Assembly (NCBI GenBank): GCA_016785955.1
Contig: JAEUWH010000011.1
Coordinates: 1-64,000, forward strand
Reading direction: 5' to 3'
Source of the DNA: Pseudobdellovibrionaceae bacterium
GTDB taxonomy: Bacteria; Bdellovibrionota; Bdellovibrionia; Bdellovibrionales; Bdellovibrionaceae
DNA: 64,000 nucleotides
In this document: piece by piece, positions 1-64,000 of the stretch
Position numbering within the stretch: position 1 is the first letter of the stretch
Layout: every line of letters starts with the position of its first letter
Made by a program: the position numbers and the translations under genes
The notes under the pieces: generated by a model
The model's input: only the letters and a program-made list of their open reading frames with translations
Databases searched by the model: none
What the model was told of the DNA's origin: nothing

Positions 1-153
1 GGGCGGTGCCTTGAGCGGGACACATCCGGGTGTTGGGCTTAGGGGCTGACTTCTGGGGCTTAGGCTCTGGTGGGGACAGGCTCTGCTCAGGGTGAGATGA
101 CCTACTAAATATTCACATATTCACATATTCTTGAATAGCTAAACAAAATAAAA
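1..153. other. GC-rich window edge, no gene called
   Basis: The first ~105 bases are much richer in G and C than the rest of the window and carry GGGCTTAGG twice. An open frame runs off the left edge on the minus strand with Pro/Lys-rich codons, but it has no start codon, so no gene is called. At 111-126 ATTCACAT occurs twice in tandem. The stretch could be the end of a Pro-rich repeat gene or an assembly edge. Confidence 0.4.
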
Positions 154-1170
154 CTAAAAATTAATACATTGTTTTGCTGCAATGGTAACTTTGGAGCCAA
201 GTGATATTAGAGCTTGGCCTATTTTTTCACAGCGTGGATTGTTGCGCTCAAAATAAACGGCCAGTTCATATCCTGCATTTTTCAATTCCATCAACTTGTT
301 TTCCATTTCTAGATTGTAGAATCCTGACATCGTTTTCCAGTTACAGCGATTCGACGGCACCATCTCTTGATCGTTAAATGGATCTTTTAAGCTCAGCTGA
401 AGCGAACTAAAAAGTTGCACTCGGTAACTATTAGCAGCCACATACAGAGATCGCTCTTTACACTCGTTAAAAAACCCTTGCTCCATGCACTGAATATATT
501 CCAGCGAATGCAGGGGGGCCATCATAGTCGGTGAGAATGAACTCGCCGGTTCTCCATAACAAAATAAATAACGAGCCTCTTTGGACTCCAAACCAAAATA
601 GGTTTCGAAGTCATCCGTATATGGTGGATGATACCATAAACCTCCGAAAAGTTTTCCTAAATAATCTTGATTCCCCTCCATCCACAATCCCAAATTCTTT
701 TTCTGACGAGCCGTCAGTGACGACTGTGGATACATACTCTCTGTCGCTCGACTTATGTATGCTAAAATCTGTGTACGCGTGGGAGGCGTGTAGTTAACCG
801 GATCTGATTTATTTGCAATCTTACAACCTAGCTCCATCACTCGCAACAACTGAGAGGCTTTTACAGACAGTGGAACCTCTATCGGGCGCTGACTAATTTG
901 ACACGACATACATGACAGAACATCCAACGGATCTTTCGTACACTCCCCTTCTTTATATATAACCGGATAAACAGATGGTTGATCAGGATCAACCACCACA
1001 GGATCCTCAGGCTTGGGATTGCCCACATCAGTATTTGGATTTCTGGTAACTTCATTACCCGGCACCTGCGGCGTCGATTCAACAACGTCCTGCGCACTGA
1101 ATCTGAACTCATTCGTACATCCAATCAGGAACACAACAAAAGCCAGTGTGGATAAAAATATCTTTTTCAT
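154..1170 (-). CDS. Predicted lipoprotein, unknown function
   Basis: A 338-residue protein not recognised as any family. The N-terminus is a lipoprotein signal: two lysines, a hydrophobic stretch and a lipobox ending LIGC with the lipidated Cys at residue 18. Residues ~40-65 are rich in Pro, Asp and Asn, as in a flexible linker after the lipid anchor. A Cys cluster (SCMSC) near residues 87-91 and further Cys residues suggest disulfides in an exported domain. An AAGG lies just upstream of the ATG. It is transcribed away from the amidohydrolase gene, with about 150 bases between the two starts that must hold both promoters. Location in the envelope is well supported; function is unknown. Confidence 0.8.
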   Translation of the reverse strand: MKKIFLSTLAFVVFLIGCTNEFRFSAQDVVESTPQVPGNEVTRNPNTDVGNPKPEDPVVVDPDQPSVYPVIYKEGECTKDPLDVLSCMSCQISQRPIEVPLSVKASQLLRVMELGCKIANKSDPVNYTPPTRTQILAYISRATESMYPQSSLTARQKKNLGLWMEGNQDYLGKLFGGLWYHPPYTDDFETYFGLESKEARYLFCYGEPASSFSPTMMAPLHSLEYIQCMEQGFFNECKERSLYVAANSYRVQLFSSLQLSLKDPFNDQEMVPSNRCNWKTMSGFYNLEMENKLMELKNAGYELAVYFERNNPRCEKIGQALISLGSKVTIAAKQCINF

Positions 1171-1322
1171 ACCTTAATTATCGTATTTATTAAGAAAACT
1201 TGAACTAGATCACAGGCTAGAATCACAGAATTCCAACTCGACGCTGGTTTTTATTGAGTTTCTAAAGTAGGTAGTCTAGCCTTTCCCTAAAAGATACTTA
1301 TGGAGCTTGAGAGGTTAACTAT

Positions 1323-2441
1323 ATGAAAAAAAAGTTTTTCGCATGGTCATTAGGAGTACTATGTTTTACGATTGCATTAACAACACAGCTACATAGCCGC
1401 GAAGATCAATCAATTAAATCACCGCTGGAGTTTCGCAAGTCCATTTTAGATGTTCACAGTCATCTGGCCTGCTTGAACTACCCAGGTTGCTACATTCGTC
1501 CTGATTTTAGAAATGCATTTAAGTTCAAACTGTATATGAAAGCCTCAGGACTTGAGCCCGACCATTTAGATCGGGCAGATGCCGATGAGGTTATGGTGAA
1601 TTCTTATATTCAACGCCTGAACAGCTCGGAGTTATACAATGGCGCCATCATTTACGCACTCGATGGTTTTTATGACAACAATGGAATTTTAGACAGGACG
1701 AAAACAGACCTCATGGTACCAAATGGTTACATCTATCAAGTCACTCAACGAACACGAAATCTTTACTTCGGCGCCAGCGTAAATCCCAATAAAAAAGGGG
1801 CTCTCGACGAACTCAATTTAGTCTACAGCCAAGGCGCAAAACTGATCAAGTGGATCCCTTGCACCATGGGAATTCAACTTAAAAATCCACCGGCTCAGGT
1901 GGAACAATTTCTAGATCGCATGAAAGAGCTAAATCTACCTCTCGTCACCCACGTGGGTGGTGAAAATACATTCTCATGGTCGGATGAGCCACTTTGTGAT
2001 CCTCGAAACATCGAGACCGTTCTGAAAAAAGGCATCACCGTTATCGCCGCTCACGCTGCGATTTCAGGGAAATTTGATGATAAACCGGGCTACACCTATA
2101 TATTGGAGCTAATGCAAAAATATCCTAACCTCTATGTCGACAATTCCGCCGGTTTATTTGTTAATCGACTTGGCTTCTACAAAGACATCTTCCTTACAAA
2201 TTTTCATGGCCGAACACTGCAAGGAACAGATTACCCACTAAGCTATGTCAGCTTTGTGGGTTTTCAAGCGTTACAACTTGCCCAATTCAAAACGGAAATG
2301 AAACCCTACTGGTACAGCTACGCAAAAAGAACAAAAAACATTCACGATTTAGAGGCCGCAATAAAAATCGGATTGGGTACAACACTGGAAGAAATAAAAA
2401 TGGCATACCAAATCTTCAACATTCCTTATAAAAGCCATTAA
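1323..2441 (+). CDS. Secreted amidohydrolase family protein
   Basis: A 372-residue TIM-barrel metal-dependent hydrolase of the amidohydrolase-2 type. Residues 1-25 form a Sec signal peptide (KKK, hydrophobic core, then LHS), so it should act in the periplasm or outside. Visible metal-site motifs are DVHSH (His45, His47) after the first strand, a Lys at ~175 (LIKW), THVGGE near 210, AAHAA near 242 and GTDYP near 301, where the Asp is the expected catalytic or metal residue. The order matches the family. The substrate cannot be read from sequence; relatives act on C-N, C-O or C-C bonds of cyclic compounds. It stands alone, diverging from the lipoprotein gene and followed by a repeat-bearing spacer. 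Confidence 0.82.
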   Translation: MKKKFFAWSLGVLCFTIALTTQLHSREDQSIKSPLEFRKSILDVHSHLACLNYPGCYIRPDFRNAFKFKLYMKASGLEPDHLDRADADEVMVNSYIQRLNSSELYNGAIIYALDGFYDNNGILDRTKTDLMVPNGYIYQVTQRTRNLYFGASVNPNKKGALDELNLVYSQGAKLIKWIPCTMGIQLKNPPAQVEQFLDRMKELNLPLVTHVGGENTFSWSDEPLCDPRNIETVLKKGITVIAAHAAISGKFDDKPGYTYILELMQKYPNLYVDNSAGLFVNRLGFYKDIFLTNFHGRTLQGTDYPLSYVSFVGFQALQLAQFKTEMKPYWYSYAKRTKNIHDLEAAIKIGLGTTLEEIKMAYQIFNIPYKSH

Positions 2442-2499
2442 TACTTGAAAAATCAACCGCCAGTTGTGTTTAGAAAACTTTAAAAAAAGCGCCCTAAAC

Positions 2500-2534
2500 A
2501 CCAACCTCTAAACTGTCATTACCAACCTCTAAAC
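2500..2534 (+). repeat. 14-bp direct repeat in spacer before gspL
   Basis: ACCAACCTCTAAAC occurs at 2500-2513 and again at 2521-2534, 21 bases apart, about two helical turns. The second copy is preceded by TGTCATT, giving TGTCATTACCAACC at 2514-2527. The same 14-mer recurs in other spacers of this window. CTAAACAC and its complement also flank the site. It may be a protein-binding site. Confidence 0.6.
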
Positions 2535-2644
2535 ACATAAAAGACCCGCCATCCACCCCAAAGTGCCGTTTTGGACCCGACCCTTTGTCTAGTCACAATT
2601 AAATAGTCATTAACGACGATCACTTATGGCTTTACACTTAAGTG

Positions 2645-4321
2645 ATGAAGTCGGTCGGGATAGATATTGGATCCTATTGTATTAAGGTCATGGAGATTAA
2701 TTCTTCATCTAAGGGATTCCAGCTCGTTCATTTCTACACGCACCCTCTGACGATAAAACCCAACACAGATACACATTTTGAAGTCATCGAATTCTTAAGA
2801 AACTTAGTTGCAAAATACGATGCCACTCAAACAAAATTTGTCGTAGGAATTCGCCAAGATAAAGTTGCCGTTCGCCAAAAAACATTTCCTTTTGTAGACC
2901 GCAATAAAATTGCCAAAACACTGCCTCTAGAGCTAGAGGACGAAATCCCATTCTCCCTAGACAACGCTGTTTTTGATTTCAAAATGCAAAACATTACACC
3001 GCCAACATCCGAAATTTTGGCGTTTGCGGTGAAAAAAGAAGAAGTCGCGCGTATTGTTCAAGTAATGAAAGAATGCAGTGTCCAAGCAGACATAGTGTCT
3101 AACGAAGGCAGTGCGTTTGCGAATCTTGTTGAAAAGTGGAACGAGCCTGTCGGGACACGTATCACAACCACCAACAATGTAGTTTTAGACGAAATCACCC
3201 AAATCGTTTCCAAAAAAGTGTCGCTCATGCTGAATATGGGTCACTCGCACACCCTAGTTTCTGTTTTTGATGCCGGCAAACTGATCGCCGTACGCACGAT
3301 ACTGTGGGGTGGAAAATACATCGGCGAAGCGATCGCCAAGAAATACAATCTACCGCTTTCCGAAGCACACAAGGAACTGGAAACAAAAGGGTTCATCTTA
3401 ACCAAGAAAGAAGAGCTTTCTACTGAAGCAAAGGCATTTTCTGAGCTTATTGCTCGGAGTGTGCGCGACTTTATCCGCGACCTACAAATTTCCATTTTGG
3501 AAATCAAAGCCGAACTCAATTGCGAGGTCAGCAAAATCGAAATTACGGGTGGGATGAGTCTAGTTCAAGGACTTGGGCCATACTTGACTCAGCATCTAGA
3601 AGTTCCGTGCAATCGCATGAGTATTTTGGATTCATACAGCCAAGTTTACTTTGAAAAAAGTGACCTAAATGACGTCAGCGCTCCGATATCCTTGGGGCTG
3701 GCCATCGAAGGGCTAAAAAAACCACGCAATCCTGCGATTAATTTTCTTAAAAATGAATTTGCAATCAAAGACAACCGTCTACATGATTTTTGGGGTCGCT
3801 GGGCCACCACACTACAAATTGTGTTTACCGTTTTTGTCATTTTGTATGTATGGTCTATGTTACGTGCCGACTTCACCAACGCCTTGGCCAGCGAGGTTCA
3901 TACCAACCTAGGCAAAACTGCCGAAGCGGCTTTAGGCATCGCTCGCAAGAAAGCAACTCCGGCGGCCATCACCAAAGCTCTCAAAGATAACAAAACTGTC
4001 GTATCAGATTTCAAGAGTGCGGAAGTATACTACCAAATGAATTCCGCCGTCGAGTGGTTAAAAAAAGTCTCCGACACTCTTCCCTCTAAAACGGGAGCAA
4101 CGATAGATATCGTTCGTTTTCAAGTCCAAGATCAAGTCATGCTTGTCGAAGGCTATGTACAAAATAATCGCGAGCGCGAACAAGTATTTGAGTCTCTTAA
4201 AATGCTGGCAATGCATGAAACCGTGACTCGTAACTCTTCAAACTTACCCCCCTTCGGAGCCAAAATTCCATTTTCATTTTCATTGAACGTAGATCGCGGC
4301 ATCAAGAAAGTAGGCCGCTAA
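2645..4321 (+). CDS. gspL: T2SS inner-membrane protein GspL (PilM-like N-terminus)
   Basis: An actin-like cytoplasmic domain fused to a membrane-anchored periplasmic domain, the layout of GspL (or of PilM joined to PilN). The N-terminus starts VGIDIGSYCIKV, the phosphate-1 loop of the PilM/FtsA fold. Further actin-like motifs follow: LMLNMGHSHT near 198 and ITGGMS near 302. One transmembrane helix lies at ~388-408, followed by a ~150-residue periplasmic part. GspL links the GspE ATPase to the pseudopilus platform. An in-frame GTG lies one codon upstream, but the ATG at 2645 is chosen. Its stop overlaps the ATG of the next gene (TAATG), so L and M are translationally coupled. In most T2SS operons gspL follows gspK; here it comes first. 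Confidence 0.8.
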   Translation: MKSVGIDIGSYCIKVMEINSSSKGFQLVHFYTHPLTIKPNTDTHFEVIEFLRNLVAKYDATQTKFVVGIRQDKVAVRQKTFPFVDRNKIAKTLPLELEDEIPFSLDNAVFDFKMQNITPPTSEILAFAVKKEEVARIVQVMKECSVQADIVSNEGSAFANLVEKWNEPVGTRITTTNNVVLDEITQIVSKKVSLMLNMGHSHTLVSVFDAGKLIAVRTILWGGKYIGEAIAKKYNLPLSEAHKELETKGFILTKKEELSTEAKAFSELIARSVRDFIRDLQISILEIKAELNCEVSKIEITGGMSLVQGLGPYLTQHLEVPCNRMSILDSYSQVYFEKSDLNDVSAPISLGLAIEGLKKPRNPAINFLKNEFAIKDNRLHDFWGRWATTLQIVFTVFVILYVWSMLRADFTNALASEVHTNLGKTAEAALGIARKKATPAAITKALKDNKTVVSDFKSAEVYYQMNSAVEWLKKVSDTLPSKTGATIDIVRFQVQDQVMLVEGYVQNNREREQVFESLKMLAMHETVTRNSSNLPPFGAKIPFSFSLNVDRGIKKVGR

Positions 4322-5019
4322 TGGCATTTGAGAATCTCAGAGAAAATTTAAAAACTCAGTTTGATCAACTGGGCGAGAGAATAACAAACTCAAGCGTGTA
4401 TCAATTGCTGAATGAACGATATGAAAATCTAAGCTCCGCACGACAGCGTCTTGTGAAAATTGTCACAAGTGTACTTGCCCTTAGTGCATTCATATACATA
4501 CCGATGGGTTCGTTCTTGACCTCTTTTGAAAATGAAACAGCCTTCGAAAAGAAACGTAAATTTATCAAAGACATTATCCGCTCGGAGCGTGAAGTCAGTG
4601 CCTTACCAGACATTCCTCGACCTCTTCCCGCGGAAGCTATTCGCTCGACGATTGAATCTAAACTTAAAGATTTAAACTTTATTCCTGAGCAAATCAAACA
4701 CGTCGCCGTCAACTATTCAATCAACTCGCCATTGATTCCACAAAATAAAATTCAATATGGCATTGACGTTTCCGTTCATAAAATTAATGTGAAGCAATTG
4801 ACTAACTTGGGTTCCAGCCTGCAGCTGATTCACTCGTCCGTAAAAGTTAAAGACATGACGATTACATTAAACCGCGAAGACGCACGTTATTTGAACGCCG
4901 ACTTTAAATTGGTGGCATTAAATATTCCCGAGTACACGCCTCCCCTTCCTCCGCCACCAGAACCAAAGAAAAAAGGCAGCACGAAGAAGAACACTAAATC
5001 TGAAGATGGAGAAGGGTAA
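4321..5019 (+). CDS. gspM: T2SS protein GspM-like
   Basis: A 232-residue single-pass membrane protein. A charged cytoplasmic N-terminus (~1-42) is followed by a transmembrane segment at ~45-65 (VTSVLALSAFIYIP), a periplasmic region with a coiled-coil-like start and a small alpha/beta domain. It ends in a Pro-rich then Lys-rich tail (PPLPPPPEPKKKG). Size, topology and position between GspL and GspN identify it as the GspM/PilO-like partner of GspL; sequence similarity alone would be weak, as GspM is poorly conserved. It should help dock the pseudopilus machine in the inner membrane. Only a few bases separate it from gspN. Confidence 0.68.
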   Translation: MAFENLRENLKTQFDQLGERITNSSVYQLLNERYENLSSARQRLVKIVTSVLALSAFIYIPMGSFLTSFENETAFEKKRKFIKDIIRSEREVSALPDIPRPLPAEAIRSTIESKLKDLNFIPEQIKHVAVNYSINSPLIPQNKIQYGIDVSVHKINVKQLTNLGSSLQLIHSSVKVKDMTITLNREDARYLNADFKLVALNIPEYTPPLPPPPEPKKKGSTKKNTKSEDGEG

Positions 5020-5024
5020 TACTT

Positions 5025-6098
5025 ATGTCGCAAGCCTTCTCGATGATTCTCGACTATATCTACGGTGAATATGCGATTTATAAATTCATTGCGACCATTA
5101 TCGTAATCGCCGTCCTGCTATTCTATTTCCGTCGCCACGTTTTTAAAATCATGTCGGCAGTTTCTCTGTCCATCCTTCTGTTTATTTTATTATTTCCCAA
5201 AAATGAACTCAGTGATTTTATTTCCAGAACTGTGTATCAGCAGACCGGCAACCAGCATAAGCTGGACTTTGATGATATGTCTTTCTCGTGGGCGGGAGGC
5301 TTGGCTATTCAGCTGGATCGAGTGTACTTTCAAGCGCGGGGCTTTCCCCCTTTAACATTGAAAGAACTTATTGCTAGCCCCGACATCATGTCCGCCATAA
5401 ACCATAAACCTTATGGCCGAGTTAAAGTCACCGGTCTATTTAACGGCAACGCCGAGATTTCGGTTGGCAAATACCGCCCCGACGGCGATTCCGATGGCAA
5501 AGAAGATCAAAGCTTGATTTCACTCTCGGCAAACCGCTTGGATATTTCGAATCTTAAATCTTTTTTAAATTTGCCATTTGATCTGAATGGCAATGCCGAA
5601 CTGAGTGCAAAAATTATTTCTGACTTTAACAATACACCGCCACCCACAGGTGGCTCCGGACTGCCGCTCCAAATTGTTGGCGTTCCCGAAATGTCACTGA
5701 CGATTAAAAATTTTGATATGCCACCATTTATGCTGGAGCGAGGCCTGCCAATGCCGGTCAATGTTCCAGGTCTTAAATTTTCTGAGATCGTTTTCAAAGG
5801 TCGACTCTATGGCAATACATTCCAGATCGAAGAACTTCAGCTGGGCAAGCCCGGCGACGAGTTAGCAGGTAGAATTAAAGGAAATATCTCTCTGACAAAA
5901 ACACCAATCCCTCAAATCGAGAAATATGACATCACAACAGATTTACAGTTTCGCCAAAGTTTTCATGATAAAATCAGTTTATATTTGTCCATGTTTTCAG
6001 CAAATCTGATAAAACCACTCGCCAGTGGTGGGTATGAATTGAAAGCCAAAATTTCAGGCACCCCCTATGGTTTGCCGCAATTTAACCCAGCGCGATAA
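5025..6098 (+). CDS. gspN: T2SS protein GspN (delta/Leptospira type)
   Basis: A 357-residue protein with two hydrophobic segments near the N-terminus (~18-35 and ~42-60) and a long beta-rich periplasmic region. The pattern fits the GspN form of Leptospira and deltaproteobacteria-like lineages rather than the short enterobacterial GspN. Recognisable features are the LDFDDMSFSW stretch after the second helix and the LKLSEIV/GRL-type strands near 245-262, which recall AsmA-like repeats. It is the last gene of the L-M-N trio, six bases after gspM. The role of GspN is not well defined; it is dispensable in several T2SS. Confidence 0.72.
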   Translation: MSQAFSMILDYIYGEYAIYKFIATIIVIAVLLFYFRRHVFKIMSAVSLSILLFILLFPKNELSDFISRTVYQQTGNQHKLDFDDMSFSWAGGLAIQLDRVYFQARGFPPLTLKELIASPDIMSAINHKPYGRVKVTGLFNGNAEISVGKYRPDGDSDGKEDQSLISLSANRLDISNLKSFLNLPFDLNGNAELSAKIISDFNNTPPPTGGSGLPLQIVGVPEMSLTIKNFDMPPFMLERGLPMPVNVPGLKFSEIVFKGRLYGNTFQIEELQLGKPGDELAGRIKGNISLTKTPIPQIEKYDITTDLQFRQSFHDKISLYLSMFSANLIKPLASGGYELKAKISGTPYGLPQFNPAR

Positions 6099-6304
6099 TC
6101 CGAAGTTCAACCGCCTTATTCATTGAATCCAAATAATTTTATGTTCTACTCTGTTTTGCTCTTGCAACTCGGTCTGCCATTCATTAGACCTTTTCTAATT
6201 CGTAGTAATACGAGTCGCGTAAGGGTTCGTTCCTAGAAACATATGTTTAAGACTATTTAACAAATAGTGCTCTTAATATAAGCTGATTTTTTAAAGGAGA
6301 TATC

Positions 6305-6757
6305 ATGGCTGGAATCAATAAAGTTATCATCGTTGGACGTTTAGGAAACAATCCTGAATTAAAAACTCTGTCTCCCGGAAACATGGTTGCTACCTTCAGT
6401 GTGGCCACTAGTGAATCTTGGGTTAAAGATGGTCAAAAACAAGAAAAAACGGAATGGCACCGAATTGTTGTATGGGGCAAACAAGCGGAAAACTGCTCTA
6501 AATATCTAGCGAAAGGTCGCCAAGTGTATATCGAAGGTCGCCTGCAAACTCGCCAGTGGGAAGATCAACAAGGTCAAAAGAAATACTCCACTGAAATCGT
6601 AGCCAACACCGTACAATTCCTGGGCGGTCAGAACGAATCCACATCTCATAATTACAGCAACAATAACAACAACAACACGTCTCACAGTGATGATTTTGCC
6701 TCTCAAGATTTTGGTCCTGAACCTAAATTTGACACAAGCGAAGAAATTCCGTTTTAA
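6305..6757 (+). CDS. ssb: Single-stranded DNA-binding protein
   Basis: A 150-residue SSB. The OB-fold starts [16 protein letters not shown] and includes the DNA-contacting aromatics (Trp in [19 protein letters not shown]) and [10 protein letters not shown] flexible Asn/Ser-rich linker (~115-135) leads to the acidic tip EEIPF that recruits replication and repair proteins. It binds single-stranded DNA as a tetramer. A strong ribosome site (AAAGGAGATATC) precedes the ATG and a clear terminator follows. It separates gspN from the downstream secretion genes and has its own signals, so it is probably an independent unit. Confidence 0.97.
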
Positions 6758-6810
6758 TTTTCTCGCGACCTAACAAAAGGCGCTGAACAAAATGATATTT
6801 CGTTAGGCAT

Positions 6811-6841
6811 AAAAAGGGCTTTGATTAAGCCCTTTTTTTTT
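6811..6841 (+). terminator. Rho-independent terminator after ssb
   Basis: AAAAAGGGCTT pairs with AAGCCCTTTTT across a 5-base loop (TGATT), followed by a T run. It ends the ssb transcript. Confidence 0.9.
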
Positions 6842-6857
6842 AGCTATACTGAAGACG

Positions 6858-7181
6858 ATGACGTATCTGATTTTTCTTTTTTTGTTGATCTCCTCTGTTG
6901 GCTGTTCGGTTTACCGCTCGGAAGGACGACGACAGTTTGAAAATGATGTTCCAACGCGCGTCCCTATTTCCGTTTTTTTTCACTGTCCCAATCTGAGCTC
7001 GCCCTCTGAACCAGCCCGCATTGTTTCTTGGGAAATGCTTAAAATCACTCCCGGACTGACTGTTTACGAATCCATCCACAATCAGACTGTCGTACTTTTG
7101 GCTAGCAGTAACGAACCACACACCTATTGCTTTTCGGAAGGTCTAGATTTAGCGGAATATCTGAAAAATCGCCCTTTTTAA
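6858..7181 (+). CDS. Small predicted lipoprotein in the T2SS locus
   Basis: A 107-residue protein with a short hydrophobic signal and lipobox SSVGC (lipidated Cys16), then a small domain of about 90 residues with two more Cys. No family is recognised. It starts right after the ssb terminator and lies between the two halves of the type II secretion locus. Small lipoproteins in such loci can be pilotins that help the GspD secretin reach the outer membrane. That is only a positional guess here, since gspD is not in the window. Confidence 0.65.
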   Translation: MTYLIFLFLLISSVGCSVYRSEGRRQFENDVPTRVPISVFFHCPNLSSPSEPARIVSWEMLKITPGLTVYESIHNQTVVLLASSNEPHTYCFSEGLDLAEYLKNRPF

Positions 7182-7238
7182 GTGTCTCATTTAAATACCT
7201 GGCCTTGAGAAAATTCACCAATAAACGATACTGTAACT

Positions 7239-8123
7239 ATGCGTGCAAAGTTACTTATCACACTGTTAGCAAGTCTTTTGGTTTCCATATCAAGTCAGGC
7301 TTATGTCCTTCAAAAGAAAAATGCCAACGCAGTTCTGTTTCAATTAGACGGCAATCCGGTCGCCAAGGGACAAGAGTTTTTTATCGTCGATCAAAACAAC
7401 AAAGCGAAAGTTCAAGTCCGGGTGGAACTGTTTAATTCTAAGCAGGCAAAAGCAACCGTGATCAAAGGAAATCTGAACACCGTACAAATCGGATGGACCC
7501 TGCGTCCTGTTTCACGCCGAGGGACCGCGAACGTTCCTGATGCTGCCGAAGTCACAACGCAAGTGAATCGCAGTGCGCTGTCTAAGCATAAATGGGGCGC
7601 TATCGGTTCCTACATGATGAGTTCAATGAATGCGAAATTTTCGTTCAATGGGGTCAATCAAACAGCGGCCATGTCGGGCTCATCCATTGGTGCTTTAGGC
7701 TATTATGATTATGCCATGAACAAGAATCTAGAAATTCGCGGTATGGCCGGCTTAGAGACATTCGATGCGAAACAGGCCAAAGAAACCGCGGTTTGCGACA
7801 AAGGCCTATCGAAAGAATGTAATGTAAAGATCAACTATCTTTCAATGTATGCCTTAGGTAAATACAATCTGACGAAAACAAAAAATAAATTTTGGATTGG
7901 TGGCGGCTTAGGTTACTTGTTAGCGATAGGTAAATCATCTACGGTACTGGACACCAGCTTGATTACCTCTAACCAAGTACTCACCATTGGCGTTGGTATG
8001 GATCTTGGTATAGGCAACAAAAACACTATGCCACTGGCCCTGGACTACTCGCTGTTCCCCTCGTCACCCACCGTCAGCGCTAGTATCATAAGCTTAAAAG
8101 TTGGATTTGGTTTCGGCCAGTAA
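7239..8123 (+). CDS. Predicted outer-membrane beta-barrel protein
   Basis: A 294-residue exported protein with a signal peptide (residues ~1-21, ending SSQA). The first ~100 mature residues form a beta-rich segment without barrel character. From ~115 on, alternating hydrophobic strands rich in Gly and aromatics (GAIGSYMMSS, ALGYYDYA, FWIGGGLGYLL) and the C-terminal LKVGFGFG resemble an eight-strand OmpA/OmpW-like barrel. It lies 50 bases upstream of gspF and could be co-transcribed with it. No link to secretion can be shown from sequence alone. Confidence 0.65.
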   Translation: MRAKLLITLLASLLVSISSQAYVLQKKNANAVLFQLDGNPVAKGQEFFIVDQNNKAKVQVRVELFNSKQAKATVIKGNLNTVQIGWTLRPVSRRGTANVPDAAEVTTQVNRSALSKHKWGAIGSYMMSSMNAKFSFNGVNQTAAMSGSSIGALGYYDYAMNKNLEIRGMAGLETFDAKQAKETAVCDKGLSKECNVKINYLSMYALGKYNLTKTKNKFWIGGGLGYLLAIGKSSTVLDTSLITSNQVLTIGVGMDLGIGNKNTMPLALDYSLFPSSPTVSASIISLKVGFGFGQ

Positions 8124-8173
8124 TCCCCTGTTCCCGTCTTTACTTCGAAAAATCTCCAGCGTAGTATATCTAA

Positions 8174-9394
8174 ATGCCACTTTTTGAATACAAAGGAATC
8201 ACCCAAGCCGGGAAAAATAAATCTGGAGTCGTTGATTCTGAAAATATTAAAGCCGCTCGTGTGAAACTTAAAAAAGACGGCATCTTTGTTACCGATATTC
8301 GCAATAAAGTGAAAGCTGCGGCCGCCAAAAAAGGCGGCTCGGGATTATTCCCCGCTTCGGTTCCAATCAAAGACCTAGCTTTGATGACTCGGCAATTGGC
8401 CGTTTTAATCAAGTCTCAAATTCCCTTGGTGGATGCTCTGGCCGCTGTCAGTGAACAAGTGGAAAATCCAATCCTAGCAACGGCGCTGGCAGACTCGAAA
8501 AATATGGTGAACGAAGGAAGTCCTTTTTTCAAATCACTGGCGAAATACCCCAACATCTTTGACAACATTTATGTTTCAATGTGTGAAGCTGGCGAGATGT
8601 CCGGCAGTTTAGATGTTATCTTGCTCCGTTTGGCTGATTTCACCGAGTCCGCGGCGCGTTTGCGCCAAAAGGTTTCAAGTGCGTTGACCTACCCGATTAT
8701 TATGTTAGTGGTGGTTTTTATTATCGTCATGGGTTTGTTCACATTTGTGATTCCTAAAATGATGACCATTTTTGAATCTGCGCCCGAGCTGCAATTGCCC
8801 TGGTACACAATGGTCATTGTGCATATCTCGACGTTCATGACCAACTTCTGGCACGTGATCATAATTTTAATACTGGGTTTGTACATTGGTTTTATGACGT
8901 GGAAAAAATCAGCGGAGGGCAAACCTCGCTGGGATGCGATCTCTTTGAAAGTCCCGGTATTTGGTCCCGTCATTCGCATGGTTGCGGTGGCGCGCTTTAC
9001 GCGAACCCTGGCCACGTTGCTTACGGGCGGGGTTCCCATGCTGAACGCGTTGGATATCGTACGTAACGTGGTCAACAATGCCGTCATTGCCAGTGCCGTC
9101 GACGAAGCCCGTGGAAATATCTCGGAAGGGGAAAGTATCGCGGGACCATTGGCGCGGTCGGGACAGTTTCCACCGATTGTTATTCACATGGTTAAAATTG
9201 GCGAAAAAACGGGAGAGCTAGAGAATATGCTGACGCAAGTCTCGGACGCTTATGATTTTTCAGTACAAAATAAAATCGACGGCATGACTTCATTGATTAC
9301 ACCAGTCATCACCGTCATTATGGGCGTGGTCGTCATGATCATCGTATTATCTATCGTCATCCCAATGTTTGAGATGACAAATTTAGGTAATTAG
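8174..9394 (+). CDS. gspF: T2SS inner-membrane platform protein GspF
   Basis: A 406-residue polytopic protein of the GspF/PilC family. It has the family start (MPLFEYKGITQAGK), two tandem T2SSF domains (~70-195 and ~275-400) and three transmembrane regions: ~172-195, ~222-242 and ~375-400. Motifs MTRQLAVLIKSQIPLVDAL and ARFTRTLATLLTGGVPML are the repeated core helices. It forms the platform on which the GspE ATPase acts. It heads the F-G-H-I-J-K run, with no GspE next to it. It is a paralogue of PilC at 20068-21285; the GspG-type neighbours assign this copy to T2SS. Confidence 0.92.
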   Translation: MPLFEYKGITQAGKNKSGVVDSENIKAARVKLKKDGIFVTDIRNKVKAAAAKKGGSGLFPASVPIKDLALMTRQLAVLIKSQIPLVDALAAVSEQVENPILATALADSKNMVNEGSPFFKSLAKYPNIFDNIYVSMCEAGEMSGSLDVILLRLADFTESAARLRQKVSSALTYPIIMLVVVFIIVMGLFTFVIPKMMTIFESAPELQLPWYTMVIVHISTFMTNFWHVIIILILGLYIGFMTWKKSAEGKPRWDAISLKVPVFGPVIRMVAVARFTRTLATLLTGGVPMLNALDIVRNVVNNAVIASAVDEARGNISEGESIAGPLARSGQFPPIVIHMVKIGEKTGELENMLTQVSDAYDFSVQNKIDGMTSLITPVITVIMGVVVMIIVLSIVIPMFEMTNLGN

Positions 9395-9436
9395 ACGTAT
9401 ACTTTTTTAATCCATCTCAGGAAAGGATTGATTGTT

Positions 9437-9880
9437 ATGAAATTGAAAAACTTTGTTAAAAATTCAGCTCACTCAAAAAAAGGTTTTACACTTGTTGAAA
9501 TCATGATCGTTCTGGCGATTTTAGGTTCTATCTTCGCATTGCTGGCAGGCCGCTTTGCTGGCGCTCGCGATAAAGCAAAAGTTAAAGAGGCGAATATTCA
9601 AATGGGTCAAATCTCGAACTCTCTGGCGAACTATAATTTAGATTGCAACAAATACCCGTCCACTTTGGACGGCTTGAAAAAGGCGGACGATTGCAAAAAC
9701 TGGGGACCGAATGCTTACTATCAAGGAAAATTGGAAGATCCATGGGGTAAGCCATTTGGCTATGAAATTTCCGGTTCAGAATTTGTTCTGAAATCTTTCG
9801 GCAAGGATGGAAAAGAGGGCGGAAGTGGCTTTGATAAAGACATCGTCTGGGGTGAAGAAGAGTCTGAAGAAGCTAAGTAG
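9437..9880 (+). CDS. gspG: T2SS major pseudopilin GspG
   Basis: The major pseudopilin, about 147 residues. A basic leader ends in KKGFTLVEIMIVLAILGSI: cleavage after Gly by prepilin peptidase gives N-terminal Phe, with Glu at +5. The C-terminal domain has the GspG signature DPWGKPFGYE and SFGKDGKEGG...DKDI, which form the calcium-binding loop. Two Cys (~71 and ~86) may form a disulfide. An upstream in-frame TTG exists, but the ATG at 9437 has a good AGGAAAGGA site and is chosen. It lies 40 bases after gspF. Confidence 0.93.
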   Translation: MKLKNFVKNSAHSKKGFTLVEIMIVLAILGSIFALLAGRFAGARDKAKVKEANIQMGQISNSLANYNLDCNKYPSTLDGLKKADDCKNWGPNAYYQGKLEDPWGKPFGYEISGSEFVLKSFGKDGKEGGSGFDKDIVWGEEESEEAK

Positions 9881-10496
9881 GAACAACGCGTTTTTCAAAA
9901 AAAAACGCAACTCCAAACAACGCGGCTTCACCCTGATAGAAATTTTAATTGTCTTGGGAATTATAGCCGCCGTGATCGTGCTAGGGCTTGGTCGTGTTCG
10001 TCGAAATGAAAACAATATCAAAACAACATTTCGCGAGATGACGGTTCTTTCCAAAGAAATCCGGGTGCAGGCCCGCCTCCAACAATCGTTCTTCCGGTTG
10101 ATGATTCAAATAAAATCAGATGAATCTCGCTATTGGGTCGAAAAGGGCAATGGCATCGAATACAAAGATCCCAAGCTGGAATTGAAAACCAAAGAACAAT
10201 TAGAAAATGAAAGTGACGACAAAAAGAAATCGTCATTCACTTTGTACAAAAAGCTCACCAAAAAAGAAAAAATCTTGCCCAAGGGAATTAAATTTAAATC
10301 TTTGGAAATTCAAAATTCAGAACCCATGACGGACGGCCTAGGGGCGATTTACTATTCACCCGAAGGACTTGTGGAGGCCTCGATCATTCACATCACGGAC
10401 GATAAAAACACGTGGTCTTTATTCATCAATCCACTGACGGGTATCGTGGAAATTGCCGATGAAGAAATAAGCTTAAAGGATATAACTCAGAAATGA
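9807..10496 (+). CDS. gspH: T2SS minor pseudopilin GspH
   Basis: A type IV pilin-like protein with prepilin motif QRGFTLIEILIVLGIIAAV, placing it between gspG and gspI. The body (~150 residues) is hydrophilic with a Lys-rich middle. From the ATG at 9807 the leader is unusually long (~39 residues) and the gene overlaps the end of gspG. A GTG at 9852, in frame, gives a shorter basic leader and a 29-base overlap, and may be the true start. GspH is thought to sit near the pseudopilus tip. Confidence 0.82.
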   Translation: MEKRAEVALIKTSSGVKKSLKKLSRNNAFFKKKRNSKQRGFTLIEILIVLGIIAAVIVLGLGRVRRNENNIKTTFREMTVLSKEIRVQARLQQSFFRLMIQIKSDESRYWVEKGNGIEYKDPKLELKTKEQLENESDDKKKSSFTLYKKLTKKEKILPKGIKFKSLEIQNSEPMTDGLGAIYYSPEGLVEASIIHITDDKNTWSLFINPLTGIVEIADEEISLKDITQK

Positions 10497-11014
10497 TTTC
10501 ACGAGGGCGAGCTAAACATTCAGGATTTACTTTACTCGAAGTTCTAATTGCGATGATTATTCTATCCGCGGGTGTGATGTTATTGGCCCAATCATGGAGC
10601 AGTTCATATAATCGCATTAAAAAAACACAAAGGAACGTGGAAATAGCCGCCTTACTGGAGCGTAAACTTGCAGAGATCGATATGAAGTATCGCGGCAAGG
10701 CCATCGACTCGATCGCCGAATCGGAAGGTGATGAATTCGAAGGACATCCTGAATACAGCTGGAAGCTGGAATCAAAAAAATTCGAAATGCCTGATTTAAC
10801 GTCGGTGCTGATCGGTCGCGAGGGCGGTGTCGATCAAATGATGATGAACTTGATGAAACAATTTTCCGAGCATCTTTCCAACTCGATCAAAGAGGTCAAA
10901 GTCACGGTTATCTTTAAACACAACGATAAGGAATTTGAATACTCGGCAACCCTGTTGTTTGTCGACTATGACAAACAATTACCCCTGCCCTCACTTCCCG
11001 GAGCTGGCGGATGA
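10493..11014 (+). CDS. gspI: T2SS minor pseudopilin GspI
   Basis: A 173-residue minor pseudopilin. The leader ends HSGFTLLEVLIAMIILSAGVM with Glu at +5, and the GspI-typical segment follows (QSWSSSYNRI, ALLERKLAEID). GspI initiates the pseudopilus tip complex with GspJ and GspK. Its start overlaps the gspH stop (ATGA), and its stop overlaps gspJ in the same way, so the set is translationally coupled. Confidence 0.88.
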   Translation: MISRGRAKHSGFTLLEVLIAMIILSAGVMLLAQSWSSSYNRIKKTQRNVEIAALLERKLAEIDMKYRGKAIDSIAESEGDEFEGHPEYSWKLESKKFEMPDLTSVLIGREGGVDQMMMNLMKQFSEHLSNSIKEVKVTVIFKHNDKEFEYSATLLFVDYDKQLPLPSLPGAGG

Positions 11015-11970
11015 AATCATCGTCCGCGTCGGGATTTACGCTTATCGAGGTTCTGATTGCCGTCGCAATTATGTCAACGCTGGGATTACTGGCGGCGCAA
11101 ACCATCAAGCAGGCTATTAATCAAAAAAAAGTGATTCAGGAAATTGTATCCGACACTTCGCGCTTGCGGGATGGAATGAAAATTTTTGAAAAAGATGTGC
11201 AATTGGCTTATCACCATCGCGATTGGGAAAAAGAAATCATCGACCTTGCCAAAAAAAATAAGAAAGCCACACCCGCACCGGCCGCGCCCGCGGGCGGAGC
11301 CGCCTCGGGACAACCACCGCAAATGCCGGTCTTTGATTCAAATGGAAATCTTGTTTCCACGCAAGAACAAGAGGCAAACATAGAGGCTCCCCGCAAGGAC
11401 CCCACCACTCAATTCGTGGGCAAAGAAAACGAAATTCATTTCGTGACGATGAACACGGGACGAATTTTAAAAGACATGCCCCAAGCGGATTTCGTCGAGG
11501 TCGGATACTCGCTGAAGGAATGCACCAGCTTTGAAGGTAAACGATCAACAAAATGTATCTACCGTCGCGTATCGCCGTGGGTGGATGAAGATGTCACCAA
11601 AGGCGGCGACGAATTCGTGCTGGTGGAAAACGTCACCGAATTTAATTTGCGCTATTTAGGTCGTGGTAAACAAGATTGGAATAAAGATTGGCGCACCGAT
11701 GGCGGAGGTGACGGCGCCACCCGAGGCAACTTCCCTTGGCTTGTGGAAGTGTCCGTGACCTACCAAAAAAATCCCGAGAAAGAAACGTCTAAAAAACACT
11801 CGATGCAACTGGTGATTCCCATTCATTTTCCGAATAACAAGGAAGAATCCGGCAGTAGCGATTCATTGGGCTCCGGCTCGGCCACAGGGGGTGGTCCTGC
11901 GGCACCGACCTCTCCGGGAGGACCGGCCGCCCCCACCGTTCCCTCGGGCGCTGGAGGCTTTACACAATGA
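11011..11970 (+). CDS. gspJ: T2SS minor pseudopilin GspJ with Pro/Ala-rich inserts
   Basis: A 319-residue pseudopilin, long for GspJ. Prepilin motif SGFTLIEVLIAVAIM with Glu at +5. The GspJ core includes LRDGMKIFEKDVQLAYHHRD and the strand VENVTEFNLRYLG with FPWLVEVSVTY. Two low-complexity segments are added: a Pro/Ala/Gly-rich insert at ~90-120 and a Ser/Gly/Pro/Ala-rich tail at ~285-319. These segments are also locally rich in G and C. They are probably disordered and exposed at the pseudopilus tip. Confidence 0.88.
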   Translation: MKSSSASGFTLIEVLIAVAIMSTLGLLAAQTIKQAINQKKVIQEIVSDTSRLRDGMKIFEKDVQLAYHHRDWEKEIIDLAKKNKKATPAPAAPAGGAASGQPPQMPVFDSNGNLVSTQEQEANIEAPRKDPTTQFVGKENEIHFVTMNTGRILKDMPQADFVEVGYSLKECTSFEGKRSTKCIYRRVSPWVDEDVTKGGDEFVLVENVTEFNLRYLGRGKQDWNKDWRTDGGGDGATRGNFPWLVEVSVTYQKNPEKETSKKHSMQLVIPIHFPNNKEESGSSDSLGSGSATGGGPAAPTSPGGPAAPTVPSGAGGFTQ

Positions 11971-13247
11971 GAATTTTTACGTTTAATCGCACCACAAAGG
12001 ATTACATTGCGAAAAGCCAAAATCAGCGAGGCATCGCCCTGATCACCGCCATTATGGCGCTTTCACTGATGACCTACTTAGCGATGGAAGTTACCTATGA
12101 CACCCAAGTGGAATATTTAATTAACGCCCAACAAATTAATCGCGTGAAGGCTTACTACGCCGCTCGCAGTGGCGTGGATATCTCGCTGTTGAGAATTAAA
12201 ATTTTTCAAACCGTCCAACAAAAATTAGGAAAAAATTTGCCGGCCAACGGTATGATCGATCAAATCTGGCAATTTCCGTTGATGTGGCCTTTGGATCTGC
12301 CCGACGGCTTGAACGCCGTGGACAAAGATCAAATGAAAGATAAAACCAAAGAATCCCTGATCGACAGCACCTTTTCGACGACAATCTCGGACGAAGGGTC
12401 AAAGATCGACATCACGAATTTAATTTCACCGTCACAAACTTTGCAGGAAATAACCAAAAAACAATTAGTCACAATTTTTGAAAATAGAGTTAAAAACGAC
12501 GAAGCTTTCGCGAAAAATCATTCTGGCTTTCGCTTTGAAACATTGATCAATGCAATTGCGGACTGGATGAGCACCAAAAATGAAAGCTTGAATGGTGGCG
12601 ACAAAAAATCAAACTATCGAGATCGCGGAACCGACACGTTTCCACCCAATCGAAATTTTCGCACAATCCAAGAAATCCGCCTCGTGGCCGGTATGACCGA
12701 CGAGTTCTTCCAAATCCTAGAGCCACAAATCACGATTTATGGTATTCGCGGGCTAAATCCCAATACGGCGACCTCAGAAGTTCTACAATCGATAGACCCC
12801 TCGATCACCAAAGAAATTGCCGATGAAGTGCTTAAACGACGCCAAGATCCCCAACTGGGGCCTTTCAAAGATGCCGCCGCTTTTTTTGAATTCCTAGACC
12901 AAAAAGGCGCCCGATTGACCATCAACCGAGAGGAGTTCCCCATCATCACAGATAATTTTTCGAGCTTTCGTATCAGTTCCATTGGTGAATACAATGGTTC
13001 CAAACGTGAAATCAACGTCATCACCTTAGATATGGCCAAAGTTGCGGATCGTATTAATACGATCCAAAAACAAGTCGATGACAAAGCCAAACCCGGGGGC
13101 GGTCAAGCCGCCGGCGCCCCTGCCGGCAGTCCCGGCGCCACCACTCCAGGTGGGCCAGCCGGAGCCGGTCAGGCACAACAACAAAATCCCGCTTCACAAC
13201 CCATTCCTAAAGGCCCCCCTCGTGTGGTGTACTGGAATGAGAAATAA
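11967..13247 (+). CDS. gspK: T2SS minor pseudopilin GspK
   Basis: A 426-residue GspK. The N-terminal motif QRGIALITAIMALSLM lacks the usual Glu at +5, as is typical of GspK, and is followed by YYAARSGVDISLLRIK. The large inserted alpha-helical domain is present, including GLNPNTATSEVL, a short helix-hairpin-helix-like segment. The last ~50 residues are a Gly/Ala/Pro/Gln-rich tail like that on GspJ. GspK caps the pseudopilus tip with GspI and GspJ. It ends the operon; no gspL or gspM follows, because those are at the other end of the locus. Confidence 0.9.
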   Translation: MRIFTFNRTTKDYIAKSQNQRGIALITAIMALSLMTYLAMEVTYDTQVEYLINAQQINRVKAYYAARSGVDISLLRIKIFQTVQQKLGKNLPANGMIDQIWQFPLMWPLDLPDGLNAVDKDQMKDKTKESLIDSTFSTTISDEGSKIDITNLISPSQTLQEITKKQLVTIFENRVKNDEAFAKNHSGFRFETLINAIADWMSTKNESLNGGDKKSNYRDRGTDTFPPNRNFRTIQEIRLVAGMTDEFFQILEPQITIYGIRGLNPNTATSEVLQSIDPSITKEIADEVLKRRQDPQLGPFKDAAAFFEFLDQKGARLTINREEFPIITDNFSSFRISSIGEYNGSKREINVITLDMAKVADRINTIQKQVDDKAKPGGGQAAGAPAGSPGATTPGGPAGAGQAQQQNPASQPIPKGPPRVVYWNEK

Positions 13248-13430
13248 GCAAAGCCAAGTCAATAACCGAACGCCTTTTTCCGTCACTTTCTGTTTTTAAT
13301 GTCGCTTCGTTTTAAGACTTCATGATTTCTCTTTTTGAGGCAGCAATTCTATAGAAATTCCACAACCTTATCGATGCGCCATTTTGATTCATGGACCAAT
13401 GATTGCTGTTATGTCTGGTAAGAGGTATTT

Positions 13431-14216
13431 ATGAGCACAACAAATTTCTATCTTAAAATCACTTTAGTACTGATCGCCGCCGCGATGCTATCTGCATGTG
13501 GAGCTAGCAAAGGATCTGCGGACAATTATGATCAATCAAGCCGATTGAATACGACGACGATCACGAATAATGATACTCTTAGCCGGCCTCTAGCCTATTG
13601 CAACCAATCCAGCAATTCTCAAATCGGCATCAACACTTCAACCTATCAGGATGGCGAAACGATTTCACTAACTAGGATCAACCTGAAGATCACTAAAATC
13701 CCGTCTTATTTTGCGCAAGGTCAAAATTATATTGAATTCCAAAAGTTCATGATCAACGCAGCCAACAGTAAAATGTGGGGCAGTTCTCGATTATACTTTA
13801 AAATATACTCTATCGCGGATGGTACGCCACTATTAGCTGGTGAATCTGTTTTGTACTGGCCAGCACTTCAAGCGGCCGCACAAAAAGTTGGCGCATCGAC
13901 TCCGGCCCAGTTTTTTAATAAAGTTAGAATCGTCATCGAGCTGGAAGATCCCAATGGTGAATACGACGTGATCGTGGCAAAATATTTCGACCAAGACGAC
14001 ACCCTAGTAAGCCAATTAGAAAGTTTAATTCCCGTATTCGATGCCGATCCCACGAAGTACGCGATCGAGAAAGATGCATCTCAAAACGACGTCGCTCGCG
14101 CCACGGCTTTACAGAATTTACACCCATTCAAAAGTTACGTAAACCAAGGTTGGACCGCACAGACGTATGCCACTAAAGCTTATGAGTTCTGTAAACCCGT
14201 CTACACTGTTCAATAG
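13431..14216 (+). CDS. Predicted lipoprotein, unknown function
   Basis: A 261-residue lipoprotein: signal peptide with lipobox MLSAC (lipidated Cys23), then a Ser/Asn/Thr-rich linker and a mainly beta domain. No family is recognised. A GAGG-type ribosome site (AAGAGGTATTT) precedes the ATG. It stands alone 180 bases after gspK and faces the convergent gene at 14268. No function can be proposed. Confidence 0.78.
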   Translation: MSTTNFYLKITLVLIAAAMLSACGASKGSADNYDQSSRLNTTTITNNDTLSRPLAYCNQSSNSQIGINTSTYQDGETISLTRINLKITKIPSYFAQGQNYIEFQKFMINAANSKMWGSSRLYFKIYSIADGTPLLAGESVLYWPALQAAAQKVGASTPAQFFNKVRIVIELEDPNGEYDVIVAKYFDQDDTLVSQLESLIPVFDADPTKYAIEKDASQNDVARATALQNLHPFKSYVNQGWTAQTYATKAYEFCKPVYTVQ

Positions 14217-14267
14217 GCCTAATCACCTCATCTGCGAAACGCTTTATATCTAAAGCTCAGCGCCAGG

Positions 14268-15113
14268 TCAGTGAGACGATTCTTGAGAAACTTCCTCCGC
14301 TTGTAAGTTTTCTCCCAGACGATAACGATCCACTAGATTCTCGTCATTGGTTGGAAATGAAAACAACAGGGTATGCACCTCTGAATTATTTTCCTCCAAA
14401 GTCATACTAATATAGTAATAATCACCAAAATCTGTTTCCGTATATTCTTTGATAAAAGTAACAAATACATTTCCATTATGATCGGTCTTACGCCAAATTT
14501 CGTCCGGCGCCTCGATTGTGTCTTCACGAATATCCAAGAAATTTTTAAATTTTTCCAGTGGGATATCCTTCTCTGTTCGAAGCTTGAGCATCGATTTGAA
14601 TAATCCAATCGACAGCTCATCGTTTTCTAAAATCGAATCTCCATCTAGACCGGCAAAGTGTTTTATTTCCATTTCATGGCTAAAAATCATTTCGCCATCT
14701 TTAAAGGCTTCCGCCGTTTCCTTATATTTTGTCGGAAAATGAGATAACACAAATGTTGGACTTCTTTCTTTCGTCGATAAGAACACAATCGCTACATAAT
14801 CATAAATTAACTTATCTTTAGTTACTGTCTTTACGAAAACATGAATGGGAGCTTTTTTAAAAAAGCTTTCCATCATCCAAATCTCATCGGGGTCACTTAA
14901 GGTCAAATCTAGACCATCTTCTTGTTCAATTTGCTCGGCATCGGTGAAATCATCTTCACGACGAATAGTTTGATAAAGTTCTTCTATGTGCTGAATAGGT
15001 TCTTCAAAAAACTTAAATACTTTTTCTTCGGAATCAAAAACCAAGTTTTTGTCTTCATCAATCACAAACAACTCCTGGATCTTTTTTTTGCCTCTATTCT
15101 TTGACTTCTTCAT
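14268..15113 (-). CDS. Acidic protein with internally duplicated domain
   Basis: A 281-residue acidic cytoplasmic protein with no signal peptide. A basic start (KKSKNRGKKK) is followed by two copies of a similar module. The first, ~95-160, contains SDPDEIW, VFVKTV and TFVLSHFPT. The second, ~205-265, contains EAPDEIW, VFVTFI and TLLFSFPT, then DRYRLG. This motif order (DEIW, a VFVK-type strand, an FPT strand) recalls the BECR/PBECR nuclease-like fold found in phage and toxin proteins, but catalytic residues cannot be assigned. It is divergent from the 15263 gene across a 149-base promoter region. Function is unknown. Confidence 0.72.
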   Translation of the reverse strand: MKKSKNRGKKKIQELFVIDEDKNLVFDSEEKVFKFFEEPIQHIEELYQTIRREDDFTDAEQIEQEDGLDLTLSDPDEIWMMESFFKKAPIHVFVKTVTKDKLIYDYVAIVFLSTKERSPTFVLSHFPTKYKETAEAFKDGEMIFSHEMEIKHFAGLDGDSILENDELSIGLFKSMLKLRTEKDIPLEKFKNFLDIREDTIEAPDEIWRKTDHNGNVFVTFIKEYTETDFGDYYYISMTLEENNSEVHTLLFSFPTNDENLVDRYRLGENLQAEEVSQESSH

Positions 15114-15262
15114 CTCTTCATCATTACTAATTTCACCATTTGGATCAATACCTTGATTCCATACAAATCAGAATGACAGAGTTAGTCAACTGACATAATT
15201 TTTTGATTGAAATATGTTAGATATGCCCTCAGCATAAAAAAAGGACGAGATAAACGAAACGT

Positions 15263-15625
15263 ATGGAGGCGTGTTTGTCGACAGAATCCAATAACTCTGC
15301 GCCTTTTGATAAAAACATGTTCCAAGAACAAGCTCTCGAAAAAATGGAAGCTATTTTAAATCAAGCAGCCATGGGTATTCATGTTCTTTTTGATAAGGAA
15401 ACTATTGCCATTGCCTTTAAAGAAGTCACAGATGAAAAAGACTTCTACAACTTTGATAAAGTCAAAGTGATTCAAGATGCAATGACCGAGCTTATTTCCA
15501 GGAAAACGTATTTCGAGAAATTGGCTTATTTGCAATCACTTGATAAAACGACTTTGATTTTATTAGTGCGCGCGTACTTTCACATTGTCGAAAACAATGT
15601 TTTAGCCTCTCAGCAAAAGCACTAG
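15263..15625 (+). CDS. Small alpha-helical protein, unknown function
   Basis: A 120-residue soluble protein, mostly helical by composition, with no signal peptide and no recognised domain. The start is uncertain: the ATG at 15263 has only AAAGGACGAG some distance upstream, and an internal ATG at 15320 would remove the polar N-terminus. It is divergently transcribed from the duplicated-domain protein gene and could share its control region. Confidence 0.6.
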   Translation: MEACLSTESNNSAPFDKNMFQEQALEKMEAILNQAAMGIHVLFDKETIAIAFKEVTDEKDFYNFDKVKVIQDAMTELISRKTYFEKLAYLQSLDKTTLILLVRAYFHIVENNVLASQQKH

Positions 15626-15804
15626 TATCATTTCGAAACAGATCTGCTTAGACCACTTGAATCTTTTAGAAAGTGAATATTCTTTTGACTCTTTTTATGG
15701 GTTTTATTTTTTTGTCTTAAATTTGTAGGCCCAAATAATAACAGAATCGCCTTTTTGCTCGAACTTGGCCACCACCCATCATAAGATTATCGAAGGTGGT
15801 GCAT

Positions 15805-17016
15805 ATGGGTACGTACATCAAAGCATTAGTTACCTTATTATGTTTAGCAGCAATGGCATTAAATATCTCCTGCTCAAAAGATGGTGTGGAGCATATTGCA
15901 TCCGAGATCGTGATATCCACTGAAGAGGCTCAAGCGACGCCTGAGAAATCCACCTATGACATAAACGCCTATCCGTTAAATAAATTAGTTTGTGATCCAT
16001 TCGACCCCAATACTCCGCCGACACCGAAGCATGGCATCAAGTCTTCACTTTGGTTTCGCGGGTTTAATCAACCTGTTTACACTTCGGTATTGGACTATAT
16101 GAGCAAGTACACGGCATCAGAACAGACATTATTCTTTAACTCTGTAAATGTTCCTACACGGATGTTTCACAGCGGATTTCCTTTGGAAACGGGAGACGTG
16201 GTTCGCGACGACCTAGGCACCCAATTGATCGAATACTTTGCCATGAAGTTTGAATCCCAAATCACATTAAGCGAGAACGACACAGAAGGCCTGTACGAGA
16301 TTGCGATACTGTCTGATGACGGAACAATTTTGAAAATCAAAGAACCAGATGATCAAGGAGTCTTGCCAACAAATTGGGAGACCCATATCAACAACGATGG
16401 CGATACTGCGACACGCATGAAGTGTTCATCACGTCTGATCGATATGAAACACGGAAAAAAAATTCCGGTAGAATTGTTGTATTACCAAGGACCTCGTTAC
16501 CATATTTCAAATATGCTTATCTGGCGCAAAGCCAGCCAGGCAGGCAAAGATGCTTACTGCGGTCACTCGGGTAATGAATATTTCTTCAATCCAAATAATA
16601 ATTCGGCGCCAGTGCGCTGGACAAATCTTGCGGCTCGCGGTTGGCGCGTTTTGGGGTCAGGAAACTATTTACTGCCTGTCTCAAGCCATGTCAGTTCTGA
16701 AAATGGAGATACCGACTACAATGCATGCTACAACGGCACCCCTGCGAAAATTACTGACTTTCGAATTATCGAGCAACTTTCAAACGAAGTTTCTTTCTCA
16801 TGGCGAACAAATATAAAAGCGATTTCACAAATACTTATCACAAATTTAGATACGGGAGAAAAAACCGTCACACAAACTGACAATGTTTTAAGAACTAGTC
16901 ATCAAATCGTCATCAGTGGATTACAAAATACCACAAATTATCGGTTTCAAGTGATTGCGATATCAGAAGATCTGGGCCGCTCGATAAGTAGCGCTATTGA
17001 TCTGACAACATTCTAA
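15805..17016 (+). CDS. Lipoprotein with PA14-like and fibronectin III domains
   Basis: About 403 residues. Lipoprotein signal with NISC lipobox (Cys23). The region ~60-260 resembles a PA14 domain, a carbohydrate-binding beta-sandwich: LWFRGFN near its start, the SDDGTILKI loop near 175 and the late strand IPVELLYYQGP. The last ~90 residues form a fibronectin type III domain (FRIIEQLSNEVSFSWRT to NTTNYRFQVIAI). It could bind surface glycans. The track frame opens with two GTG codons, but the ATG at 15805 has GAAGGTGG at good distance and fits a lipoprotein signal. It ends at a hairpin shared with pilR. Confidence 0.75.
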   Translation: MGTYIKALVTLLCLAAMALNISCSKDGVEHIASEIVISTEEAQATPEKSTYDINAYPLNKLVCDPFDPNTPPTPKHGIKSSLWFRGFNQPVYTSVLDYMSKYTASEQTLFFNSVNVPTRMFHSGFPLETGDVVRDDLGTQLIEYFAMKFESQITLSENDTEGLYEIAILSDDGTILKIKEPDDQGVLPTNWETHINNDGDTATRMKCSSRLIDMKHGKKIPVELLYYQGPRYHISNMLIWRKASQAGKDAYCGHSGNEYFFNPNNNSAPVRWTNLAARGWRVLGSGNYLLPVSSHVSSENGDTDYNACYNGTPAKITDFRIIEQLSNEVSFSWRTNIKAISQILITNLDTGEKTVTQTDNVLRTSHQIVISGLQNTTNYRFQVIAISEDLGRSISSAIDLTTF

Positions 17017-17039
17017 GAAGCCGATCATCATCGGCTTCT
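17016..17039. terminator. Hairpin terminator between convergent genes
   Basis: GAAGCCGA and TCGGCTTC form a stem around a 6-base loop (TCATCA). It lies between the PA14 lipoprotein gene and pilR, which converge, so it can serve both strands. The T tracts are weak. Confidence 0.7.
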
Positions 17040-17045
17040 GTTCGT

Positions 17046-18452
17046 TTATTCATCATCTAGTTCGTCATCACCGACCGTACCCAGATTGTACTTCTCGATA
17101 CGGTAACGCATAGAACGAAATGTAATATTTAATAACTTAGCCGCACGCTTTTTGACGCCGTTGGCCTGATGGATAGACTTAATGATTAACTCTTTTTCGA
17201 TTTGACCAATAATTTTATCCAAATCGACACCGTCATCTGTCACTTCAATTTCATTTGATGATGCCAGCTTACGACCAGTACTTGTGTTTACTAATGGCGG
17301 TAAACTCTCGGGCAATACCGTCGCACCGCCCTCCAAGGCGACCGTACGCTCGATCATATTTTCTAGTTCACGCACGTTACCTGGATAGTCATATTTTTTT
17401 AAATTTTCCATAGCCTCGGTACTGATAGAGCCGATATTTTTATTGAGCTTATCATTGTACTTTTTTAAAAAATGATGAGCCAACAAAGGAATATCTTCTT
17501 TACGTTCCCGTAGACTTGGCGTTTTAATATGAATCACATTTAATCGATAATATAAATCCTGGCGAAATGTTCCTTTTTGTACCATTTCTTCCAAGTTTCT
17601 GTTCGTGGCCGCGATGATACGCACATCGACCTTGGTGTCTTCCGTGCTACCTACACGACGAATCACCCGCTCTTGTAATGACCGCAATAATTTTACCTGA
17701 ATTGACAATGGCAACTCGCCGACTTCGTCCAGGAACAAGGTTCCACCATCCGCAACCTCGAATAAACCCGGTTTATCAGCAATGGCTCCCGTAAATGATC
17801 CCTTTTTATGACCAAACATTTCCGATTCCATCAAGTTTTCAGGAATCGCACCGCAGTTAATAGTCACAAATGGACGGTCTTTCAACGGACCGTTATAGTG
17901 AATAGCTTTTGCGATAACTTCTTTCCCCGTTCCTGATTCTCCCGTCACCAAAATATTAGTCGGAGCTTGTGACACTCGTTTAATTAAATCAAAAACGTAA
18001 TGCATGGCTGGCGAATTACCAATAATATTTTGAAAGGAAAATTCCTTACCTAATTCCTTCTTAAGACTTCGATTTTCAAATTCTAGATTTTTACTTCTTA
18101 ATGCATTTGAAATATTGATGCGGACTTCATCAATTTTAAATGGCTTTGTCAAATAATCGTACGCGCCCATTTTCATCGCTTCGACAGCCGTTTCGGTCGT
18201 ACCAAAAGCGGTAATCATCATAAAGATGACCTCGGGGTAATCTTGACGTACATATTTAAGTAACTCAATCCCTGTCATGTTCGGCATCTGCAAATCAGAA
18301 ACAATCATGTCGAATGATTTCTTCTGCAGTAACTCTTTTGCCTTCTGACCATCTTCGGCCAAAGTTATTTCGTAGCCCTCTTTACGCAACATGATTTCGA
18401 GGAATTCTCTTATCGATTCTTCGTCGTCGACAACTAAAATTTTTGCTTTCAT
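17046..18452 (-). CDS. pilR: Sigma-54 response regulator PilR
   Basis: A 468-residue NtrC-family regulator. Receiver domain ~1-120 with the acidic pair DDEE, phospho-acceptor Asp53 (VSDLQMP) and Lys in the LTKPF motif. AAA+ domain ~140-370 with Walker A GESGTGKE (~170), the sigma-54 loop GSFTGA and Walker B LFLDEVGELP. The C-terminal Fis-type helix-turn-helix ends SMRYRIEKYNLG. It activates sigma-54 promoters, classically pilA, after phosphorylation by PilS just upstream. It is the last gene of the pil operon. pilA itself is not in the window. Confidence 0.9.
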   Translation of the reverse strand: MKAKILVVDDEESIREFLEIMLRKEGYEITLAEDGQKAKELLQKKSFDMIVSDLQMPNMTGIELLKYVRQDYPEVIFMMITAFGTTETAVEAMKMGAYDYLTKPFKIDEVRINISNALRSKNLEFENRSLKKELGKEFSFQNIIGNSPAMHYVFDLIKRVSQAPTNILVTGESGTGKEVIAKAIHYNGPLKDRPFVTINCGAIPENLMESEMFGHKKGSFTGAIADKPGLFEVADGGTLFLDEVGELPLSIQVKLLRSLQERVIRRVGSTEDTKVDVRIIAATNRNLEEMVQKGTFRQDLYYRLNVIHIKTPSLRERKEDIPLLAHHFLKKYNDKLNKNIGSISTEAMENLKKYDYPGNVRELENMIERTVALEGGATVLPESLPPLVNTSTGRKLASSNEIEVTDDGVDLDKIIGQIEKELIIKSIHQANGVKKRAAKLLNITFRSMRYRIEKYNLGTVGDDELDDE

Positions 18453-18503
18453 TTAACTAGTCCCCTTAGCGTGATTAGGCTTAATATATTCTCGCTAGGA
18501 AAC

Positions 18504-20081
18504 CTATTCTAAGCAAGGAAAATTAAATTCGAACTCGGTACCCTGACCTAGCTGACTACGAACATTGATGACAGCATGGTGAGATTCCAAAATTTTATGA
18601 GTCACGGCTAGACCTAGACCAGTGCCTTTGCTTTTAGTCGTGTAAAAAGGTTCGAACAGACGCTTTAATGTTTGCTCGTTCATACCCAAGCCACTGTCTT
18701 TAATTTTCAAATTCCAAAAACGATCGATCTTCTTCAAACTTATATCCAGTTCCGCCTGCGGAGACTTTTCCATTGCTTGATAGGCGTTGATAACAATATT
18801 TAAAAAAGCTTGCTTCAATTTATCAGAAAATCCTTTGATCATCGCCTCGCTTTCTAAATCAACACGAAGTTTAACATCTTTTCTTAGCTGCGCATTTTGC
18901 GCAACATTACCCAGCACATCACGAATAATTAAATTTAAATCCGATGGCTCGGTGGGGTTTTTTGCCGGTTTTGCATACTCCAAAAACTCGGTGATTAAAT
19001 TATTTAGCCGATCAATCTCTTTCAAAATAATTTTCATCAACTTGCGATCATCTTCCCCTTGCGTTTGTTGACTCAATAACTCGACACTGCCACTAATCCC
19101 CGCCAAGGGATTACGTATTTCATGGGCCACTCCCGCGGCAAGCCCGCCAATGGCAGCTAATTTTTCACTTTGTTTTAAGTGATACTCCATTTTACGCATC
19201 TGACTAAGGTCTTCAATTACCAGTAAAAACAAACCTTCGGCCTTCGCAATAGGCTTTGCTAAAATTTTGAAAATTGAGTCCTCTATTTCATTTTTAAAAT
19301 CTATTTCCCTAGCAAACTCGTCTTGACCATCCAAACTGATGATTTGGGACCAAACCGCACCCAATGGGGGGAAGAACTCGGTCAGACGTCCCTCGGATTT
19401 AATCAAGGGAAATAACATCAACGCCTTCGTATTCATTTGCACGATGCGAGAGTCTTTATCCAAAGTTAGCAATGCCACCGGAGATTTTTCGATGATTAAC
19501 TCATAAAGATCCTCCAGCGAACGAAGTTGCCCCTCTTTCACCTTAAGTTCTGTTTCTGTTTGAAACAGTTTTTCACTCAGATAGCCGGCTAATCCCGCAA
19601 CACCGAAAAACGCAAGATTATTAATCGTCAAAGTGATTAGGCTTGCGATCGTTTTGAATTCTGGCCCCAAAACTTGTACCCAACTGTAGTTAAAACTCGT
19701 CACCAACGCCAATATGACGGCACCTTTACCTTTAAAAATAAAACTGCCTAAAATGATATTAATCACATGCAATAATAAAAACAGACTCACCGAGCCACTC
19801 GAGAAGTACACATAGAGCGAGATAAAAAATGAGTCCACGATAAAAGTCGTTAACAGCGTGGCCGACTCGTCAGACATCGAATCGATTTTAAAGAACAGAA
19901 AGAAATGAATACCAAGCCCCATTCCCAGAACTAAAAACGAAGGCCCCAGCAAGGCCCACGATACAAACGGAGCCTGCCAAAAGTAAAAAAATATCAGGAC
20001 AATCAGCGAGAATATATATAAAAGAACGCGAACCGATTCAACTTGCCACTTACGCGAAATCGGAACGTTACTGACCGACAT
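18504..20081 (-). CDS. pilS: Sensor histidine kinase PilS
   Basis: About 525 residues from the ATG at 20081, which gives a cytoplasmic start MSVSNVP and overlaps pilC by 14 bases. A longer frame to 20141 lies inside pilC and is unlikely. Six or so hydrophobic segments (~20-180) form the PilS membrane sensor. A PAS domain (~200-300) precedes the kinase core: His in AHEIRNPLAG, N-box NIVINAYQAM, G1 DSGLGM and G2 GTGLGL. It should sense membrane pilin and phosphorylate PilR. Fifty bases separate it from pilR. Confidence 0.9.
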   Translation of the reverse strand: MSVSNVPISRKWQVESVRVLLYIFSLIVLIFFYFWQAPFVSWALLGPSFLVLGMGLGIHFFLFFKIDSMSDESATLLTTFIVDSFFISLYVYFSSGSVSLFLLLHVINIILGSFIFKGKGAVILALVTSFNYSWVQVLGPEFKTIASLITLTINNLAFFGVAGLAGYLSEKLFQTETELKVKEGQLRSLEDLYELIIEKSPVALLTLDKDSRIVQMNTKALMLFPLIKSEGRLTEFFPPLGAVWSQIISLDGQDEFAREIDFKNEIEDSIFKILAKPIAKAEGLFLLVIEDLSQMRKMEYHLKQSEKLAAIGGLAAGVAHEIRNPLAGISGSVELLSQQTQGEDDRKLMKIILKEIDRLNNLITEFLEYAKPAKNPTEPSDLNLIIRDVLGNVAQNAQLRKDVKLRVDLESEAMIKGFSDKLKQAFLNIVINAYQAMEKSPQAELDISLKKIDRFWNLKIKDSGLGMNEQTLKRLFEPFYTTKSKGTGLGLAVTHKILESHHAVINVRSQLGQGTEFEFNFPCLE

Positions 20082-21285
20082 TTCCCGCCATCGAGAAGAT
20101 CGGCAAATACATTGCCACAACAAGAACCGCAATGATACCACCTAATATGACCATCAACAGTGGTTCAATCAATGATGTCAATGCTTTCACGGCAGTTTCG
20201 ACTTCATCTTCATAGAAATCGGCGATTTTATTTAGCATGTTATCCAGCGTACCAGACTGCTCACCAACGGCAATCATCTGTACAACCATGTCAGGAAAAA
20301 CTTTATCACGTGCTAGTGGCTGAGCAAATGGTTTACCTTGCAACACGGACTCTTTACAACGTATCAACGCTCTTTCAACAACAATGTTCCCAGCCGTACG
20401 AGACGCAATCTCAATGGCCTCGATAAGACCAACCCCTGATCCAAGTAGCGTTCCTAAAGTTCTCGTCATACGAGCCACGGCCGACTTTCTGACGATTTCA
20501 CCAAAAATGGGAGCCCGGAAAATAAACTGCTCGAACGAAGCTTTTCCACCCGGAGTGGACATATAAGATTTAATGACAAACGGCGCCGCCGCAAAACCTG
20601 CTAAAAACATATACCAATATTTAATCATAAAATTGGACATTCCAACCACAATCGTTGTTAACATTGGCGGTTCCTTACCGGCTTGATTGAAGAACTCTTG
20701 AAATTTTGGAATGATAAAAACAAGAATCGCAGCGATGACCAGCATTGCCACAATAATAATTACTGCCGGATAGACCATGGCACCTTTGACCTGAGACTTT
20801 ACCTTCTCGTTTTTTTCCATATAGGTCGCTAAACGACTCAAGATACTGTCCAAGATACCGGCTTCCTCGCCAGCATGAACCATATTCGAGTAAAATCGAT
20901 CAAACACGTTCGGCACCTGAGCCATTGAATCAGAAAGCTTCTTACCACCCTCAATACTTTTCTTAACTTTCAAAGCGGCGTCTTTCAAAATACCAGATCG
21001 TAAACCCTCGCTTAAAATTTTCAACGCATCCACAATCGGAATACCAGAATTAATCAACGTCGCAAACTGTCGCGTAAAAATCTGTAGGTCCTTAACATTC
21101 ACGCGCGAAGTAAAAAGTCCTTTTCCCGCACCCTTAACACCTACCATACCCTTAGTATTTACACGCACCACTTCCAAATTCATCTGGCGCAAACGCGTTC
21201 TAACCTCGGTTTCGTTAAAGGCGTCAATTTCTCCACTTTGCACTTGTCCCGTCAAGCTTTTGGCTTGATAAGAAAACTTTGCCAT
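20068..21285 (-). CDS. pilC: Type IV pilus platform protein PilC
   Basis: A 405-residue inner-membrane protein of the GspF/PilC family with two T2SSF domains (~70-190 and ~275-395), three hydrophobic regions and the family motifs FTRQFATLINSGIPIVDAL and ARMTRTLGTLLGSGVGLIEA. It is the platform for PilB-driven pilus extension. It lies between the PilT-like gene and pilS, sharing a 1-base overlap with the former. It is distinct from GspF at 8174-9394. Confidence 0.93.
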   Translation of the reverse strand: MAKFSYQAKSLTGQVQSGEIDAFNETEVRTRLRQMNLEVVRVNTKGMVGVKGAGKGLFTSRVNVKDLQIFTRQFATLINSGIPIVDALKILSEGLRSGILKDAALKVKKSIEGGKKLSDSMAQVPNVFDRFYSNMVHAGEEAGILDSILSRLATYMEKNEKVKSQVKGAMVYPAVIIIVAMLVIAAILVFIIPKFQEFFNQAGKEPPMLTTIVVGMSNFMIKYWYMFLAGFAAAPFVIKSYMSTPGGKASFEQFIFRAPIFGEIVRKSAVARMTRTLGTLLGSGVGLIEAIEIASRTAGNIVVERALIRCKESVLQGKPFAQPLARDKVFPDMVVQMIAVGEQSGTLDNMLNKIADFYEDEVETAVKALTSLIEPLLMVILGGIIAVLVVAMYLPIFSMAGNVGQ

Positions 21286-22007
21286 TAAATACCTACCTTC
21301 TTAAGTAAAGAATCTAAATCTTGTGGGTCTTTGGAATATTCAAAAGCTTTCTGAAGAGAAATTTTTCTTCTAATCAACAACTGCAAAAGGCTTTGATTCA
21401 AAGTAACGACCCCAGTTTCTTCATCAATCATACGTATTTTTTCTTCAAATGAATCGACACCCTTTAAGTAAATCTCACGTTTTAATTCGGGGCTTAAAGG
21501 AATTATTTCTCCAGCAAATACCGTTTCATTATTTTCACCGTCGATTTCATACTGCGAATAACTCAGGGAAAGCAAATCCAGCAAACGCCATAGTGTATGC
21601 TGTGCTCGCGCGTCTGGGAAAAAAGACATCACTTTATGAACCACGCTGACCAGTGATTGGTTACAGAAATGCATGATAACCAGCCGCCCCTCTTCGGCGC
21701 ACTCTAAAGCCATTTCAACTTCAAAAGCCTTCGAAATGTTTTCAAAAATTAAAACTTCAATATCTTTTACCAAAGCCATTCCCGCATTATCTAGGTCTTC
21801 AATTGTTTTATAAGACCAATACTTGAATGGAGATTGAACTGACTCGCGCAGGAATACCATTCCAGATCTTTTTTCCGACTCAAATTGTTTTATGGTGCTT
21901 AGAAAAAACTTTTCGATTCCTGAAAAGCGATTGCCGTTCACCAAAATCAAACCTTGGCGACGAGCTAAATTTTCTCGCATGATTTCTGGAATCATAAAAT
22001 CTTTCAC
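21285..22007 (-). CDS. PilT-like pseudo-ATPase with degenerate Walker A
   Basis: A 240-residue protein that aligns by eye to the ATPase core of PilT/PilU but lacks the N-terminal domain. PilT-like segments are ILVNGNRFSGIEK at ~21-33 (Walker A position), VLIFENIS at the Walker B box, GRLVIMHFCNQS at the His box, FFPDARAQ and a C-terminus (LNQSLLQLLIRRKIS...DLDSLL) typical of PilT ends. The Walker A consensus GPTGSGKT has become GNRFSGIE, losing the catalytic Lys-Thr, so ATP hydrolysis is unlikely. It sits between pilB and pilC, where pilT is expected. It may regulate PilB or the platform as a non-catalytic partner. Confidence 0.75.
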   Translation of the reverse strand: MKDFMIPEIMRENLARRQGLILVNGNRFSGIEKFFLSTIKQFESEKRSGMVFLRESVQSPFKYWSYKTIEDLDNAGMALVKDIEVLIFENISKAFEVEMALECAEEGRLVIMHFCNQSLVSVVHKVMSFFPDARAQHTLWRLLDLLSLSYSQYEIDGENNETVFAGEIIPLSPELKREIYLKGVDSFEEKIRMIDEETGVVTLNQSLLQLLIRRKISLQKAFEYSKDPQDLDSLLKKVGI

Positions 22008-22010
22008 TGG

Positions 22011-23741
22011 CTATGTATCCTTTACTGAAGAATTCAAGACTTCTTCAAACGTTGTTATACCGCGCTTGAGTTTTAGAAGAGCACTTCGTCGCAAGGTCCG
22101 CAGGCCCAGCTCACGAGCTAAATAACGTAGTTGCCCTTGGTTAGCGCCTTTTAAAATTGCGTCCTTTACCTTCTCGGTCATTGGTAGTAATTCATAAATA
22201 GCTAGTCGCCCTTTAATTCCCGTATTATTGCAACTGCCACAACCTTTGCCTTTATAAAGCTTGTATTCACCGACCTCAGCCGGGGGAACTCCGATGTTGA
22301 TCAGATTTTGGACAGGCATCTCTACCGGAACTTTGCAGTTTTCGCATATCTTTCCGACAAGACGTTGGGCGACAACCAAATTCACGGTCGAGGTGATTAC
22401 ATAGGGCTGAATTCCTATCTCGGTCAGACGAATGACCGTCGATGGCGCATCATTCGTATGCAGTGTGGACACAACCAAGTGACCGGTGGAGGCTGCTTTG
22501 AATGCAATCTCGGCCGTTTCTAAATCCCGAATCTCTCCCACCATAATAATATCAGGATCTTGACGAAGAAACGATTTTAAAGCCGTTGAGAAATTCAAAT
22601 CGATGTCAGGGTTCATTTGGACCTGATTAATCCCCTCCAGGTTGAACTCGACAGGATCTTCCGCCGTCGAAATATTCACGTCCATCTTGTTCAGTTCCGA
22701 AAGTGCCGAGTAAATCGTTGTCGTTTTTCCCGACCCCGTAGGTCCCGTAATCAACACAAGTCCTTGCGGAAGATTAATACACGATTTGAAAAGTTTAAGA
22801 TCTTCTTCTTCAAATCCCAGCTTAGTCATATCAAGCTGAAGATTCGATTTATCTAATAAACGCAGAACCGCTTTTTCACCCCACAATGTTGGCATTGTGC
22901 TGACACGGAAATCCATATCGGAATCACGGGTTCGTACTTTTAAACGACCATCTTGTGGACGACGTTTTTCTGCGATGTCCAATTTTGACATAATTTTTAG
23001 TCGAGCAGAAATTGACGGGCCCCAATCTTTTGGCGGTGGTTTAGCCTCTACCAAAATACCATCAATACGATAGCGCACGCGGAAAATTTTTTCATAAGGC
23101 TCAAAGTGAATATCGCTGGCCCGTTTCTTCATGCTTTCATTTAAAATTGCGTTCACAAATTTCACGACAGGAGAATCTTTGTCCGTGATATTATCAATCG
23201 TTTCGACTCGTTTATCATCCAAGATATCGATCTCTGCATCTTCTGACTCTAAATTCTCTAGGGCCTTATCAACGCTGATTCCATAATACTTCTCCAGTGT
23301 CTGCTGAATAGAGATCGGAGAGGCCACGATCGGCTGAATTACTTTAGCTTTCGTGATGATTCTTAAATCCTCACGAACAAGAATTTGGCTCGGATCTGAA
23401 AATGCAATAACGACAGTAGATACCTTATTTTGATTATCCAACATTCTTTGTACGGGTATTACATTATGCTTATAGCAAATATCTCGTGGTATCATTTCCG
23501 CAACTGACTGATCGATTTGAAATTGGGAAAGATTAATTCCCTGAATATTGTAGAAGGCTTCTAAACCCTTTTGTACCTGAGCCTCTTGCACAAAACCCAA
23601 ATTAATTAACACTTGAGTGAGTAACAAATTAGGCGAATTTTTTTTCGCTTCAAGAGCCTGCTCGTACTGTTCTGGTTTAATCAATCCTTGACGATACAGA
23701 ATATCGCACGTTTTTTTATCCCAAGGTTTAATTTCACTCAT
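22011..23741 (-). CDS. pilB: Type IV pilus extension ATPase PilB
   Basis: A 576-residue GspE/PilB-type hexameric ATPase. N-terminal MshEN-type domain ~5-150 (repeat-like helices, then IPVQRM). C-terminal ATPase with Walker A GPTGSGKTTT (~333), Asp box EDPVEF, Walker B DIIMVGEIRDLETA, His box STLHTND and a C-terminal tetracysteine zinc site (CENC, CGSC). It powers pilus extension. The operon order pilB, pilT-like, pilC, pilS, pilR, with no gspE elsewhere in the window, supports T4P; use by the T2SS cannot be ruled out. Confidence 0.92.
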   Translation of the reverse strand: MSEIKPWDKKTCDILYRQGLIKPEQYEQALEAKKNSPNLLLTQVLINLGFVQEAQVQKGLEAFYNIQGINLSQFQIDQSVAEMIPRDICYKHNVIPVQRMLDNQNKVSTVVIAFSDPSQILVREDLRIITKAKVIQPIVASPISIQQTLEKYYGISVDKALENLESEDAEIDILDDKRVETIDNITDKDSPVVKFVNAILNESMKKRASDIHFEPYEKIFRVRYRIDGILVEAKPPPKDWGPSISARLKIMSKLDIAEKRRPQDGRLKVRTRDSDMDFRVSTMPTLWGEKAVLRLLDKSNLQLDMTKLGFEEEDLKLFKSCINLPQGLVLITGPTGSGKTTTIYSALSELNKMDVNISTAEDPVEFNLEGINQVQMNPDIDLNFSTALKSFLRQDPDIIMVGEIRDLETAEIAFKAASTGHLVVSTLHTNDAPSTVIRLTEIGIQPYVITSTVNLVVAQRLVGKICENCKVPVEMPVQNLINIGVPPAEVGEYKLYKGKGCGSCNNTGIKGRLAIYELLPMTEKVKDAILKGANQGQLRYLARELGLRTLRRSALLKLKRGITTFEEVLNSSVKDT

Positions 23742-23776
23742 AGAGTCTATTTTAAATAATCGACGCTAATTTGTTA

Positions 23777-24622
23777 CTAGTCGATAGTCTCGATTTCTAA
23801 ATAGTTTTGAAGAAAGTCATCTTTTGATTTTTCCACCGTGGGATCGATCTGCCGTAATGATTCATAATCATAAAAAGCCACAACATCCCGACGTTTCATA
23901 GTCCTTAAGCCAGCTTTATCGGCTTCAAACAAAAGTGGATGAACTGGTGCTTTAGAAACAAGATCTACAATTATTCCATTTGGAGTCATAAAATTAAAAT
24001 ACGCAATGTCGCTCATAAGTGCGGAATTGCTCTCTAGGTCCACGGCATTGATCATTACGCTGGTTAAGTCCTGATTCTGCGTCAAACTAGAAAAAGGAAT
24101 CACCCGAATCGTAACCCCGATAAAATAACGTCCTAGCTCTTCGGCCACGTCCTGCCCGGTCTCTTGTAGGAACAAAAGAATGTTGCGAAAACCTAGACTT
24201 ACCAACACTGAAACTAGACCATAGCAAGCATCGGCTCGGCAGATTATCCCCGCGCTCTCTTGAATTTCAATTTTGCCAAACTGCGTGACAATCTTTCGAC
24301 GTAAAATATCAAAATATTTCAACCGCGGTAACCATCGTCCATTTTCAAATGTTAACGAATCAAAAATTTTATTAAATCGTACATTTTCCGGAGCTAACGA
24401 CAATTGCGAAACAAAGCGCCCACCAAAATCCAAATCACATCGCACAAAACACGGAACCAATCCACTAGACGACCAATTATTCAAACCCGTCAATTGATTC
24501 AAGTCCGCATACTGAAAGCTTTCTATTATTTTATTTTTAGATTCAAAGTATCGCTTTATATTTTCTAAATCAGGGACAAGGCCGCCAGAATTAAAATCTT
24601 GATTCAGAAATAGACGAATCAT
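23777..24622 (-). CDS. Degenerate shikimate-dehydrogenase-like protein
   Basis: A 281-residue protein resembling AroE in its C-terminal half. INAVDL, GIIVDLVSKAP, HPLLFEADKAGLRT and a final helix match the AroE end in order. A Rossmann-like stretch (ACYGLVSVLVSLGFRNILLFLQETG) lies where AroE binds NADP, but the glycine-rich GAGGA motif is missing, as is the N-terminal SxS substrate motif. It is therefore probably not a shikimate dehydrogenase. It overlaps ribF (ATGA) and lies 36 bases upstream of pilB, in the pil operon. Function is unknown; a redox-dead or repurposed fold is likely. Confidence 0.6.
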   Translation of the reverse strand: MIRLFLNQDFNSGGLVPDLENIKRYFESKNKIIESFQYADLNQLTGLNNWSSSGLVPCFVRCDLDFGGRFVSQLSLAPENVRFNKIFDSLTFENGRWLPRLKYFDILRRKIVTQFGKIEIQESAGIICRADACYGLVSVLVSLGFRNILLFLQETGQDVAEELGRYFIGVTIRVIPFSSLTQNQDLTSVMINAVDLESNSALMSDIAYFNFMTPNGIIVDLVSKAPVHPLLFEADKAGLRTMKRRDVVAFYDYESLRQIDPTVEKSKDDFLQNYLEIETID

Positions 24623-25536
24623 ATTTTTTTGTCTCGCCCCAGAGAGGCAACATCCAAAGCGATTTGTCGTTTAATTTCTTCGATACCAGAAAATTTTTGT
24701 TCCGATCGAATAAACTTAAGAAACTCCACGGTTATTTTTTCACCATAGATATCTTCGTTGAAATCAAACAAGTGCGTTTCAATTTTCACCAACTCATCAG
24801 ACTTAAATGTCGGTGTTTTACCAATATTAGTAATCGAATCGCAACGACGATCTCGCCAACTGGTTCGTGTTTGGTAGACACCAAATTGTGGCAAATAAAG
24901 AGATCCTGAATAAGTTAGATTCGCCGTAGGAAAACCAATCAAACGGCCTCGTTTATCACCATGAACAACCGTTCCATTTGTCGAATACAAACGTCCTAAA
25001 AATTTTGGTAACTCTTCAAAGCGGTTCCTATCTATCAGAGTTTTAATAAAAGTAGACGAAATAACCTGCCCCTTAACCTCTAACGGTTCTACTATCTGAA
25101 ACTGTATTCCTGATTTTTGACACCAAGATCGAATTGCCGCCCGGTCACCTTTACGATCTTTGCCAATTTTTAAATCATGGCCTATTACAATTTTTTTAAT
25201 ACTGAGATGCTGAACAAAGAAATTTAAAAATTCGTCATATGACATCGTCGCAAGATGTTGATCAAATTTCATTCGCAACAAGTAATCAATACCTAAAGAC
25301 CCTATATGTTCATTTTGGTAACTCGCTGGAAATAATTTTTTAAACGTTTTATTACGATCAAAATATTCGACAGGGTGAGGCTCAAACGTCACGACTAAAC
25401 TCTTTAGTCCCTCATTCGTTTTGACTTCGGTTAGCAGTTTTTGGTGCCCTAAATGAACGCCATCAAAATTACCAATCGTTAAAACAAATGGTGAACGTTG
25501 ATCTGAAATTTTATCTAAACTCTCTAGAATAATCAT
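24619..25536 (-). CDS. ribF: Bifunctional riboflavin kinase / FAD synthetase
   Basis: A 305-residue RibF that makes FMN from riboflavin and FAD from FMN. The N-terminal nucleotidyltransferase domain (~15-180) has GNFDGVHLGHQKLL, a DYLL segment and VISSTFIKTLI. The C-terminal flavokinase domain (~185-300) has the GFPTANL motif and the late Gly/Glu stretch (DEDIYGEKITVEFL-like). Length is standard. It is the first gene of the ribF-aroE-like-pil operon, with a 47-base gap to the divergent kinase gene, too short for an FMN riboswitch. Confidence 0.93.
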   Translation of the reverse strand: MIILESLDKISDQRSPFVLTIGNFDGVHLGHQKLLTEVKTNEGLKSLVVTFEPHPVEYFDRNKTFKKLFPASYQNEHIGSLGIDYLLRMKFDQHLATMSYDEFLNFFVQHLSIKKIVIGHDLKIGKDRKGDRAAIRSWCQKSGIQFQIVEPLEVKGQVISSTFIKTLIDRNRFEELPKFLGRLYSTNGTVVHGDKRGRLIGFPTANLTYSGSLYLPQFGVYQTRTSWRDRRCDSITNIGKTPTFKSDELVKIETHLFDFNEDIYGEKITVEFLKFIRSEQKFSGIEEIKRQIALDVASLGRDKKI

Positions 25537-25583
25537 AAAATCGTTGAACTCTGGTGTTAATACGGATTATATGTAACCAAGAC

Positions 25584-27314
25584 ATGCCTAGTCAATTCCA
25601 ATTACGAAAAGCTTTGTCATTCATTTCGTCAGGTTCTCTGCTGAGAATTCTGATTGTGTGGCTGATCTGTCTAGTTTCCTTGCGGTTAGATAGCCTGACA
25701 GATTTTGACTTGCGTTTCCAAATTCGCGGAGACCGAAGTCCCGCCAAAGATATCGTCATCATCGAACTTAATCCTTCGGATCTGCGCCACTTCAATACCA
25801 GTGAAGTACAAGATTTAATGCTTTTGAATTCCTCCTCTAATATTTCTGACTCCTACTATTGGAATCCCCAACTATGGAATTCTCTTTTATTCGAACTCCT
25901 TAAATTGCAACCCAAAGTCATTGTGGTTACACTCGATCTTTTGCGTCAGGCATTTACAGAAAATTTGAATATGGGGCTTCTGAGTAACCCCAAGGTATCT
26001 TGGATTTACTCTAACGACCTAGACCCCTTGGGGTTAGAAAAAAAACGTCTACTCGATGTTTTAAATATTGAATTCGAAAAAGATGGCGTCGTCCGTCGTA
26101 TCCTACCAAACTCGCGGATGGGACCAGCACAATATATCAATTTTCAAGGGACTGAAAATCGTTTTTTTAAAATTTCATACAACCAACTCATCAGCAACGA
26201 ATGGCCACTGGATTTTTTTAAAAATAAAGTCATTATTTTAGGTGGCTTTACCAACACTGATTATGAATATATTACCCCGATGGGTCCATACGGTCGCAGT
26301 GCTTTAGTGGCTCAGCTCATGGAGAATAAAGTTGCTTCTCAATGGATTAAATCTTTTGGTTTTTGGACCCAAGGCCTATTTCTTTTACTTTTAATTTCTT
26401 TGATTTACTTCTCGACCATTTATTTACCCCGCAACATTTCAATTACGGTCTCGATGACAACTTTGTTTCTGCTTTTAATCAGCAATGTTTACCTTTTCGA
26501 CATTCATTACTTTTGGTTCCCGATTGTGTCCTCAGGACTTTGCGTATTTTTAGGCTGGTTGTCGGGTTACACTGTGCTAACAGGGAACATCGAAAAAACA
26601 AATTTTCAGTTACAAAAAGAAAGTGAAACGCGTACGCAGCTTGAACTCATGAAATCAAATTTTATCAGCTTGATTTCTCATGATCTTAAAAACCCCCTAG
26701 CTAAAATTCAAAGTGTTGTCGCGCGTAACTTGTCAACACAACCAAACGGGCTTTTAAGCCAAGATCTAACCGCTATACAAAAATACTCGGAGGAACTTGA
26801 TCATTATATTCGATCGATTTTAAACATCGCCCGGGTGGAATCAAAAAACATCAAATTAAATCGCATACCCAGCGACCTTAATGAATTGATCGAAACTAGT
26901 ATTGCGTCACTCAGACCTCTGGCTGCCGACAAAAACATTTCGATTCAAACAAATCTAACGCCATTGTTTCTGATTAACATCGATCCAATCTTAATAAAAG
27001 AAGCTCTGATTAATATCATCGAAAATGCCATCAAATATTCGCCCTCTCACACCGTCATTGAAATCAGAACTTTGGAGCTTGGCGAGCAAATCATTACGGA
27101 AGTTTGCGATCAAGGAATGGGGATTTCTGAAACCGAGCTTGGCAAAATGGGGCAAAAATTCTTTCGTTCAGAACTGGTGCCTGATAGCATCAAAGGCACT
27201 GGTTTAGGCTTTTTTTTGGTGAAGTACTTCGTCGAACTACATGCGGGCAATGTCGAGGTCTCCTCATCTCTAAATAAGGGTACGACCGTAAGAATCAAAT
27301 TGCCAAACTCTTAA
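25584..27314 (+). CDS. CHASE2 sensor histidine kinase
   Basis: About 576 residues from the ATG at 25584 (an upstream GTG is less likely). One membrane helix, then an extracytoplasmic CHASE2 domain (~25-250; LDSLTDFDLRFQIRG, IVIIELN, MGPYGRSALVAQLMEN). Three transmembrane segments follow (~255-350), then a HisKA/HATPase core: phospho-His in LISHDLKNPL, N-box NIIENAIKYSP, G1 CDQGMGIS, G2 GTGLGFFLV. It should sense an envelope signal and phosphorylate the regulator encoded 40 bases downstream. Confidence 0.9.
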   Translation: MPSQFQLRKALSFISSGSLLRILIVWLICLVSLRLDSLTDFDLRFQIRGDRSPAKDIVIIELNPSDLRHFNTSEVQDLMLLNSSSNISDSYYWNPQLWNSLLFELLKLQPKVIVVTLDLLRQAFTENLNMGLLSNPKVSWIYSNDLDPLGLEKKRLLDVLNIEFEKDGVVRRILPNSRMGPAQYINFQGTENRFFKISYNQLISNEWPLDFFKNKVIILGGFTNTDYEYITPMGPYGRSALVAQLMENKVASQWIKSFGFWTQGLFLLLLISLIYFSTIYLPRNISITVSMTTLFLLLISNVYLFDIHYFWFPIVSSGLCVFLGWLSGYTVLTGNIEKTNFQLQKESETRTQLELMKSNFISLISHDLKNPLAKIQSVVARNLSTQPNGLLSQDLTAIQKYSEELDHYIRSILNIARVESKNIKLNRIPSDLNELIETSIASLRPLAADKNISIQTNLTPLFLINIDPILIKEALINIIENAIKYSPSHTVIEIRTLELGEQIITEVCDQGMGISETELGKMGQKFFRSELVPDSIKGTGLGFFLVKYFVELHAGNVEVSSSLNKGTTVRIKLPNS

Positions 27315-27355
27315 ATATCTTCCTTTTAGGACAGCCTTTTGATAGTTTTTTGGCC

Positions 27356-28807
27356 ATGACAACAACTACAACTTTGAAGACTTTAATTGTCGACGATGAA
27401 CCAGAATTAAGAGAATCTTTAAAACATATTTTACCGACCTCTTTCCCTCAAATTAACTTTAAATTTAGCGAAGCTGTTGACGGCCAGGACGCCATCGATT
27501 CAATCAAATCTAATCACTATGATCTTGTATTAATGGATGTGAAAATGCCTCGGGTCGATGGTATTACGGCCCTCAAAACAATCAAGGCTCATGATCCACG
27601 AACATTTGTAGTTATTATGACCGCTCATGGAAATTATTCCGATGCTGTCGAAGCCATTAAGGAAGGCGCCTTTGATTACTTTCAAAAGCCAGTACAAAAA
27701 GAACAACTTTTTAAGGCTATCGATAGCTGCCTGAAAGCCCGTGAATTAGTCCTTGAACTCACCGCCTCAAATCCTATTTTTGATGACGACATTGATACTG
27801 AATTTGTAGGCAACTCGCACCAAATGCGAGAAGTTTTTCATATTATCTATAAATTGGCTAAGGTTGACACAACAGTTTTAATCCGTGGCGAGAATGGCAC
27901 TGGGAAAGAACTTGTCGCGCGCGCTATTCACCATAACTCGCTTCAGAAAAATGGCCAATTTGTCGCCGTCAACTGCGGCGCTATCCCTGAAAGTTTAATT
28001 GAAAGTGAATTTTTTGGACACGAGAAAGGGGCCTTCACAGGTGCCACAGAACGAAAAATTGGAAAGTTTCAGGCCGCTAATAATGGAACATTGTTCCTGG
28101 ACGAAATTGGCGAGCTAAAACCCGACATCCAAGTTAAACTATTACGTGCGATTCAGGATAAAGCCTTTACCCCAGTCGGCTCAGTACGGGAAGTGAAAAC
28201 CAATGTGCGTATTATCGCTGCCACCAATCGCAATCTGGAAAAAATGATTCAAGAGGGAAAGTTTCGCGAGGACTTGTTTTATCGACTGAATGTAATGCCG
28301 ATCTTCATGCCCCCGCTACGGGAACGACTAGACGATTTAGATAAACTGACTGATTATTTTATTAAAAAATTTAACAAAAAACAAAATCGTCACTTCGAGT
28401 CGATCGAACCTATTACATTATCACTTTTAAAAAAATATAAATGGCCCGGCAATATTCGTGAACTAGAAAATTTTGTTGAACGTGCCTTTATTGTCGAATC
28501 GGGATCTAAAATTACAAATGCCTCTCTAACCGAAGGCATGCGCACCCTACTTCCCACGTCTACGGTGTCTTTTCTGGCGAATCAAAATACTCTTCCCAGT
28601 GGACCCCATACTGAAGATACCTTTAAGCCTCTCGACTTTGATATTTTCAAAGAAGAAATGGAAAAAGATTTTATCATCAAAGCCTTGAAGCAAAACAAAG
28701 GACGGATCAATCAAACCGTTGCTAATGCGAACATTCCAAAAAATACACTCTTAAGAAAAATGCGAAAGTATGGAATCAACGTGAAAGATCTTGTTGAAGA
28801 GAAGTAA
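27356..28807 (+). CDS. Sigma-54-dependent NtrC-family response regulator
   Basis: A 483-residue regulator. Receiver domain with DDE and phospho-acceptor Asp61 (LVLMDVKMP). AAA+ domain with Walker A GENGTGKE (~180), the sigma-54-contacting GAFTGA loop and LFLDEIGELK. C-terminal Fis-like HTH (NKGRINQTVANANIPKNT) before the end. It pairs with the CHASE2 kinase upstream and probably activates sigma-54 promoters. A TTG two codons upstream is in frame, but the ATG at 27356 is chosen. Its targets cannot be seen here. Confidence 0.9.
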   Translation: MTTTTTLKTLIVDDEPELRESLKHILPTSFPQINFKFSEAVDGQDAIDSIKSNHYDLVLMDVKMPRVDGITALKTIKAHDPRTFVVIMTAHGNYSDAVEAIKEGAFDYFQKPVQKEQLFKAIDSCLKARELVLELTASNPIFDDDIDTEFVGNSHQMREVFHIIYKLAKVDTTVLIRGENGTGKELVARAIHHNSLQKNGQFVAVNCGAIPESLIESEFFGHEKGAFTGATERKIGKFQAANNGTLFLDEIGELKPDIQVKLLRAIQDKAFTPVGSVREVKTNVRIIAATNRNLEKMIQEGKFREDLFYRLNVMPIFMPPLRERLDDLDKLTDYFIKKFNKKQNRHFESIEPITLSLLKKYKWPGNIRELENFVERAFIVESGSKITNASLTEGMRTLLPTSTVSFLANQNTLPSGPHTEDTFKPLDFDIFKEEMEKDFIIKALKQNKGRINQTVANANIPKNTLLRKMRKYGINVKDLVEEK

Positions 28808-28854
28808 ATCAGCGAGGGCCAATCGCCCGCCCCCGCAATGTTATTAGATTATTA

Positions 28855-29508
28855 CTATTTTTGTTCTGGTGGAACTTTTGATTGATCGACAGTAACTTCG
28901 ATTTCTACACGACGGTTTTGTTTACGACCATCCGCCGTGCCATTATCTGCAATTGGGTTTGCAGGACCTAGACCTCGAGTTGAAATTACATTCTCTGATA
29001 TTCCGGCAGATACAAGCTGTTTTTTTACCGCATCGGCGCGTTTCTGTGAAAGCTCGTCATTCACTTTTTGCGAGCCCGTACTGTCCGTAAAACCTTTAAC
29101 TGTTAAAATATTTTCTGGATATTTTTTCATGATTCCAGCCATTTCCGCCAAGTCTTTTTTCGCTTCAGCCTTTAGGTCGGCTTTTCCAGTATCAAATAAA
29201 ATATCACTTTTCATTTTAGAAACTAAACCTTGCTCTGTACGTTGTGTCTCTGCCACTTTTTCTAATTCTTTAGCTTGTTTATCCATGCGCTTACCCGCAT
29301 ATCCCCCCAAAGCAGCTCCCACTGCAGCGCCAAGCAAAGCACCTTCATTTCTTTTGCCAGTTTGATGTCCAATAACACCACCTAAAACGGCACCCGCAGC
29401 AGCACCAATTCCTGTTCCTTTTGCGGTATTAGGATTGTCCTTCATTGATTGACAGCCTGAAAGCACCAAACCCAGTGTAATAGTTGTTGATAGAATAATT
29501 TTTTTCAT
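28855..29508 (-). CDS. OmpA-family lipoprotein with glycine zipper
   Basis: About 217 residues from the ATG at 29508, which has a perfect AAAGGAGAC site; the longer frame upstream is rejected. Lipobox LSGC (Cys19). A glycine-zipper segment (~35-75; GIGAAAGAVLGGVIG) is followed by a coiled linker and an OmpA/MotB peptidoglycan-binding domain (~105-205), with ILFDTGKADL, VKGFTDSTG and NRRVEIEV. It resembles YiaD/Pal-type proteins that hold the outer membrane to peptidoglycan. Confidence 0.88.
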   Translation of the reverse strand: MKKIILSTTITLGLVLSGCQSMKDNPNTAKGTGIGAAAGAVLGGVIGHQTGKRNEGALLGAAVGAALGGYAGKRMDKQAKELEKVAETQRTEQGLVSKMKSDILFDTGKADLKAEAKKDLAEMAGIMKKYPENILTVKGFTDSTGSQKVNDELSQKRADAVKKQLVSAGISENVISTRGLGPANPIADNGTADGRKQNRRVEIEVTVDQSKVPPEQK

Positions 29509-29850
29509 AGTGTCTCCTTTAAAAACCTTAAGACACAATGGTAGCGGGGTCAGTTCAAAAGTCAAATTTTCTGTCGATAGATTTAACACTCCTGTACGGA
29601 AGTTTACCGTTCTTTGCGACATTGGAATCTCAATTTAAAATTATGTTTTCTAAATTCAAAATTTTGTTAACGATCTCGACAATAGAAAAAAATCCATTCA
29701 CTCGTTTATTTGTAAAACCAAATAAATTCAACAGGTTAAGTCCGTATCAAAACGATAAAACAAAGGAAAAAACTCGTATTATTATGCACTTATTCAAGGC
29801 ATTCGCGATTGTTTGGATTTCTCTCTAGACTAATGAAAGAGGAGGTCAAG
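29509..29850. other. AT-rich promoter region between divergent genes
   Basis: A 342-base AT-rich spacer between the OmpA-family lipoprotein gene (minus) and the first gene of the Agl/Glt-like operon (plus). It must hold promoters for both. I see no convincing sigma-70 box pair, RNA or hairpin. GGAGG at 29840-29845 is the ribosome site of the plus-strand gene. Confidence 0.5.
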
Positions 29851-30999
29851 ATGACCTTAGTTCAACAGACTCAATTTACCATGCGAAAAAGCTCAAGACG
29901 GGTTCTTGGACTGTGTCTATTGCTATCTGTACTTACAATTTCATGCCAGAAATCAAACGATAGTTTTTCATTGCTCTCTGAACAATCAACCTTCCAACAG
30001 GGCACGTCATTTCAACCTAGAAAAATTGATATCCTATGGGTGATTGATAATTCAGGCAGCATGGAGACCTCACAAAATAATGTGATCTCAAATTTCAATT
30101 CATTTATTCAGCGTTTTAAAACACTCAACTATGATTTCAACATGGCGTTTATCTCTACCGACGCTTACCTGGACATCACAGATACGAGTGGTGCCTATAA
30201 AAATATTTACTGCCCCGCTTTTGACAAAAAATGCTCTGTTTTTCGGGACGGCCCCGGACGAAATCCAAATGCTCAGTACCATAGCGGCACACCAATAATT
30301 AGTCGCCTCACTCGTGACATCACATCAGTATTCAACCTCAATGCCGCTCAAGGAATCCAAGGTTACGGTGACGAACGTGCCTTTCAAAGTTTTAAAGCAG
30401 CCTTACAAAATCAAAACAATACGGGTTTCCGCCGCCCTGATGCCTATTTGGCAATCATCATCGTTAGCGACGAAGACGATTTTTCTCAAAATAATATGAC
30501 CCCCGCTTTGGAATCAATACCGAATAACGGCTATCTAAATGATAGTCGCCTACACTCGGTCAATAGCTATGTTCAGTTTTTGAATAACTACACACACTCC
30601 ACAGAAAATCTTAAAAATTATTCCGTAAGTGCAATCACCATTTTAGATCAAGACTGCCTAGCTAATTTAAATACGACATTCGCACGACGTCTAGGAACTC
30701 GGTACGTACAAATCGCCGATCAAACCGGTGGAACAAAAGCCTCTCTCTGCGGAAATTTTGGTGAATCCTTGCAGTTAATCTCTGACACCGTACTATCCTT
30801 GACGTCTGCATTTCGATTGGATCGAGAGCCCATCCCTGAAACTTTGGTGGTCATTGTCAACGGCGACATCGTATCCCAAGACGCCAACAATGGCTGGACG
30901 TATGATCCAAGTAACTTAACTGTTAATTTTCACGGCACCGCTATTCCCAACGCCGATGCCGCCATTAATATAAATTTTGATCCCGTGACCGTAAAATAA
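29851..30999 (+). CDS. VWA-domain lipoprotein, first gene of Agl/Glt-like operon
   Basis: About 382 residues. Basic N-terminus, hydrophobic core and ISC lipobox (Cys32). A von Willebrand factor A domain follows (~55-300): ILWVIDNSGSM carries the DxSGS metal site (MIDAS), with IVSDEDDFS as a further metal loop. A C-terminal beta domain closes the protein (LVVIVNGD to ININFDP). VWA domains bind proteins through a metal ion. A strong AGGAGG precedes the ATG. It is 12 bases upstream of the GYF-PilZ gene and so heads an operon of about 12.5 kb; the operon context suggests an outer-membrane or periplasmic contact role in the machine. Confidence 0.8.
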   Translation: MTLVQQTQFTMRKSSRRVLGLCLLLSVLTISCQKSNDSFSLLSEQSTFQQGTSFQPRKIDILWVIDNSGSMETSQNNVISNFNSFIQRFKTLNYDFNMAFISTDAYLDITDTSGAYKNIYCPAFDKKCSVFRDGPGRNPNAQYHSGTPIISRLTRDITSVFNLNAAQGIQGYGDERAFQSFKAALQNQNNTGFRRPDAYLAIIIVSDEDDFSQNNMTPALESIPNNGYLNDSRLHSVNSYVQFLNNYTHSTENLKNYSVSAITILDQDCLANLNTTFARRLGTRYVQIADQTGGTKASLCGNFGESLQLISDTVLSLTSAFRLDREPIPETLVVIVNGDIVSQDANNGWTYDPSNLTVNFHGTAIPNADAAININFDPVTVK

Positions 31000-31011
31000 T
31001 TAAGAGGAAAA

Positions 31012-31623
31012 ATGAATCAACAAGCCAATGCCCTAAAGAAGCAAGAATCCAAATGGTATATTTTGAGAGGCGAAAATAAATACGGCCCTTTCGAGTTCTC
31101 GACGATGATTAGTATGATTCAAAAAGGTGAACTTTTTGATTATAATTATATTTGGGCCGCCCACATGGAAGGGTGGCAGCCACTAGGTGAGGTCGAAGAG
31201 TTTTCAAAAGACCGCCTATCACTTATTATCAAAACCAAAGATCCTTTAAGTCATGCCTTCTGCCGCCGAGGAGCCGATCGCGCCGAAGTGACTATTCCTT
31301 TTTTTGGGCATAATGACGAATTTTTCTTCAATGGCCATCTCATTTCGATCAGTGTCAACGGAGCACTCATTTTAATAAACAATCCATTATTGTTACCCGG
31401 GCAAAAAGTTATTTTACACCTGTCACAAAACAACGTGAACGAAAAATCTTTTAATGTTCTGGCCCAGATAGTCCGAAAGAACTTCAGTAGGCAACGTTTG
31501 AACGTAAAGTCCGGTTTAAATTACGCAGTCAAATTTGTAGAAACGCCGGGATGGGCGATGAAACAAATTGAAGATTTAGTTGCCCTCTATCATCAAGTCA
31601 ATGCAGTGAACGCAAAGGAGTAA
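31012..31623 (+). CDS. GYF_2-PilZ domain protein
   Basis: A 203-residue cytoplasmic protein. Residues ~15-65 match a GYF_2 domain (WYILRGENKYGPFEF, then WAAHMEGWQPLGEV), a protein-interaction module. Residues ~80-195 resemble PilZ: an Arg-rich start (RRGADRAEV) and the xSxxG motif SISVNGALI, the two elements that bind cyclic di-GMP, then a barrel. It lies between the VWA lipoprotein and the aglR-like gene, five bases before the latter. It could bring c-di-GMP control to the motility machine. Binding is inferred from motifs only. Confidence 0.78.
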   Translation: MNQQANALKKQESKWYILRGENKYGPFEFSTMISMIQKGELFDYNYIWAAHMEGWQPLGEVEEFSKDRLSLIIKTKDPLSHAFCRRGADRAEVTIPFFGHNDEFFFNGHLISISVNGALILINNPLLLPGQKVILHLSQNNVNEKSFNVLAQIVRKNFSRQRLNVKSGLNYAVKFVETPGWAMKQIEDLVALYHQVNAVNAKE

Positions 31624-31628
31624 ATGGC

Positions 31629-32321
31629 ATGGGACAAATGTTTGAATTTTTAAAGGAGGCAGGGTTTTTCGGGGTGATGATCGTGATCACCGGCTTTATC
31701 TCGATATACTTTATCGCTGAACGTATCAAAGTCTTATACTTTGACTATGGAATGGATGTAAAAGATTTTTCCCAACGTATTCACTCTCTCATCGTTTCTA
31801 AGAAACTTGATGAAGCCCTGGTCTTAAGCGCTCAGTTGGAAAAAAAACCAATGGCCCGCGCCTTTAAGACGATCTTGGAAAAAGCCGATCGCGATGACGA
31901 GACAATTTTTCAAGCCCACGACAATGCTATGAGCGAAATCATTCCTTTGTATACAAAAAAACTTCATTACCTAAGCATGCTGGCCAACGTTGCTACTATG
32001 ATCGGTCTTTTAGGAACTATTTCTGGTCTGATCACCTCTTTTAAAGCGGTTTCAAAAGCTGATGCCGCCCTAAAGCAACAATTGCTCTCCAGTGGTATCG
32101 CGGAATCGTTAAATACGACGCTGCTTGGTCTGGTGGTAGCAATCCCCGCGATGGTATTTTTTTCGATTTTGTCTTCACGACAAAATCAACTCATCGAACA
32201 AACAACAGAAAAATGCGGAAAATTGACAGAGGTCTTAACCTCTTCACATCTACCTCAATTGACTCGTCAGAATGTTTTCCCCGATGCGCTTCCCCCCAAC
32301 CCTAGCGCGAAGGTTTCATAA
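31629..32321 (+). CDS. aglR: MotA/TolQ/ExbB-type proton channel (AglR-like)
   Basis: A 230-residue inner-membrane protein of the MotA/TolQ/ExbB family. One helix near the N-terminus (~12-32), a cytoplasmic loop, then two helices with the hallmark MIGLLGTISGLI (~120) and LNTTLLGLVVAIPAMVFF (~160). With two ExbD-like proteins encoded next it forms a proton-driven stator. In Myxococcus the AglRQS set powers gliding by the Glt complex; here the following TPR, FHA-AgmX and barrel genes support that reading. The symbol is assigned by context. Confidence 0.82.
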   Translation: MGQMFEFLKEAGFFGVMIVITGFISIYFIAERIKVLYFDYGMDVKDFSQRIHSLIVSKKLDEALVLSAQLEKKPMARAFKTILEKADRDDETIFQAHDNAMSEIIPLYTKKLHYLSMLANVATMIGLLGTISGLITSFKAVSKADAALKQQLLSSGIAESLNTTLLGLVVAIPAMVFFSILSSRQNQLIEQTTEKCGKLTEVLTSSHLPQLTRQNVFPDALPPNPSAKVS

Positions 32322-32333
32322 AGGGAGTCAATC

Positions 32334-32870
32334 ATGGGAATCAAAAAATTCCGCACACATTACGAAGAGTTTGAGCTGGACCTGACACCACTACTGGCGA
32401 TCATCATGAAGCTAGTTCCAGTACTGGTCATCTCGTCCTCGTTTTTACAACTCACACAAATCGACACCGAATTGCCTCAAATAGTTAAACAAGCCATCGA
32501 AAACCAAAATCAGAATCCAGATAAAGTGGCACAAATTCGTTTGCAAGTGGAAGACAATAAATCCATCAACGTGAGCGTGACTAAAGCAGGTACAACAGAA
32601 ACACTGTCGATCGCGGCCGAAAATAATTCCCTTAATTTGAACGCATTAAATACCCAGCTCGTGGAAATTAAAAAGAAAAACCCCGAAGTCTTCAAAATTG
32701 AATTGGCACCGAATGATGCACTTACATACAACGAGATCGTGACCATTCTGGATGGATCTCGCAAATCAAACTCTAATGAGGAATTTACGTTCGTGGATCC
32801 AAAAACTGGCAACGAAGTGAAAACAGATTTCCTGTTTCCCGAAGTCGTTTTTAATAACATTTTTCAATAG
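32334..32870 (+). CDS. ExbD/TolR-like stator protein lacking the channel Asp (AglQ/S-like)
   Basis: A 178-residue single-pass protein: short cytoplasmic N-terminus, helix ~18-39 (TPLLAIIMKLVPVLVISS), then a ~135-residue periplasmic domain. ExbD/TolR proteins carry a membrane Asp in a TPLxD motif that moves protons. Here the motif is TPLLA, so Ala22 replaces it, and Lys26 lies in the helix. The neighbouring paralogue keeps the Asp. It may be a structural partner in a heteromeric stator. Thirteen bases follow the aglR-like gene. Confidence 0.78.
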   Translation: MGIKKFRTHYEEFELDLTPLLAIIMKLVPVLVISSSFLQLTQIDTELPQIVKQAIENQNQNPDKVAQIRLQVEDNKSINVSVTKAGTTETLSIAAENNSLNLNALNTQLVEIKKKNPEVFKIELAPNDALTYNEIVTILDGSRKSNSNEEFTFVDPKTGNEVKTDFLFPEVVFNNIFQ

Positions 32871-32876
32871 GTCGTT

Positions 32877-33368
32877 ATGGCAAGAAGAAAACGGTATACA
32901 CCACAAGTTCCAAAAAAAACCGGCATCATGGTGAATGTGACGTCTCTGACAGATATGTTCACAGTTATCCTTGTTTTCCTCCTTCAAACATATAACACCT
33001 CGGAAGTACAAATCGAACCTCCCAAAGATCTGCGCGTGCCAACGTCACTATCGGAAGGAGTCTTGACTCAAGGTCTGGAAATGACCCTCAGCAAAGACTC
33101 GCTCCTATTAGGTAAAGAAGTCGTGGCTCAGATCAGAGACGGTGATCTGGCGCAAAACTCTAAGGACTCCAAAGATCCTAATTTTATCCCGGCACTTTTT
33201 GAATCCTTAGAAAAAACGTCTAAGGACTCTACCGTGAAAGCCGTGAAAGATGGTCAGATTCTGTTGATCGCCGATCGCGAGCTCTCCTATGCGATTATCA
33301 AAAAGGTGATGTACACAGCATCAATGGCGGGATTTCCACAAGTTAAACTCATTACATCGAGTCAATAA
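32877..33368 (+). CDS. ExbD/TolR-like stator protein with channel Asp (AglS-like)
   Basis: A 163-residue ExbD/TolR family protein. Basic N-terminus, helix ~18-38 with NVTSLTDMFTVILVF, where Asp26 is the expected proton-carrying residue, and a periplasmic domain of ~120 residues. It should act with the AglR-like and AglQ-like proteins as the motor of the Agl/Glt-like system. Its stop overlaps the start of the 1222-residue TPR gene by one base, so expression is coupled. Confidence 0.8.
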   Translation: MARRKRYTPQVPKKTGIMVNVTSLTDMFTVILVFLLQTYNTSEVQIEPPKDLRVPTSLSEGVLTQGLEMTLSKDSLLLGKEVVAQIRDGDLAQNSKDSKDPNFIPALFESLEKTSKDSTVKAVKDGQILLIADRELSYAIIKKVMYTASMAGFPQVKLITSSQ

Positions 33369-36300
33369 TGTTTAAAACTGTTATCACTCTTTTCCTGTTC
33401 GTCTCCCTTGCCGTTGTCGCACAAAAAAAAGATAGTCGCGGCCTACTACCCGAACTCAATACTCAAAAAAGTTCAGAACAAGAAAGTGAGTCTCAAACTT
33501 TAAAATCTGAAGTTCTGATTTCTAAAACTGAAAATAAAGCCATCGAAGCTCTGCAAAATATTTTGAAAAAGAAAAAAGGCACCGCCCAAGAAGCCGACTT
33601 ACTAAACCGCTTGGCCGAATTGTACATGAGGAAATCAAAATCCGGCCGTTTCTTTGATCTACAACGGACGAGTAACAAAAAAACAATTAGCTCGTTCCCT
33701 ATCGCACAAGAAAATGGCGCTGAATGGTTAAGAAAAGCAATTACAATATATAATCAAATTTTGGCGCAACATCCAAAATTTAGTGAAACCGACAGCGTGC
33801 TATTTAATTCCGCGTTCGCGTATCAACAACTGAATCAAAAGAAAAATTCAGAAATAAACTACAAAGCCCTGATTGACCGATTTCCTAACTCGTTAATTGT
33901 TCCTGATTCGCTTTTAGCATTGGGAGAACTTCTTTACGATCAAGGACGCTTCAGTGAAGCCAAAGTTCATTTCGAAAAAATTGAAAACTATCCGGACTCA
34001 CGCGTCTATGTCTATGGACTCTATAAACTGGGTTGGGCCTACTACAATTTGAAAAATTCGTCGGATGCGATAAAAAAATTAAAACTCGTCGTAGAGAAAA
34101 ATCCACCGCAAGTCGAAGCCAGTAATAAACGTGGTTACTATCTGCGCAAAGAAGCGATTCGCGATCTTGTACTTTTTATTGGCGAAGTTTACCAAGCAGA
34201 AGATCTGTACGACTTTTTTAAGGCCATCGTGACAAACGAAGAACTTGGTCCTGCCCTGTTTGACATGGCCAAACTGTATGATTCCTATTCCCGGTTGAAA
34301 GACATTCACATATTTCTTAACGAGTTTATTAAAAAAGAGTCCGACAATTTATATGTCGTAAAATCTCATATTCTGATGGCCGAAACCTACGAAACTCTAA
34401 AAAAACGCGATCAGGTGATCGCCGAACTAACCTTCGCCGGTGAAGATTGTGCGATTGGTTCGACCTGGCGCCAAAGTCAAACAGGCGAACAGATCGAGGA
34501 AATCTGCCAAAAAGACTTTAAACGAGTCAGCCTAGATCTCACTAAAAAATGGTGGGAAATCTGGCAAAAAAATAAGACCCACAAAGAATTTTCGATACTG
34601 ACGGAAACCATTCTGAAATTGATTATTAAAAATGAAGATCCCACAAATCCCGACTTAAAAACTCGTACGATCTTGGCCGAACTGCAATTCCAAATCGAAA
34701 AGTTCGAGGACGCATCCACGAATTACTATTTCGTTGCGTCTCACGCCAAAGACAAAAAGGAATCCCACGATGCCTTATACGCCAGTCTTTTCTCGGTCGA
34801 GAAAGAACTTGAAATTAAAACATCTGAGAAAAAGAAAGATCAACGTAAACAGCGAGCCATCGAATACTATACACGATTTCCTCAAGGCGAGCACTTTTTT
34901 CCAGTCGGCCTCAAAGTGGCTGTTATTTACTACGAAGAAAAAAACTATACGGACGCGCTCAAGGTCCTCGCTATCACCGAGAACTCTCAAGAAGACCTTA
35001 CCGTTCGTGCTAAATCACAAGACTTAGTTTTAGATATCTACAATATTCAAAAACGTTACACGGACTTAAAAAATCTTTCAGCCCTTTACTTAAAGGAATC
35101 TAAAGATGACACTCGCACTAAATCTTTAGTGAAAATTAATGAAGAATCTCATTTCTCAGAAATTCAGCTTAAAAATAAAGACTTAAAACCACTTGAACAA
35201 ACCACCAACTTGGTGAGCTACTTTGAATCTCACAAAGGCTCGGAGCTGGGTATGCGAGCCCTACTCGATGCTCTTAAAATTTATCTAGAAAATAAAAGTT
35301 TGGGTAACTTTACTGACTCCGCCGAAGAGTTATTAAAGCGCTACCCTCTTTATGACAAAAAAACTAACTTGATTAAGGACTTGATCAACTCCTACACAGA
35401 TTTGACAAACCTTAAAAAAGCCGGCGAATGGTCGCTGAAATTGGCTGCGATGGAAAAAGGAAACAAAAATCTCTATACCGAAAATGCCGCCGATCTGTTT
35501 TTACTTGAAGGACAGAATAAGGAAGCCCGCACAATCTATCAACAGCTTTTGAATGAGTCTCCTAAGGACAAACGCATTCAACTGTTTGCTAAGATCAAAT
35601 CAACGTTAGATAGTTCCAAAGACCAGCAGGAAATCCAAAAAATTAATGGTATAATCTTGGAATTAAATATCGAACCCTTCGCAACCGAAGTCCTTACCGA
35701 AAAAGCGACTCGTTTCTACAACGATAAAAACTATAAAGACGCCTTTGAATTGACGATGAAGATCTTAAAACGTGACTCGGCCAGCGAACACCGAGCCAAA
35801 GCGCGTTTTATTCAAGGCCAAATTTTGGAACAAGAATATTTTGCCCAAAGCATGAAAACATCTAAAGAAGAACGCTTGGCTTTAATTATTCAGTTGAAGA
35901 CAGAGCGTTTAGAAAAAGCCCAAACGGCCTATTTAAGCGTGACCAAAATGACCAACTCGGCCGAATTGGTCAAAAGCAGTTTTGAAGCGATTGATCGTTG
36001 TTATGCCCACTACATCGAATCGCTAAGCACTATGCCTTTGCCTGAAACTTTATCTGCGAATGAACAAAATGAGTTACGTGGTGAGATTAAAAAATTGCTT
36101 GTTCCTATTGAGCATAAACGCAAAGAAAACTTGAGCGCAATCGGTGGTGAAATTCGCGGCGTGGCGGCCATACCAAATTCTACCTCATGGGTCGATGCCG
36201 CAGCAGAAACAAGTACTGGTATTGAACTGGGAAATAGATATGGATCCTTCTTGACCTTGGTCATTCCCAAAACTCCGGCGCGAGAAGGCATTCGGTTATT

Positions 36301-37036
36301 TTCCCTAAGTGATGTTTCCGACTGCCGTAAAGATGCCAAAGACATCAGTTTGGCGCTGATTTACAGCTGTGCCGAGAAATCTCGTATTGATCAAGCCGAG
36401 ATTTTTGCCAATCAACTGGCCAATAAAGAAAGCTCGTTGGAGTTAATTCAATGGGCTAATGCATTTTTAGCTTTCAAAAAAGAACAGTATCTTAAAGCCC
36501 AATGGATCTTTGAAAAAATGCGGAAAGAAACACAAAACAATATCGGCCTCATCGATTACAATATTGCCCTCTTAAAGGAAAAAGCTAAGACGAATACCAC
36601 CGTGGAGGTAAGTCTTGACTCTCTGGCAAACCTCAATGACGAAGATTCATTTATGGGTCTATACAGTCGATTTCTTTTGTCCTACAAAAGCAAAGATTAT
36701 AAAAAAATTGATTCCATCCACTCTCGTTTAATGAAACAGCGTGAATATACCGAGAATGCAGCTTTACGGGAATACTTAATTCCATTGATCGCAGAAAGCT
36801 TGTCTCAAGTCGAGAACACCGAAAAAGCAATCAAAACGCTGGATTCCTTACCGGTAGCCCAGTGGAAAAATCCAGACGTATTGTATTTTTCAAAAGCACG
36901 TATCTATGAAGTGTTTAAGAATTCGACAGAACGTGCGATATATTTTTATGATTTAGCTAATAAAGAAACTAGACTCGCCGATAAGAAATCGTGGCTAGCA
37001 AGGAAATTGGATTTCTTAAAAACTAAGAAGCATTAA
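33368..37036 (+). CDS. Large periplasmic TPR protein (GltD/AgmU-like)
   Basis: A 1222-residue exported protein. Signal peptide ~1-18 (FLFVSLAVVAQ). Most of the chain is made of TPR-type helical repeats, for example LFNSAFAYQQLNQKKNSE, ALGELLYDQGRFSEA, YKLGWAYYNLKNSSDA near 150-240, and ARFIQGQILEQEY near 815. In Myxococcus a large TPR protein, GltD/AgmU, forms the periplasmic scaffold between the Agl motor and outer-membrane Glt proteins; size and position agree. It is the longest gene of the operon. Sequence identity to GltD has not been tested. Confidence 0.75.
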   Translation: MFKTVITLFLFVSLAVVAQKKDSRGLLPELNTQKSSEQESESQTLKSEVLISKTENKAIEALQNILKKKKGTAQEADLLNRLAELYMRKSKSGRFFDLQRTSNKKTISSFPIAQENGAEWLRKAITIYNQILAQHPKFSETDSVLFNSAFAYQQLNQKKNSEINYKALIDRFPNSLIVPDSLLALGELLYDQGRFSEAKVHFEKIENYPDSRVYVYGLYKLGWAYYNLKNSSDAIKKLKLVVEKNPPQVEASNKRGYYLRKEAIRDLVLFIGEVYQAEDLYDFFKAIVTNEELGPALFDMAKLYDSYSRLKDIHIFLNEFIKKESDNLYVVKSHILMAETYETLKKRDQVIAELTFAGEDCAIGSTWRQSQTGEQIEEICQKDFKRVSLDLTKKWWEIWQKNKTHKEFSILTETILKLIIKNEDPTNPDLKTRTILAELQFQIEKFEDASTNYYFVASHAKDKKESHDALYASLFSVEKELEIKTSEKKKDQRKQRAIEYYTRFPQGEHFFPVGLKVAVIYYEEKNYTDALKVLAITENSQEDLTVRAKSQDLVLDIYNIQKRYTDLKNLSALYLKESKDDTRTKSLVKINEESHFSEIQLKNKDLKPLEQTTNLVSYFESHKGSELGMRALLDALKIYLENKSLGNFTDSAEELLKRYPLYDKKTNLIKDLINSYTDLTNLKKAGEWSLKLAAMEKGNKNLYTENAADLFLLEGQNKEARTIYQQLLNESPKDKRIQLFAKIKSTLDSSKDQQEIQKINGIILELNIEPFATEVLTEKATRFYNDKNYKDAFELTMKILKRDSASEHRAKARFIQGQILEQEYFAQSMKTSKEERLALIIQLKTERLEKAQTAYLSVTKMTNSAELVKSSFEAIDRCYAHYIESLSTMPLPETLSANEQNELRGEIKKLLVPIEHKRKENLSAIGGEIRGVAAIPNSTSWVDAAAETSTGIELGNRYGSFLTLVIPKTPAREGIRLFSLSDVSDCRKDAKDISLALIYSCAEKSRIDQAEIFANQLANKESSLELIQWANAFLAFKKEQYLKAQWIFEKMRKETQNNIGLIDYNIALLKEKAKTNTTVEVSLDSLANLNDEDSFMGLYSRFLLSYKSKDYKKIDSIHSRLMKQREYTENAALREYLIPLIAESLSQVENTEKAIKTLDSLPVAQWKNPDVLYFSKARIYEVFKNSTERAIYFYDLANKETRLADKKSWLARKLDFLKTKKH

Positions 37037-37096
37037 CGGGTTAGCTAAAACAACTCTGGTATGTAAGCAGCTGAATAATGTTTAAGGAAGGACGCA

Positions 37097-37345
37097 ATGA
37101 AAGCTTATTTATTCTTGAGTTTTGCTTTAGTTGTCATGTCGATACCGGCATTTTCACAATCAAAAAAAAAGGTCGTCAGGAAAGTTCAAGAAGTTAACTT
37201 CTCGGAAATGAGCATAAAGGGGACCATCCGTAATCCTGATGGGGCATTCCTTGTGCAAAAAAAAGGTATTAAGTTTATGCCTTTGGTCGACGTCCAAAAA
37301 AACATGGATAAAAAAATTAGAGACGCTAGCTTTTATGTGAGATAA
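37097..37345 (+). CDS. Small exported protein of the Agl/Glt-like operon
   Basis: An 82-residue protein with a signal peptide ending FSQS (~20) and a short Lys-rich mature part containing DGAFLVQKKGIKFMPL. No family is recognised. AAGGAAGGACGCA precedes the ATG. It is 3 bases upstream of the FHA-AgmX gene. In Myxococcus a small protein, GltF, is encoded at the matching place in the glt cluster; this may be its counterpart, by position only. Confidence 0.65.
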   Translation: MKAYLFLSFALVVMSIPAFSQSKKKVVRKVQEVNFSEMSIKGTIRNPDGAFLVQKKGIKFMPLVDVQKNMDKKIRDASFYVR

Positions 37346-37348
37346 AGA

Positions 37349-38809
37349 ATGAAGCAATTATTTATAGAGCAATATACGAAAACTGGTGAAAAGAAAGTCT
37401 GGAAGCTCTCGGGAGATCGGGGGCAATATACTTTTGGCTCGTCCCGCACCGCTGACATCGTTTCTATCGATCAATCCGTAGAACTTTGGGAAGGCGTTTT
37501 TGAATTCAGAAACGACACTTGGAACTATGTGTCTCTAAACTCAAAATCATTTAAAGCCGATACCCGCCCTTTCGAATTTCAAGACTCAAAAGGAGAAGTA
37601 TTCTTTAAAGCTTCTCATATGAAACTCTCGATTATTTCTAAAAATGTCGAATTGAATCGTTTTCGTATCGAGCCGGTGAGTGGAACTAAAAACGCTAAAA
37701 AATTTCAAGTGTATCAAGTCTGCATTGAAGACCAAATTGTGGAAACGCAAATTTTACCATTTTCAAAAAAATACAGTTCACGAAACATCCCCAGTATTCA
37801 GAAGATGGAGCCTATTCCCTCTTCGTCTTGGCATGTTTCTAAGTATGGTGAATTTACTTTAAAGCAAAAAACTATTGAAGTAGAAAAACCCTCACACTTG
37901 TTTTTCATGAAGCTTGAAGATTTTATCGAGCGCGATTCTGTCATGGGAATTCTGTCCGTCGCCATTTTGAGCACGATCTTCATGATCAGCTACATCTTGA
38001 TTCCCAGAACAGAAACCTATGTGCCCGTTTCAAAAAAAGCGACAGCCCGCATTCTGGTCACTCAGCCAGAGTTGCCTAAAAAGGAAAAAAATAAAGTCGC
38101 CGTAAAAGACGAAACCCAAAAATTAACTGCCCCCATCGAAAAGCCTAAAGAGGACGGCGGTGGCGACGCTCAACCGTCAAAAAATAAAGTCGCCGGCATG
38201 TTGAAAAATCTAAATACAGGCCGCATCTCTTCCCTGCTTTCAAAGGTATCCAGCCAAGGACAACGATCTAAAACGGTTGTGGTTTCTGACGGTGTCTTGG
38301 CAGGCAGTGCTCCGTCAGGTCGCGCCCTGGCTAGTTTAGGGAAAATCGAAAAGTCGGGAACCGATTGGAGCCAAGACAACGGATCCCGAGGTTTCAAAAT
38401 TTCAACGAACGGTATTGGCGGTGGTAAAAATGTCGGCAATTTCGCAGCACTTTCTGGCGGCAAGGTCGGTAAAGGCGGCGTGGGTCTGATCGAAGAAGAA
38501 AGCGATGTTGTGGGCGGTTTGGACCGCGAAGAAATAGCCAGTTACATTCGTACTCAACTGGGACAAATTTTATATTGTTACGAGCGTCAGTTATCTGCCA
38601 ACAAAGATCTATTTGGTAAGGTGTCTGTAAAATTCACGATCAGTGGCACCGGCAAGGTCGAGACCCAGACTGTTAATGATACGACTTTAAAAAATACGAC
38701 TGTCGAAGGATGTATGCTGAATAAAATTGCGAGCTGGAAATTTCCGGCTCCCCGAGGCGGAACAAAGGTCATCGTGACTTATCCGTTCTTGTTTAAGAGC
38801 ACTAACTAA
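37349..38809 (+). CDS. gltG: FHA-TM-AgmX/PglI domain protein (GltG-like)
   Basis: A 486-residue inner-membrane protein with the GltG layout. N-terminal FHA-like cytoplasmic domain (~15-95; YTFGSSRTADIV and WNYVSLNSKS), weak in the phosphothreonine-binding residues. A transmembrane helix at ~197-218 (MGILSVAILSTIFMISYI). A Lys/Pro/Gly-rich periplasmic linker (~230-390). C-terminal AgmX/PglI-type, TonB-like domain (~395-486; YIRTQLGQILYCYERQL, GKVETQTV, CMLNKIASWKFPAPRGG). It probably reaches from the motor across the periplasm to outer-membrane partners. Confidence 0.82.
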   Translation: MKQLFIEQYTKTGEKKVWKLSGDRGQYTFGSSRTADIVSIDQSVELWEGVFEFRNDTWNYVSLNSKSFKADTRPFEFQDSKGEVFFKASHMKLSIISKNVELNRFRIEPVSGTKNAKKFQVYQVCIEDQIVETQILPFSKKYSSRNIPSIQKMEPIPSSSWHVSKYGEFTLKQKTIEVEKPSHLFFMKLEDFIERDSVMGILSVAILSTIFMISYILIPRTETYVPVSKKATARILVTQPELPKKEKNKVAVKDETQKLTAPIEKPKEDGGGDAQPSKNKVAGMLKNLNTGRISSLLSKVSSQGQRSKTVVVSDGVLAGSAPSGRALASLGKIEKSGTDWSQDNGSRGFKISTNGIGGGKNVGNFAALSGGKVGKGGVGLIEEESDVVGGLDREEIASYIRTQLGQILYCYERQLSANKDLFGKVSVKFTISGTGKVETQTVNDTTLKNTTVEGCMLNKIASWKFPAPRGGTKVIVTYPFLFKSTN

Positions 38810-38843
38810 TTTATTAACCACACGCAGTATCACGGGAGGATAT

Positions 38844-39647
38844 GTGGCATACTATCAATCGACAATGACAGCTCTGCTGCTTTGCTTTGGACTTGTCTTT
38901 TCATCACCAATTTTATCTTGGGCTCAAGATAAAAAAGAAGAACCCAAGAAAATCGAAAATGTGGATTCTGACAAGTTAGATATCCAAAAATTAGAACAGA
39001 AGTACTGGTCAGCAAAAGATGATGATTTCAGCGTTATCCAAAACCGCGCCTTCCCGAAAGAAAAGCGGGTCTACTTGTCCGCAAATTATGGAGTTCCATT
39101 CAATGACCCCAATTCCGTCGGCAGCTTAACCGGAGTTAACTTGGGTTACTTTTTCAACGAAAGGTGGGGTTTGGAGCTTGGTTACACCAACTCGAACTTT
39201 AAATTTAACGATACCGTTGACTACTTTAAAAAAGAATACGGCGTCCTTCCCGACCACAACACGTTCAAATCCGCACAAACTTTAATGGCCTACTGGGTAC
39301 CCATTTATGCAAAAATGAGTTTAATGGATAAAAAAATTATCTATTTTGACATGGGAATCGGTCTAGGAGTTGGAACGACTACATATGAACAAAACTCGTG
39401 TACCGTGAACGCTGTATGCAAATCCGGAACAGGCTTAAATGGCATCACCAAAACATCACAAACCTCGTCACACTATGCGTTTTCTATCATGCAGCAGTTT
39501 TTTTTAACGCAAAACTGGGCGATCCGTGTCGATTTAATCAATCGTTTTACCGACGAATCACGTATTAGCTCGCGTAACGAACAAAGTATTGGATCTAAGA
39601 TGGTGAATGATACCGCATTACAATTCGGTGTAACATTTTGGAAGTGA
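38844..39647 (+). CDS. Outer-membrane beta-barrel protein (GltH-like)
   Basis: A 267-residue protein. From GTG at 38844, which has a close GGGAGGATAT site, there is a signal peptide ending SWAQ (~28); an ATG at 38865 is an alternative. A charged helical stretch (~30-70) is followed by a barrel-like region with strands YLSANYGVPF, LGYFFNERWGLELGYT, IIYFDMGIGLGVG and FGVTFWK at the C-terminus, as expected for barrel assembly. It is of the outer-membrane barrel type that accompanies AgmX proteins. Position next to the GltG-like gene supports GltH. Confidence 0.76.
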   Translation: MAYYQSTMTALLLCFGLVFSSPILSWAQDKKEEPKKIENVDSDKLDIQKLEQKYWSAKDDDFSVIQNRAFPKEKRVYLSANYGVPFNDPNSVGSLTGVNLGYFFNERWGLELGYTNSNFKFNDTVDYFKKEYGVLPDHNTFKSAQTLMAYWVPIYAKMSLMDKKIIYFDMGIGLGVGTTTYEQNSCTVNAVCKSGTGLNGITKTSQTSSHYAFSIMQQFFLTQNWAIRVDLINRFTDESRISSRNEQSIGSKMVNDTALQFGVTFWK

Positions 39648-39653
39648 GAAAAA

Positions 39654-41717
39654 ATGAAATCTATTAAAACTTTGACATTAGCACTTACCGCATCCTTTTT
39701 GGCCTATGGGCAACTGGACATTGTTGCCAAAGGACAAGCCCCTTCGCGCAAACTTACGATCAAGAAATCAAAAGTTCCGTCGTTTAATTTCCAACCAGGC
39801 CAAGATATCCCACGCTTGGATATCGGGACCGAGAACGAATTGGCACACAAAGAGTCACTCCTGAATCTTGCCCAATGGAAAGTTCAAAATGAAAAAATTC
39901 GTAAACTGAATATCGTAAAACCCTTCGACGTCGACAAAAAGATTTTGACTATTCCTGGATTAAATCCTGCTAAAATGATTTCAACCGTAAAAACGACAGC
40001 CGCAATTCCCACGATTGAACCACTAAAAGAAACATACAACCCAAGCTTGACCGAGCCAAACGTTGCGTTGAAAGACATCATTCTGTTCAAGCCCCAAGAA
40101 TTTAAATTACTAGAAGGGCAAATCTATTTCGAAAATATTAAAAATTACGAAATGGCCCTGGCACATTTCGGTGAGTTATTAAAAGATAAAGAATTCAGTT
40201 TAGAGGCTCACTACCACTATGGTTTGACAGCAAAAGAATTGAAGCTGTTTTCTGAATTCAAGAATGCTTTAGTCAAAGTCTCGGGCCAAGCAAAAGCCAA
40301 AGACCTTAAGCATTGGGCCATTGAAGAACTTGTGAAAGGTGTCGCATTGTTAGAGATTAACGATATTGGCGACATCGATCCATTGATCGAAAGCGCCGAG
40401 TTTGATGCCGACAAGTATGACGCTTATCAATTTTATCGCGCCAAATACTATCTGGAAAAAGGAAACCTGACCGAAGTCGAAACCGCACTATCATTAATTC
40501 CTGAAAAATCAGAATTCTATCCCGAGTCTCGTTTTATCGCCGGTCTTTCCAAATATCGTCAGGGAAAAATCTCGGAGGCAGAAACATACATCGAAGACGT
40601 TTTGAAAAATGCGCAGTCCCTACCCGCCATCCAAACGTTAGCGGCGTTGACTCTTGCACGCATTCACTTTCAAAAGCAAAATTATAAGGAAGCTCAGAAA
40701 TTATATCTTAGTGTACACAAAGATCATCCGCTTTGGTTGCAAGCCATGGTCGAGTTAGCTTGGACACAAACTCTGATTAATGACTATGAAGGTGCTGCTG
40801 GCAACATGTTTTCACTGCATACTGATTTCTTCAAAAATGCCTACAACCCAGAATCGTATGTGGTTAGAACCGTCAGCTATTTGAATCTTTGCCAGTTCGG
40901 AGACAGTCTGCAGGTCTTGACAGCTTTGGGACGCAAATACGCGCCTTATTACGGGCGCATTGAAAACTATATGTCCCAAAGAAAAGACGCCGCTGACTAT
41001 TACCAAACAGTGCGGTCTTGGTTGAAGAACCCAGAACAAAAAGAAGTCGACGGCGTTCCCCGATCATTCGTAATCGAACTCGCTCGGCACCCATCTTTTA
41101 TCACAGTACAAAAAGACATTAATCGCCTAGAAGATGAAATTACTGCGTTTAATCACGTCTCTCTTAATCTCATTCAGAGAGAAAAAGATTTGATCAAAAA
41201 GCAATCGTTACTGAGCCAAGAGTTAACACATGTTCGTGCCGGATTGCTAGATCCCAAAAAGAACAAAGATCTTCTAAAAGAAGAAGAGCAAACAATTTTA
41301 AAGAAATTGCAGAGCTTCAAATACCAGCAACAAGGTTTCAAAGCCGCACGTGATGTAATCAAAAACATCCGTGATATTTCGTTTGCACGAATCGACAAAG
41401 ACAAATCTAAACATCGCACCCGCGCGGGCGTAGTATTAAAGGATCGACTGGCCCAGTTAACGAATGACTTAAAAGACTTACTAGATCAGAACGAATTGCT
41501 TCAATACGAAGTCTATTCGGGCGCCGGTGAGCACTTACGATTCCAAGCCGTCAGTCAAGAAGTCAAAGGCGACGATCCTAAAACTCGAGAGCTTGCTCAA
41601 GCTCAACTAAGTAAAGAAAAAGACAAGAAAGTAAAATGGAACTTTCAAGGCGAAATCTGGGAAGACGAGATCGGCCATTTCCGTTCATCGTTAAAAAATG
41701 TGTGCGCACAGGAATAA
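39654..41717 (+). CDS. Exported TPR protein of the Agl/Glt-like operon
   Basis: A 687-residue protein with a signal peptide (~1-20). The middle (~155-440) holds TPR-like repeats such as YEMALAHFGELLKDKEFSLEAHYHYGL, FIAGLSKYRQGKISEAETY and ARIHFQKQNYKEAQKLY. A coiled-coil segment follows (~480-600; EDEITAFNHVSLNLIQREKDL). It is 6 bases after the barrel gene. It may be the GltE-like TPR partner of the complex, but it carries no lipobox, so that is uncertain. Confidence 0.74.
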   Translation: MKSIKTLTLALTASFLAYGQLDIVAKGQAPSRKLTIKKSKVPSFNFQPGQDIPRLDIGTENELAHKESLLNLAQWKVQNEKIRKLNIVKPFDVDKKILTIPGLNPAKMISTVKTTAAIPTIEPLKETYNPSLTEPNVALKDIILFKPQEFKLLEGQIYFENIKNYEMALAHFGELLKDKEFSLEAHYHYGLTAKELKLFSEFKNALVKVSGQAKAKDLKHWAIEELVKGVALLEINDIGDIDPLIESAEFDADKYDAYQFYRAKYYLEKGNLTEVETALSLIPEKSEFYPESRFIAGLSKYRQGKISEAETYIEDVLKNAQSLPAIQTLAALTLARIHFQKQNYKEAQKLYLSVHKDHPLWLQAMVELAWTQTLINDYEGAAGNMFSLHTDFFKNAYNPESYVVRTVSYLNLCQFGDSLQVLTALGRKYAPYYGRIENYMSQRKDAADYYQTVRSWLKNPEQKEVDGVPRSFVIELARHPSFITVQKDINRLEDEITAFNHVSLNLIQREKDLIKKQSLLSQELTHVRAGLLDPKKNKDLLKEEEQTILKKLQSFKYQQQGFKAARDVIKNIRDISFARIDKDKSKHRTRAGVVLKDRLAQLTNDLKDLLDQNELLQYEVYSGAGEHLRFQAVSQEVKGDDPKTRELAQAQLSKEKDKKVKWNFQGEIWEDEIGHFRSSLKNVCAQE

Positions 41718-41726
41718 GGAGCTTTT

Positions 41727-42362
41727 ATGAAATGGATATCACTTATATTGTTTATCTCGTCTTTAACCACGTTCGCCAAACCGAACAGTGCCGAGACGCT
41801 AGCTAAAATTAAATCCAATATCGACAATGCCAAATTGAACCTGGACGACTACAAAAAGAATCTTGGTATGGTGGAAAAAAATCTACAGGAAGTCGCCAAG
41901 GCCAAAAAAGAAGCCGACGATCAGAGAAAACAGGTCGCAAGCTCTTTGAAAGAAAACCAAACTTCAATGAAAAAAGTCGAAAATAACGAGAAAGAGCTGC
42001 ACAACTTGCTAAGCGACGAGAAAAACAAACTGGCGGCCGAAGATAAAAAGATCAAAGAGCTTGACGATTTGATCGCCAAAATTAAAGACAACCAAGTGAA
42101 ACGCAACGCCAACATAAAAGACTATGAAGCCCAATCGATTCAGATCGGCGAAGAGAAAAAACAGTGGAGCACCCGGATTCAAAGCTTGAAGGACCAAGAA
42201 AAACAAGTCGCCGATAAGTTGAAAACAATTTCGCAGCAAGACAGTGAGTGGAAAAATAAAAAACGCGGTTATGAAGGCGAAATCACGCGCTGGAACAAAG
42301 AAATCGACAAACAACAGAAAACTTACGACAATTTTAAAAATATGGCAGAAGTTAAAGAGTAA
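41727..42362 (+). CDS. Periplasmic coiled-coil protein
   Basis: A 211-residue protein with a signal peptide (~1-18, ending TFAK) and an almost continuous coiled coil to the C-terminus, with heptad-like Leu/Ile/Val spacing and many Lys and Glu residues. No family is recognised. It is 9 bases after the TPR gene and precedes a hairpin, so it is the last gene of the Agl/Glt-like operon. A rod-like scaffold role is a guess. Confidence 0.72.
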   Translation: MKWISLILFISSLTTFAKPNSAETLAKIKSNIDNAKLNLDDYKKNLGMVEKNLQEVAKAKKEADDQRKQVASSLKENQTSMKKVENNEKELHNLLSDEKNKLAAEDKKIKELDDLIAKIKDNQVKRNANIKDYEAQSIQIGEEKKQWSTRIQSLKDQEKQVADKLKTISQQDSEWKNKKRGYEGEITRWNKEIDKQQKTYDNFKNMAEVKE

Positions 42363-42396
42363 GAATAAACTCATAAGATCTGCACTTGAAATATCT

Positions 42397-42423
42397 AAAC
42401 GTCGGCAGTCGGGCCGACGTTTT
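42397..42423 (+). terminator. Hairpin ending the Agl/Glt-like operon
   Basis: AAACGTCGGC pairs with GCCGACGTTT around a 6-base loop, giving a 10-bp stem, then a short T run. It lies 35 bases after the last operon gene. Confidence 0.65.
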
Positions 42424-42504
42424 CAAAAAAATAAAAATGAGTCACCGCAAAACAGCAAACAAAATGTAGACAGATCCCAATTTTCTGATTGGAATTTAGC
42501 GATC

Positions 42505-42530
42505 ACCGAAACATCGAGGGAATGTTCGGT
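42505..42530 (+). promoter_or_regulatory. Leader hairpin before the metallopeptidase gene
   Basis: ACCGAAACAT and ATGTTCGGT form a hairpin (one bulged A, 7-base loop CGAGGGA) about 20 bases before the ATG at 42552, next to the GGAGGGG ribosome site. It could affect transcription or translation of the gene. No known riboswitch is recognised. Confidence 0.4.
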
Positions 42531-42551
42531 AATAACTACGACGGAGGGGAA

Positions 42552-43475
42552 ATGTCGAATAATTTCAAGAAAATATTTATGTCTATATCACTAGGTCTGA
42601 GCCTAGTCTGCGTGCCCGCGCACGCTGTGTTCGTTGACGAGGAAACATCAGGGCCTTTAAATACCGGTGATGAAAATATGGTTGTCACCGAGCCTGCGGA
42701 ATTCACGCAGATGATGAGAAACATAGAAAATATTTATGATCCTATCATTCAACAACTTGGGGGTCGCCTGACTATTCAGGCAACATGGGGGAACGCCACT
42801 CCGAATGCATATGCAAAAAAAACTTTTAAGAATTGGCAAGTCGTGATCACCGGCGGCTTAGCTCGACAACCAGCGATGACCAAAGATGGAATTGTTCTGG
42901 TCGCCTGTCACGAAATCGGTCACTTAGTCGCGGGATTTCCATTCGTAAATACAGGACTGGCGGCCTTATTGGGAATGGACTGGGTCTCCACCGAAGGTGA
43001 ATCTGATTACTACGCGACCCGTGTCTGCGCGCGCAAAATTTGGGGCAAAGACACAATACAAAATGAAATGTTTCGCTCCTATGCTTCGGCCTACGTAAAA
43101 TCGGAATGCGACAAAATCTGGGCAACCGAAGCGGAACAAAATCTTTGCTATCGAATCACGACGGCGTCCGAGTCTTTGGGAACGGTTCTTGCCAACTTGG
43201 CAAAAACACCAAAACCCAGTCTACACACGCCAAGTACAAAAATAGTTGCGACGACATTCCTACGCCACCCCGAAGCCCAATGCCGATTAGACACATACTT
43301 TCAAGGTGCGATTTGCACAACGGGTTGGAATGACCACGTCATTCCAGGACGAAAACAGCCAGGGGGAAAAACAGGCATCGCCGCAGAAAAACAAGCGGCT
43401 ATGGCGTCATGTACAAAAACGTCTGGTTTTAGCGTCGGTTTACGACCAACCTGTTGGTATAAACCACGTATGTAG
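42552..43475 (+). CDS. Secreted zinc metallopeptidase, M48-like
   Basis: About 307 residues from the ATG at 42552, which has GGAGGGG; a longer frame to 42489 runs through the leader hairpin. Signal peptide ends AHA (~25). Active-site motif VACHEIGHLV gives HExxH, and EGESDYY downstream supplies the third ligand as in M48-type (E..xxD) peptidases. The C-terminal part has conserved Cys pairs (HPEAQCRLDTYFQGAIC, RPTCW). A frameshifted paralogue lies at 55116-56106. It should cleave proteins in the periplasm or outside, perhaps on prey; that is inference. Confidence 0.82.
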   Translation: MSNNFKKIFMSISLGLSLVCVPAHAVFVDEETSGPLNTGDENMVVTEPAEFTQMMRNIENIYDPIIQQLGGRLTIQATWGNATPNAYAKKTFKNWQVVITGGLARQPAMTKDGIVLVACHEIGHLVAGFPFVNTGLAALLGMDWVSTEGESDYYATRVCARKIWGKDTIQNEMFRSYASAYVKSECDKIWATEAEQNLCYRITTASESLGTVLANLAKTPKPSLHTPSTKIVATTFLRHPEAQCRLDTYFQGAICTTGWNDHVIPGRKQPGGKTGIAAEKQAAMASCTKTSGFSVGLRPTCWYKPRM

Positions 43476-43512
43476 TGTCTGTGTGAACGTGAATTGACTT
43501 GGCCATTGACTT

Positions 43513-43538
43513 GGCCGAAGCTCTCTGGCGCTTCGGCC
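43513..43538. terminator. Hairpin between convergent genes
   Basis: GGCCGAAGC and GCTTCGGCC form a perfect 9-bp stem with an 8-base loop between the metallopeptidase gene and the convergent pirin gene. TTGACTTGGCC occurs twice just before it. No clear T run follows, so it may work as a bidirectional barrier or an mRNA end. Confidence 0.6.
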
Positions 43539-43543
43539 ACTTC

Positions 43544-44662
43544 TTATCCGGCAGGGGATTCCGTTCGTCCGTCGGGATAATGTGCAAACCGACGAATCTG
43601 TGGGCCATGGAACATATCATGTCTTTCCCATGGCCAACCACCAAATTGAGTTTTCTGATAGTCTGCAATTGTTTTGCGAATATCCGCTTCGGTGTTCATC
43701 ACGAATGGTCCGTACTGCACAACAGGCTCACCAATAGGCCGAGACTGTAACATTAAAACCTCGATCGCCGATTCTTGTGCCGTGATCGTCAGTTTTTGTG
43801 ATGCATCCACGTAATATCCTGATTTTTCGCTTACCACTTGATCATTAAATTTCGCATTCTTGCCGACAAAAACATAAAACGACCGCGCCGTTTCCTTGAA
43901 TGTCTTGGGCACTTCGAACCGACCGCCCGGTTCAATCTTTAATAGCCAAATCGCCGTATCACTTTCTTGTTGACTCGCCCAACTGTCGGGCGGCGGTTTT
44001 AAAGCATGAGTTCCTTCATATTGCCCCGCAATCAATGTCAATCGTACTTTTTTGTTGTCCTGATCAAGAGTCAGGTCAAGCGTCGGAATTTGCTCGCTCC
44101 AAAACATTTTAAAATGTGGCGTCACCATCTTACTTTTCTGCGGCAGGTTCAGCCAGATTTGAAATAGCTCTAGTGTATTCTCTTCATTCTGTTTAAGCAG
44201 CGGGAACATTTCTGAATGCTGCACGCCACTGCCAGCCGTCATCCATTGCACATCACCTTGGCCATAACGACCAGCCGCCCCCAATGAGTCCGCGTGGTCT
44301 ACGTAACCTTTTCGCACGATTGTGATCGTTTCAAAACCACGATGTGGATGCACGGGGAAACCGGGGATCTCTTGGCCGTGATACATGCGAAAGCCATCCT
44401 TACCTGAAAAATCTTGCCCCATATCTCGGCCTTGAAAAAATTTGGGGTCGGGCCCAAACTGTGCGTTTCCTTTCGGATAATAGTCATAATGATGCACACA
44501 AAACAAAAATGGCTCTTGTGTCTGCCATTGAAAATCTAACGCAAATTGCTTTTGAATCATATCTTTTCCTTCCAGAGACCTACTCCACCATCGTTTTACC
44601 AGAAACCCCAAGCCCGTAACACCCAATAGAGATAATAAAATGCGACGAGAAATCAACTTCAC
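43544..44662 (-). CDS. Pirin-family protein with N-terminal membrane or Tat signal
   Basis: A 372-residue bicupin of the pirin family. The pirin metal site is present: HPHRGFETIT (two His), VDHADS and GVQHSE (His, Glu). The C-terminal cupin (~225-330) is less conserved. Unusually, the start MKLISRRILLSLLGVTGL looks like a signal anchor or Tat signal (SRR), so the protein may be exported; a start further in (MIQKQF) would give a cytoplasmic pirin. Pirins bind iron and some oxidise quercetin. Its ATG overlaps the stop of murJ. Confidence 0.82.
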   Translation of the reverse strand: MKLISRRILLSLLGVTGLGFLVKRWWSRSLEGKDMIQKQFALDFQWQTQEPFLFCVHHYDYYPKGNAQFGPDPKFFQGRDMGQDFSGKDGFRMYHGQEIPGFPVHPHRGFETITIVRKGYVDHADSLGAAGRYGQGDVQWMTAGSGVQHSEMFPLLKQNEENTLELFQIWLNLPQKSKMVTPHFKMFWSEQIPTLDLTLDQDNKKVRLTLIAGQYEGTHALKPPPDSWASQQESDTAIWLLKIEPGGRFEVPKTFKETARSFYVFVGKNAKFNDQVVSEKSGYYVDASQKLTITAQESAIEVLMLQSRPIGEPVVQYGPFVMNTEADIRKTIADYQKTQFGGWPWERHDMFHGPQIRRFAHYPDGRTESPAG

Positions 44663-46281
44663 TTAAATCCTAACTTACGCGTGATTTTGCGAATCACTTT
44701 CGCAAACGTTCCTTCATATTCTTCCAATTGTAAGCCTCGTGAAGCTAAAATGAAAATCACCCCGGCCAGACCTATGCAAAAAAACAAAGTCACCGCTTGC
44801 CCCGCAAAATGCCAGTGATCCACAAGTACCGGCTTCAATAATGGATGTATTTGCAGAACCAATCCCATCAATGCACAAATGAAAACGTACTTGATCAGCG
44901 GAACAATGAACTTACCCACTGAAAAAGAACCAATAAAAACTGGGAAAGCCAAAAAAAGAGCTAAAAAATTGAATGAACTACTGGCCAAGGATGAATAGTT
45001 CAAACCTCTCAACCCCCATTTTTCCATCAACACCGGCGCCAAGAAAAAGTGGCCAATCAAACTGATCAAAGAAATCACTGCCGGGTACCACGTATTTTTC
45101 ACTGCATAGTATGACGGCGCCAGAATTCTTACGGCACTTGCTGGAATCATGATCAAGGCCCATATTTGGATAACCTGAGCCGTGGATGCGGTATCGCTCG
45201 CTGTAAATTGACCTCGTTGAAAAAACAACTCAACAATCGCTCCCCCCAAAAAATATAAACCGGTGGCTGCAGCCAGAACGACGTATAAGTTTAAACGAAA
45301 ATAATATTCTGCAGTTTGAAGCATTTCTTTCCTTTTTCCTTCGGCTAGAAGTGTTGCCAAGCTTGGCAACAAGGCCGTTCCCAAGCTGACCGACACCAGT
45401 GATAACGGCAACTCCAATAACCGATCAGCGATATAGATATAAGAAATCGGTCCATCACCCAACGAACTGGCAAAGCGCTGATTAATCACCAGCGACAATT
45501 GCAAAACCCCCATACCAAACAAGCCCGGAACCATGCGCGACAGCACCATTTTTACTTCGGGAGTCCAAAGACGCATCGTCAATTTAGGCAAGTAACCTCT
45601 TCGAACAAGCGGCGGAATCAACACACCCATTTGAAAAATCCCGCCGATTAAAACCCCCCATGCCAAGCCCTCGCCCGGAAAACTGAACCAGGCATCAGGA
45701 AGCACGGTCGAGATGATCATCGAAATATTAAAAAATAAAGGTGCCATCGCCGGCCAAGCAAATGAACCCAACGAATTCAGCACTCCCATAAAAAGTGCGT
45801 ACTGACTCATTAAAAATATAAAACCGAACATGATTTGGGACATGCGAACCGCAATCGAGAAGTTTTCGACATTTTGAATGTAACTTTCATCCAACACCCA
45901 CCGCATAACCTGATCTGAGTACAGCACTCCCAGCGCCGTCAGCCCCGTTAAAATGATCAATAAAAGTGTATACAATGAATTTAGAAAGTTCTGTGCTTTA
46001 GCCGGCGAGGCACCATGCTTGGACGACTCTAAGCAGTCGACAAAGACAGGAATAAAACTGACCGAAAGGGAGCCTTCCCCCAATAGTCGACGCAAAATAT
46101 TCGGCAACCTAAAAGCGGCCGTCCATGCGTCCGTAATAGGCCTTGGAAAAAACGACATCAAAAGAGTATCCCGAAGAAGACCTAAAATCCGACTCGAAAA
46201 GGTTCCCATCGACATCGCAAAAGCATTTTTAACTACTTGATTTTTATTGTTATTTTTATTTTCAGGTGGTGTTTCAATCAT
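44659..46281 (-). CDS. murJ: Lipid II flippase MurJ
   Basis: A polytopic membrane protein of the MviN/MurJ family, about 540 residues with ~14 transmembrane helices. Family motifs: MGTFSSRILGLLRDTLL at the N-terminus, DAWTAAFRLPNILRRLLGEGSLSVSFIPVF near 65-95, and RMVPGLFGMGVLQLSLVIN near 260. It moves the peptidoglycan precursor lipid II across the inner membrane. The ATG at 46281 is chosen over an upstream in-frame TTG at 46308. It is divergent from rpsT and is followed directly by the pirin gene. Confidence 0.92.
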   Translation of the reverse strand: MIETPPENKNNNKNQVVKNAFAMSMGTFSSRILGLLRDTLLMSFFPRPITDAWTAAFRLPNILRRLLGEGSLSVSFIPVFVDCLESSKHGASPAKAQNFLNSLYTLLLIILTGLTALGVLYSDQVMRWVLDESYIQNVENFSIAVRMSQIMFGFIFLMSQYALFMGVLNSLGSFAWPAMAPLFFNISMIISTVLPDAWFSFPGEGLAWGVLIGGIFQMGVLIPPLVRRGYLPKLTMRLWTPEVKMVLSRMVPGLFGMGVLQLSLVINQRFASSLGDGPISYIYIADRLLELPLSLVSVSLGTALLPSLATLLAEGKRKEMLQTAEYYFRLNLYVVLAAATGLYFLGGAIVELFFQRGQFTASDTASTAQVIQIWALIMIPASAVRILAPSYYAVKNTWYPAVISLISLIGHFFLAPVLMEKWGLRGLNYSSLASSSFNFLALFLAFPVFIGSFSVGKFIVPLIKYVFICALMGLVLQIHPLLKPVLVDHWHFAGQAVTLFFCIGLAGVIFILASRGLQLEEYEGTFAKVIRKITRKLGFK

Positions 46282-46405
46282 ATCTTCAGGCGCAGAGATT
46301 TTCCCCAACCGATTCCCTTTCGATTTTGTCGCTTGCGAACATATACACTCTATGTTAAGCCTCTAAATCTCTTTTGCAACGAATTATTTATTTTGGAGGC
46401 ATATT

Positions 46406-46687
46406 TTGGCAACTCATAAGTCAGCAGAAAAACGAGCGAGACAAACATTAAAAAAAAACACAGTTAATTCTGCTCGTCGAAGTAAAGTTAGAACAGCAGA
46501 AAAAAAATTAATCAAAGCTTTAACAACTTTGGATCTTAAAGCCGTTCCTGAGTTACTTAAAACGTACACTAGCGAAGCCACTCGCGCCGTTTCTAAAGGA
46601 GTTTTCAAAAAACAAACGATCTCTAGAAAAGTTGGTCGTTTAGCTACGAAAGCTCACAAAGTAGCGACAGCATCTAAAGCTAAATAG
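46406..46687 (+). CDS. rpsT: 30S ribosomal protein S20 (TTG start)
   Basis: A 93-residue S20 that binds 16S rRNA early in 30S assembly. It starts ATHKSAEKRARQTLKKN with the expected Lys/Arg-rich helices and ends THKVATASKAK. The initiation codon is TTG, preceded by TGGAGGCATATT. Escherichia coli rpsT also uses UUG, where it supports autoregulation. It lies in a divergent pair with murJ and has its own terminator. Confidence 0.96.
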   Translation: MATHKSAEKRARQTLKKNTVNSARRSKVRTAEKKLIKALTTLDLKAVPELLKTYTSEATRAVSKGVFKKQTISRKVGRLATKAHKVATASKAK

Positions 46688-46696
46688 TTCTTGATC

Positions 46697-46763
46697 GACC
46701 CCAAATAACCCGAGTGTCATTCGGCCCGAATGTCATTCTGTAAGTCGTTTGGGGTCTTTTTTT
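46697..46763 (+). terminator. Terminator after rpsT
   Basis: GACCCCAAA and TTTGGGGTC form a 9-bp outer stem with a smaller inner hairpin in between, then a 7-T run. The loop is long for a typical terminator. Confidence 0.8.
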
Positions 46764-46789
46764 ATCGTTTTCAAACGATGGTCTTAATC

Positions 46790-48385
46790 TTAAGCCGATT
46801 TTTTCACCGAAGTGTTTTGAATGACCCATTCGGCTGCTTTTTTTCCAGATCGACAGGCTCCATTCATAAATCCTTGAAACCTATCAGCCACATGTTCACC
46901 GGCAAAAATTAAAGAGTCTGAACGTTCGGGAGTCCATTGCAAATCTGCAAACTCTGTCATCTGACCAACGCTGGCAGAGGAATAGGAGCCACGCACATAT
47001 GGCATTTTACTCCAATTCATCATGGCATGGTTTCCATCATGAAGATTTTTTGTCATCGGAAAAATCTGGTTAACAAGATCAATGTTCGAATTTAATGAGT
47101 CCAACATCAGTTGAGCACCTTTGTAGCCACCACTGAAGCTGGTTAAAATACCGGAACTGCCTATTTGTATACGACTTGTTTCCCAAATATTTTGCACATC
47201 TAAATCCGAATAAACCATACCGTTCGACGCAGGAATCAGCCTGGAACCTTTTTGAATTCCTTGTCGCCAAATACGCTTTTGATAGCCGATCATCAGCTTG
47301 CTATTAGTACCGTAACTGACCTCACGAATATATTTTTTCTTCAAAGGACTCAATGACAATTGCGATACACCTTCGATGTCTCGCAAAATCGAAAAGGGAA
47401 TAGTACAAATTGTCCTTTTAGCCAAAACCTCGTGAGTCGCTTCATCCTTGCCAAAAGTAATTTTCAATCCCGATGACAACTCTTGAAGTTTCAAAACCGG
47501 TTGCTGCAGATGAATCTCGACACCATGAGTACGCAGTGTGTTTTCCAGTTTCTGAACTAAAGAGATATTCCCACCGCGAATTTTTTTCGATTCATCACTG
47601 TCGCCATATATATGAAAGCCCTTGGCAACATCAGTTTCAATCATATAAATCAAACCCAAGCATGACTGCTCTGCCGCATCCAGCCCCATTTCGCCAACAT
47701 AGGCCATGCGAATCAGATCCACTACCCACGTTTCAACATCGGTAAACCGGTCCAAATAGGCATCCAGGGAAATCCGATCCATTTTTCGGGCTACCTGGGG
47801 ATCTTTGAGCATCTGTCGATCACGTTTAAGTCTGGCCGCAAATGGTTTAAACAAAGGCAGCAGTTCTTTGTCGGTATAGTATTTTTTTCGAAAGTAATAG
47901 AGACTATCAACAAGCCCCACGTCTCCTGGCGCAAAGTCATCGACGGCGATATCTAAATGTGTACACAATGACAGCAGGTCCTCATGGTTGGAGTCAACTA
48001 ATTCTCCCCCCAATTCACAGACCATGTCCTCCCTATTAAAACCTTTCAAAGTGAACATACGTCCACCTATGCGAGAGCTTGCTTCATAGACCACACAAGG
48101 CACCGATGCTTGAGTTAAATAATAAGCAGCAGTGAGGCCCGCAATTCCTGCACCCAAAATCACCACGGGATCTTCTGAAGAACGCGCCGTTTTTGCCATA
48201 TCGGATAAATGCGCACACGAACTCAAAAGTTGCGTCGTGGGCCATAACGCCATAGATGTGGTCCACGCGGACGCCAACAATCGACGACGTGAATGATCTA
48301 GCTCAAGTTGTTGCGTGGTTGCGTGCTTGAAAGACGCTTGACGCAGCAGTGATACAATCTTTTTAAAAAGCGGTGATTTAGCCAT
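46790..48385 (-). CDS. Tat-exported flavin amine oxidase
   Basis: A 531-residue FAD protein of the amine oxidase family. N-terminal Tat signal: SRRRLLASAW at ~32-41, hydrophobic core, then LLSSC, which may be a lipobox. The dinucleotide-binding fold follows: ILGAGIAGLTAAYYL (~76-90), then EASSRIGGRM. The C-terminal FAD-closing motif is FAGEHVADRFQGFMNGA. The family oxidises amines or amino acids to imines with release of hydrogen peroxide. The substrate is unknown. Tat export with FAD already bound fits folded-protein transport. Confidence 0.85.
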   Translation of the reverse strand: MAKSPLFKKIVSLLRQASFKHATTQQLELDHSRRRLLASAWTTSMALWPTTQLLSSCAHLSDMAKTARSSEDPVVILGAGIAGLTAAYYLTQASVPCVVYEASSRIGGRMFTLKGFNREDMVCELGGELVDSNHEDLLSLCTHLDIAVDDFAPGDVGLVDSLYYFRKKYYTDKELLPLFKPFAARLKRDRQMLKDPQVARKMDRISLDAYLDRFTDVETWVVDLIRMAYVGEMGLDAAEQSCLGLIYMIETDVAKGFHIYGDSDESKKIRGGNISLVQKLENTLRTHGVEIHLQQPVLKLQELSSGLKITFGKDEATHEVLAKRTICTIPFSILRDIEGVSQLSLSPLKKKYIREVSYGTNSKLMIGYQKRIWRQGIQKGSRLIPASNGMVYSDLDVQNIWETSRIQIGSSGILTSFSGGYKGAQLMLDSLNSNIDLVNQIFPMTKNLHDGNHAMMNWSKMPYVRGSYSSASVGQMTEFADLQWTPERSDSLIFAGEHVADRFQGFMNGACRSGKKAAEWVIQNTSVKKSA

Positions 48386-48412
48386 CAGTCGTCCTAAATA
48401 TACCTCAACTCA

Positions 48413-48802
48413 CTAGCGAGCGGCTACGTAACTTCGGATTTGTCGTTTATTAGAAAACGGCATTTGATTAAAGGAAAGACCGATATTCAATTGTCCGTCA
48501 ATCTTTGAAGAATGGCGAATGGTCGCACGCACGCTGACAAAATCACCTCTAGGAATTTGCATATTCACGACACACTCAGCATCGTTATCTAGAACAACTT
48601 CTGAAACAAAAGACAGTCCCCCTTCGGAAATCTCTACCGACTGCATCGTGACGTAATGCCCACGATACAAAATGCTGATTAATCGTTTATAGGATTTACG
48701 AGGAAATTTACGTAAATTTTCTGCATCGACATTTTCTTTCATCACATCTTTTATCGGCAGAACTTGATCACATGACACTGGGACAATGGTCGAGATTTCC
48801 AC
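48413..48802 (-). CDS. PilZ-domain protein
   Basis: A 129-residue single-domain protein. The PilZ motifs are seen in order: RKSYKR (RxxxR) at ~35 and VEISEGGLSF (xSxxG) at ~57, then a six-strand barrel with NIGLSF near the end. These two elements bind c-di-GMP in the family. It has its own position, not in an operon with the pil or glt genes, 67 bases before the convergent-free end of holA. A general c-di-GMP effector is likely. Confidence 0.82.
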   Translation of the reverse strand: MEISTIVPVSCDQVLPIKDVMKENVDAENLRKFPRKSYKRLISILYRGHYVTMQSVEISEGGLSFVSEVVLDNDAECVVNMQIPRGDFVSVRATIRHSSKIDGQLNIGLSFNQMPFSNKRQIRSYVAAR

Positions 48803-48869
48803 TAAAAAGTGAATTCAGAAAAAAGTGCGGATCAAACCACGTGTATATTGCCGATGCTCTCTTGCCGAA

Positions 48870-49859
48870 TTAAATTACTAATCGTGACAGATGTGCGCGC
48901 GAAAGCTCGCTGTGTTGTTTCAGCTGATTTGAAACTGAATAGATCCTGTTCAACTGGTTTTCTAAATCCGTCGTGCTCCAGGCCCGGGATTGCTTTAGGT
49001 ATTTGTCATAAAAATAAGGCGGCGTGCGCGTTTCTCTTAAGAAATCTTCTTTTGACCGCCTGGCCTCGGCATTCATTTTCAAGGCATGCAAAATACGGAA
49101 ATGACGTGCCAGCAGGCTCAAAAAACCGAACTCACTGTCCCCGCTTTGATCCAGTTGTTCGATAATTTTAAGCTGTTTCAAAGGATCACGTTCACTCCAT
49201 TGATCAATGTATTGAAATATGGTATTGCGAACCTGATCAGTCACAACGGTTTCTACGTCGTCTTCTTCAATGCGTTTTTTAGTGCCCACGTAATCCATTA
49301 GCTTTTGAATTTCTTTATCGATCGTGCGCAGGTTGGTACCAATTTTATAATGTAAAATATCACACGCAGAATCTGTAATATCAATTTGACGTTCTTTGCA
49401 AAGGTATTTGATCCAATACGATATTTGATTTTCAAACGGTTTTTTAAATTCCAAATTGTAGGCATGCTTATTCACCGTCAGGAATGATTTTTTCTTTTTA
49501 TCCACCTGCGTACTGGTGAAAATGACGATGGTCGACGGGTTCGGGTTTTTAAAAATCTCGGCAATACCCGCAAACTCAGAGTCAGAAATCGTTTCCAGAT
49601 CACGAAGCACCATCACACGATAAGGACTCATCATGGGGTACATATTGTAAGAGTCTAAAAATGTTTCGGCAGCAAAGTTTTGCGCATCGAAAGTATTGAA
49701 ATTAAATTCCCTACTGGATTCATCCAACAGATGATTCACTAAAAAATGATAATTCTTTTGAAGTAAAAACTCTTCTTCACCCCAGAAAAAATAAAATGGC
49801 TTTAACTGCCCTTTTTCTAAATCTGCATAAAATTGTTCGAACGCGGGATTTGGTTTCAT
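48870..49859 (-). CDS. holA: DNA polymerase III delta subunit
   Basis: A 329-residue HolA, the clamp-loader delta subunit that opens the beta clamp. Visible family features are PFYFFWGEEEFLLQ near the start (the degenerate nucleotide-binding loop), SPYRVMVLRDLE, the AAA-like body and the C-terminal collar domain with RHFRILHALKM (~265). Its ATG overlaps the lptE stop, and the lptE-holA pair is also found in Escherichia coli, which supports both assignments. Confidence 0.9.
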   Translation of the reverse strand: MKPNPAFEQFYADLEKGQLKPFYFFWGEEEFLLQKNYHFLVNHLLDESSREFNFNTFDAQNFAAETFLDSYNMYPMMSPYRVMVLRDLETISDSEFAGIAEIFKNPNPSTIVIFTSTQVDKKKKSFLTVNKHAYNLEFKKPFENQISYWIKYLCKERQIDITDSACDILHYKIGTNLRTIDKEIQKLMDYVGTKKRIEEDDVETVVTDQVRNTIFQYIDQWSERDPLKQLKIIEQLDQSGDSEFGFLSLLARHFRILHALKMNAEARRSKEDFLRETRTPPYFYDKYLKQSRAWSTTDLENQLNRIYSVSNQLKQHSELSRAHLSRLVI

Positions 49860-50431
49860 TAAAAATTCTCGGTCAAATTATTATGAATCTGATTACTTAA
49901 TTCGTAGGCGACACTCTCTAGCACAATTCGCTTGGCATTTTGATTATAAATTGGATTCACCGAATTAATTCCGGCATAGGTCACCTGCGAGGCACTCATC
50001 TGACGCGAGCTGCTGAATTGCGATTGCCATAAAACTTCCGCTGTCGCGGTTTTCACCAGTTTCACGTTCAAGATGACATTCATGATATAACTCGAAGTCA
50101 AAACAGTTCCCGTCGGTAATTGATTTTTTTGATCTGACTCGATCACCGTAGAGGTCGGGTCATAGCGTAGGGCTTCGATCTGTCCCTCCAGACGAACTTC
50201 CGCTTCGTTATCACTGACAACTTTTAAAACTGTCGAGCGAAAAAACTCTTCTTTTAATGCTTGGGTTAAAATAGCTTCGGCCCCCGGCTCCATCGACTTG
50301 TTTTTAAACACGGGGATCGATAACCGCTGATAACCACCAGGCAATGAACGAAACTTTTGCCCCACCTTGTATGCACAGCCTGAGTATAGAATCATTACGC
50401 CGAATAATAGCCCCGCCAAAATCTTAGACAT
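49859..50431 (-). CDS. lptE: LPS-assembly lipoprotein LptE
   Basis: About 190 residues from the ATG at 50431; the longer frame begins with a GTG. Lipobox YSGC (Cys19). The mature domain has the LptE pattern GYQRLSIPVFKNKSMEPGAEAILTQALKEEF and VRLEGQIEALRYDPTS, with a DUF799/LptE-like alpha/beta fold. It plugs the LptD barrel and helps place lipopolysaccharide in the outer membrane. It is linked to holA by a 1-base overlap. Confidence 0.88.
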   Translation of the reverse strand: MSKILAGLLFGVMILYSGCAYKVGQKFRSLPGGYQRLSIPVFKNKSMEPGAEAILTQALKEEFFRSTVLKVVSDNEAEVRLEGQIEALRYDPTSTVIESDQKNQLPTGTVLTSSYIMNVILNVKLVKTATAEVLWQSQFSSSRQMSASQVTYAGINSVNPIYNQNAKRIVLESVAYELSNQIHNNLTENF

Positions 50432-50508
50432 GGGAATATCTCGCTTCACAAAATGGGTATCTTAGCCTACACTGCATTCTATAATTTGTAATATAGGGAT
50501 TGAAGGGC

Positions 50509-51672
50509 ATGCAAGGAAAAGCTGAGAATCATTTCGATTACACACTGATGGCTCCCGGGCCTGTCAATCTGCACCCTAAAGTGCGTGAAATTCTGGCTCA
50601 TCCGATGATCCATCATCGCACTCCCGAGTTCGACAAAATTTTAGCTCAGGCATTGAAACGCCTTAAAATCGTTTTCCAAACAGAACAACCTGTCTACGCC
50701 TTGTCGTCGACAGGATCTGGCGGCATGGAAGTATTACTGGTTAACACCTTATCACCCGGTGATTCGATTTTGGTTGTCAATTCAGGAAAATTTGGCGAGC
50801 GTTGGGCCGAGATGGCCCGCACATTTGGTGTGCAGGTGGACGAACTCAAAATCACGTGGGGACAAGCCGTTACTCCCGAACACATTGCCGAGAAATTAAA
50901 GACGAAAACCTATCATGCCGTCCTTACCCAGGCCTGCGAAACCTCCACGGGTGTTTTGCATCCGATTCAGAAACTGGGTGCTGTGATTAAAAATTACCAG
51001 CACACTCTTTTTTTAGTCGATGGCATCACCGCGCTGGGCGCCGTGCCGCTGCCGATGGATGAATGGTCGATCGACGGCCTAGTGGGTGGCTCGCAAAAGG
51101 CATTCATGTTACCGACGGGAATGAGCTTTGTTTCTTTTTCAAAAAAAGCCCACGCCCGCTTTGAACATGCTAAAATTCCAAAATTTTATTTTGATATACG
51201 CAAAGAAATCGCGGCCAATGCGAAAGGCGAAACCTTTTTCAGTTCGAATGTCAGCTTGATCAAAGCCCTTAATTACGTACTGGCAGAAATTGAAAGTGCC
51301 GGTCTTGCCCCGCTTTTTAAAACCATCCAACGTCGTGCCGACTTTGTAGCGTACCTGATGGAGACCCTGGGGTTAAGCTCGTACGCCGCCGTGAAATCAG
51401 CTTCACTGACGGCGGTAGCGCTGCCGAACAGTACTGATGGACAAAAGTTGCGCGAGCTTATGGAGGTCGATTTCAACTTGACGGTGATGGGTGGACAAGA
51501 TCAGGCGAAGGGAAAAATCATTCGCATTGGTCACATGGGTTATATTCAAGACAAAGATCAAATGCATTTAGCCACGGCATTGTATCACTCGCTTCAAAAG
51601 TTGAATATGACGCCGAGTATTTCATTTATCGATTTCCAGACGCAGATGAAAAATTGGCTGGCACAAAATTAA
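50509..51672 (+). CDS. Class V aminotransferase (SerC/AGXT-like)
   Basis: A 387-residue PLP enzyme. Fold-type I class V motifs: LMAPGPVNLHPKVREIL at the N-terminus, HHRTPEF, SSTGSGGMEVLL and the PLP lysine in GGSQKAFMLP (~200). This type includes alanine-glyoxylate and serine-pyruvate aminotransferases, and the operon with a SerA-like dehydrogenase suggests serine synthesis or a related 2-oxo acid step. A start at TTG 50500 is in frame, but the ATG at 50509 is preferred. Confidence 0.88.
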   Translation: MQGKAENHFDYTLMAPGPVNLHPKVREILAHPMIHHRTPEFDKILAQALKRLKIVFQTEQPVYALSSTGSGGMEVLLVNTLSPGDSILVVNSGKFGERWAEMARTFGVQVDELKITWGQAVTPEHIAEKLKTKTYHAVLTQACETSTGVLHPIQKLGAVIKNYQHTLFLVDGITALGAVPLPMDEWSIDGLVGGSQKAFMLPTGMSFVSFSKKAHARFEHAKIPKFYFDIRKEIAANAKGETFFSSNVSLIKALNYVLAEIESAGLAPLFKTIQRRADFVAYLMETLGLSSYAAVKSASLTAVALPNSTDGQKLRELMEVDFNLTVMGGQDQAKGKIIRIGHMGYIQDKDQMHLATALYHSLQKLNMTPSISFIDFQTQMKNWLAQN

Positions 51673-51684
51673 AAGGATCACAGG

Positions 51685-52671
51685 ATGAAAAAAAAAATTT
51701 TGATATGTGATCGTTTTTCATTAGAAAGTCTGCATCTGCTGGAACGCGAGGATAATTTCGAATTCATTAAAATCGATCCCGATCAATTATTGGACAGTGA
51801 TCAATTGGCTGCTGCCGAAGCCTTGTTGATTCGCTCCCGAGTCTCTGTGACTGCTGAACTTTTAAAAAAAGCTAAAAAATTACAAGTGATCATTACGGCC
51901 ACCAGTGGTTTTGACCACATTGATCTTGATTCCACAGCGAAATGGGGAATCACGGTGATGAACACACCCAGCGCGAATCGCGAATCGGCAGCGCAGCTGA
52001 CCCTTACGCTGATGCTGGCCCTGAATCAACGACTGCTGGAGGCACACCGACTGACCAAGGCCGGTTTATGGCGACAAGAGCACATATTAGGCACCGAGTT
52101 GGATGGGAAAACATGGGGTATCGTGGGGCTAGGACGCATTGGTTCGCGGGTGGCTGAACTGGCCAGAGCCTTTCGCATGAATGTGATTTCATATGACCCT
52201 TATTTAGATGACGAGGGTTTTGAGCGTTATCAGGCCAAACGAGTCAGTTACGAAGAACTGCTCAAGCTGGCGGATGTTATCAGCTTTCATGTTCCCAAAA
52301 CCAAGGAAACGCATAAAATGCTGAACGCATCCCATTTCGAATACATCAATCGCGAAGTTTTTCTAGTGAACACGTCCCGAGGCACCGTCATTGATGAAGA
52401 GTCTTTGGTTAAAGCTTTGGAAAATCGCTGGCTTCGCGGAGTCGCATTGGACGTATATGAAAAAGAACCTTTGCCTCGATCCTCCAAGCTTTTAAATTTT
52501 CCGGAAGTTATCTTGACCCCTCATATTGGAGCCTATACCGAAGACGCATTTTTTCGCGCCTCTGAAGACGCCATTTTGAAATTAATTCGCTTTTTCCGTG
52601 ATGGGACCACGTCGGACACCCTGCCGCCAAAGGCCGATTGGTACACGGGTTCTCACTTTAGTTTCGTTTGA
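51685..52671 (+). CDS. SerA-like D-2-hydroxyacid dehydrogenase
   Basis: A 328-residue NAD-dependent dehydrogenase. Rossmann fold GIVGLGRIGSRVAELAR (~145), catalytic Arg in NTSRGTVID (~232), and the Glu/His pair of the family (EKEPL and PHIGAYTEDA). This is phosphoglycerate dehydrogenase-like but lacks the C-terminal ACT domain of full SerA, so serine feedback of that kind is absent. It lies 12 bases after the class V aminotransferase and likely supplies its substrate. Phosphohydroxypyruvate pathway use is inferred. Confidence 0.85.
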   Translation: MKKKILICDRFSLESLHLLEREDNFEFIKIDPDQLLDSDQLAAAEALLIRSRVSVTAELLKKAKKLQVIITATSGFDHIDLDSTAKWGITVMNTPSANRESAAQLTLTLMLALNQRLLEAHRLTKAGLWRQEHILGTELDGKTWGIVGLGRIGSRVAELARAFRMNVISYDPYLDDEGFERYQAKRVSYEELLKLADVISFHVPKTKETHKMLNASHFEYINREVFLVNTSRGTVIDEESLVKALENRWLRGVALDVYEKEPLPRSSKLLNFPEVILTPHIGAYTEDAFFRASEDAILKLIRFFRDGTTSDTLPPKADWYTGSHFSFV

Positions 52672-52719
52672 CTTTTTTTGTTTAAAATTGAATAGTCTCG
52701 CGGTCTTACAAAGAAATAA

Positions 52720-54033
<1,314 letters not shown>

Positions 54034-54050
54034 GGTGTACGGGCGTGTGG

Positions 54051-54089
54051 TGTCCTTACCAACTACTCATCTGTCCTTATCAACCCATC
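54051..54089 (+). repeat. Paired TGTCCTTACCAAC motif after purA
   Basis: TGTCCTTACCAAC at 54051-54063 and TGTCCTTATCAACCC at 54072-54086, 21 bases start to start. They match the 14-mer at 2514-2527 and the copies at 58395 and 59880. All copies lie in spacers. Confidence 0.65.
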
Positions 54090-54136
54090 TAAATCGGGCA
54101 CGTCGAGTTGCTCTGAACAACATAAATTCAAATATC

Positions 54137-54166
54137 AAAGGGGACGGCAAGTCCCCTTTATTTTTT
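54137..54166 (+). terminator. Terminator after purA
   Basis: AAAGGGGAC pairs with GTCCCCTTT around GGCAA, followed by A and a T run. A clear Rho-independent terminator. Confidence 0.92.
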
Positions 54167-54215
54167 CAGTCCATTTTTTAAGCAAAAAATTTGTCAAATT
54201 ATTTTCAAAATCTAT

Positions 54216-54244
54216 TTGACTAAAAATCTCTTTTCTATCAGATT
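54216..54244 (+). promoter_or_regulatory. Possible promoter of the tRNA pair
   Basis: TTGACT at 54216-54221 matches a sigma-70 -35 box. Seventeen bases later CAGATT stands at the -10 position, which is a weak match. The start point would fall just upstream of tRNA-Lys. Confidence 0.35.
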
Positions 54245-54267
54245 GTCCTCTCTTAAGTCATTCAAGT

Positions 54268-54343
54268 GGTTCGCTAGCTCAGCTGGTAGAGCATTTCACT
54301 TTTAATGAAAGGGTCGATGGTTCGAATCCATCGCGAGCCACCA
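54268..54343 (+). tRNA. tRNA-Lys (TTT)
   Basis: A 76-base cloverleaf. The acceptor stem pairs GGTTCGC with GCGAGCC, the D arm is GCTC-AGCTGGTA-GAGC, the anticodon loop is CTTTTAA with anticodon TTT, and the T arm contains GGTTCGAATCC. The CCA end is encoded. Confidence 0.97.
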
Positions 54344-54376
54344 TTTTCAATTTCTTAAGATCTGATCTCATCAGAT

Positions 54377-54452
54377 GTCCCCTTCGTCTAGAGGCCTAGG
54401 ACGGCTCCCTTTCACGGAGCAGACACCGGTTCGAATCCGGTAGGGGACGCCA
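54377..54452 (+). tRNA. tRNA-Glu (TTC)
   Basis: A 76-base cloverleaf. GTCCCCT pairs with AGGGGAC, the anticodon loop is CTTTCAC with anticodon TTC, and the T arm contains GGTTCGAATCC. CCA is encoded. It lies 33 bases after tRNA-Lys and probably shares its transcript. Confidence 0.97.
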
Positions 54453-54799
54453 ATTTTCTTTTCCGCGCATTTTTGGTTCTACGGTTCTACACGTCCCATA
54501 GTGGGTAATTTCAAAAAGTCATTTAAGCACCTGAATTTGAGGAAGGAATAATTTGAGCAACTAAGGATAATCTTGGATTTCCGCTTCAAATATATTTCAA
54601 TTCTGAAAATATTTTTTCTATCATCGCGACTCATTTCTGATTTTTATTATTTTTTGTATGGAAATAAAATTTCCTCAGTGGTCAAGATAACAATCCATAT
54701 TGAAAACAATGAAAATCCCTACGAATGAAAATCGCATAAAATATTTTTGAATGACAGCAGATGCTCTGTACAACAAGGGTCACATTTTGTAATTTGAAT
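54453..54799. other. AT-rich spacer after tRNA-Glu
   Basis: No gene is supported here. The stretch is AT-rich, and small open frames lack ribosome sites. No terminator, integrase gene or copy of the tRNA 3' end (attachment site) was seen. Confidence 0.5.
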
Positions 54800-55090
54800 T
54801 TAGTGGACCGTGAAATAATAGCATCGGGTACTCGTCCGAAAGAGAGACGAAGGCCGCCGGGGCTCATCGGTAAATTTTAAGGAAGAGACAGATATTCATC
54901 GAACGGCCACTCGAGAAGCGAGGGCCAGAAGACTCGAGCGGAACGCCACGATTTCAGTAGTGTGAGACTATTGACCATAAACCTGTGCAAAAGTGATAAG
55001 TCCCGCAAAAAAATAAGTCGGGCTGAAGTAGTACAGCGAAGATGACAGCAATCGGTTGAGGTGTCAGAAATATAAACCCAACTAAACATC
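54800..55090 (+). ncRNA. Possible structured RNA downstream of the tRNAs
   Basis: A ~290-base segment richer in G and C than its AT-rich surroundings, with no convincing gene. It can fold several hairpins: CGTC/GACG near 54833-54849, GGCCACTCG with CGAGGGCC around AGAAG at 54905-54926, and CAGTAGT/ACTATTG near 54955-54973. The part GAAAGAGAGACG...GGCCGCCGGGGCTCA recalls a stretch of the c-di-GMP-I (GEMM) riboswitch, and Bdellovibrio is known to make an abundant RNA containing such a switch (merRNA). The second conserved GEMM half was not found. Strand is assumed. Low confidence. Confidence 0.25.
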
Positions 55091-55115
55091 AAAAAATGAA
55101 AACAAGATTTTGAGT

Positions 55116-56106
55116 ATGAAATCATGGCTCAGAATCTTGCGCGTTTGTGCGTTCAAATTAACTGTAAACAAGGGGTTTTTGAAGCAGTATTTATTGGCTA
55201 TTTTATTATTCGGATTTCAAATTGGATGCACAAAACCAGACGCATCTTCAAATAATATTGATCAATCCGTTACGGACGCCAATTTACCTGTGATCACTGA
55301 AAAACCTGCTTCAAGTTTACCAAAGGATTGTTTTACTAAAAACGGTGTTGCAGATCAGGCTCAATTGGTTATAGCTTCAATGAAGCCTATTCTTGATGAG
55401 CTTCCTCGAACTATTCAATATAATTTCAAAGATTACGCCGCTTTAAATGATGATGAAAAATGGACCTTAAATTTTGAAATCAATTCGTTTAGTGCCCCCT
55501 ATTTAACTCTTCAGGGCACCGGTAAACTTTGTGGTACAGAACTTTCAGAGGATGCTATATCTCTGATGCTTTGCCATGAAATTGGCCACATTGCTGGTGG
55601 TACGCCTTATAGAAAGTTTAATTATACAGATATTCCTTTTAGCAAGGAGGCATCTGCAGATTTTTTTTGCAACATCAGTTTGTATGCCTGCACTTTTAAA
55701 ACATCAGAACAATTTAAGTTTCACTAAGCTTATGACTGATGAAAAAATTAAAAGAATCTGCAAAAACGAATTCACTGACTCCGACAAGGGGCTCTGCACT
55801 CGCATCGTACTCGCTTCCCTGAATCTTGCTAAAAAGTGGTATAAGACTTATGAAACTTTCAGTGAAGATAAAGATCCGGGACCAGTTCCAAGCCTAGATT
55901 CTCCATTAAATGTCAGTTATAAGATTGCTGTTCCTTGGTTTGTTGATGATATTCATCCTAAGCCACAATGTAGGCTTGATACGTTTTTGAAAGGGTTAGA
56001 ATGTCGATCCATTGAAGAAATACCAGTTAGTTTAACAAAGACCTTAGACATTAAAACTCAATGTGGAATATCAATAACTAGTATCATCCGGCCAAGTTGC
56101 TTTTAA
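55116..56106 (+). pseudogene. Frameshifted M48-like metallopeptidase lipoprotein
   Basis: A paralogue of the secreted metallopeptidase at 42552-43475, split into two frames. The first frame (to 55727) has a long N-terminus, a lipobox-like QIGC, HEIGH in MLCHEIGHIAGG and the third-ligand region KEASADFF. The second, one base out of frame, continues with CKNEF, HPKPQCRLDTFLKGLEC and RPSCF, which match the C-terminal Cys motifs of the paralogue. The shift falls near 55690-55725, where TTTTAAAA at 55694-55701 is a likely slip site. One inserted base (or two lost) would explain it. It may be a decayed gene, a sequencing error or a rare programmed shift. Confidence 0.78.
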
Positions 56107-56305
56107 AACACTCGTTTTTAAGAAAATTAAATTTTTCCGACGATACATTTTTCCGGCACGCTAACAAAATACTCTGCCAGGCTATCGGGTTAAGTTTGCC
56201 CATTTGTACCGTCATTTAAGAGCCGAGGTGAGTGTTTACTATTGATAGCATTAGTCTTTTGGAAAGAAAAAAATCGAATCGAGTTTAACTTACTCTGAGA
56301 ATCGG

Positions 56306-56322
56306 CCCGCGCACAGCGCGGG
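56306..56322. other. GC-rich hairpin in spacer
   Basis: CCCGCGC and GCGCGGG form a perfect 7-bp stem with loop ACA, in the gap between the frameshifted gene and the convergent oxidoreductase. No T run follows on either strand, so it is not a classic terminator. Confidence 0.45.
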
Positions 56323-56370
56323 TGGGAGTTAAATTTAATGAAAAGTTTCGAAGATTAACGGAGAAACCTG

Positions 56371-57372
56371 CTAGCTTGACATCTGCACCAAGGCCCATTC
56401 ACGTGGGCCTTTTAAAATTGCACGCCCGACTGCCGCAAAATCGACTTTCCGCTGACAAATAATTTCATCGATGAACTTTCCTGTTTCAATTCCACCGACA
56501 CCGATCACTGGTAACGAACTACTTTGCTTCAACAAAGCTGCATCGCTGACTAAATATCCTTCGGTCGTGCGGCCATCTTGCCGGCGCCAGCCACCGATAC
56601 CTGACGAGACATCGATCAGATCAACACCTAAATTTTCCAACTGTTTTACAACCCAAAACATTTCATGCACCTCAAGACCACCTTCGCTGTGGTCTTGTGC
56701 AGGCATACGAACCGCAACTAATATATTAGGAATTTCGAGTTTAATTCTATTAATAATATCAAAAAGTAATTTACTGCGGCCCTGAATATTTACACCGTAT
56801 TCATCAAACCGTTGATTCGTAATGGGTGATAACCACTGATTGATTCCATAACCATGAGCTGCATGCAATTCAACGAAATCAAATCCCGCCTTGTCGGCGC
56901 GATGAGCCGCTTGAACAAATGATTCGACCCACTCCTGAATTTGTTCGACCGTCATTGAAACAGGAATTTCCAAAGGACGATCTTTGACCGGAACCATGAT
57001 ACTACTTGGCGCCATCAATGGTGTACCCGTAATTTCAGTCGTGGTTTTGCCGCCGGCATGCACCAACTGTAGTCCCGCAAGGCTTCCCTTCTTTTGAATG
57101 ATGGCCGCCAGATCGGCCAGTCCAGCGATTTGCTGATCATTACTGGCGCCCATTTGGTTCGCTTCGCCCTTACCTGTTTGATGGACAAAACTATATTCAA
57201 CGAAAATGATCCCGGCGTTAGCCTCGGCTAAGCGCTGATAATGCTGTCGACTGGCATCAGTTACAAATCCGTCGGCATCGGCGGTCTTTGACGCCATTGG
57301 TGGAACGACCACCCTGTTTTGCGCTTGTTTACCGTTTCTAAAAGGATATTGACTAAATCGATACAGACTCAT
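56371..57372 (-). CDS. Old-yellow-enzyme family NADH:flavin oxidoreductase
   Basis: A 333-residue FMN-dependent TIM-barrel enzyme. Motifs include NRVVVPPMAS near the start, LQLVHAGGKT (~102), the His/His-type catalytic region ELHAAHGYGINQWLSPITNQR (~168), RMPAQDHSEGG and the phosphate-binding end VGGIETG...VGRAIL. In the YqjM subgroup a Cys follows PPM; here it is Ala, so that redox switch is absent. The family reduces activated C=C bonds. It is divergent from the pirin gene. Confidence 0.88.
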   Translation of the reverse strand: MSLYRFSQYPFRNGKQAQNRVVVPPMASKTADADGFVTDASRQHYQRLAEANAGIIFVEYSFVHQTGKGEANQMGASNDQQIAGLADLAAIIQKKGSLAGLQLVHAGGKTTTEITGTPLMAPSSIMVPVKDRPLEIPVSMTVEQIQEWVESFVQAAHRADKAGFDFVELHAAHGYGINQWLSPITNQRFDEYGVNIQGRSKLLFDIINRIKLEIPNILVAVRMPAQDHSEGGLEVHEMFWVVKQLENLGVDLIDVSSGIGGWRRQDGRTTEGYLVSDAALLKQSSSLPVIGVGGIETGKFIDEIICQRKVDFAAVGRAILKGPREWALVQMSS

Positions 57373-57537
57373 AAGGACCTCGCTCTGAGTACAAACGTAT
57401 AAAGGAACAACACCCTAAATAAAAGTGAGAAATTTTGAATAATTTCGTTCTGCAAAACACATCATTTAATCCAATAAATGATTTACTTTTTACAATCCTC
57501 ATTCAAAGATAAAGGCAAATTCTGTAAGGACGGACCC

Positions 57538-58395
57538 ATGGTACATTTACACGGCAAAGAACATGATTTAGGGGGTGGTTTATTTATCCATCGCATTCTA
57601 CCAGATCGCACAAAGCGCATGGTTGGCCCCTTCACCTTTTTAGATCATATGGGCCCATTAACTACCGAGCCTAACCAAAACACGGACGTGCGCCCGCATC
57701 CCCATATCGGCCTATCAACCCTGACGTATTTATACCAAGGCCGCATCGTTCATCGTGACAGTATCGGTGTGACAGCCGAAATCACTCCCGGTGAGGTGAA
57801 CTGGATGACTGCCGGCAAAGGAATTTCTCATTCTGAGCGTGCGCACGAAACCGAACGTGGTCAAGCACGTCCCCTGCATGGGTTGCAATTCTGGATCGCG
57901 CTGCCGGATCACTTGGAAGACTGTGATCCCAGTTTTCAACATTATGAAAAGTCACAAATTCCTAAAATAGAAAATTCAGACTTCAGTTTATCTTTAGTCG
58001 CCGGCCAAGCTTTCGGCTTACATTCTCCGGTGGAAATATCGTCCCCGATGATTTTCGCCGATGCGCACGCCAAAAAAGATTTCACATTTGAATTGCAGAT
58101 TCCTGGTTTTGAACCGGCAATATATATCATCGAAGGTTCGGCAAAGACAGACGCCCAGGACATTGCTAAATTTGAAATGCTAGTCGCGGAAAAAGACCAA
58201 TCACTGTCAATACGAATCAAAAAAGATACTCATTTCGTAATTGTGGGCGGCGAGCCGTTCACGACACCACGGTATATGTGGTGGAATTTAGTATCGAGTT
58301 CAAAAGAAAAAATCGAAGCCACTAAGAAACTTTGGGAGACACAGCAGTTCCCCATGGTTCCCGGTGAAACAGAATTTATACCACTACCTAAATAG
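57538..58395 (+). CDS. Pirin-family protein (cytoplasmic)
   Basis: A 285-residue pirin. The ATG at 57538, with AAGGACGG upstream, is chosen over a longer frame. Metal-site motifs: HPHIGLSTLTYL (two His), VHRDS and GISHSER (His, Glu). The C-terminal cupin has GGEPF and ends WETQQFPMVPGETEFIPLP, typical of the family. Unlike the other pirin in the window it has no signal. It is divergent from the old-yellow-enzyme gene, and the two may share control. Quercetinase or regulatory activity is not provable here. Confidence 0.9.
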   Translation: MVHLHGKEHDLGGGLFIHRILPDRTKRMVGPFTFLDHMGPLTTEPNQNTDVRPHPHIGLSTLTYLYQGRIVHRDSIGVTAEITPGEVNWMTAGKGISHSERAHETERGQARPLHGLQFWIALPDHLEDCDPSFQHYEKSQIPKIENSDFSLSLVAGQAFGLHSPVEISSPMIFADAHAKKDFTFELQIPGFEPAIYIIEGSAKTDAQDIAKFEMLVAEKDQSLSIRIKKDTHFVIVGGEPFTTPRYMWWNLVSSSKEKIEATKKLWETQQFPMVPGETEFIPLPK

Positions 58396-58427
58396 GTTGG
58401 TAATGACAGTAATGACTGGTAAGAACA
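58395..58427 (-). repeat. Paired TGTCATTACCAACC motif after pirin gene
   Basis: On the minus strand TGTCATTACCAACC occupies 58395-58408, starting at the last base of the pirin stop codon, and a weaker copy TGTTCTTACCAGTC lies at 58414-58427, 19 bases away. It matches the motif at 2514, 54051 and 59880. Confidence 0.62.
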
Positions 58428-58452
58428 AGAACTCGAGAGCACGTCTATTTTT

Positions 58453-59208
58453 CTACTGGCAGATACAGCTGTAGTTATGAACGTTGCCTGAAGAATCCAC
58501 ATGTCGATACGTTTCATTACCGACACGACAAACTTGGTTTGTGGCATTGGCGTAATTCGGTGTAGGCCCGATAACGATTCCGCCTGACCAGCTACATTGT
58601 TTCACGCTTACAGACGGAACAGAGGCCGAGGCTATGCAATTTGCGTATCCTGATCTTTTTATAACCGCCGTCGTCGAACGATATATTTTCCCCTGATTGT
58701 CCTTAACAGCCACCTTGTAGGAACCAGGCACAAGATAGTTAGAATTATTTACGATCTCTTTGGCGGTCCATTGACTGCTGCTGTGACTATATATCCAGCT
58801 CATCGGAGGTTTGACAAAATCTTTATCCTGGCACGTGAAGGACTCTCCCCGGCGCGGATGACCTGCTGGTAAATCCAGGGTGTATTCTTGACAAACCAGA
58901 ATATCACTGCCGGCGTTAGAAATAGTTAACGTGATCGTCGAGCCTGATTGCGAGCAATCAGATTGAGTCTGCATCGAAGAAACATGATCTGCCTTTAGTA
59001 CAGCACCCGATCCTGAATTGGATTGAACTGTTGAACTGTCCTCAGTCGAGGACTCTACGGAGCTTGATAACATGGATGTTCGGGATGAGGACAGCGTTGA
59101 CGAGCCACCAGCGTCTGCACTCTTAAACGCGACATCTTGGCAGTTTTGAAATAAAAGACCTAATGTCGATGTTGCGATGATGACGATAAGTATGTTTTTA
59201 TATTTCAC
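58453..59208 (-). CDS. Ser-rich predicted lipoprotein
   Basis: About 252 residues from a GTG at 59208, which has AAGGGGGCTTGG at good distance; ORFs reaching 59295 have no such site. Lipobox LLFQNC (Cys23) is the form often seen in Bdellovibrio-like bacteria. A Ser-rich stretch (~30-80) leads to a Cys-containing beta domain with two halves (LDLPAGHPRRGESFTC, SGYANCIASA) and a C-terminal Cys motif YSCIC. The fold is not recognised. It is probably a surface-exposed protein. Confidence 0.75.
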   Translation of the reverse strand: MKYKNILIVIIATSTLGLLFQNCQDVAFKSADAGGSSTLSSSRTSMLSSSVESSTEDSSTVQSNSGSGAVLKADHVSSMQTQSDCSQSGSTITLTISNAGSDILVCQEYTLDLPAGHPRRGESFTCQDKDFVKPPMSWIYSHSSSQWTAKEIVNNSNYLVPGSYKVAVKDNQGKIYRSTTAVIKRSGYANCIASASVPSVSVKQCSWSGGIVIGPTPNYANATNQVCRVGNETYRHVDSSGNVHNYSCICQ

Positions 59209-59650
59209 CCAAGCCCCCTTAAAAAAACATTTCACTAAACTCATTCTTATTCTCGTCCATTGCGAAAATTTATTAAAGACTAAATGTGTTCCCATTAAAA
59301 AATAAGGGCCTACGCTATATGTGCAATCGACAGCTGTATAAAAAAATGAACGGCAAAACTCTTGTGTTGGATCTCATTTTTTAATCTCAAATTGATACAA
59401 ACTAAAAAAATATCATAATGAAATAAAACGGAAATGAAACCTGAGATTGATTTTTTCTTTTTGTGAAACTATTTAATAAAATGCGGAAAAATTAGTCTGC
59501 TAGACAATAGATACCAATGACGATCGAACACTTTCCGCTAACAAAGGTGATCCATCTGAAAATTTAATATTGAAATAAGCAACAAAGTCGGAACAAACGT
59601 CTTTAAAGCATTCACTTTAACTCTAAATAAAAATGCAAGGACTAGGGATA

Positions 59651-59667
59651 GAACAATCTGATTGTTC
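59651..59667. promoter_or_regulatory. Perfect palindrome, possible operator
   Basis: GAACAATC T GATTGTTC: 8-base arms with one central base, the size of a dimeric repressor site. It lies in a gene-free stretch, not directly before a start codon, so its role is uncertain. Confidence 0.3.
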
Positions 59668-59879
59668 AGAAAGATTCAAAATAAGATTCGTATAGCCCAC
59701 GTTGAAAAGTCCATTGGACACGCCTACTATTAAAATAAGAAAAACTACAGAAACAAGATTTGATGCTAACAAGTAAAGCAAACGGCCATGGAGAAATAAC
59801 CTGTAAAATCCATCTGATAAGAGATGGACAGACACGCCGGTGACGAACTATTTTACATATCCGTAATTTATCTATGCTT

Positions 59880-59897
59880 TGTCATTACCAACCCATC
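59880..59897 (+). repeat. TGTCATTACCAACCCATC motif
   Basis: A single copy of the recurring spacer motif, 14 bases before the end of the DUF4360 gene (59911, minus strand). It extends the shared core TGTCATTACCAACC with CATC, as does the second copy at 54072-54089. Confidence 0.6.
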
Positions 59898-59910
59898 ATT
59901 TCGCTCGTAA

Positions 59911-60540
59911 TTATTGACATGGGGTCAGTTGAACCCCCAGCTCGACCGGAGAAGAATTCGGACCAGAATCAAGAGAGTCTATTACAATTTGACTGTCTCT
60001 AGGAAAAATATTCGTAAAACGATTCGATTGGCCCGACAGCACAAGGGTCGTATCAAAAATAATAGCGGTTTGATTTTGGCAAGATTGTTTAAAATTTTGC
60101 ATTATTTTATGCTCGATAAAAAAATTGTCAGTTACGCTGGAAAAGACAGAGCTAATGGCATTTTGATTTCCAACAAAACGGCTAGCACGAAGAATAGGAC
60201 CGCTGGTGGCTACACTCGCCTTAACACCGACCGGCAAATCTGTGAAACCGCGATATTGCAAAGTGGTCGCTTCTAAATTGTACCCCGGGGTCACGTGAAC
60301 GCCCAAGCGGAACTGACAGCTTTTCCGAAGAGAGGCAATAGAATTATTTCCCTTAACTGCCGATTGAGCAAATTTATCAAACAAAATAGAAATAGATTTT
60401 AAATCTGGTGACAAAGTGACCCCCACGGATCCAACGGGGCATCCCGAGCCCGAAACATTGACACTGGTTATTTCATAAGTTTGCGCATGTACTGTTACAA
60501 ACGCTAAAAGCAATTGCACGACTAACAAAAAAATTCTCAC
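59911..60540 (-). CDS. DUF4360-family exported protein
   Basis: About 210 residues from a GTG at 60540 with GGGGGA upstream. Signal peptide ends VHAQ (~19). The rest fits DUF4360: GSGCPVGSVGVTLSPD at ~35, a FDKFAQSA segment, RKSCQFRLGVHVTPGY and a closing strand set with Cys near the end. Members are small secreted beta proteins of unknown role found in fungi and some bacteria. Here it lies in an accessory-looking region, divergent from the Wadjet genes. Confidence 0.78.
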   Translation of the reverse strand: MRIFLLVVQLLLAFVTVHAQTYEITSVNVSGSGCPVGSVGVTLSPDLKSISILFDKFAQSAVKGNNSIASLRKSCQFRLGVHVTPGYNLEATTLQYRGFTDLPVGVKASVATSGPILRASRFVGNQNAISSVFSSVTDNFFIEHKIMQNFKQSCQNQTAIIFDTTLVLSGQSNRFTNIFPRDSQIVIDSLDSGPNSSPVELGVQLTPCQ

Positions 60541-60800
60541 GTTTTCCCCCGATAAAAAATATTGGCCAATATCCATTTCCATTTTTAACTAGCCACCATT
60601 AACAATGCAATTAGCAAACCAATAATTTGATGTTAATTTGGTGTTATTTTGACGTCATCCCACCCGACTGATTTGATTACATAACTTATGGAGGTGCATG
60701 AAGATTACAAAATTTCTATCCGAATTCAGAATTTATATACTGTATGCTCACATTTATAGAGATTGACTCGGTCATGAGTATTGAAATATTTTTTTTCTAG

Positions 60801-62381
60801 ATGGAAATAAATGTAATGAGCCCCGATGTAGAAAGCTCCCCAGGCACAACGAATCCTCTGGAGACTTCAGATCTGTCTCCTTTGGACTCAAAATTCACTC
60901 AAGATCAATTGGACCATCTTTTTACCCATCATCCTTACCTGGGGTTACTGCAAAAAGACAATTGGCAAGAGTATGCGCTGATTATTCAAGACTTGTACGA
61001 AATTTTAGAAGATGAAAACACGAAGATGCCTGTGGACGTTTTTAAGACCTATCTTATTAAATTTTATTCCGGCAAAAAAGTTCAAAATATAGAAAGCAAG
61101 CTCCATCAGTTTTTTTTGATGACGATCGGCGAACTGAAAGTTTTCAAAGATTCCCACGATAGCCTGGGTCAAAGATACATTGAATCAACCCGATCTGGGA
61201 AGCAATTGATCCAATGGATGAAAAATTTGGTGAACCAGAAAATAAAATATTCTGGCACGGGAGCAGAAACGCTCCTGGGTTCTTTGAATGACATTTTAGT
61301 CAGCCGCCGGCAACTCACCACCGAAGAAGCCTTAGAGCATCACGCCGATAAAATTAAAAAATTTCAAGAGGACATCAAGCGGATCAAAACTCAAGGCGTG
61401 CCGTTCGCAGAACTTTTGCCCATCCCCCATTCCAACGAAGCCTTGTTTAACCAAGCCGAGGAAGCGGCTCATCAAATCCTGTCGGCTGTCGAAGATGTGA
61501 AAATAGCGATAGAAAAAGAAAGGCAGGAACTGTCCGACAGTTATTTTGAAGGCCGTCGAAGTGCCGGGAAAAATCTGAACGCCATCACCGAATTTTACGA
61601 AGGCCTGTATCGATCACCAGAGTACATCAGCTATGAACAAGCGAAAAACCTGCTTTCTTTTTTGAGTAATTACAGCAATCGTTTTCCAATAAAGCATGTG
61701 GACCGCATCCTGGGCGAAATCAGGAATAAAAAATTGATCAGCGAGCAAGAAATAAAACGATCGACCTTGAAAAATTTCAATCAACAATTTTCATACGCAG
61801 ATTTGAATGTCCAGGATAAAATCAAGTCCCAAATTAAAATTTTGCAGCAGCAAGTGGCTTACGCGATGTCCACTGATGTGGTGGGCCTTCAGGGAACTCT
61901 TAAGGACATCCTCAGTCTGTCCTTGAAAAACAAAGCGGACTTGATGGATTGTTACCAGACCTCGCCGCTGGAAATAAAACTAAGCTCCGATTTTAATGTC
62001 GGCGGCATCAGCCTTCACGGATTTGAGATTCCTCCCGATGTGGAAATTCAAAAAATTAATGAGCAGAACTTCAGTCCCGAGGAAGAACGCGAACTTATCC
62101 TGGCTTTGTTGCAAGCCGAAGAAGTGACTCTTCAGCAAGTCATCGCCAAATTTGAATCAGAATACCAAGCAGATCCCCGGATAAAACTGTCAAATTATAT
62201 TTTTAGCTATGGCATTGCCGAATATTACGTTTTAAGCGATATCGCCTTATTTCATCCAAAATATGAATCCCATTTCGAAAACACCTTTGATTTGAATTTG
62301 GGAACAAAACTGGGTGAATTCGTTTTATTACAGGTTCCGGACTTGAGTTACAGAAAGGTTGAAGACAATGGAAGCAACTAA
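60801..62381 (+). CDS. jetA: Wadjet/Mks subunit JetA (MksF, DUF3375)
   Basis: A 526-residue protein of DUF3375, the kleisin-like JetA/MksF subunit. N-terminal winged-helix-like part (~30-120; HPYLGLLQKDNWQEYAL), long helical middle with ILSAVEDVKIAIEKER and NAITEFYEGLYRSPEYISYEQAKNLL, and a C-terminal winged-helix part ending FVLLQVPDL. In the Wadjet SMC complex it links the JetC heads and binds JetB. The start could be 60801 or 60816; neither has a strong ribosome site. It overlaps jetB by 14 bases. Confidence 0.85.
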   Translation: MEINVMSPDVESSPGTTNPLETSDLSPLDSKFTQDQLDHLFTHHPYLGLLQKDNWQEYALIIQDLYEILEDENTKMPVDVFKTYLIKFYSGKKVQNIESKLHQFFLMTIGELKVFKDSHDSLGQRYIESTRSGKQLIQWMKNLVNQKIKYSGTGAETLLGSLNDILVSRRQLTTEEALEHHADKIKKFQEDIKRIKTQGVPFAELLPIPHSNEALFNQAEEAAHQILSAVEDVKIAIEKERQELSDSYFEGRRSAGKNLNAITEFYEGLYRSPEYISYEQAKNLLSFLSNYSNRFPIKHVDRILGEIRNKKLISEQEIKRSTLKNFNQQFSYADLNVQDKIKSQIKILQQQVAYAMSTDVVGLQGTLKDILSLSLKNKADLMDCYQTSPLEIKLSSDFNVGGISLHGFEIPPDVEIQKINEQNFSPEEERELILALLQAEEVTLQQVIAKFESEYQADPRIKLSNYIFSYGIAEYYVLSDIALFHPKYESHFENTFDLNLGTKLGEFVLLQVPDLSYRKVEDNGSN

Positions 62382-62970
62382 AAATCAACTCGTGATGGCG
62401 GGGGCTTTACGCCGGCTGTTTAAAAATCGTTATATCATTCGCAGTAAAAATGAAAAATGGTTTCAGATGTTAGTTGACTTGAAAGAGGCCATCCAAAAAA
62501 ATTTGGAGCCCTTTTTGATTCAACTAGAAATCAACGAATCTCTTGGCGTGGCGTACTTAAGATCGATGGACGAATCCATCGAAGACCAGCTTCAATATCA
62601 AATAGGCAGAAATAAAATGCTGTCGCCGTTAGCGACCGCTTTACTGGCTAAACTACGTTATGAGCGATTGCAGTTCATGTTGAACCCCAACCCCGAGGGC
62701 GTTCCCCTGATCACGTTAGAAGGAATCAAAGAGTATCTATCCGTTTTTGACAATTCAAAGATGGATAGTCAGTTCGAAAAAAATTACCGTAAAGCCATCG
62801 AAGACCTGATGCTGCTGGAAATTTTATATGAGGTCCCGGGGTCCAATGACATGTACGAGATTTCTCCGCTCTGTGAGATTTTATTGAGCCTTGACAGTTT
62901 GCAGACCATGAAGACTCAAATGGAGTCCTATTTCCAAAGCATCAAAAACAAATCACAGCAAGAGGTTTAA
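62368..62970 (+). CDS. jetB: Wadjet/Mks subunit JetB (MksE, DUF4194)
   Basis: A 200-residue DUF4194 protein, the KITE-type JetB/MksE subunit made of winged-helix units. The start ATG at 62368 has AAAGGTTGAAGACA upstream; a TTG three codons earlier is less likely. Features: ALRRLFKNRYIIRSKNEKWF near the N-terminus, YRKAIEDLMLLEILYEV and ISPLCEILL near the C-terminus. It dimerises on the JetA kleisin. Three bases separate it from jetC. Confidence 0.88.
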   Translation: MEATKNQLVMAGALRRLFKNRYIIRSKNEKWFQMLVDLKEAIQKNLEPFLIQLEINESLGVAYLRSMDESIEDQLQYQIGRNKMLSPLATALLAKLRYERLQFMLNPNPEGVPLITLEGIKEYLSVFDNSKMDSQFEKNYRKAIEDLMLLEILYEVPGSNDMYEISPLCEILLSLDSLQTMKTQMESYFQSIKNKSQQEV

Positions 62971-62973
62971 TCC

Positions 62974-64000
62974 ATGTTAGACAGTGGTTACAGTTTATCC
63001 CGCGTCGAAGTTGTCAATTGGGGAAATTTTTACGGCTACCAAAAATTCCAACTGAAAGATATCCGTGGTGATGGTCTTTTATTCTCGCCGCCCGCATCCA
63101 GCGCCATTCTGGGGATTAACGGCTCGGGGAAATCCACCTTGATCGATGGTATCATGATCACGATGCTGCCTTTTGAGAATTCTCTGAAATTGGGGGTGAC
63201 GAACGACATGGAAGCCGGCTCGGGCGGTGGGCGCACCATCAAAGATTATGTTTTGGGTAAACACTCGTCCACCCATTCCAATATCGGCACGCACATTCAA
63301 TCGGGGTATGGTCGGAAAGAAGGATGTTCTGTTTTCATGCTTGTTTTCCAGCACAACAGGAACGTTAATAAATTTATCACCTTGGGCCGTATCTGGTGGT
63401 ATCAAAACTACCAAGTGAGCGACACCCATCTGGCTTTCATTGGCTACGATCCCCTCAGCGTGGATCAAATATTTTTTCAAAATGAAAGCCCTAAGAATCC
63501 GAAAGTGTTCAAAAGTCACATGAAAGAGCAGTTCCCTCACGTGCAAATATACGATGTGATGCAAAATTATTTTTCGGCGCTCAGTAGCAGTTTCGGTCAC
63601 ATTTCTAAAGAAGACCTAAAAATTTTAAACCGCGCATTCTATGTGAAGTCCATTTCGCAAATCGATCAATTTATCCGCGAGAATATGCTGCTCGAGCAAG
63701 ACAGTCCCCATTTGGATCGACTCCTAGAAAATGTCAGAAATGGAAAAGAGATCGCCCACGCCATTCAAACCTGCGAGAAAAAAATAGACCTTATCGAAAA
63801 AATTCTCAGGAACGTGACCAAACTAGAAAATCACGTGAGCAAAAGAAAAGATATGGATCAACAACTGCAACTGTGCAGTTACTATGAAAAATGGGACGCC
63901 ATTGAAGTCCAGAAAGCCAATCTCCAAGAGTTGCGTAAAGAAGTGGAAACCTTGGACAGCCAACTGCCATCGCTTCAGAGTCAAGTTTTGGACGCAGAGA
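62974..64000 (+). CDS. jetC: Wadjet/Mks SMC ATPase JetC (MksB), N-terminal part
   Basis: An open frame of 342 residues that continues past the window end. It begins ATG TTA GAC AGT, three bases after jetB. Residues 11-60 form the SMC head: VVNWGNFYGY, then Walker A GINGSGKST at ~47-55. GSGGGRTIKDYVLG and QVSDTHLAFIGYD follow. From ~250 a coiled coil starts. It belongs to the MukB/MksB/JetC ATP-binding family; the Walker B half lies outside the window. This system cleaves or excludes closed circular plasmids when JetD is present; JetD would lie further right. Confidence 0.88.
   Translation, partial: MLDSGYSLSRVEVVNWGNFYGYQKFQLKDIRGDGLLFSPPASSAILGINGSGKSTLIDGIMITMLPFENSLKLGVTNDMEAGSGGGRTIKDYVLGKHSSTHSNIGTHIQSGYGRKEGCSVFMLVFQHNRNVNKFITLGRIWWYQNYQVSDTHLAFIGYDPLSVDQIFFQNESPKNPKVFKSHMKEQFPHVQIYDVMQNYFSALSSSFGHISKEDLKILNRAFYVKSISQIDQFIRENMLLEQDSPHLDRLLENVRNGKEIAHAIQTCEKKIDLIEKILRNVTKLENHVSKRKDMDQQLQLCSYYEKWDAIEVQKANLQELRKEVETLDSQLPSLQSQVLDAE

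Follow-up and report, generated by a model that had tools for sequence, protein, structure and literature searches.

Eleven closely spaced genes in the window, by which we mean the whole 64,000-nucleotide stretch analyzed, raise the question of whether a member of the Bdellovibrionaceae carries a gliding motor with its own surface grip and its own second-messenger control. A preliminary description of the sequence had likened the genes to the Agl-Glt gliding machine known from Myxococcus and found in Bdellovibrio, and had read the two genes at the head of the operon, for a VWA lipoprotein and a GYF_2-PilZ protein, as a sign of built-in c-di-GMP control and surface contact. A 2026 review describes the Bdellovibrio gliding motor, adhesin and force path as still to be identified and as a major open challenge (PMC13104615). 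Taken as a whole, the locus is best explained as a proton-driven gliding motor with a VWA grip and a GYF_2-PilZ clutch, a reading to which we give a probability of roughly 0.6.

Gene content of the operon

All 11 open reading frames were confirmed at the place described, on the + strand (29851-42362), with intergenic gaps of −1 to 60 bases and an AGGAGG upstream of the ATG at 29851. Searching the whole window with Rfam found two tRNAs only and no riboswitch upstream of the operon, and promoter- and terminator-like sites were no more frequent than the chance level. Upstream, at 25554-28807, lie genes for a membrane sensor kinase (CHASE2-like by eye) and then an NtrC-type response regulator.

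The first gene (29851..30999) encodes a VWA/MIDAS lipoprotein, a candidate surface adhesin with a CglB/CglD-like role, and the second (31012..31623) a cytoplasmic GYF_2-PilZ protein that is a candidate nucleotide-responsive motor regulator. They are followed by an AglR-like proton channel of the MotA/TolQ/ExbB kind (31629..32321; Pfam MotA_ExbB, 2e-26), which has a C-terminal tail with prolines, and by two ExbD/TolR-like motor subunits (32334..32870, ExbD 3.6e-14; 32877..33368, ExbD 1.5e-12); this channel with a pair of ExbD-type subunits next to it is the arrangement expected of an Agl/Glt machine. The sixth gene (33368..37036) encodes a periplasmic protein of 1222 aa, one of the operon proteins in which Pfam finds TPR repeats. 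It had been described as a TPR protein, which holds, and alignments refine this, in that it corresponds to both GltD and GltE of Myxococcus. In families f2 and f4 the two are separate, a GltD-like protein of ~1000 residues and, after it, a GltE-like lipoprotein of ~305. The window protein aligns with the former over its own residues 1-924; in most family orthologues it is residues ~965-1200 that align with the separate lipoprotein. The C-terminal part of the window protein itself gave no direct match to GltE, and we infer its GltE part because orthologues that can be aligned with it over the full length match the separate GltE, making the protein a probable GltD-GltE fusion.

Next comes an 82-aa exported protein (37097..37345) with the position and size of GltF (89 aa); it has no Pfam match, and its orthologues at the same place in the operon are 57-90% identical. 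The GltG-like transducer (37349..38809) joins a degenerate FHA domain, a TM segment and an AgmX/PglI (TonB-like) C-terminal domain, with NCBIfam matches to GltG (1.8e-34, residues 244-485) and to the AgmX/PglI C-terminal domain (9e-32). The FHA-TM-AgmX layout given to it earlier is sound for the AgmX/PglI domain, but the FHA is invisible to Pfam and is seen only in a profile-profile comparison with the FHA of a paralogue (hhalign E 5e-7). A single outer-membrane beta-barrel gene of the GltA/GltB type, not two, follows (38844..39647; TIGR04565 OMP_myx_plus 6e-20, above cut-off), and then a GltC-like periplasmic TPR protein (39654..41717; NF033756, 1e-37, below the NCBI equivalog cut-off of 450 bits). 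Equivalog cut-offs were not reached for GltC or GltG, and the two are relatives of these families, not NCBI-grade equivalents. The last gene (41727..42362) encodes an exported coiled-coil protein for which no Myxococcus counterpart was identified; in longer stretches it is kept near the operon end in other genera and families too. Judged by the profile matches to GltC, GltG, AgmX_C and OMP_myx_plus, which bear out the relation proposed earlier, the operon is an Agl/Glt-type envelope motor operon.

Compared with the Agl-Glt system of Myxococcus xanthus (AglRQS, GltA-K, CglB), the window shares an AglRQS-type motor, GltC, GltD, GltE, GltG, a GltA/B-type barrel and possibly GltF, and the genome has an MglA-like gene assigned by sequence features (L153:1315-1908). 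It differs in being one operon where Myxococcus has three clusters, in the fusion of GltD and GltE, in that no GltJ was found, in a GYF domain that belongs to a PilZ protein, and in a MIDAS lipoprotein encoded within the operon itself.

In the number, order and kind of its genes, the operon is the counterpart of Bd1473-Bd1483 of HD100, a strain we know from published descriptions. Both have eleven genes, and the HD100 operon includes the MIDAS lipoprotein Bd1483, the PilZ protein Bd1482 at its 5′ end, AglR (Bd1481) and AglQ (Bd1480), the first three being the counterparts of the first three window genes. The same gene order is found in B. bacteriovorus kdesi (L079) and is also conserved in Bdellovibrio sp. 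qaytius. The window, however, belongs to another genus of the family, with identities to kdesi of 46% for the VWA protein, 54% for the PilZ protein and 64% for AglR. A PilZ gene at the head of this operon is not a new observation, since Bd1482 was noted at the operon's 5′ end in 2012 and proposed as the receiver of the DgcA signal for gliding (PMC3271064). The operon is of a kind already known in HD100; the details that appear new are the fusion, the relation of the GYF domain to GltJ, the PilZ motif, the AglR tail and a repeated VWA and GYF-PilZ pair.

The VWA and PilZ genes beside aglR

Relatives of the PilZ protein were found in 159 of 192 genomes in a phylum-wide search. The VWA-PilZ-AglR-ExbD arrangement is retained in 28 of the 30 best loci, all from the window's family, the exceptions being one genome with the PilZ gene alone (G005) and one without the VWA gene (G189). 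In longer stretches, seven genera of the family have the complete set of eleven genes in an unchanged order, and this recurrence across genera excludes chance. In an eighth genus (G189) only the VWA gene is absent, and of the eleven G086 has just genes one to six. Among 38 loci from other families of the order, 31 have a GYF_2-PilZ gene within the stretch fetched around aglR, and some (families f3, f5, f6, f7 and one f2) have a VWA gene there. The associations of the VWA and PilZ genes with aglR, as first described, are both real, and the PilZ one is more widespread. A motor, a transducer, a candidate adhesin and a cytoplasmic sensor protein co-travel across many genera, and residues and a peptide can be named for mutation. 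The locus in G005 (L065) represents a family genome in which the GYF-PilZ gene was kept and the motor operon lost.

The VWA gene matches the NCBIfam MIDAS adhesin model (3.2e-14) and Myxococcus CglD (7.8e-8), and its lipobox cysteine (C32) and DxSxS are invariant in the 25 orthologue rows compared. An AF2 model (pLDDT 84) has integrin beta headpieces as its nearest PDB folds (E 2e-10, TM ~0.4). The integrin-like fold and the invariant residues make the proposed surface contact plausible, although deletion of Bd1483, the lipobox MIDAS protein of HD100, leaves prey invasion normal (PMC11003981). Transposon mutants of strain 109J in the counterparts of Bd1481 (aglR) and Bd1483 were weaker in predation on thick biofilms (PMC2277423).

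There are about nine VWA genes of this kind in the genome, three of them in or beside Glt clusters (the window, C65 and C40). Another, on contig C123, overlaps a second GYF-PilZ gene and has a product homologous to the window VWA protein over about its full length (5e-23), and VWA plus GYF-PilZ therefore form a repeated pair. This second gene (L111:9084-10882) encodes two GYF domains and a PilZ domain with the motif ExSxxG, overlaps the VWA lipoprotein gene by 4 bases and, unlike its relative in the window, has no motor genes adjoining; from gene content, the pair probably corresponds to Bd3100 (pilZ) and Bd3099 (VWA) of HD100. The third GYF_2 plus PilZ protein of the genome (L155:1756-2448) also has no motor genes adjoining, and the genome search gave a further PilZ-domain protein, a short ORF, in the window itself at 48422-48715 on the − strand.

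The GYF_2-PilZ protein and the AglR tail

Pfam recognizes both halves of the window protein (GYF_2 3.5e-13, PilZ 2.6e-8), and the profile of its family hits GltJ of Myxococcus (AgmX, 7z3c) in its GYF domain at E 5e-5. No GYF_2 match in the genome falls on an AgmX-tail protein, so that no GltJ was found there, and GltJ is reported absent from HD100 too, as are GltH, GltI and GltK (PMC3169522). The separate GYF protein may be a functional stand-in for GltJ.

In the PilZ domain, RxxxR is intact (R86, R90), but the second ligand motif reads S112xS114xxG117 and not the canonical (D/N)xSxxG. Ser occupies the Asp/Asn position in 51 of 52 sequences of the family, and Glu does so in 22 of 32 from outside it. 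Because the motif residue is replaced in this way, c-di-GMP binding cannot be assumed, and the built-in c-di-GMP control read from the locus earlier loses ground; such control by the PilZ protein is unproven and, given this motif, less certain. It is possible, at somewhat under even odds, that the domain no longer binds c-di-GMP and is structural or takes another ligand such as 3′,3′-cGAMP; besides the Ser and Glu replacements, the expression of gliding genes in HD100, which depends on cGAMP made by Bd0367 (PMC9140294), would fit this. On the other hand, RxxxR is nearly invariant, as are the motif's Ser and Gly, the four divergent family members have Asn at the position in question, and the modeled fold resembles c-di-GMP-bound PilZ structures.

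Among PilZ structures, MotI/DgrA ranks first against the PilZ part in the model of a tethered relative, a ranking that is weak evidence as a pointer to function. MotI acts on MotA in Bacillus. Like MotI/DgrA and YcgR, which are PilZ clutches on flagellar MotA or the rotor, the window protein has a PilZ domain and a gene next to that of a MotA-family channel; it differs from them in having a GYF domain in place of YcgR_N and a non-canonical ligand motif, and its action on the channel is a hypothesis.

A conceivable contact point lies in the operon's AglR, which has a cytoplasmic tail of variable length ending in PP-x(2-6)-K-[VA]-S. Of the 15 further MotA/ExbB homologues that the AglR profile found in this genome, 13 were read, and none of these has the tail. 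The two prolines of the tail use all four synonymous codons, which places the selection on the protein. We hypothesize that the GYF domain docks on this tail. Genome G122 lacks the PilZ gene between VWA and AglR, and its AglR has the tail cut off; of the family loci, 33 combine the tail with a PilZ gene, one keeps PilZ but no PP, and one lacks both, a sample too uneven and too closely related for a test. A competing explanation, which we rate as credible while leaning slightly against it, is that the tail is not a GYF ligand and serves translation, stability or another partner, its conservation coming partly from an mRNA hairpin at the stop codon. Such a hairpin, with the stop in its loop and using the K-[VA]-S codons, is strong in about 10 of the 27 loci read, and outside the family the PP tail and a nearby PilZ gene are unassociated (19 loci with both, 12 with PilZ only, 5 with the tail only and 2 with neither). 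The tether model, an AF2 prediction of the artificial PilZ-AglR read-through of L097 with the stop codon as Gly and a shallow five-row alignment, reached a mean pLDDT of 65 and left the AglR tail disordered (pLDDT below 50), with no docking. Yet the Pro-Pro codons take every synonymous form, loci without the hairpin, the window included, retain the motif, and G122 lost tail and PilZ gene jointly, all of which count against this explanation. The hairpin lies between aglR and the first exbD and could govern how many channel subunits are made per ExbD subunit. It was seen in L079, L080, L082-L086, L095 and L097, and downstream of aglR in L148; there is none in the window.

Gliding or another use of the motor

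At the level of homology, the operon is shown to encode an AglR-type channel with two ExbD-type subunits, a GltG-type transducer of the inner membrane, GltDE and GltC in the periplasm, a GltA/B-type barrel, a MIDAS/VWA lipoprotein and a GYF_2-PilZ protein. In the mechanism that we favor, protons flowing through AglR would power the GltG arm together with the ExbD subunits, the force would reach the outer membrane by way of GltC/GltDE and the barrel, and the surface would be gripped by the VWA lipoprotein in the manner of CglB, producing slow surface gliding; in Myxococcus, CglB grips the surface during gliding. More tentatively, GYF_2-PilZ on the cytoplasmic side could be a cyclic-dinucleotide-sensitive clutch replacing the cytoplasmic GYF of the missing GltJ, and its GYF domain may bind the proline-containing tail of AglR, much as MotI acts on MotA. 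The family matches, the conserved order, the HD100 literature, the GYF-GltJ relation, the MglA-like gene, the MotI/DgrA fold, the joint loss of tail and PilZ gene and the adjacency of VWA genes to two further Glt clusters and to the second GYF-PilZ gene all favor this reading. Counting against it are a cluster elsewhere in the genome that is closer to Myxococcus Glt, the absence of a detected GltJ, the lack of association between tail and PilZ outside the family, the disordered tail in the AF2 model and the PilZ gene without a motor in G005.

A more specific proposal is that GYF_2-PilZ is a 3′,3′-cGAMP receptor that clutches the motor through GYF on the AglR tail, linking Bd0367 to gliding while standing in for GltJ; we consider this a long shot. 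The unusual ligand motif would allow a cGAMP effector to be tested directly. Should AglR indeed be a target of the PilZ protein, the control of MotA-family motors by second messengers, known from flagella, would reach gliding machines too.

The motor could also be of the Glt type without moving the cell. Nfs-AglRQS functions in Myxococcus sporulation. By analogy with it, or with a TonB-like system, the operon would move or install surface polymers or proteins in a particular growth phase. The genome has six Glt-type clusters (the window, two on C117, and one each on C65, C40 and C41), and the four operons of this kind in HD100 (Bd0412-0420, Bd0828-0838, Bd1473-1483 and Bd2368-2377) differ in expression, the eleven genes of Bd1473-1483 being down at 30 min of predation and up in host-independent growth (PMC2797640). 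These points would suit a non-locomotive role, as would a closer match to Myxococcus elsewhere in the genome: the first C117 cluster (L022), of the HD100 Bd0828-0838 type, is a motor cluster of the same kind and the nearest to Myxococcus Glt (GltG 205 bits over its full length, GltC 187, GltE 96), and the window copy could therefore be doing other work. Bd0828-0838 is also the published best gliding candidate (PMC3169522). We nevertheless regard a non-locomotive role as the less likely reading, since bd1480 (aglQ) is surface-induced and lower in mutants of the gliding regulator Bd0367, a cGAMP-making enzyme (PMC9140294), and a putative adhesin gene stands first in the operon; gliding with a VWA grip and a GYF_2-PilZ clutch is the reading that we retain.

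The first C117 cluster also differs from the window operon in having a separate GltE, an intact FHA in GltG and an AglR without the tail, and no PilZ gene lies within the stretch read. Adjoining the second C117 cluster is a gene for a PilZ protein of 443 aa in which the RxxxR and DxSxxG motifs are both canonical (L023:9802-11133, − strand).
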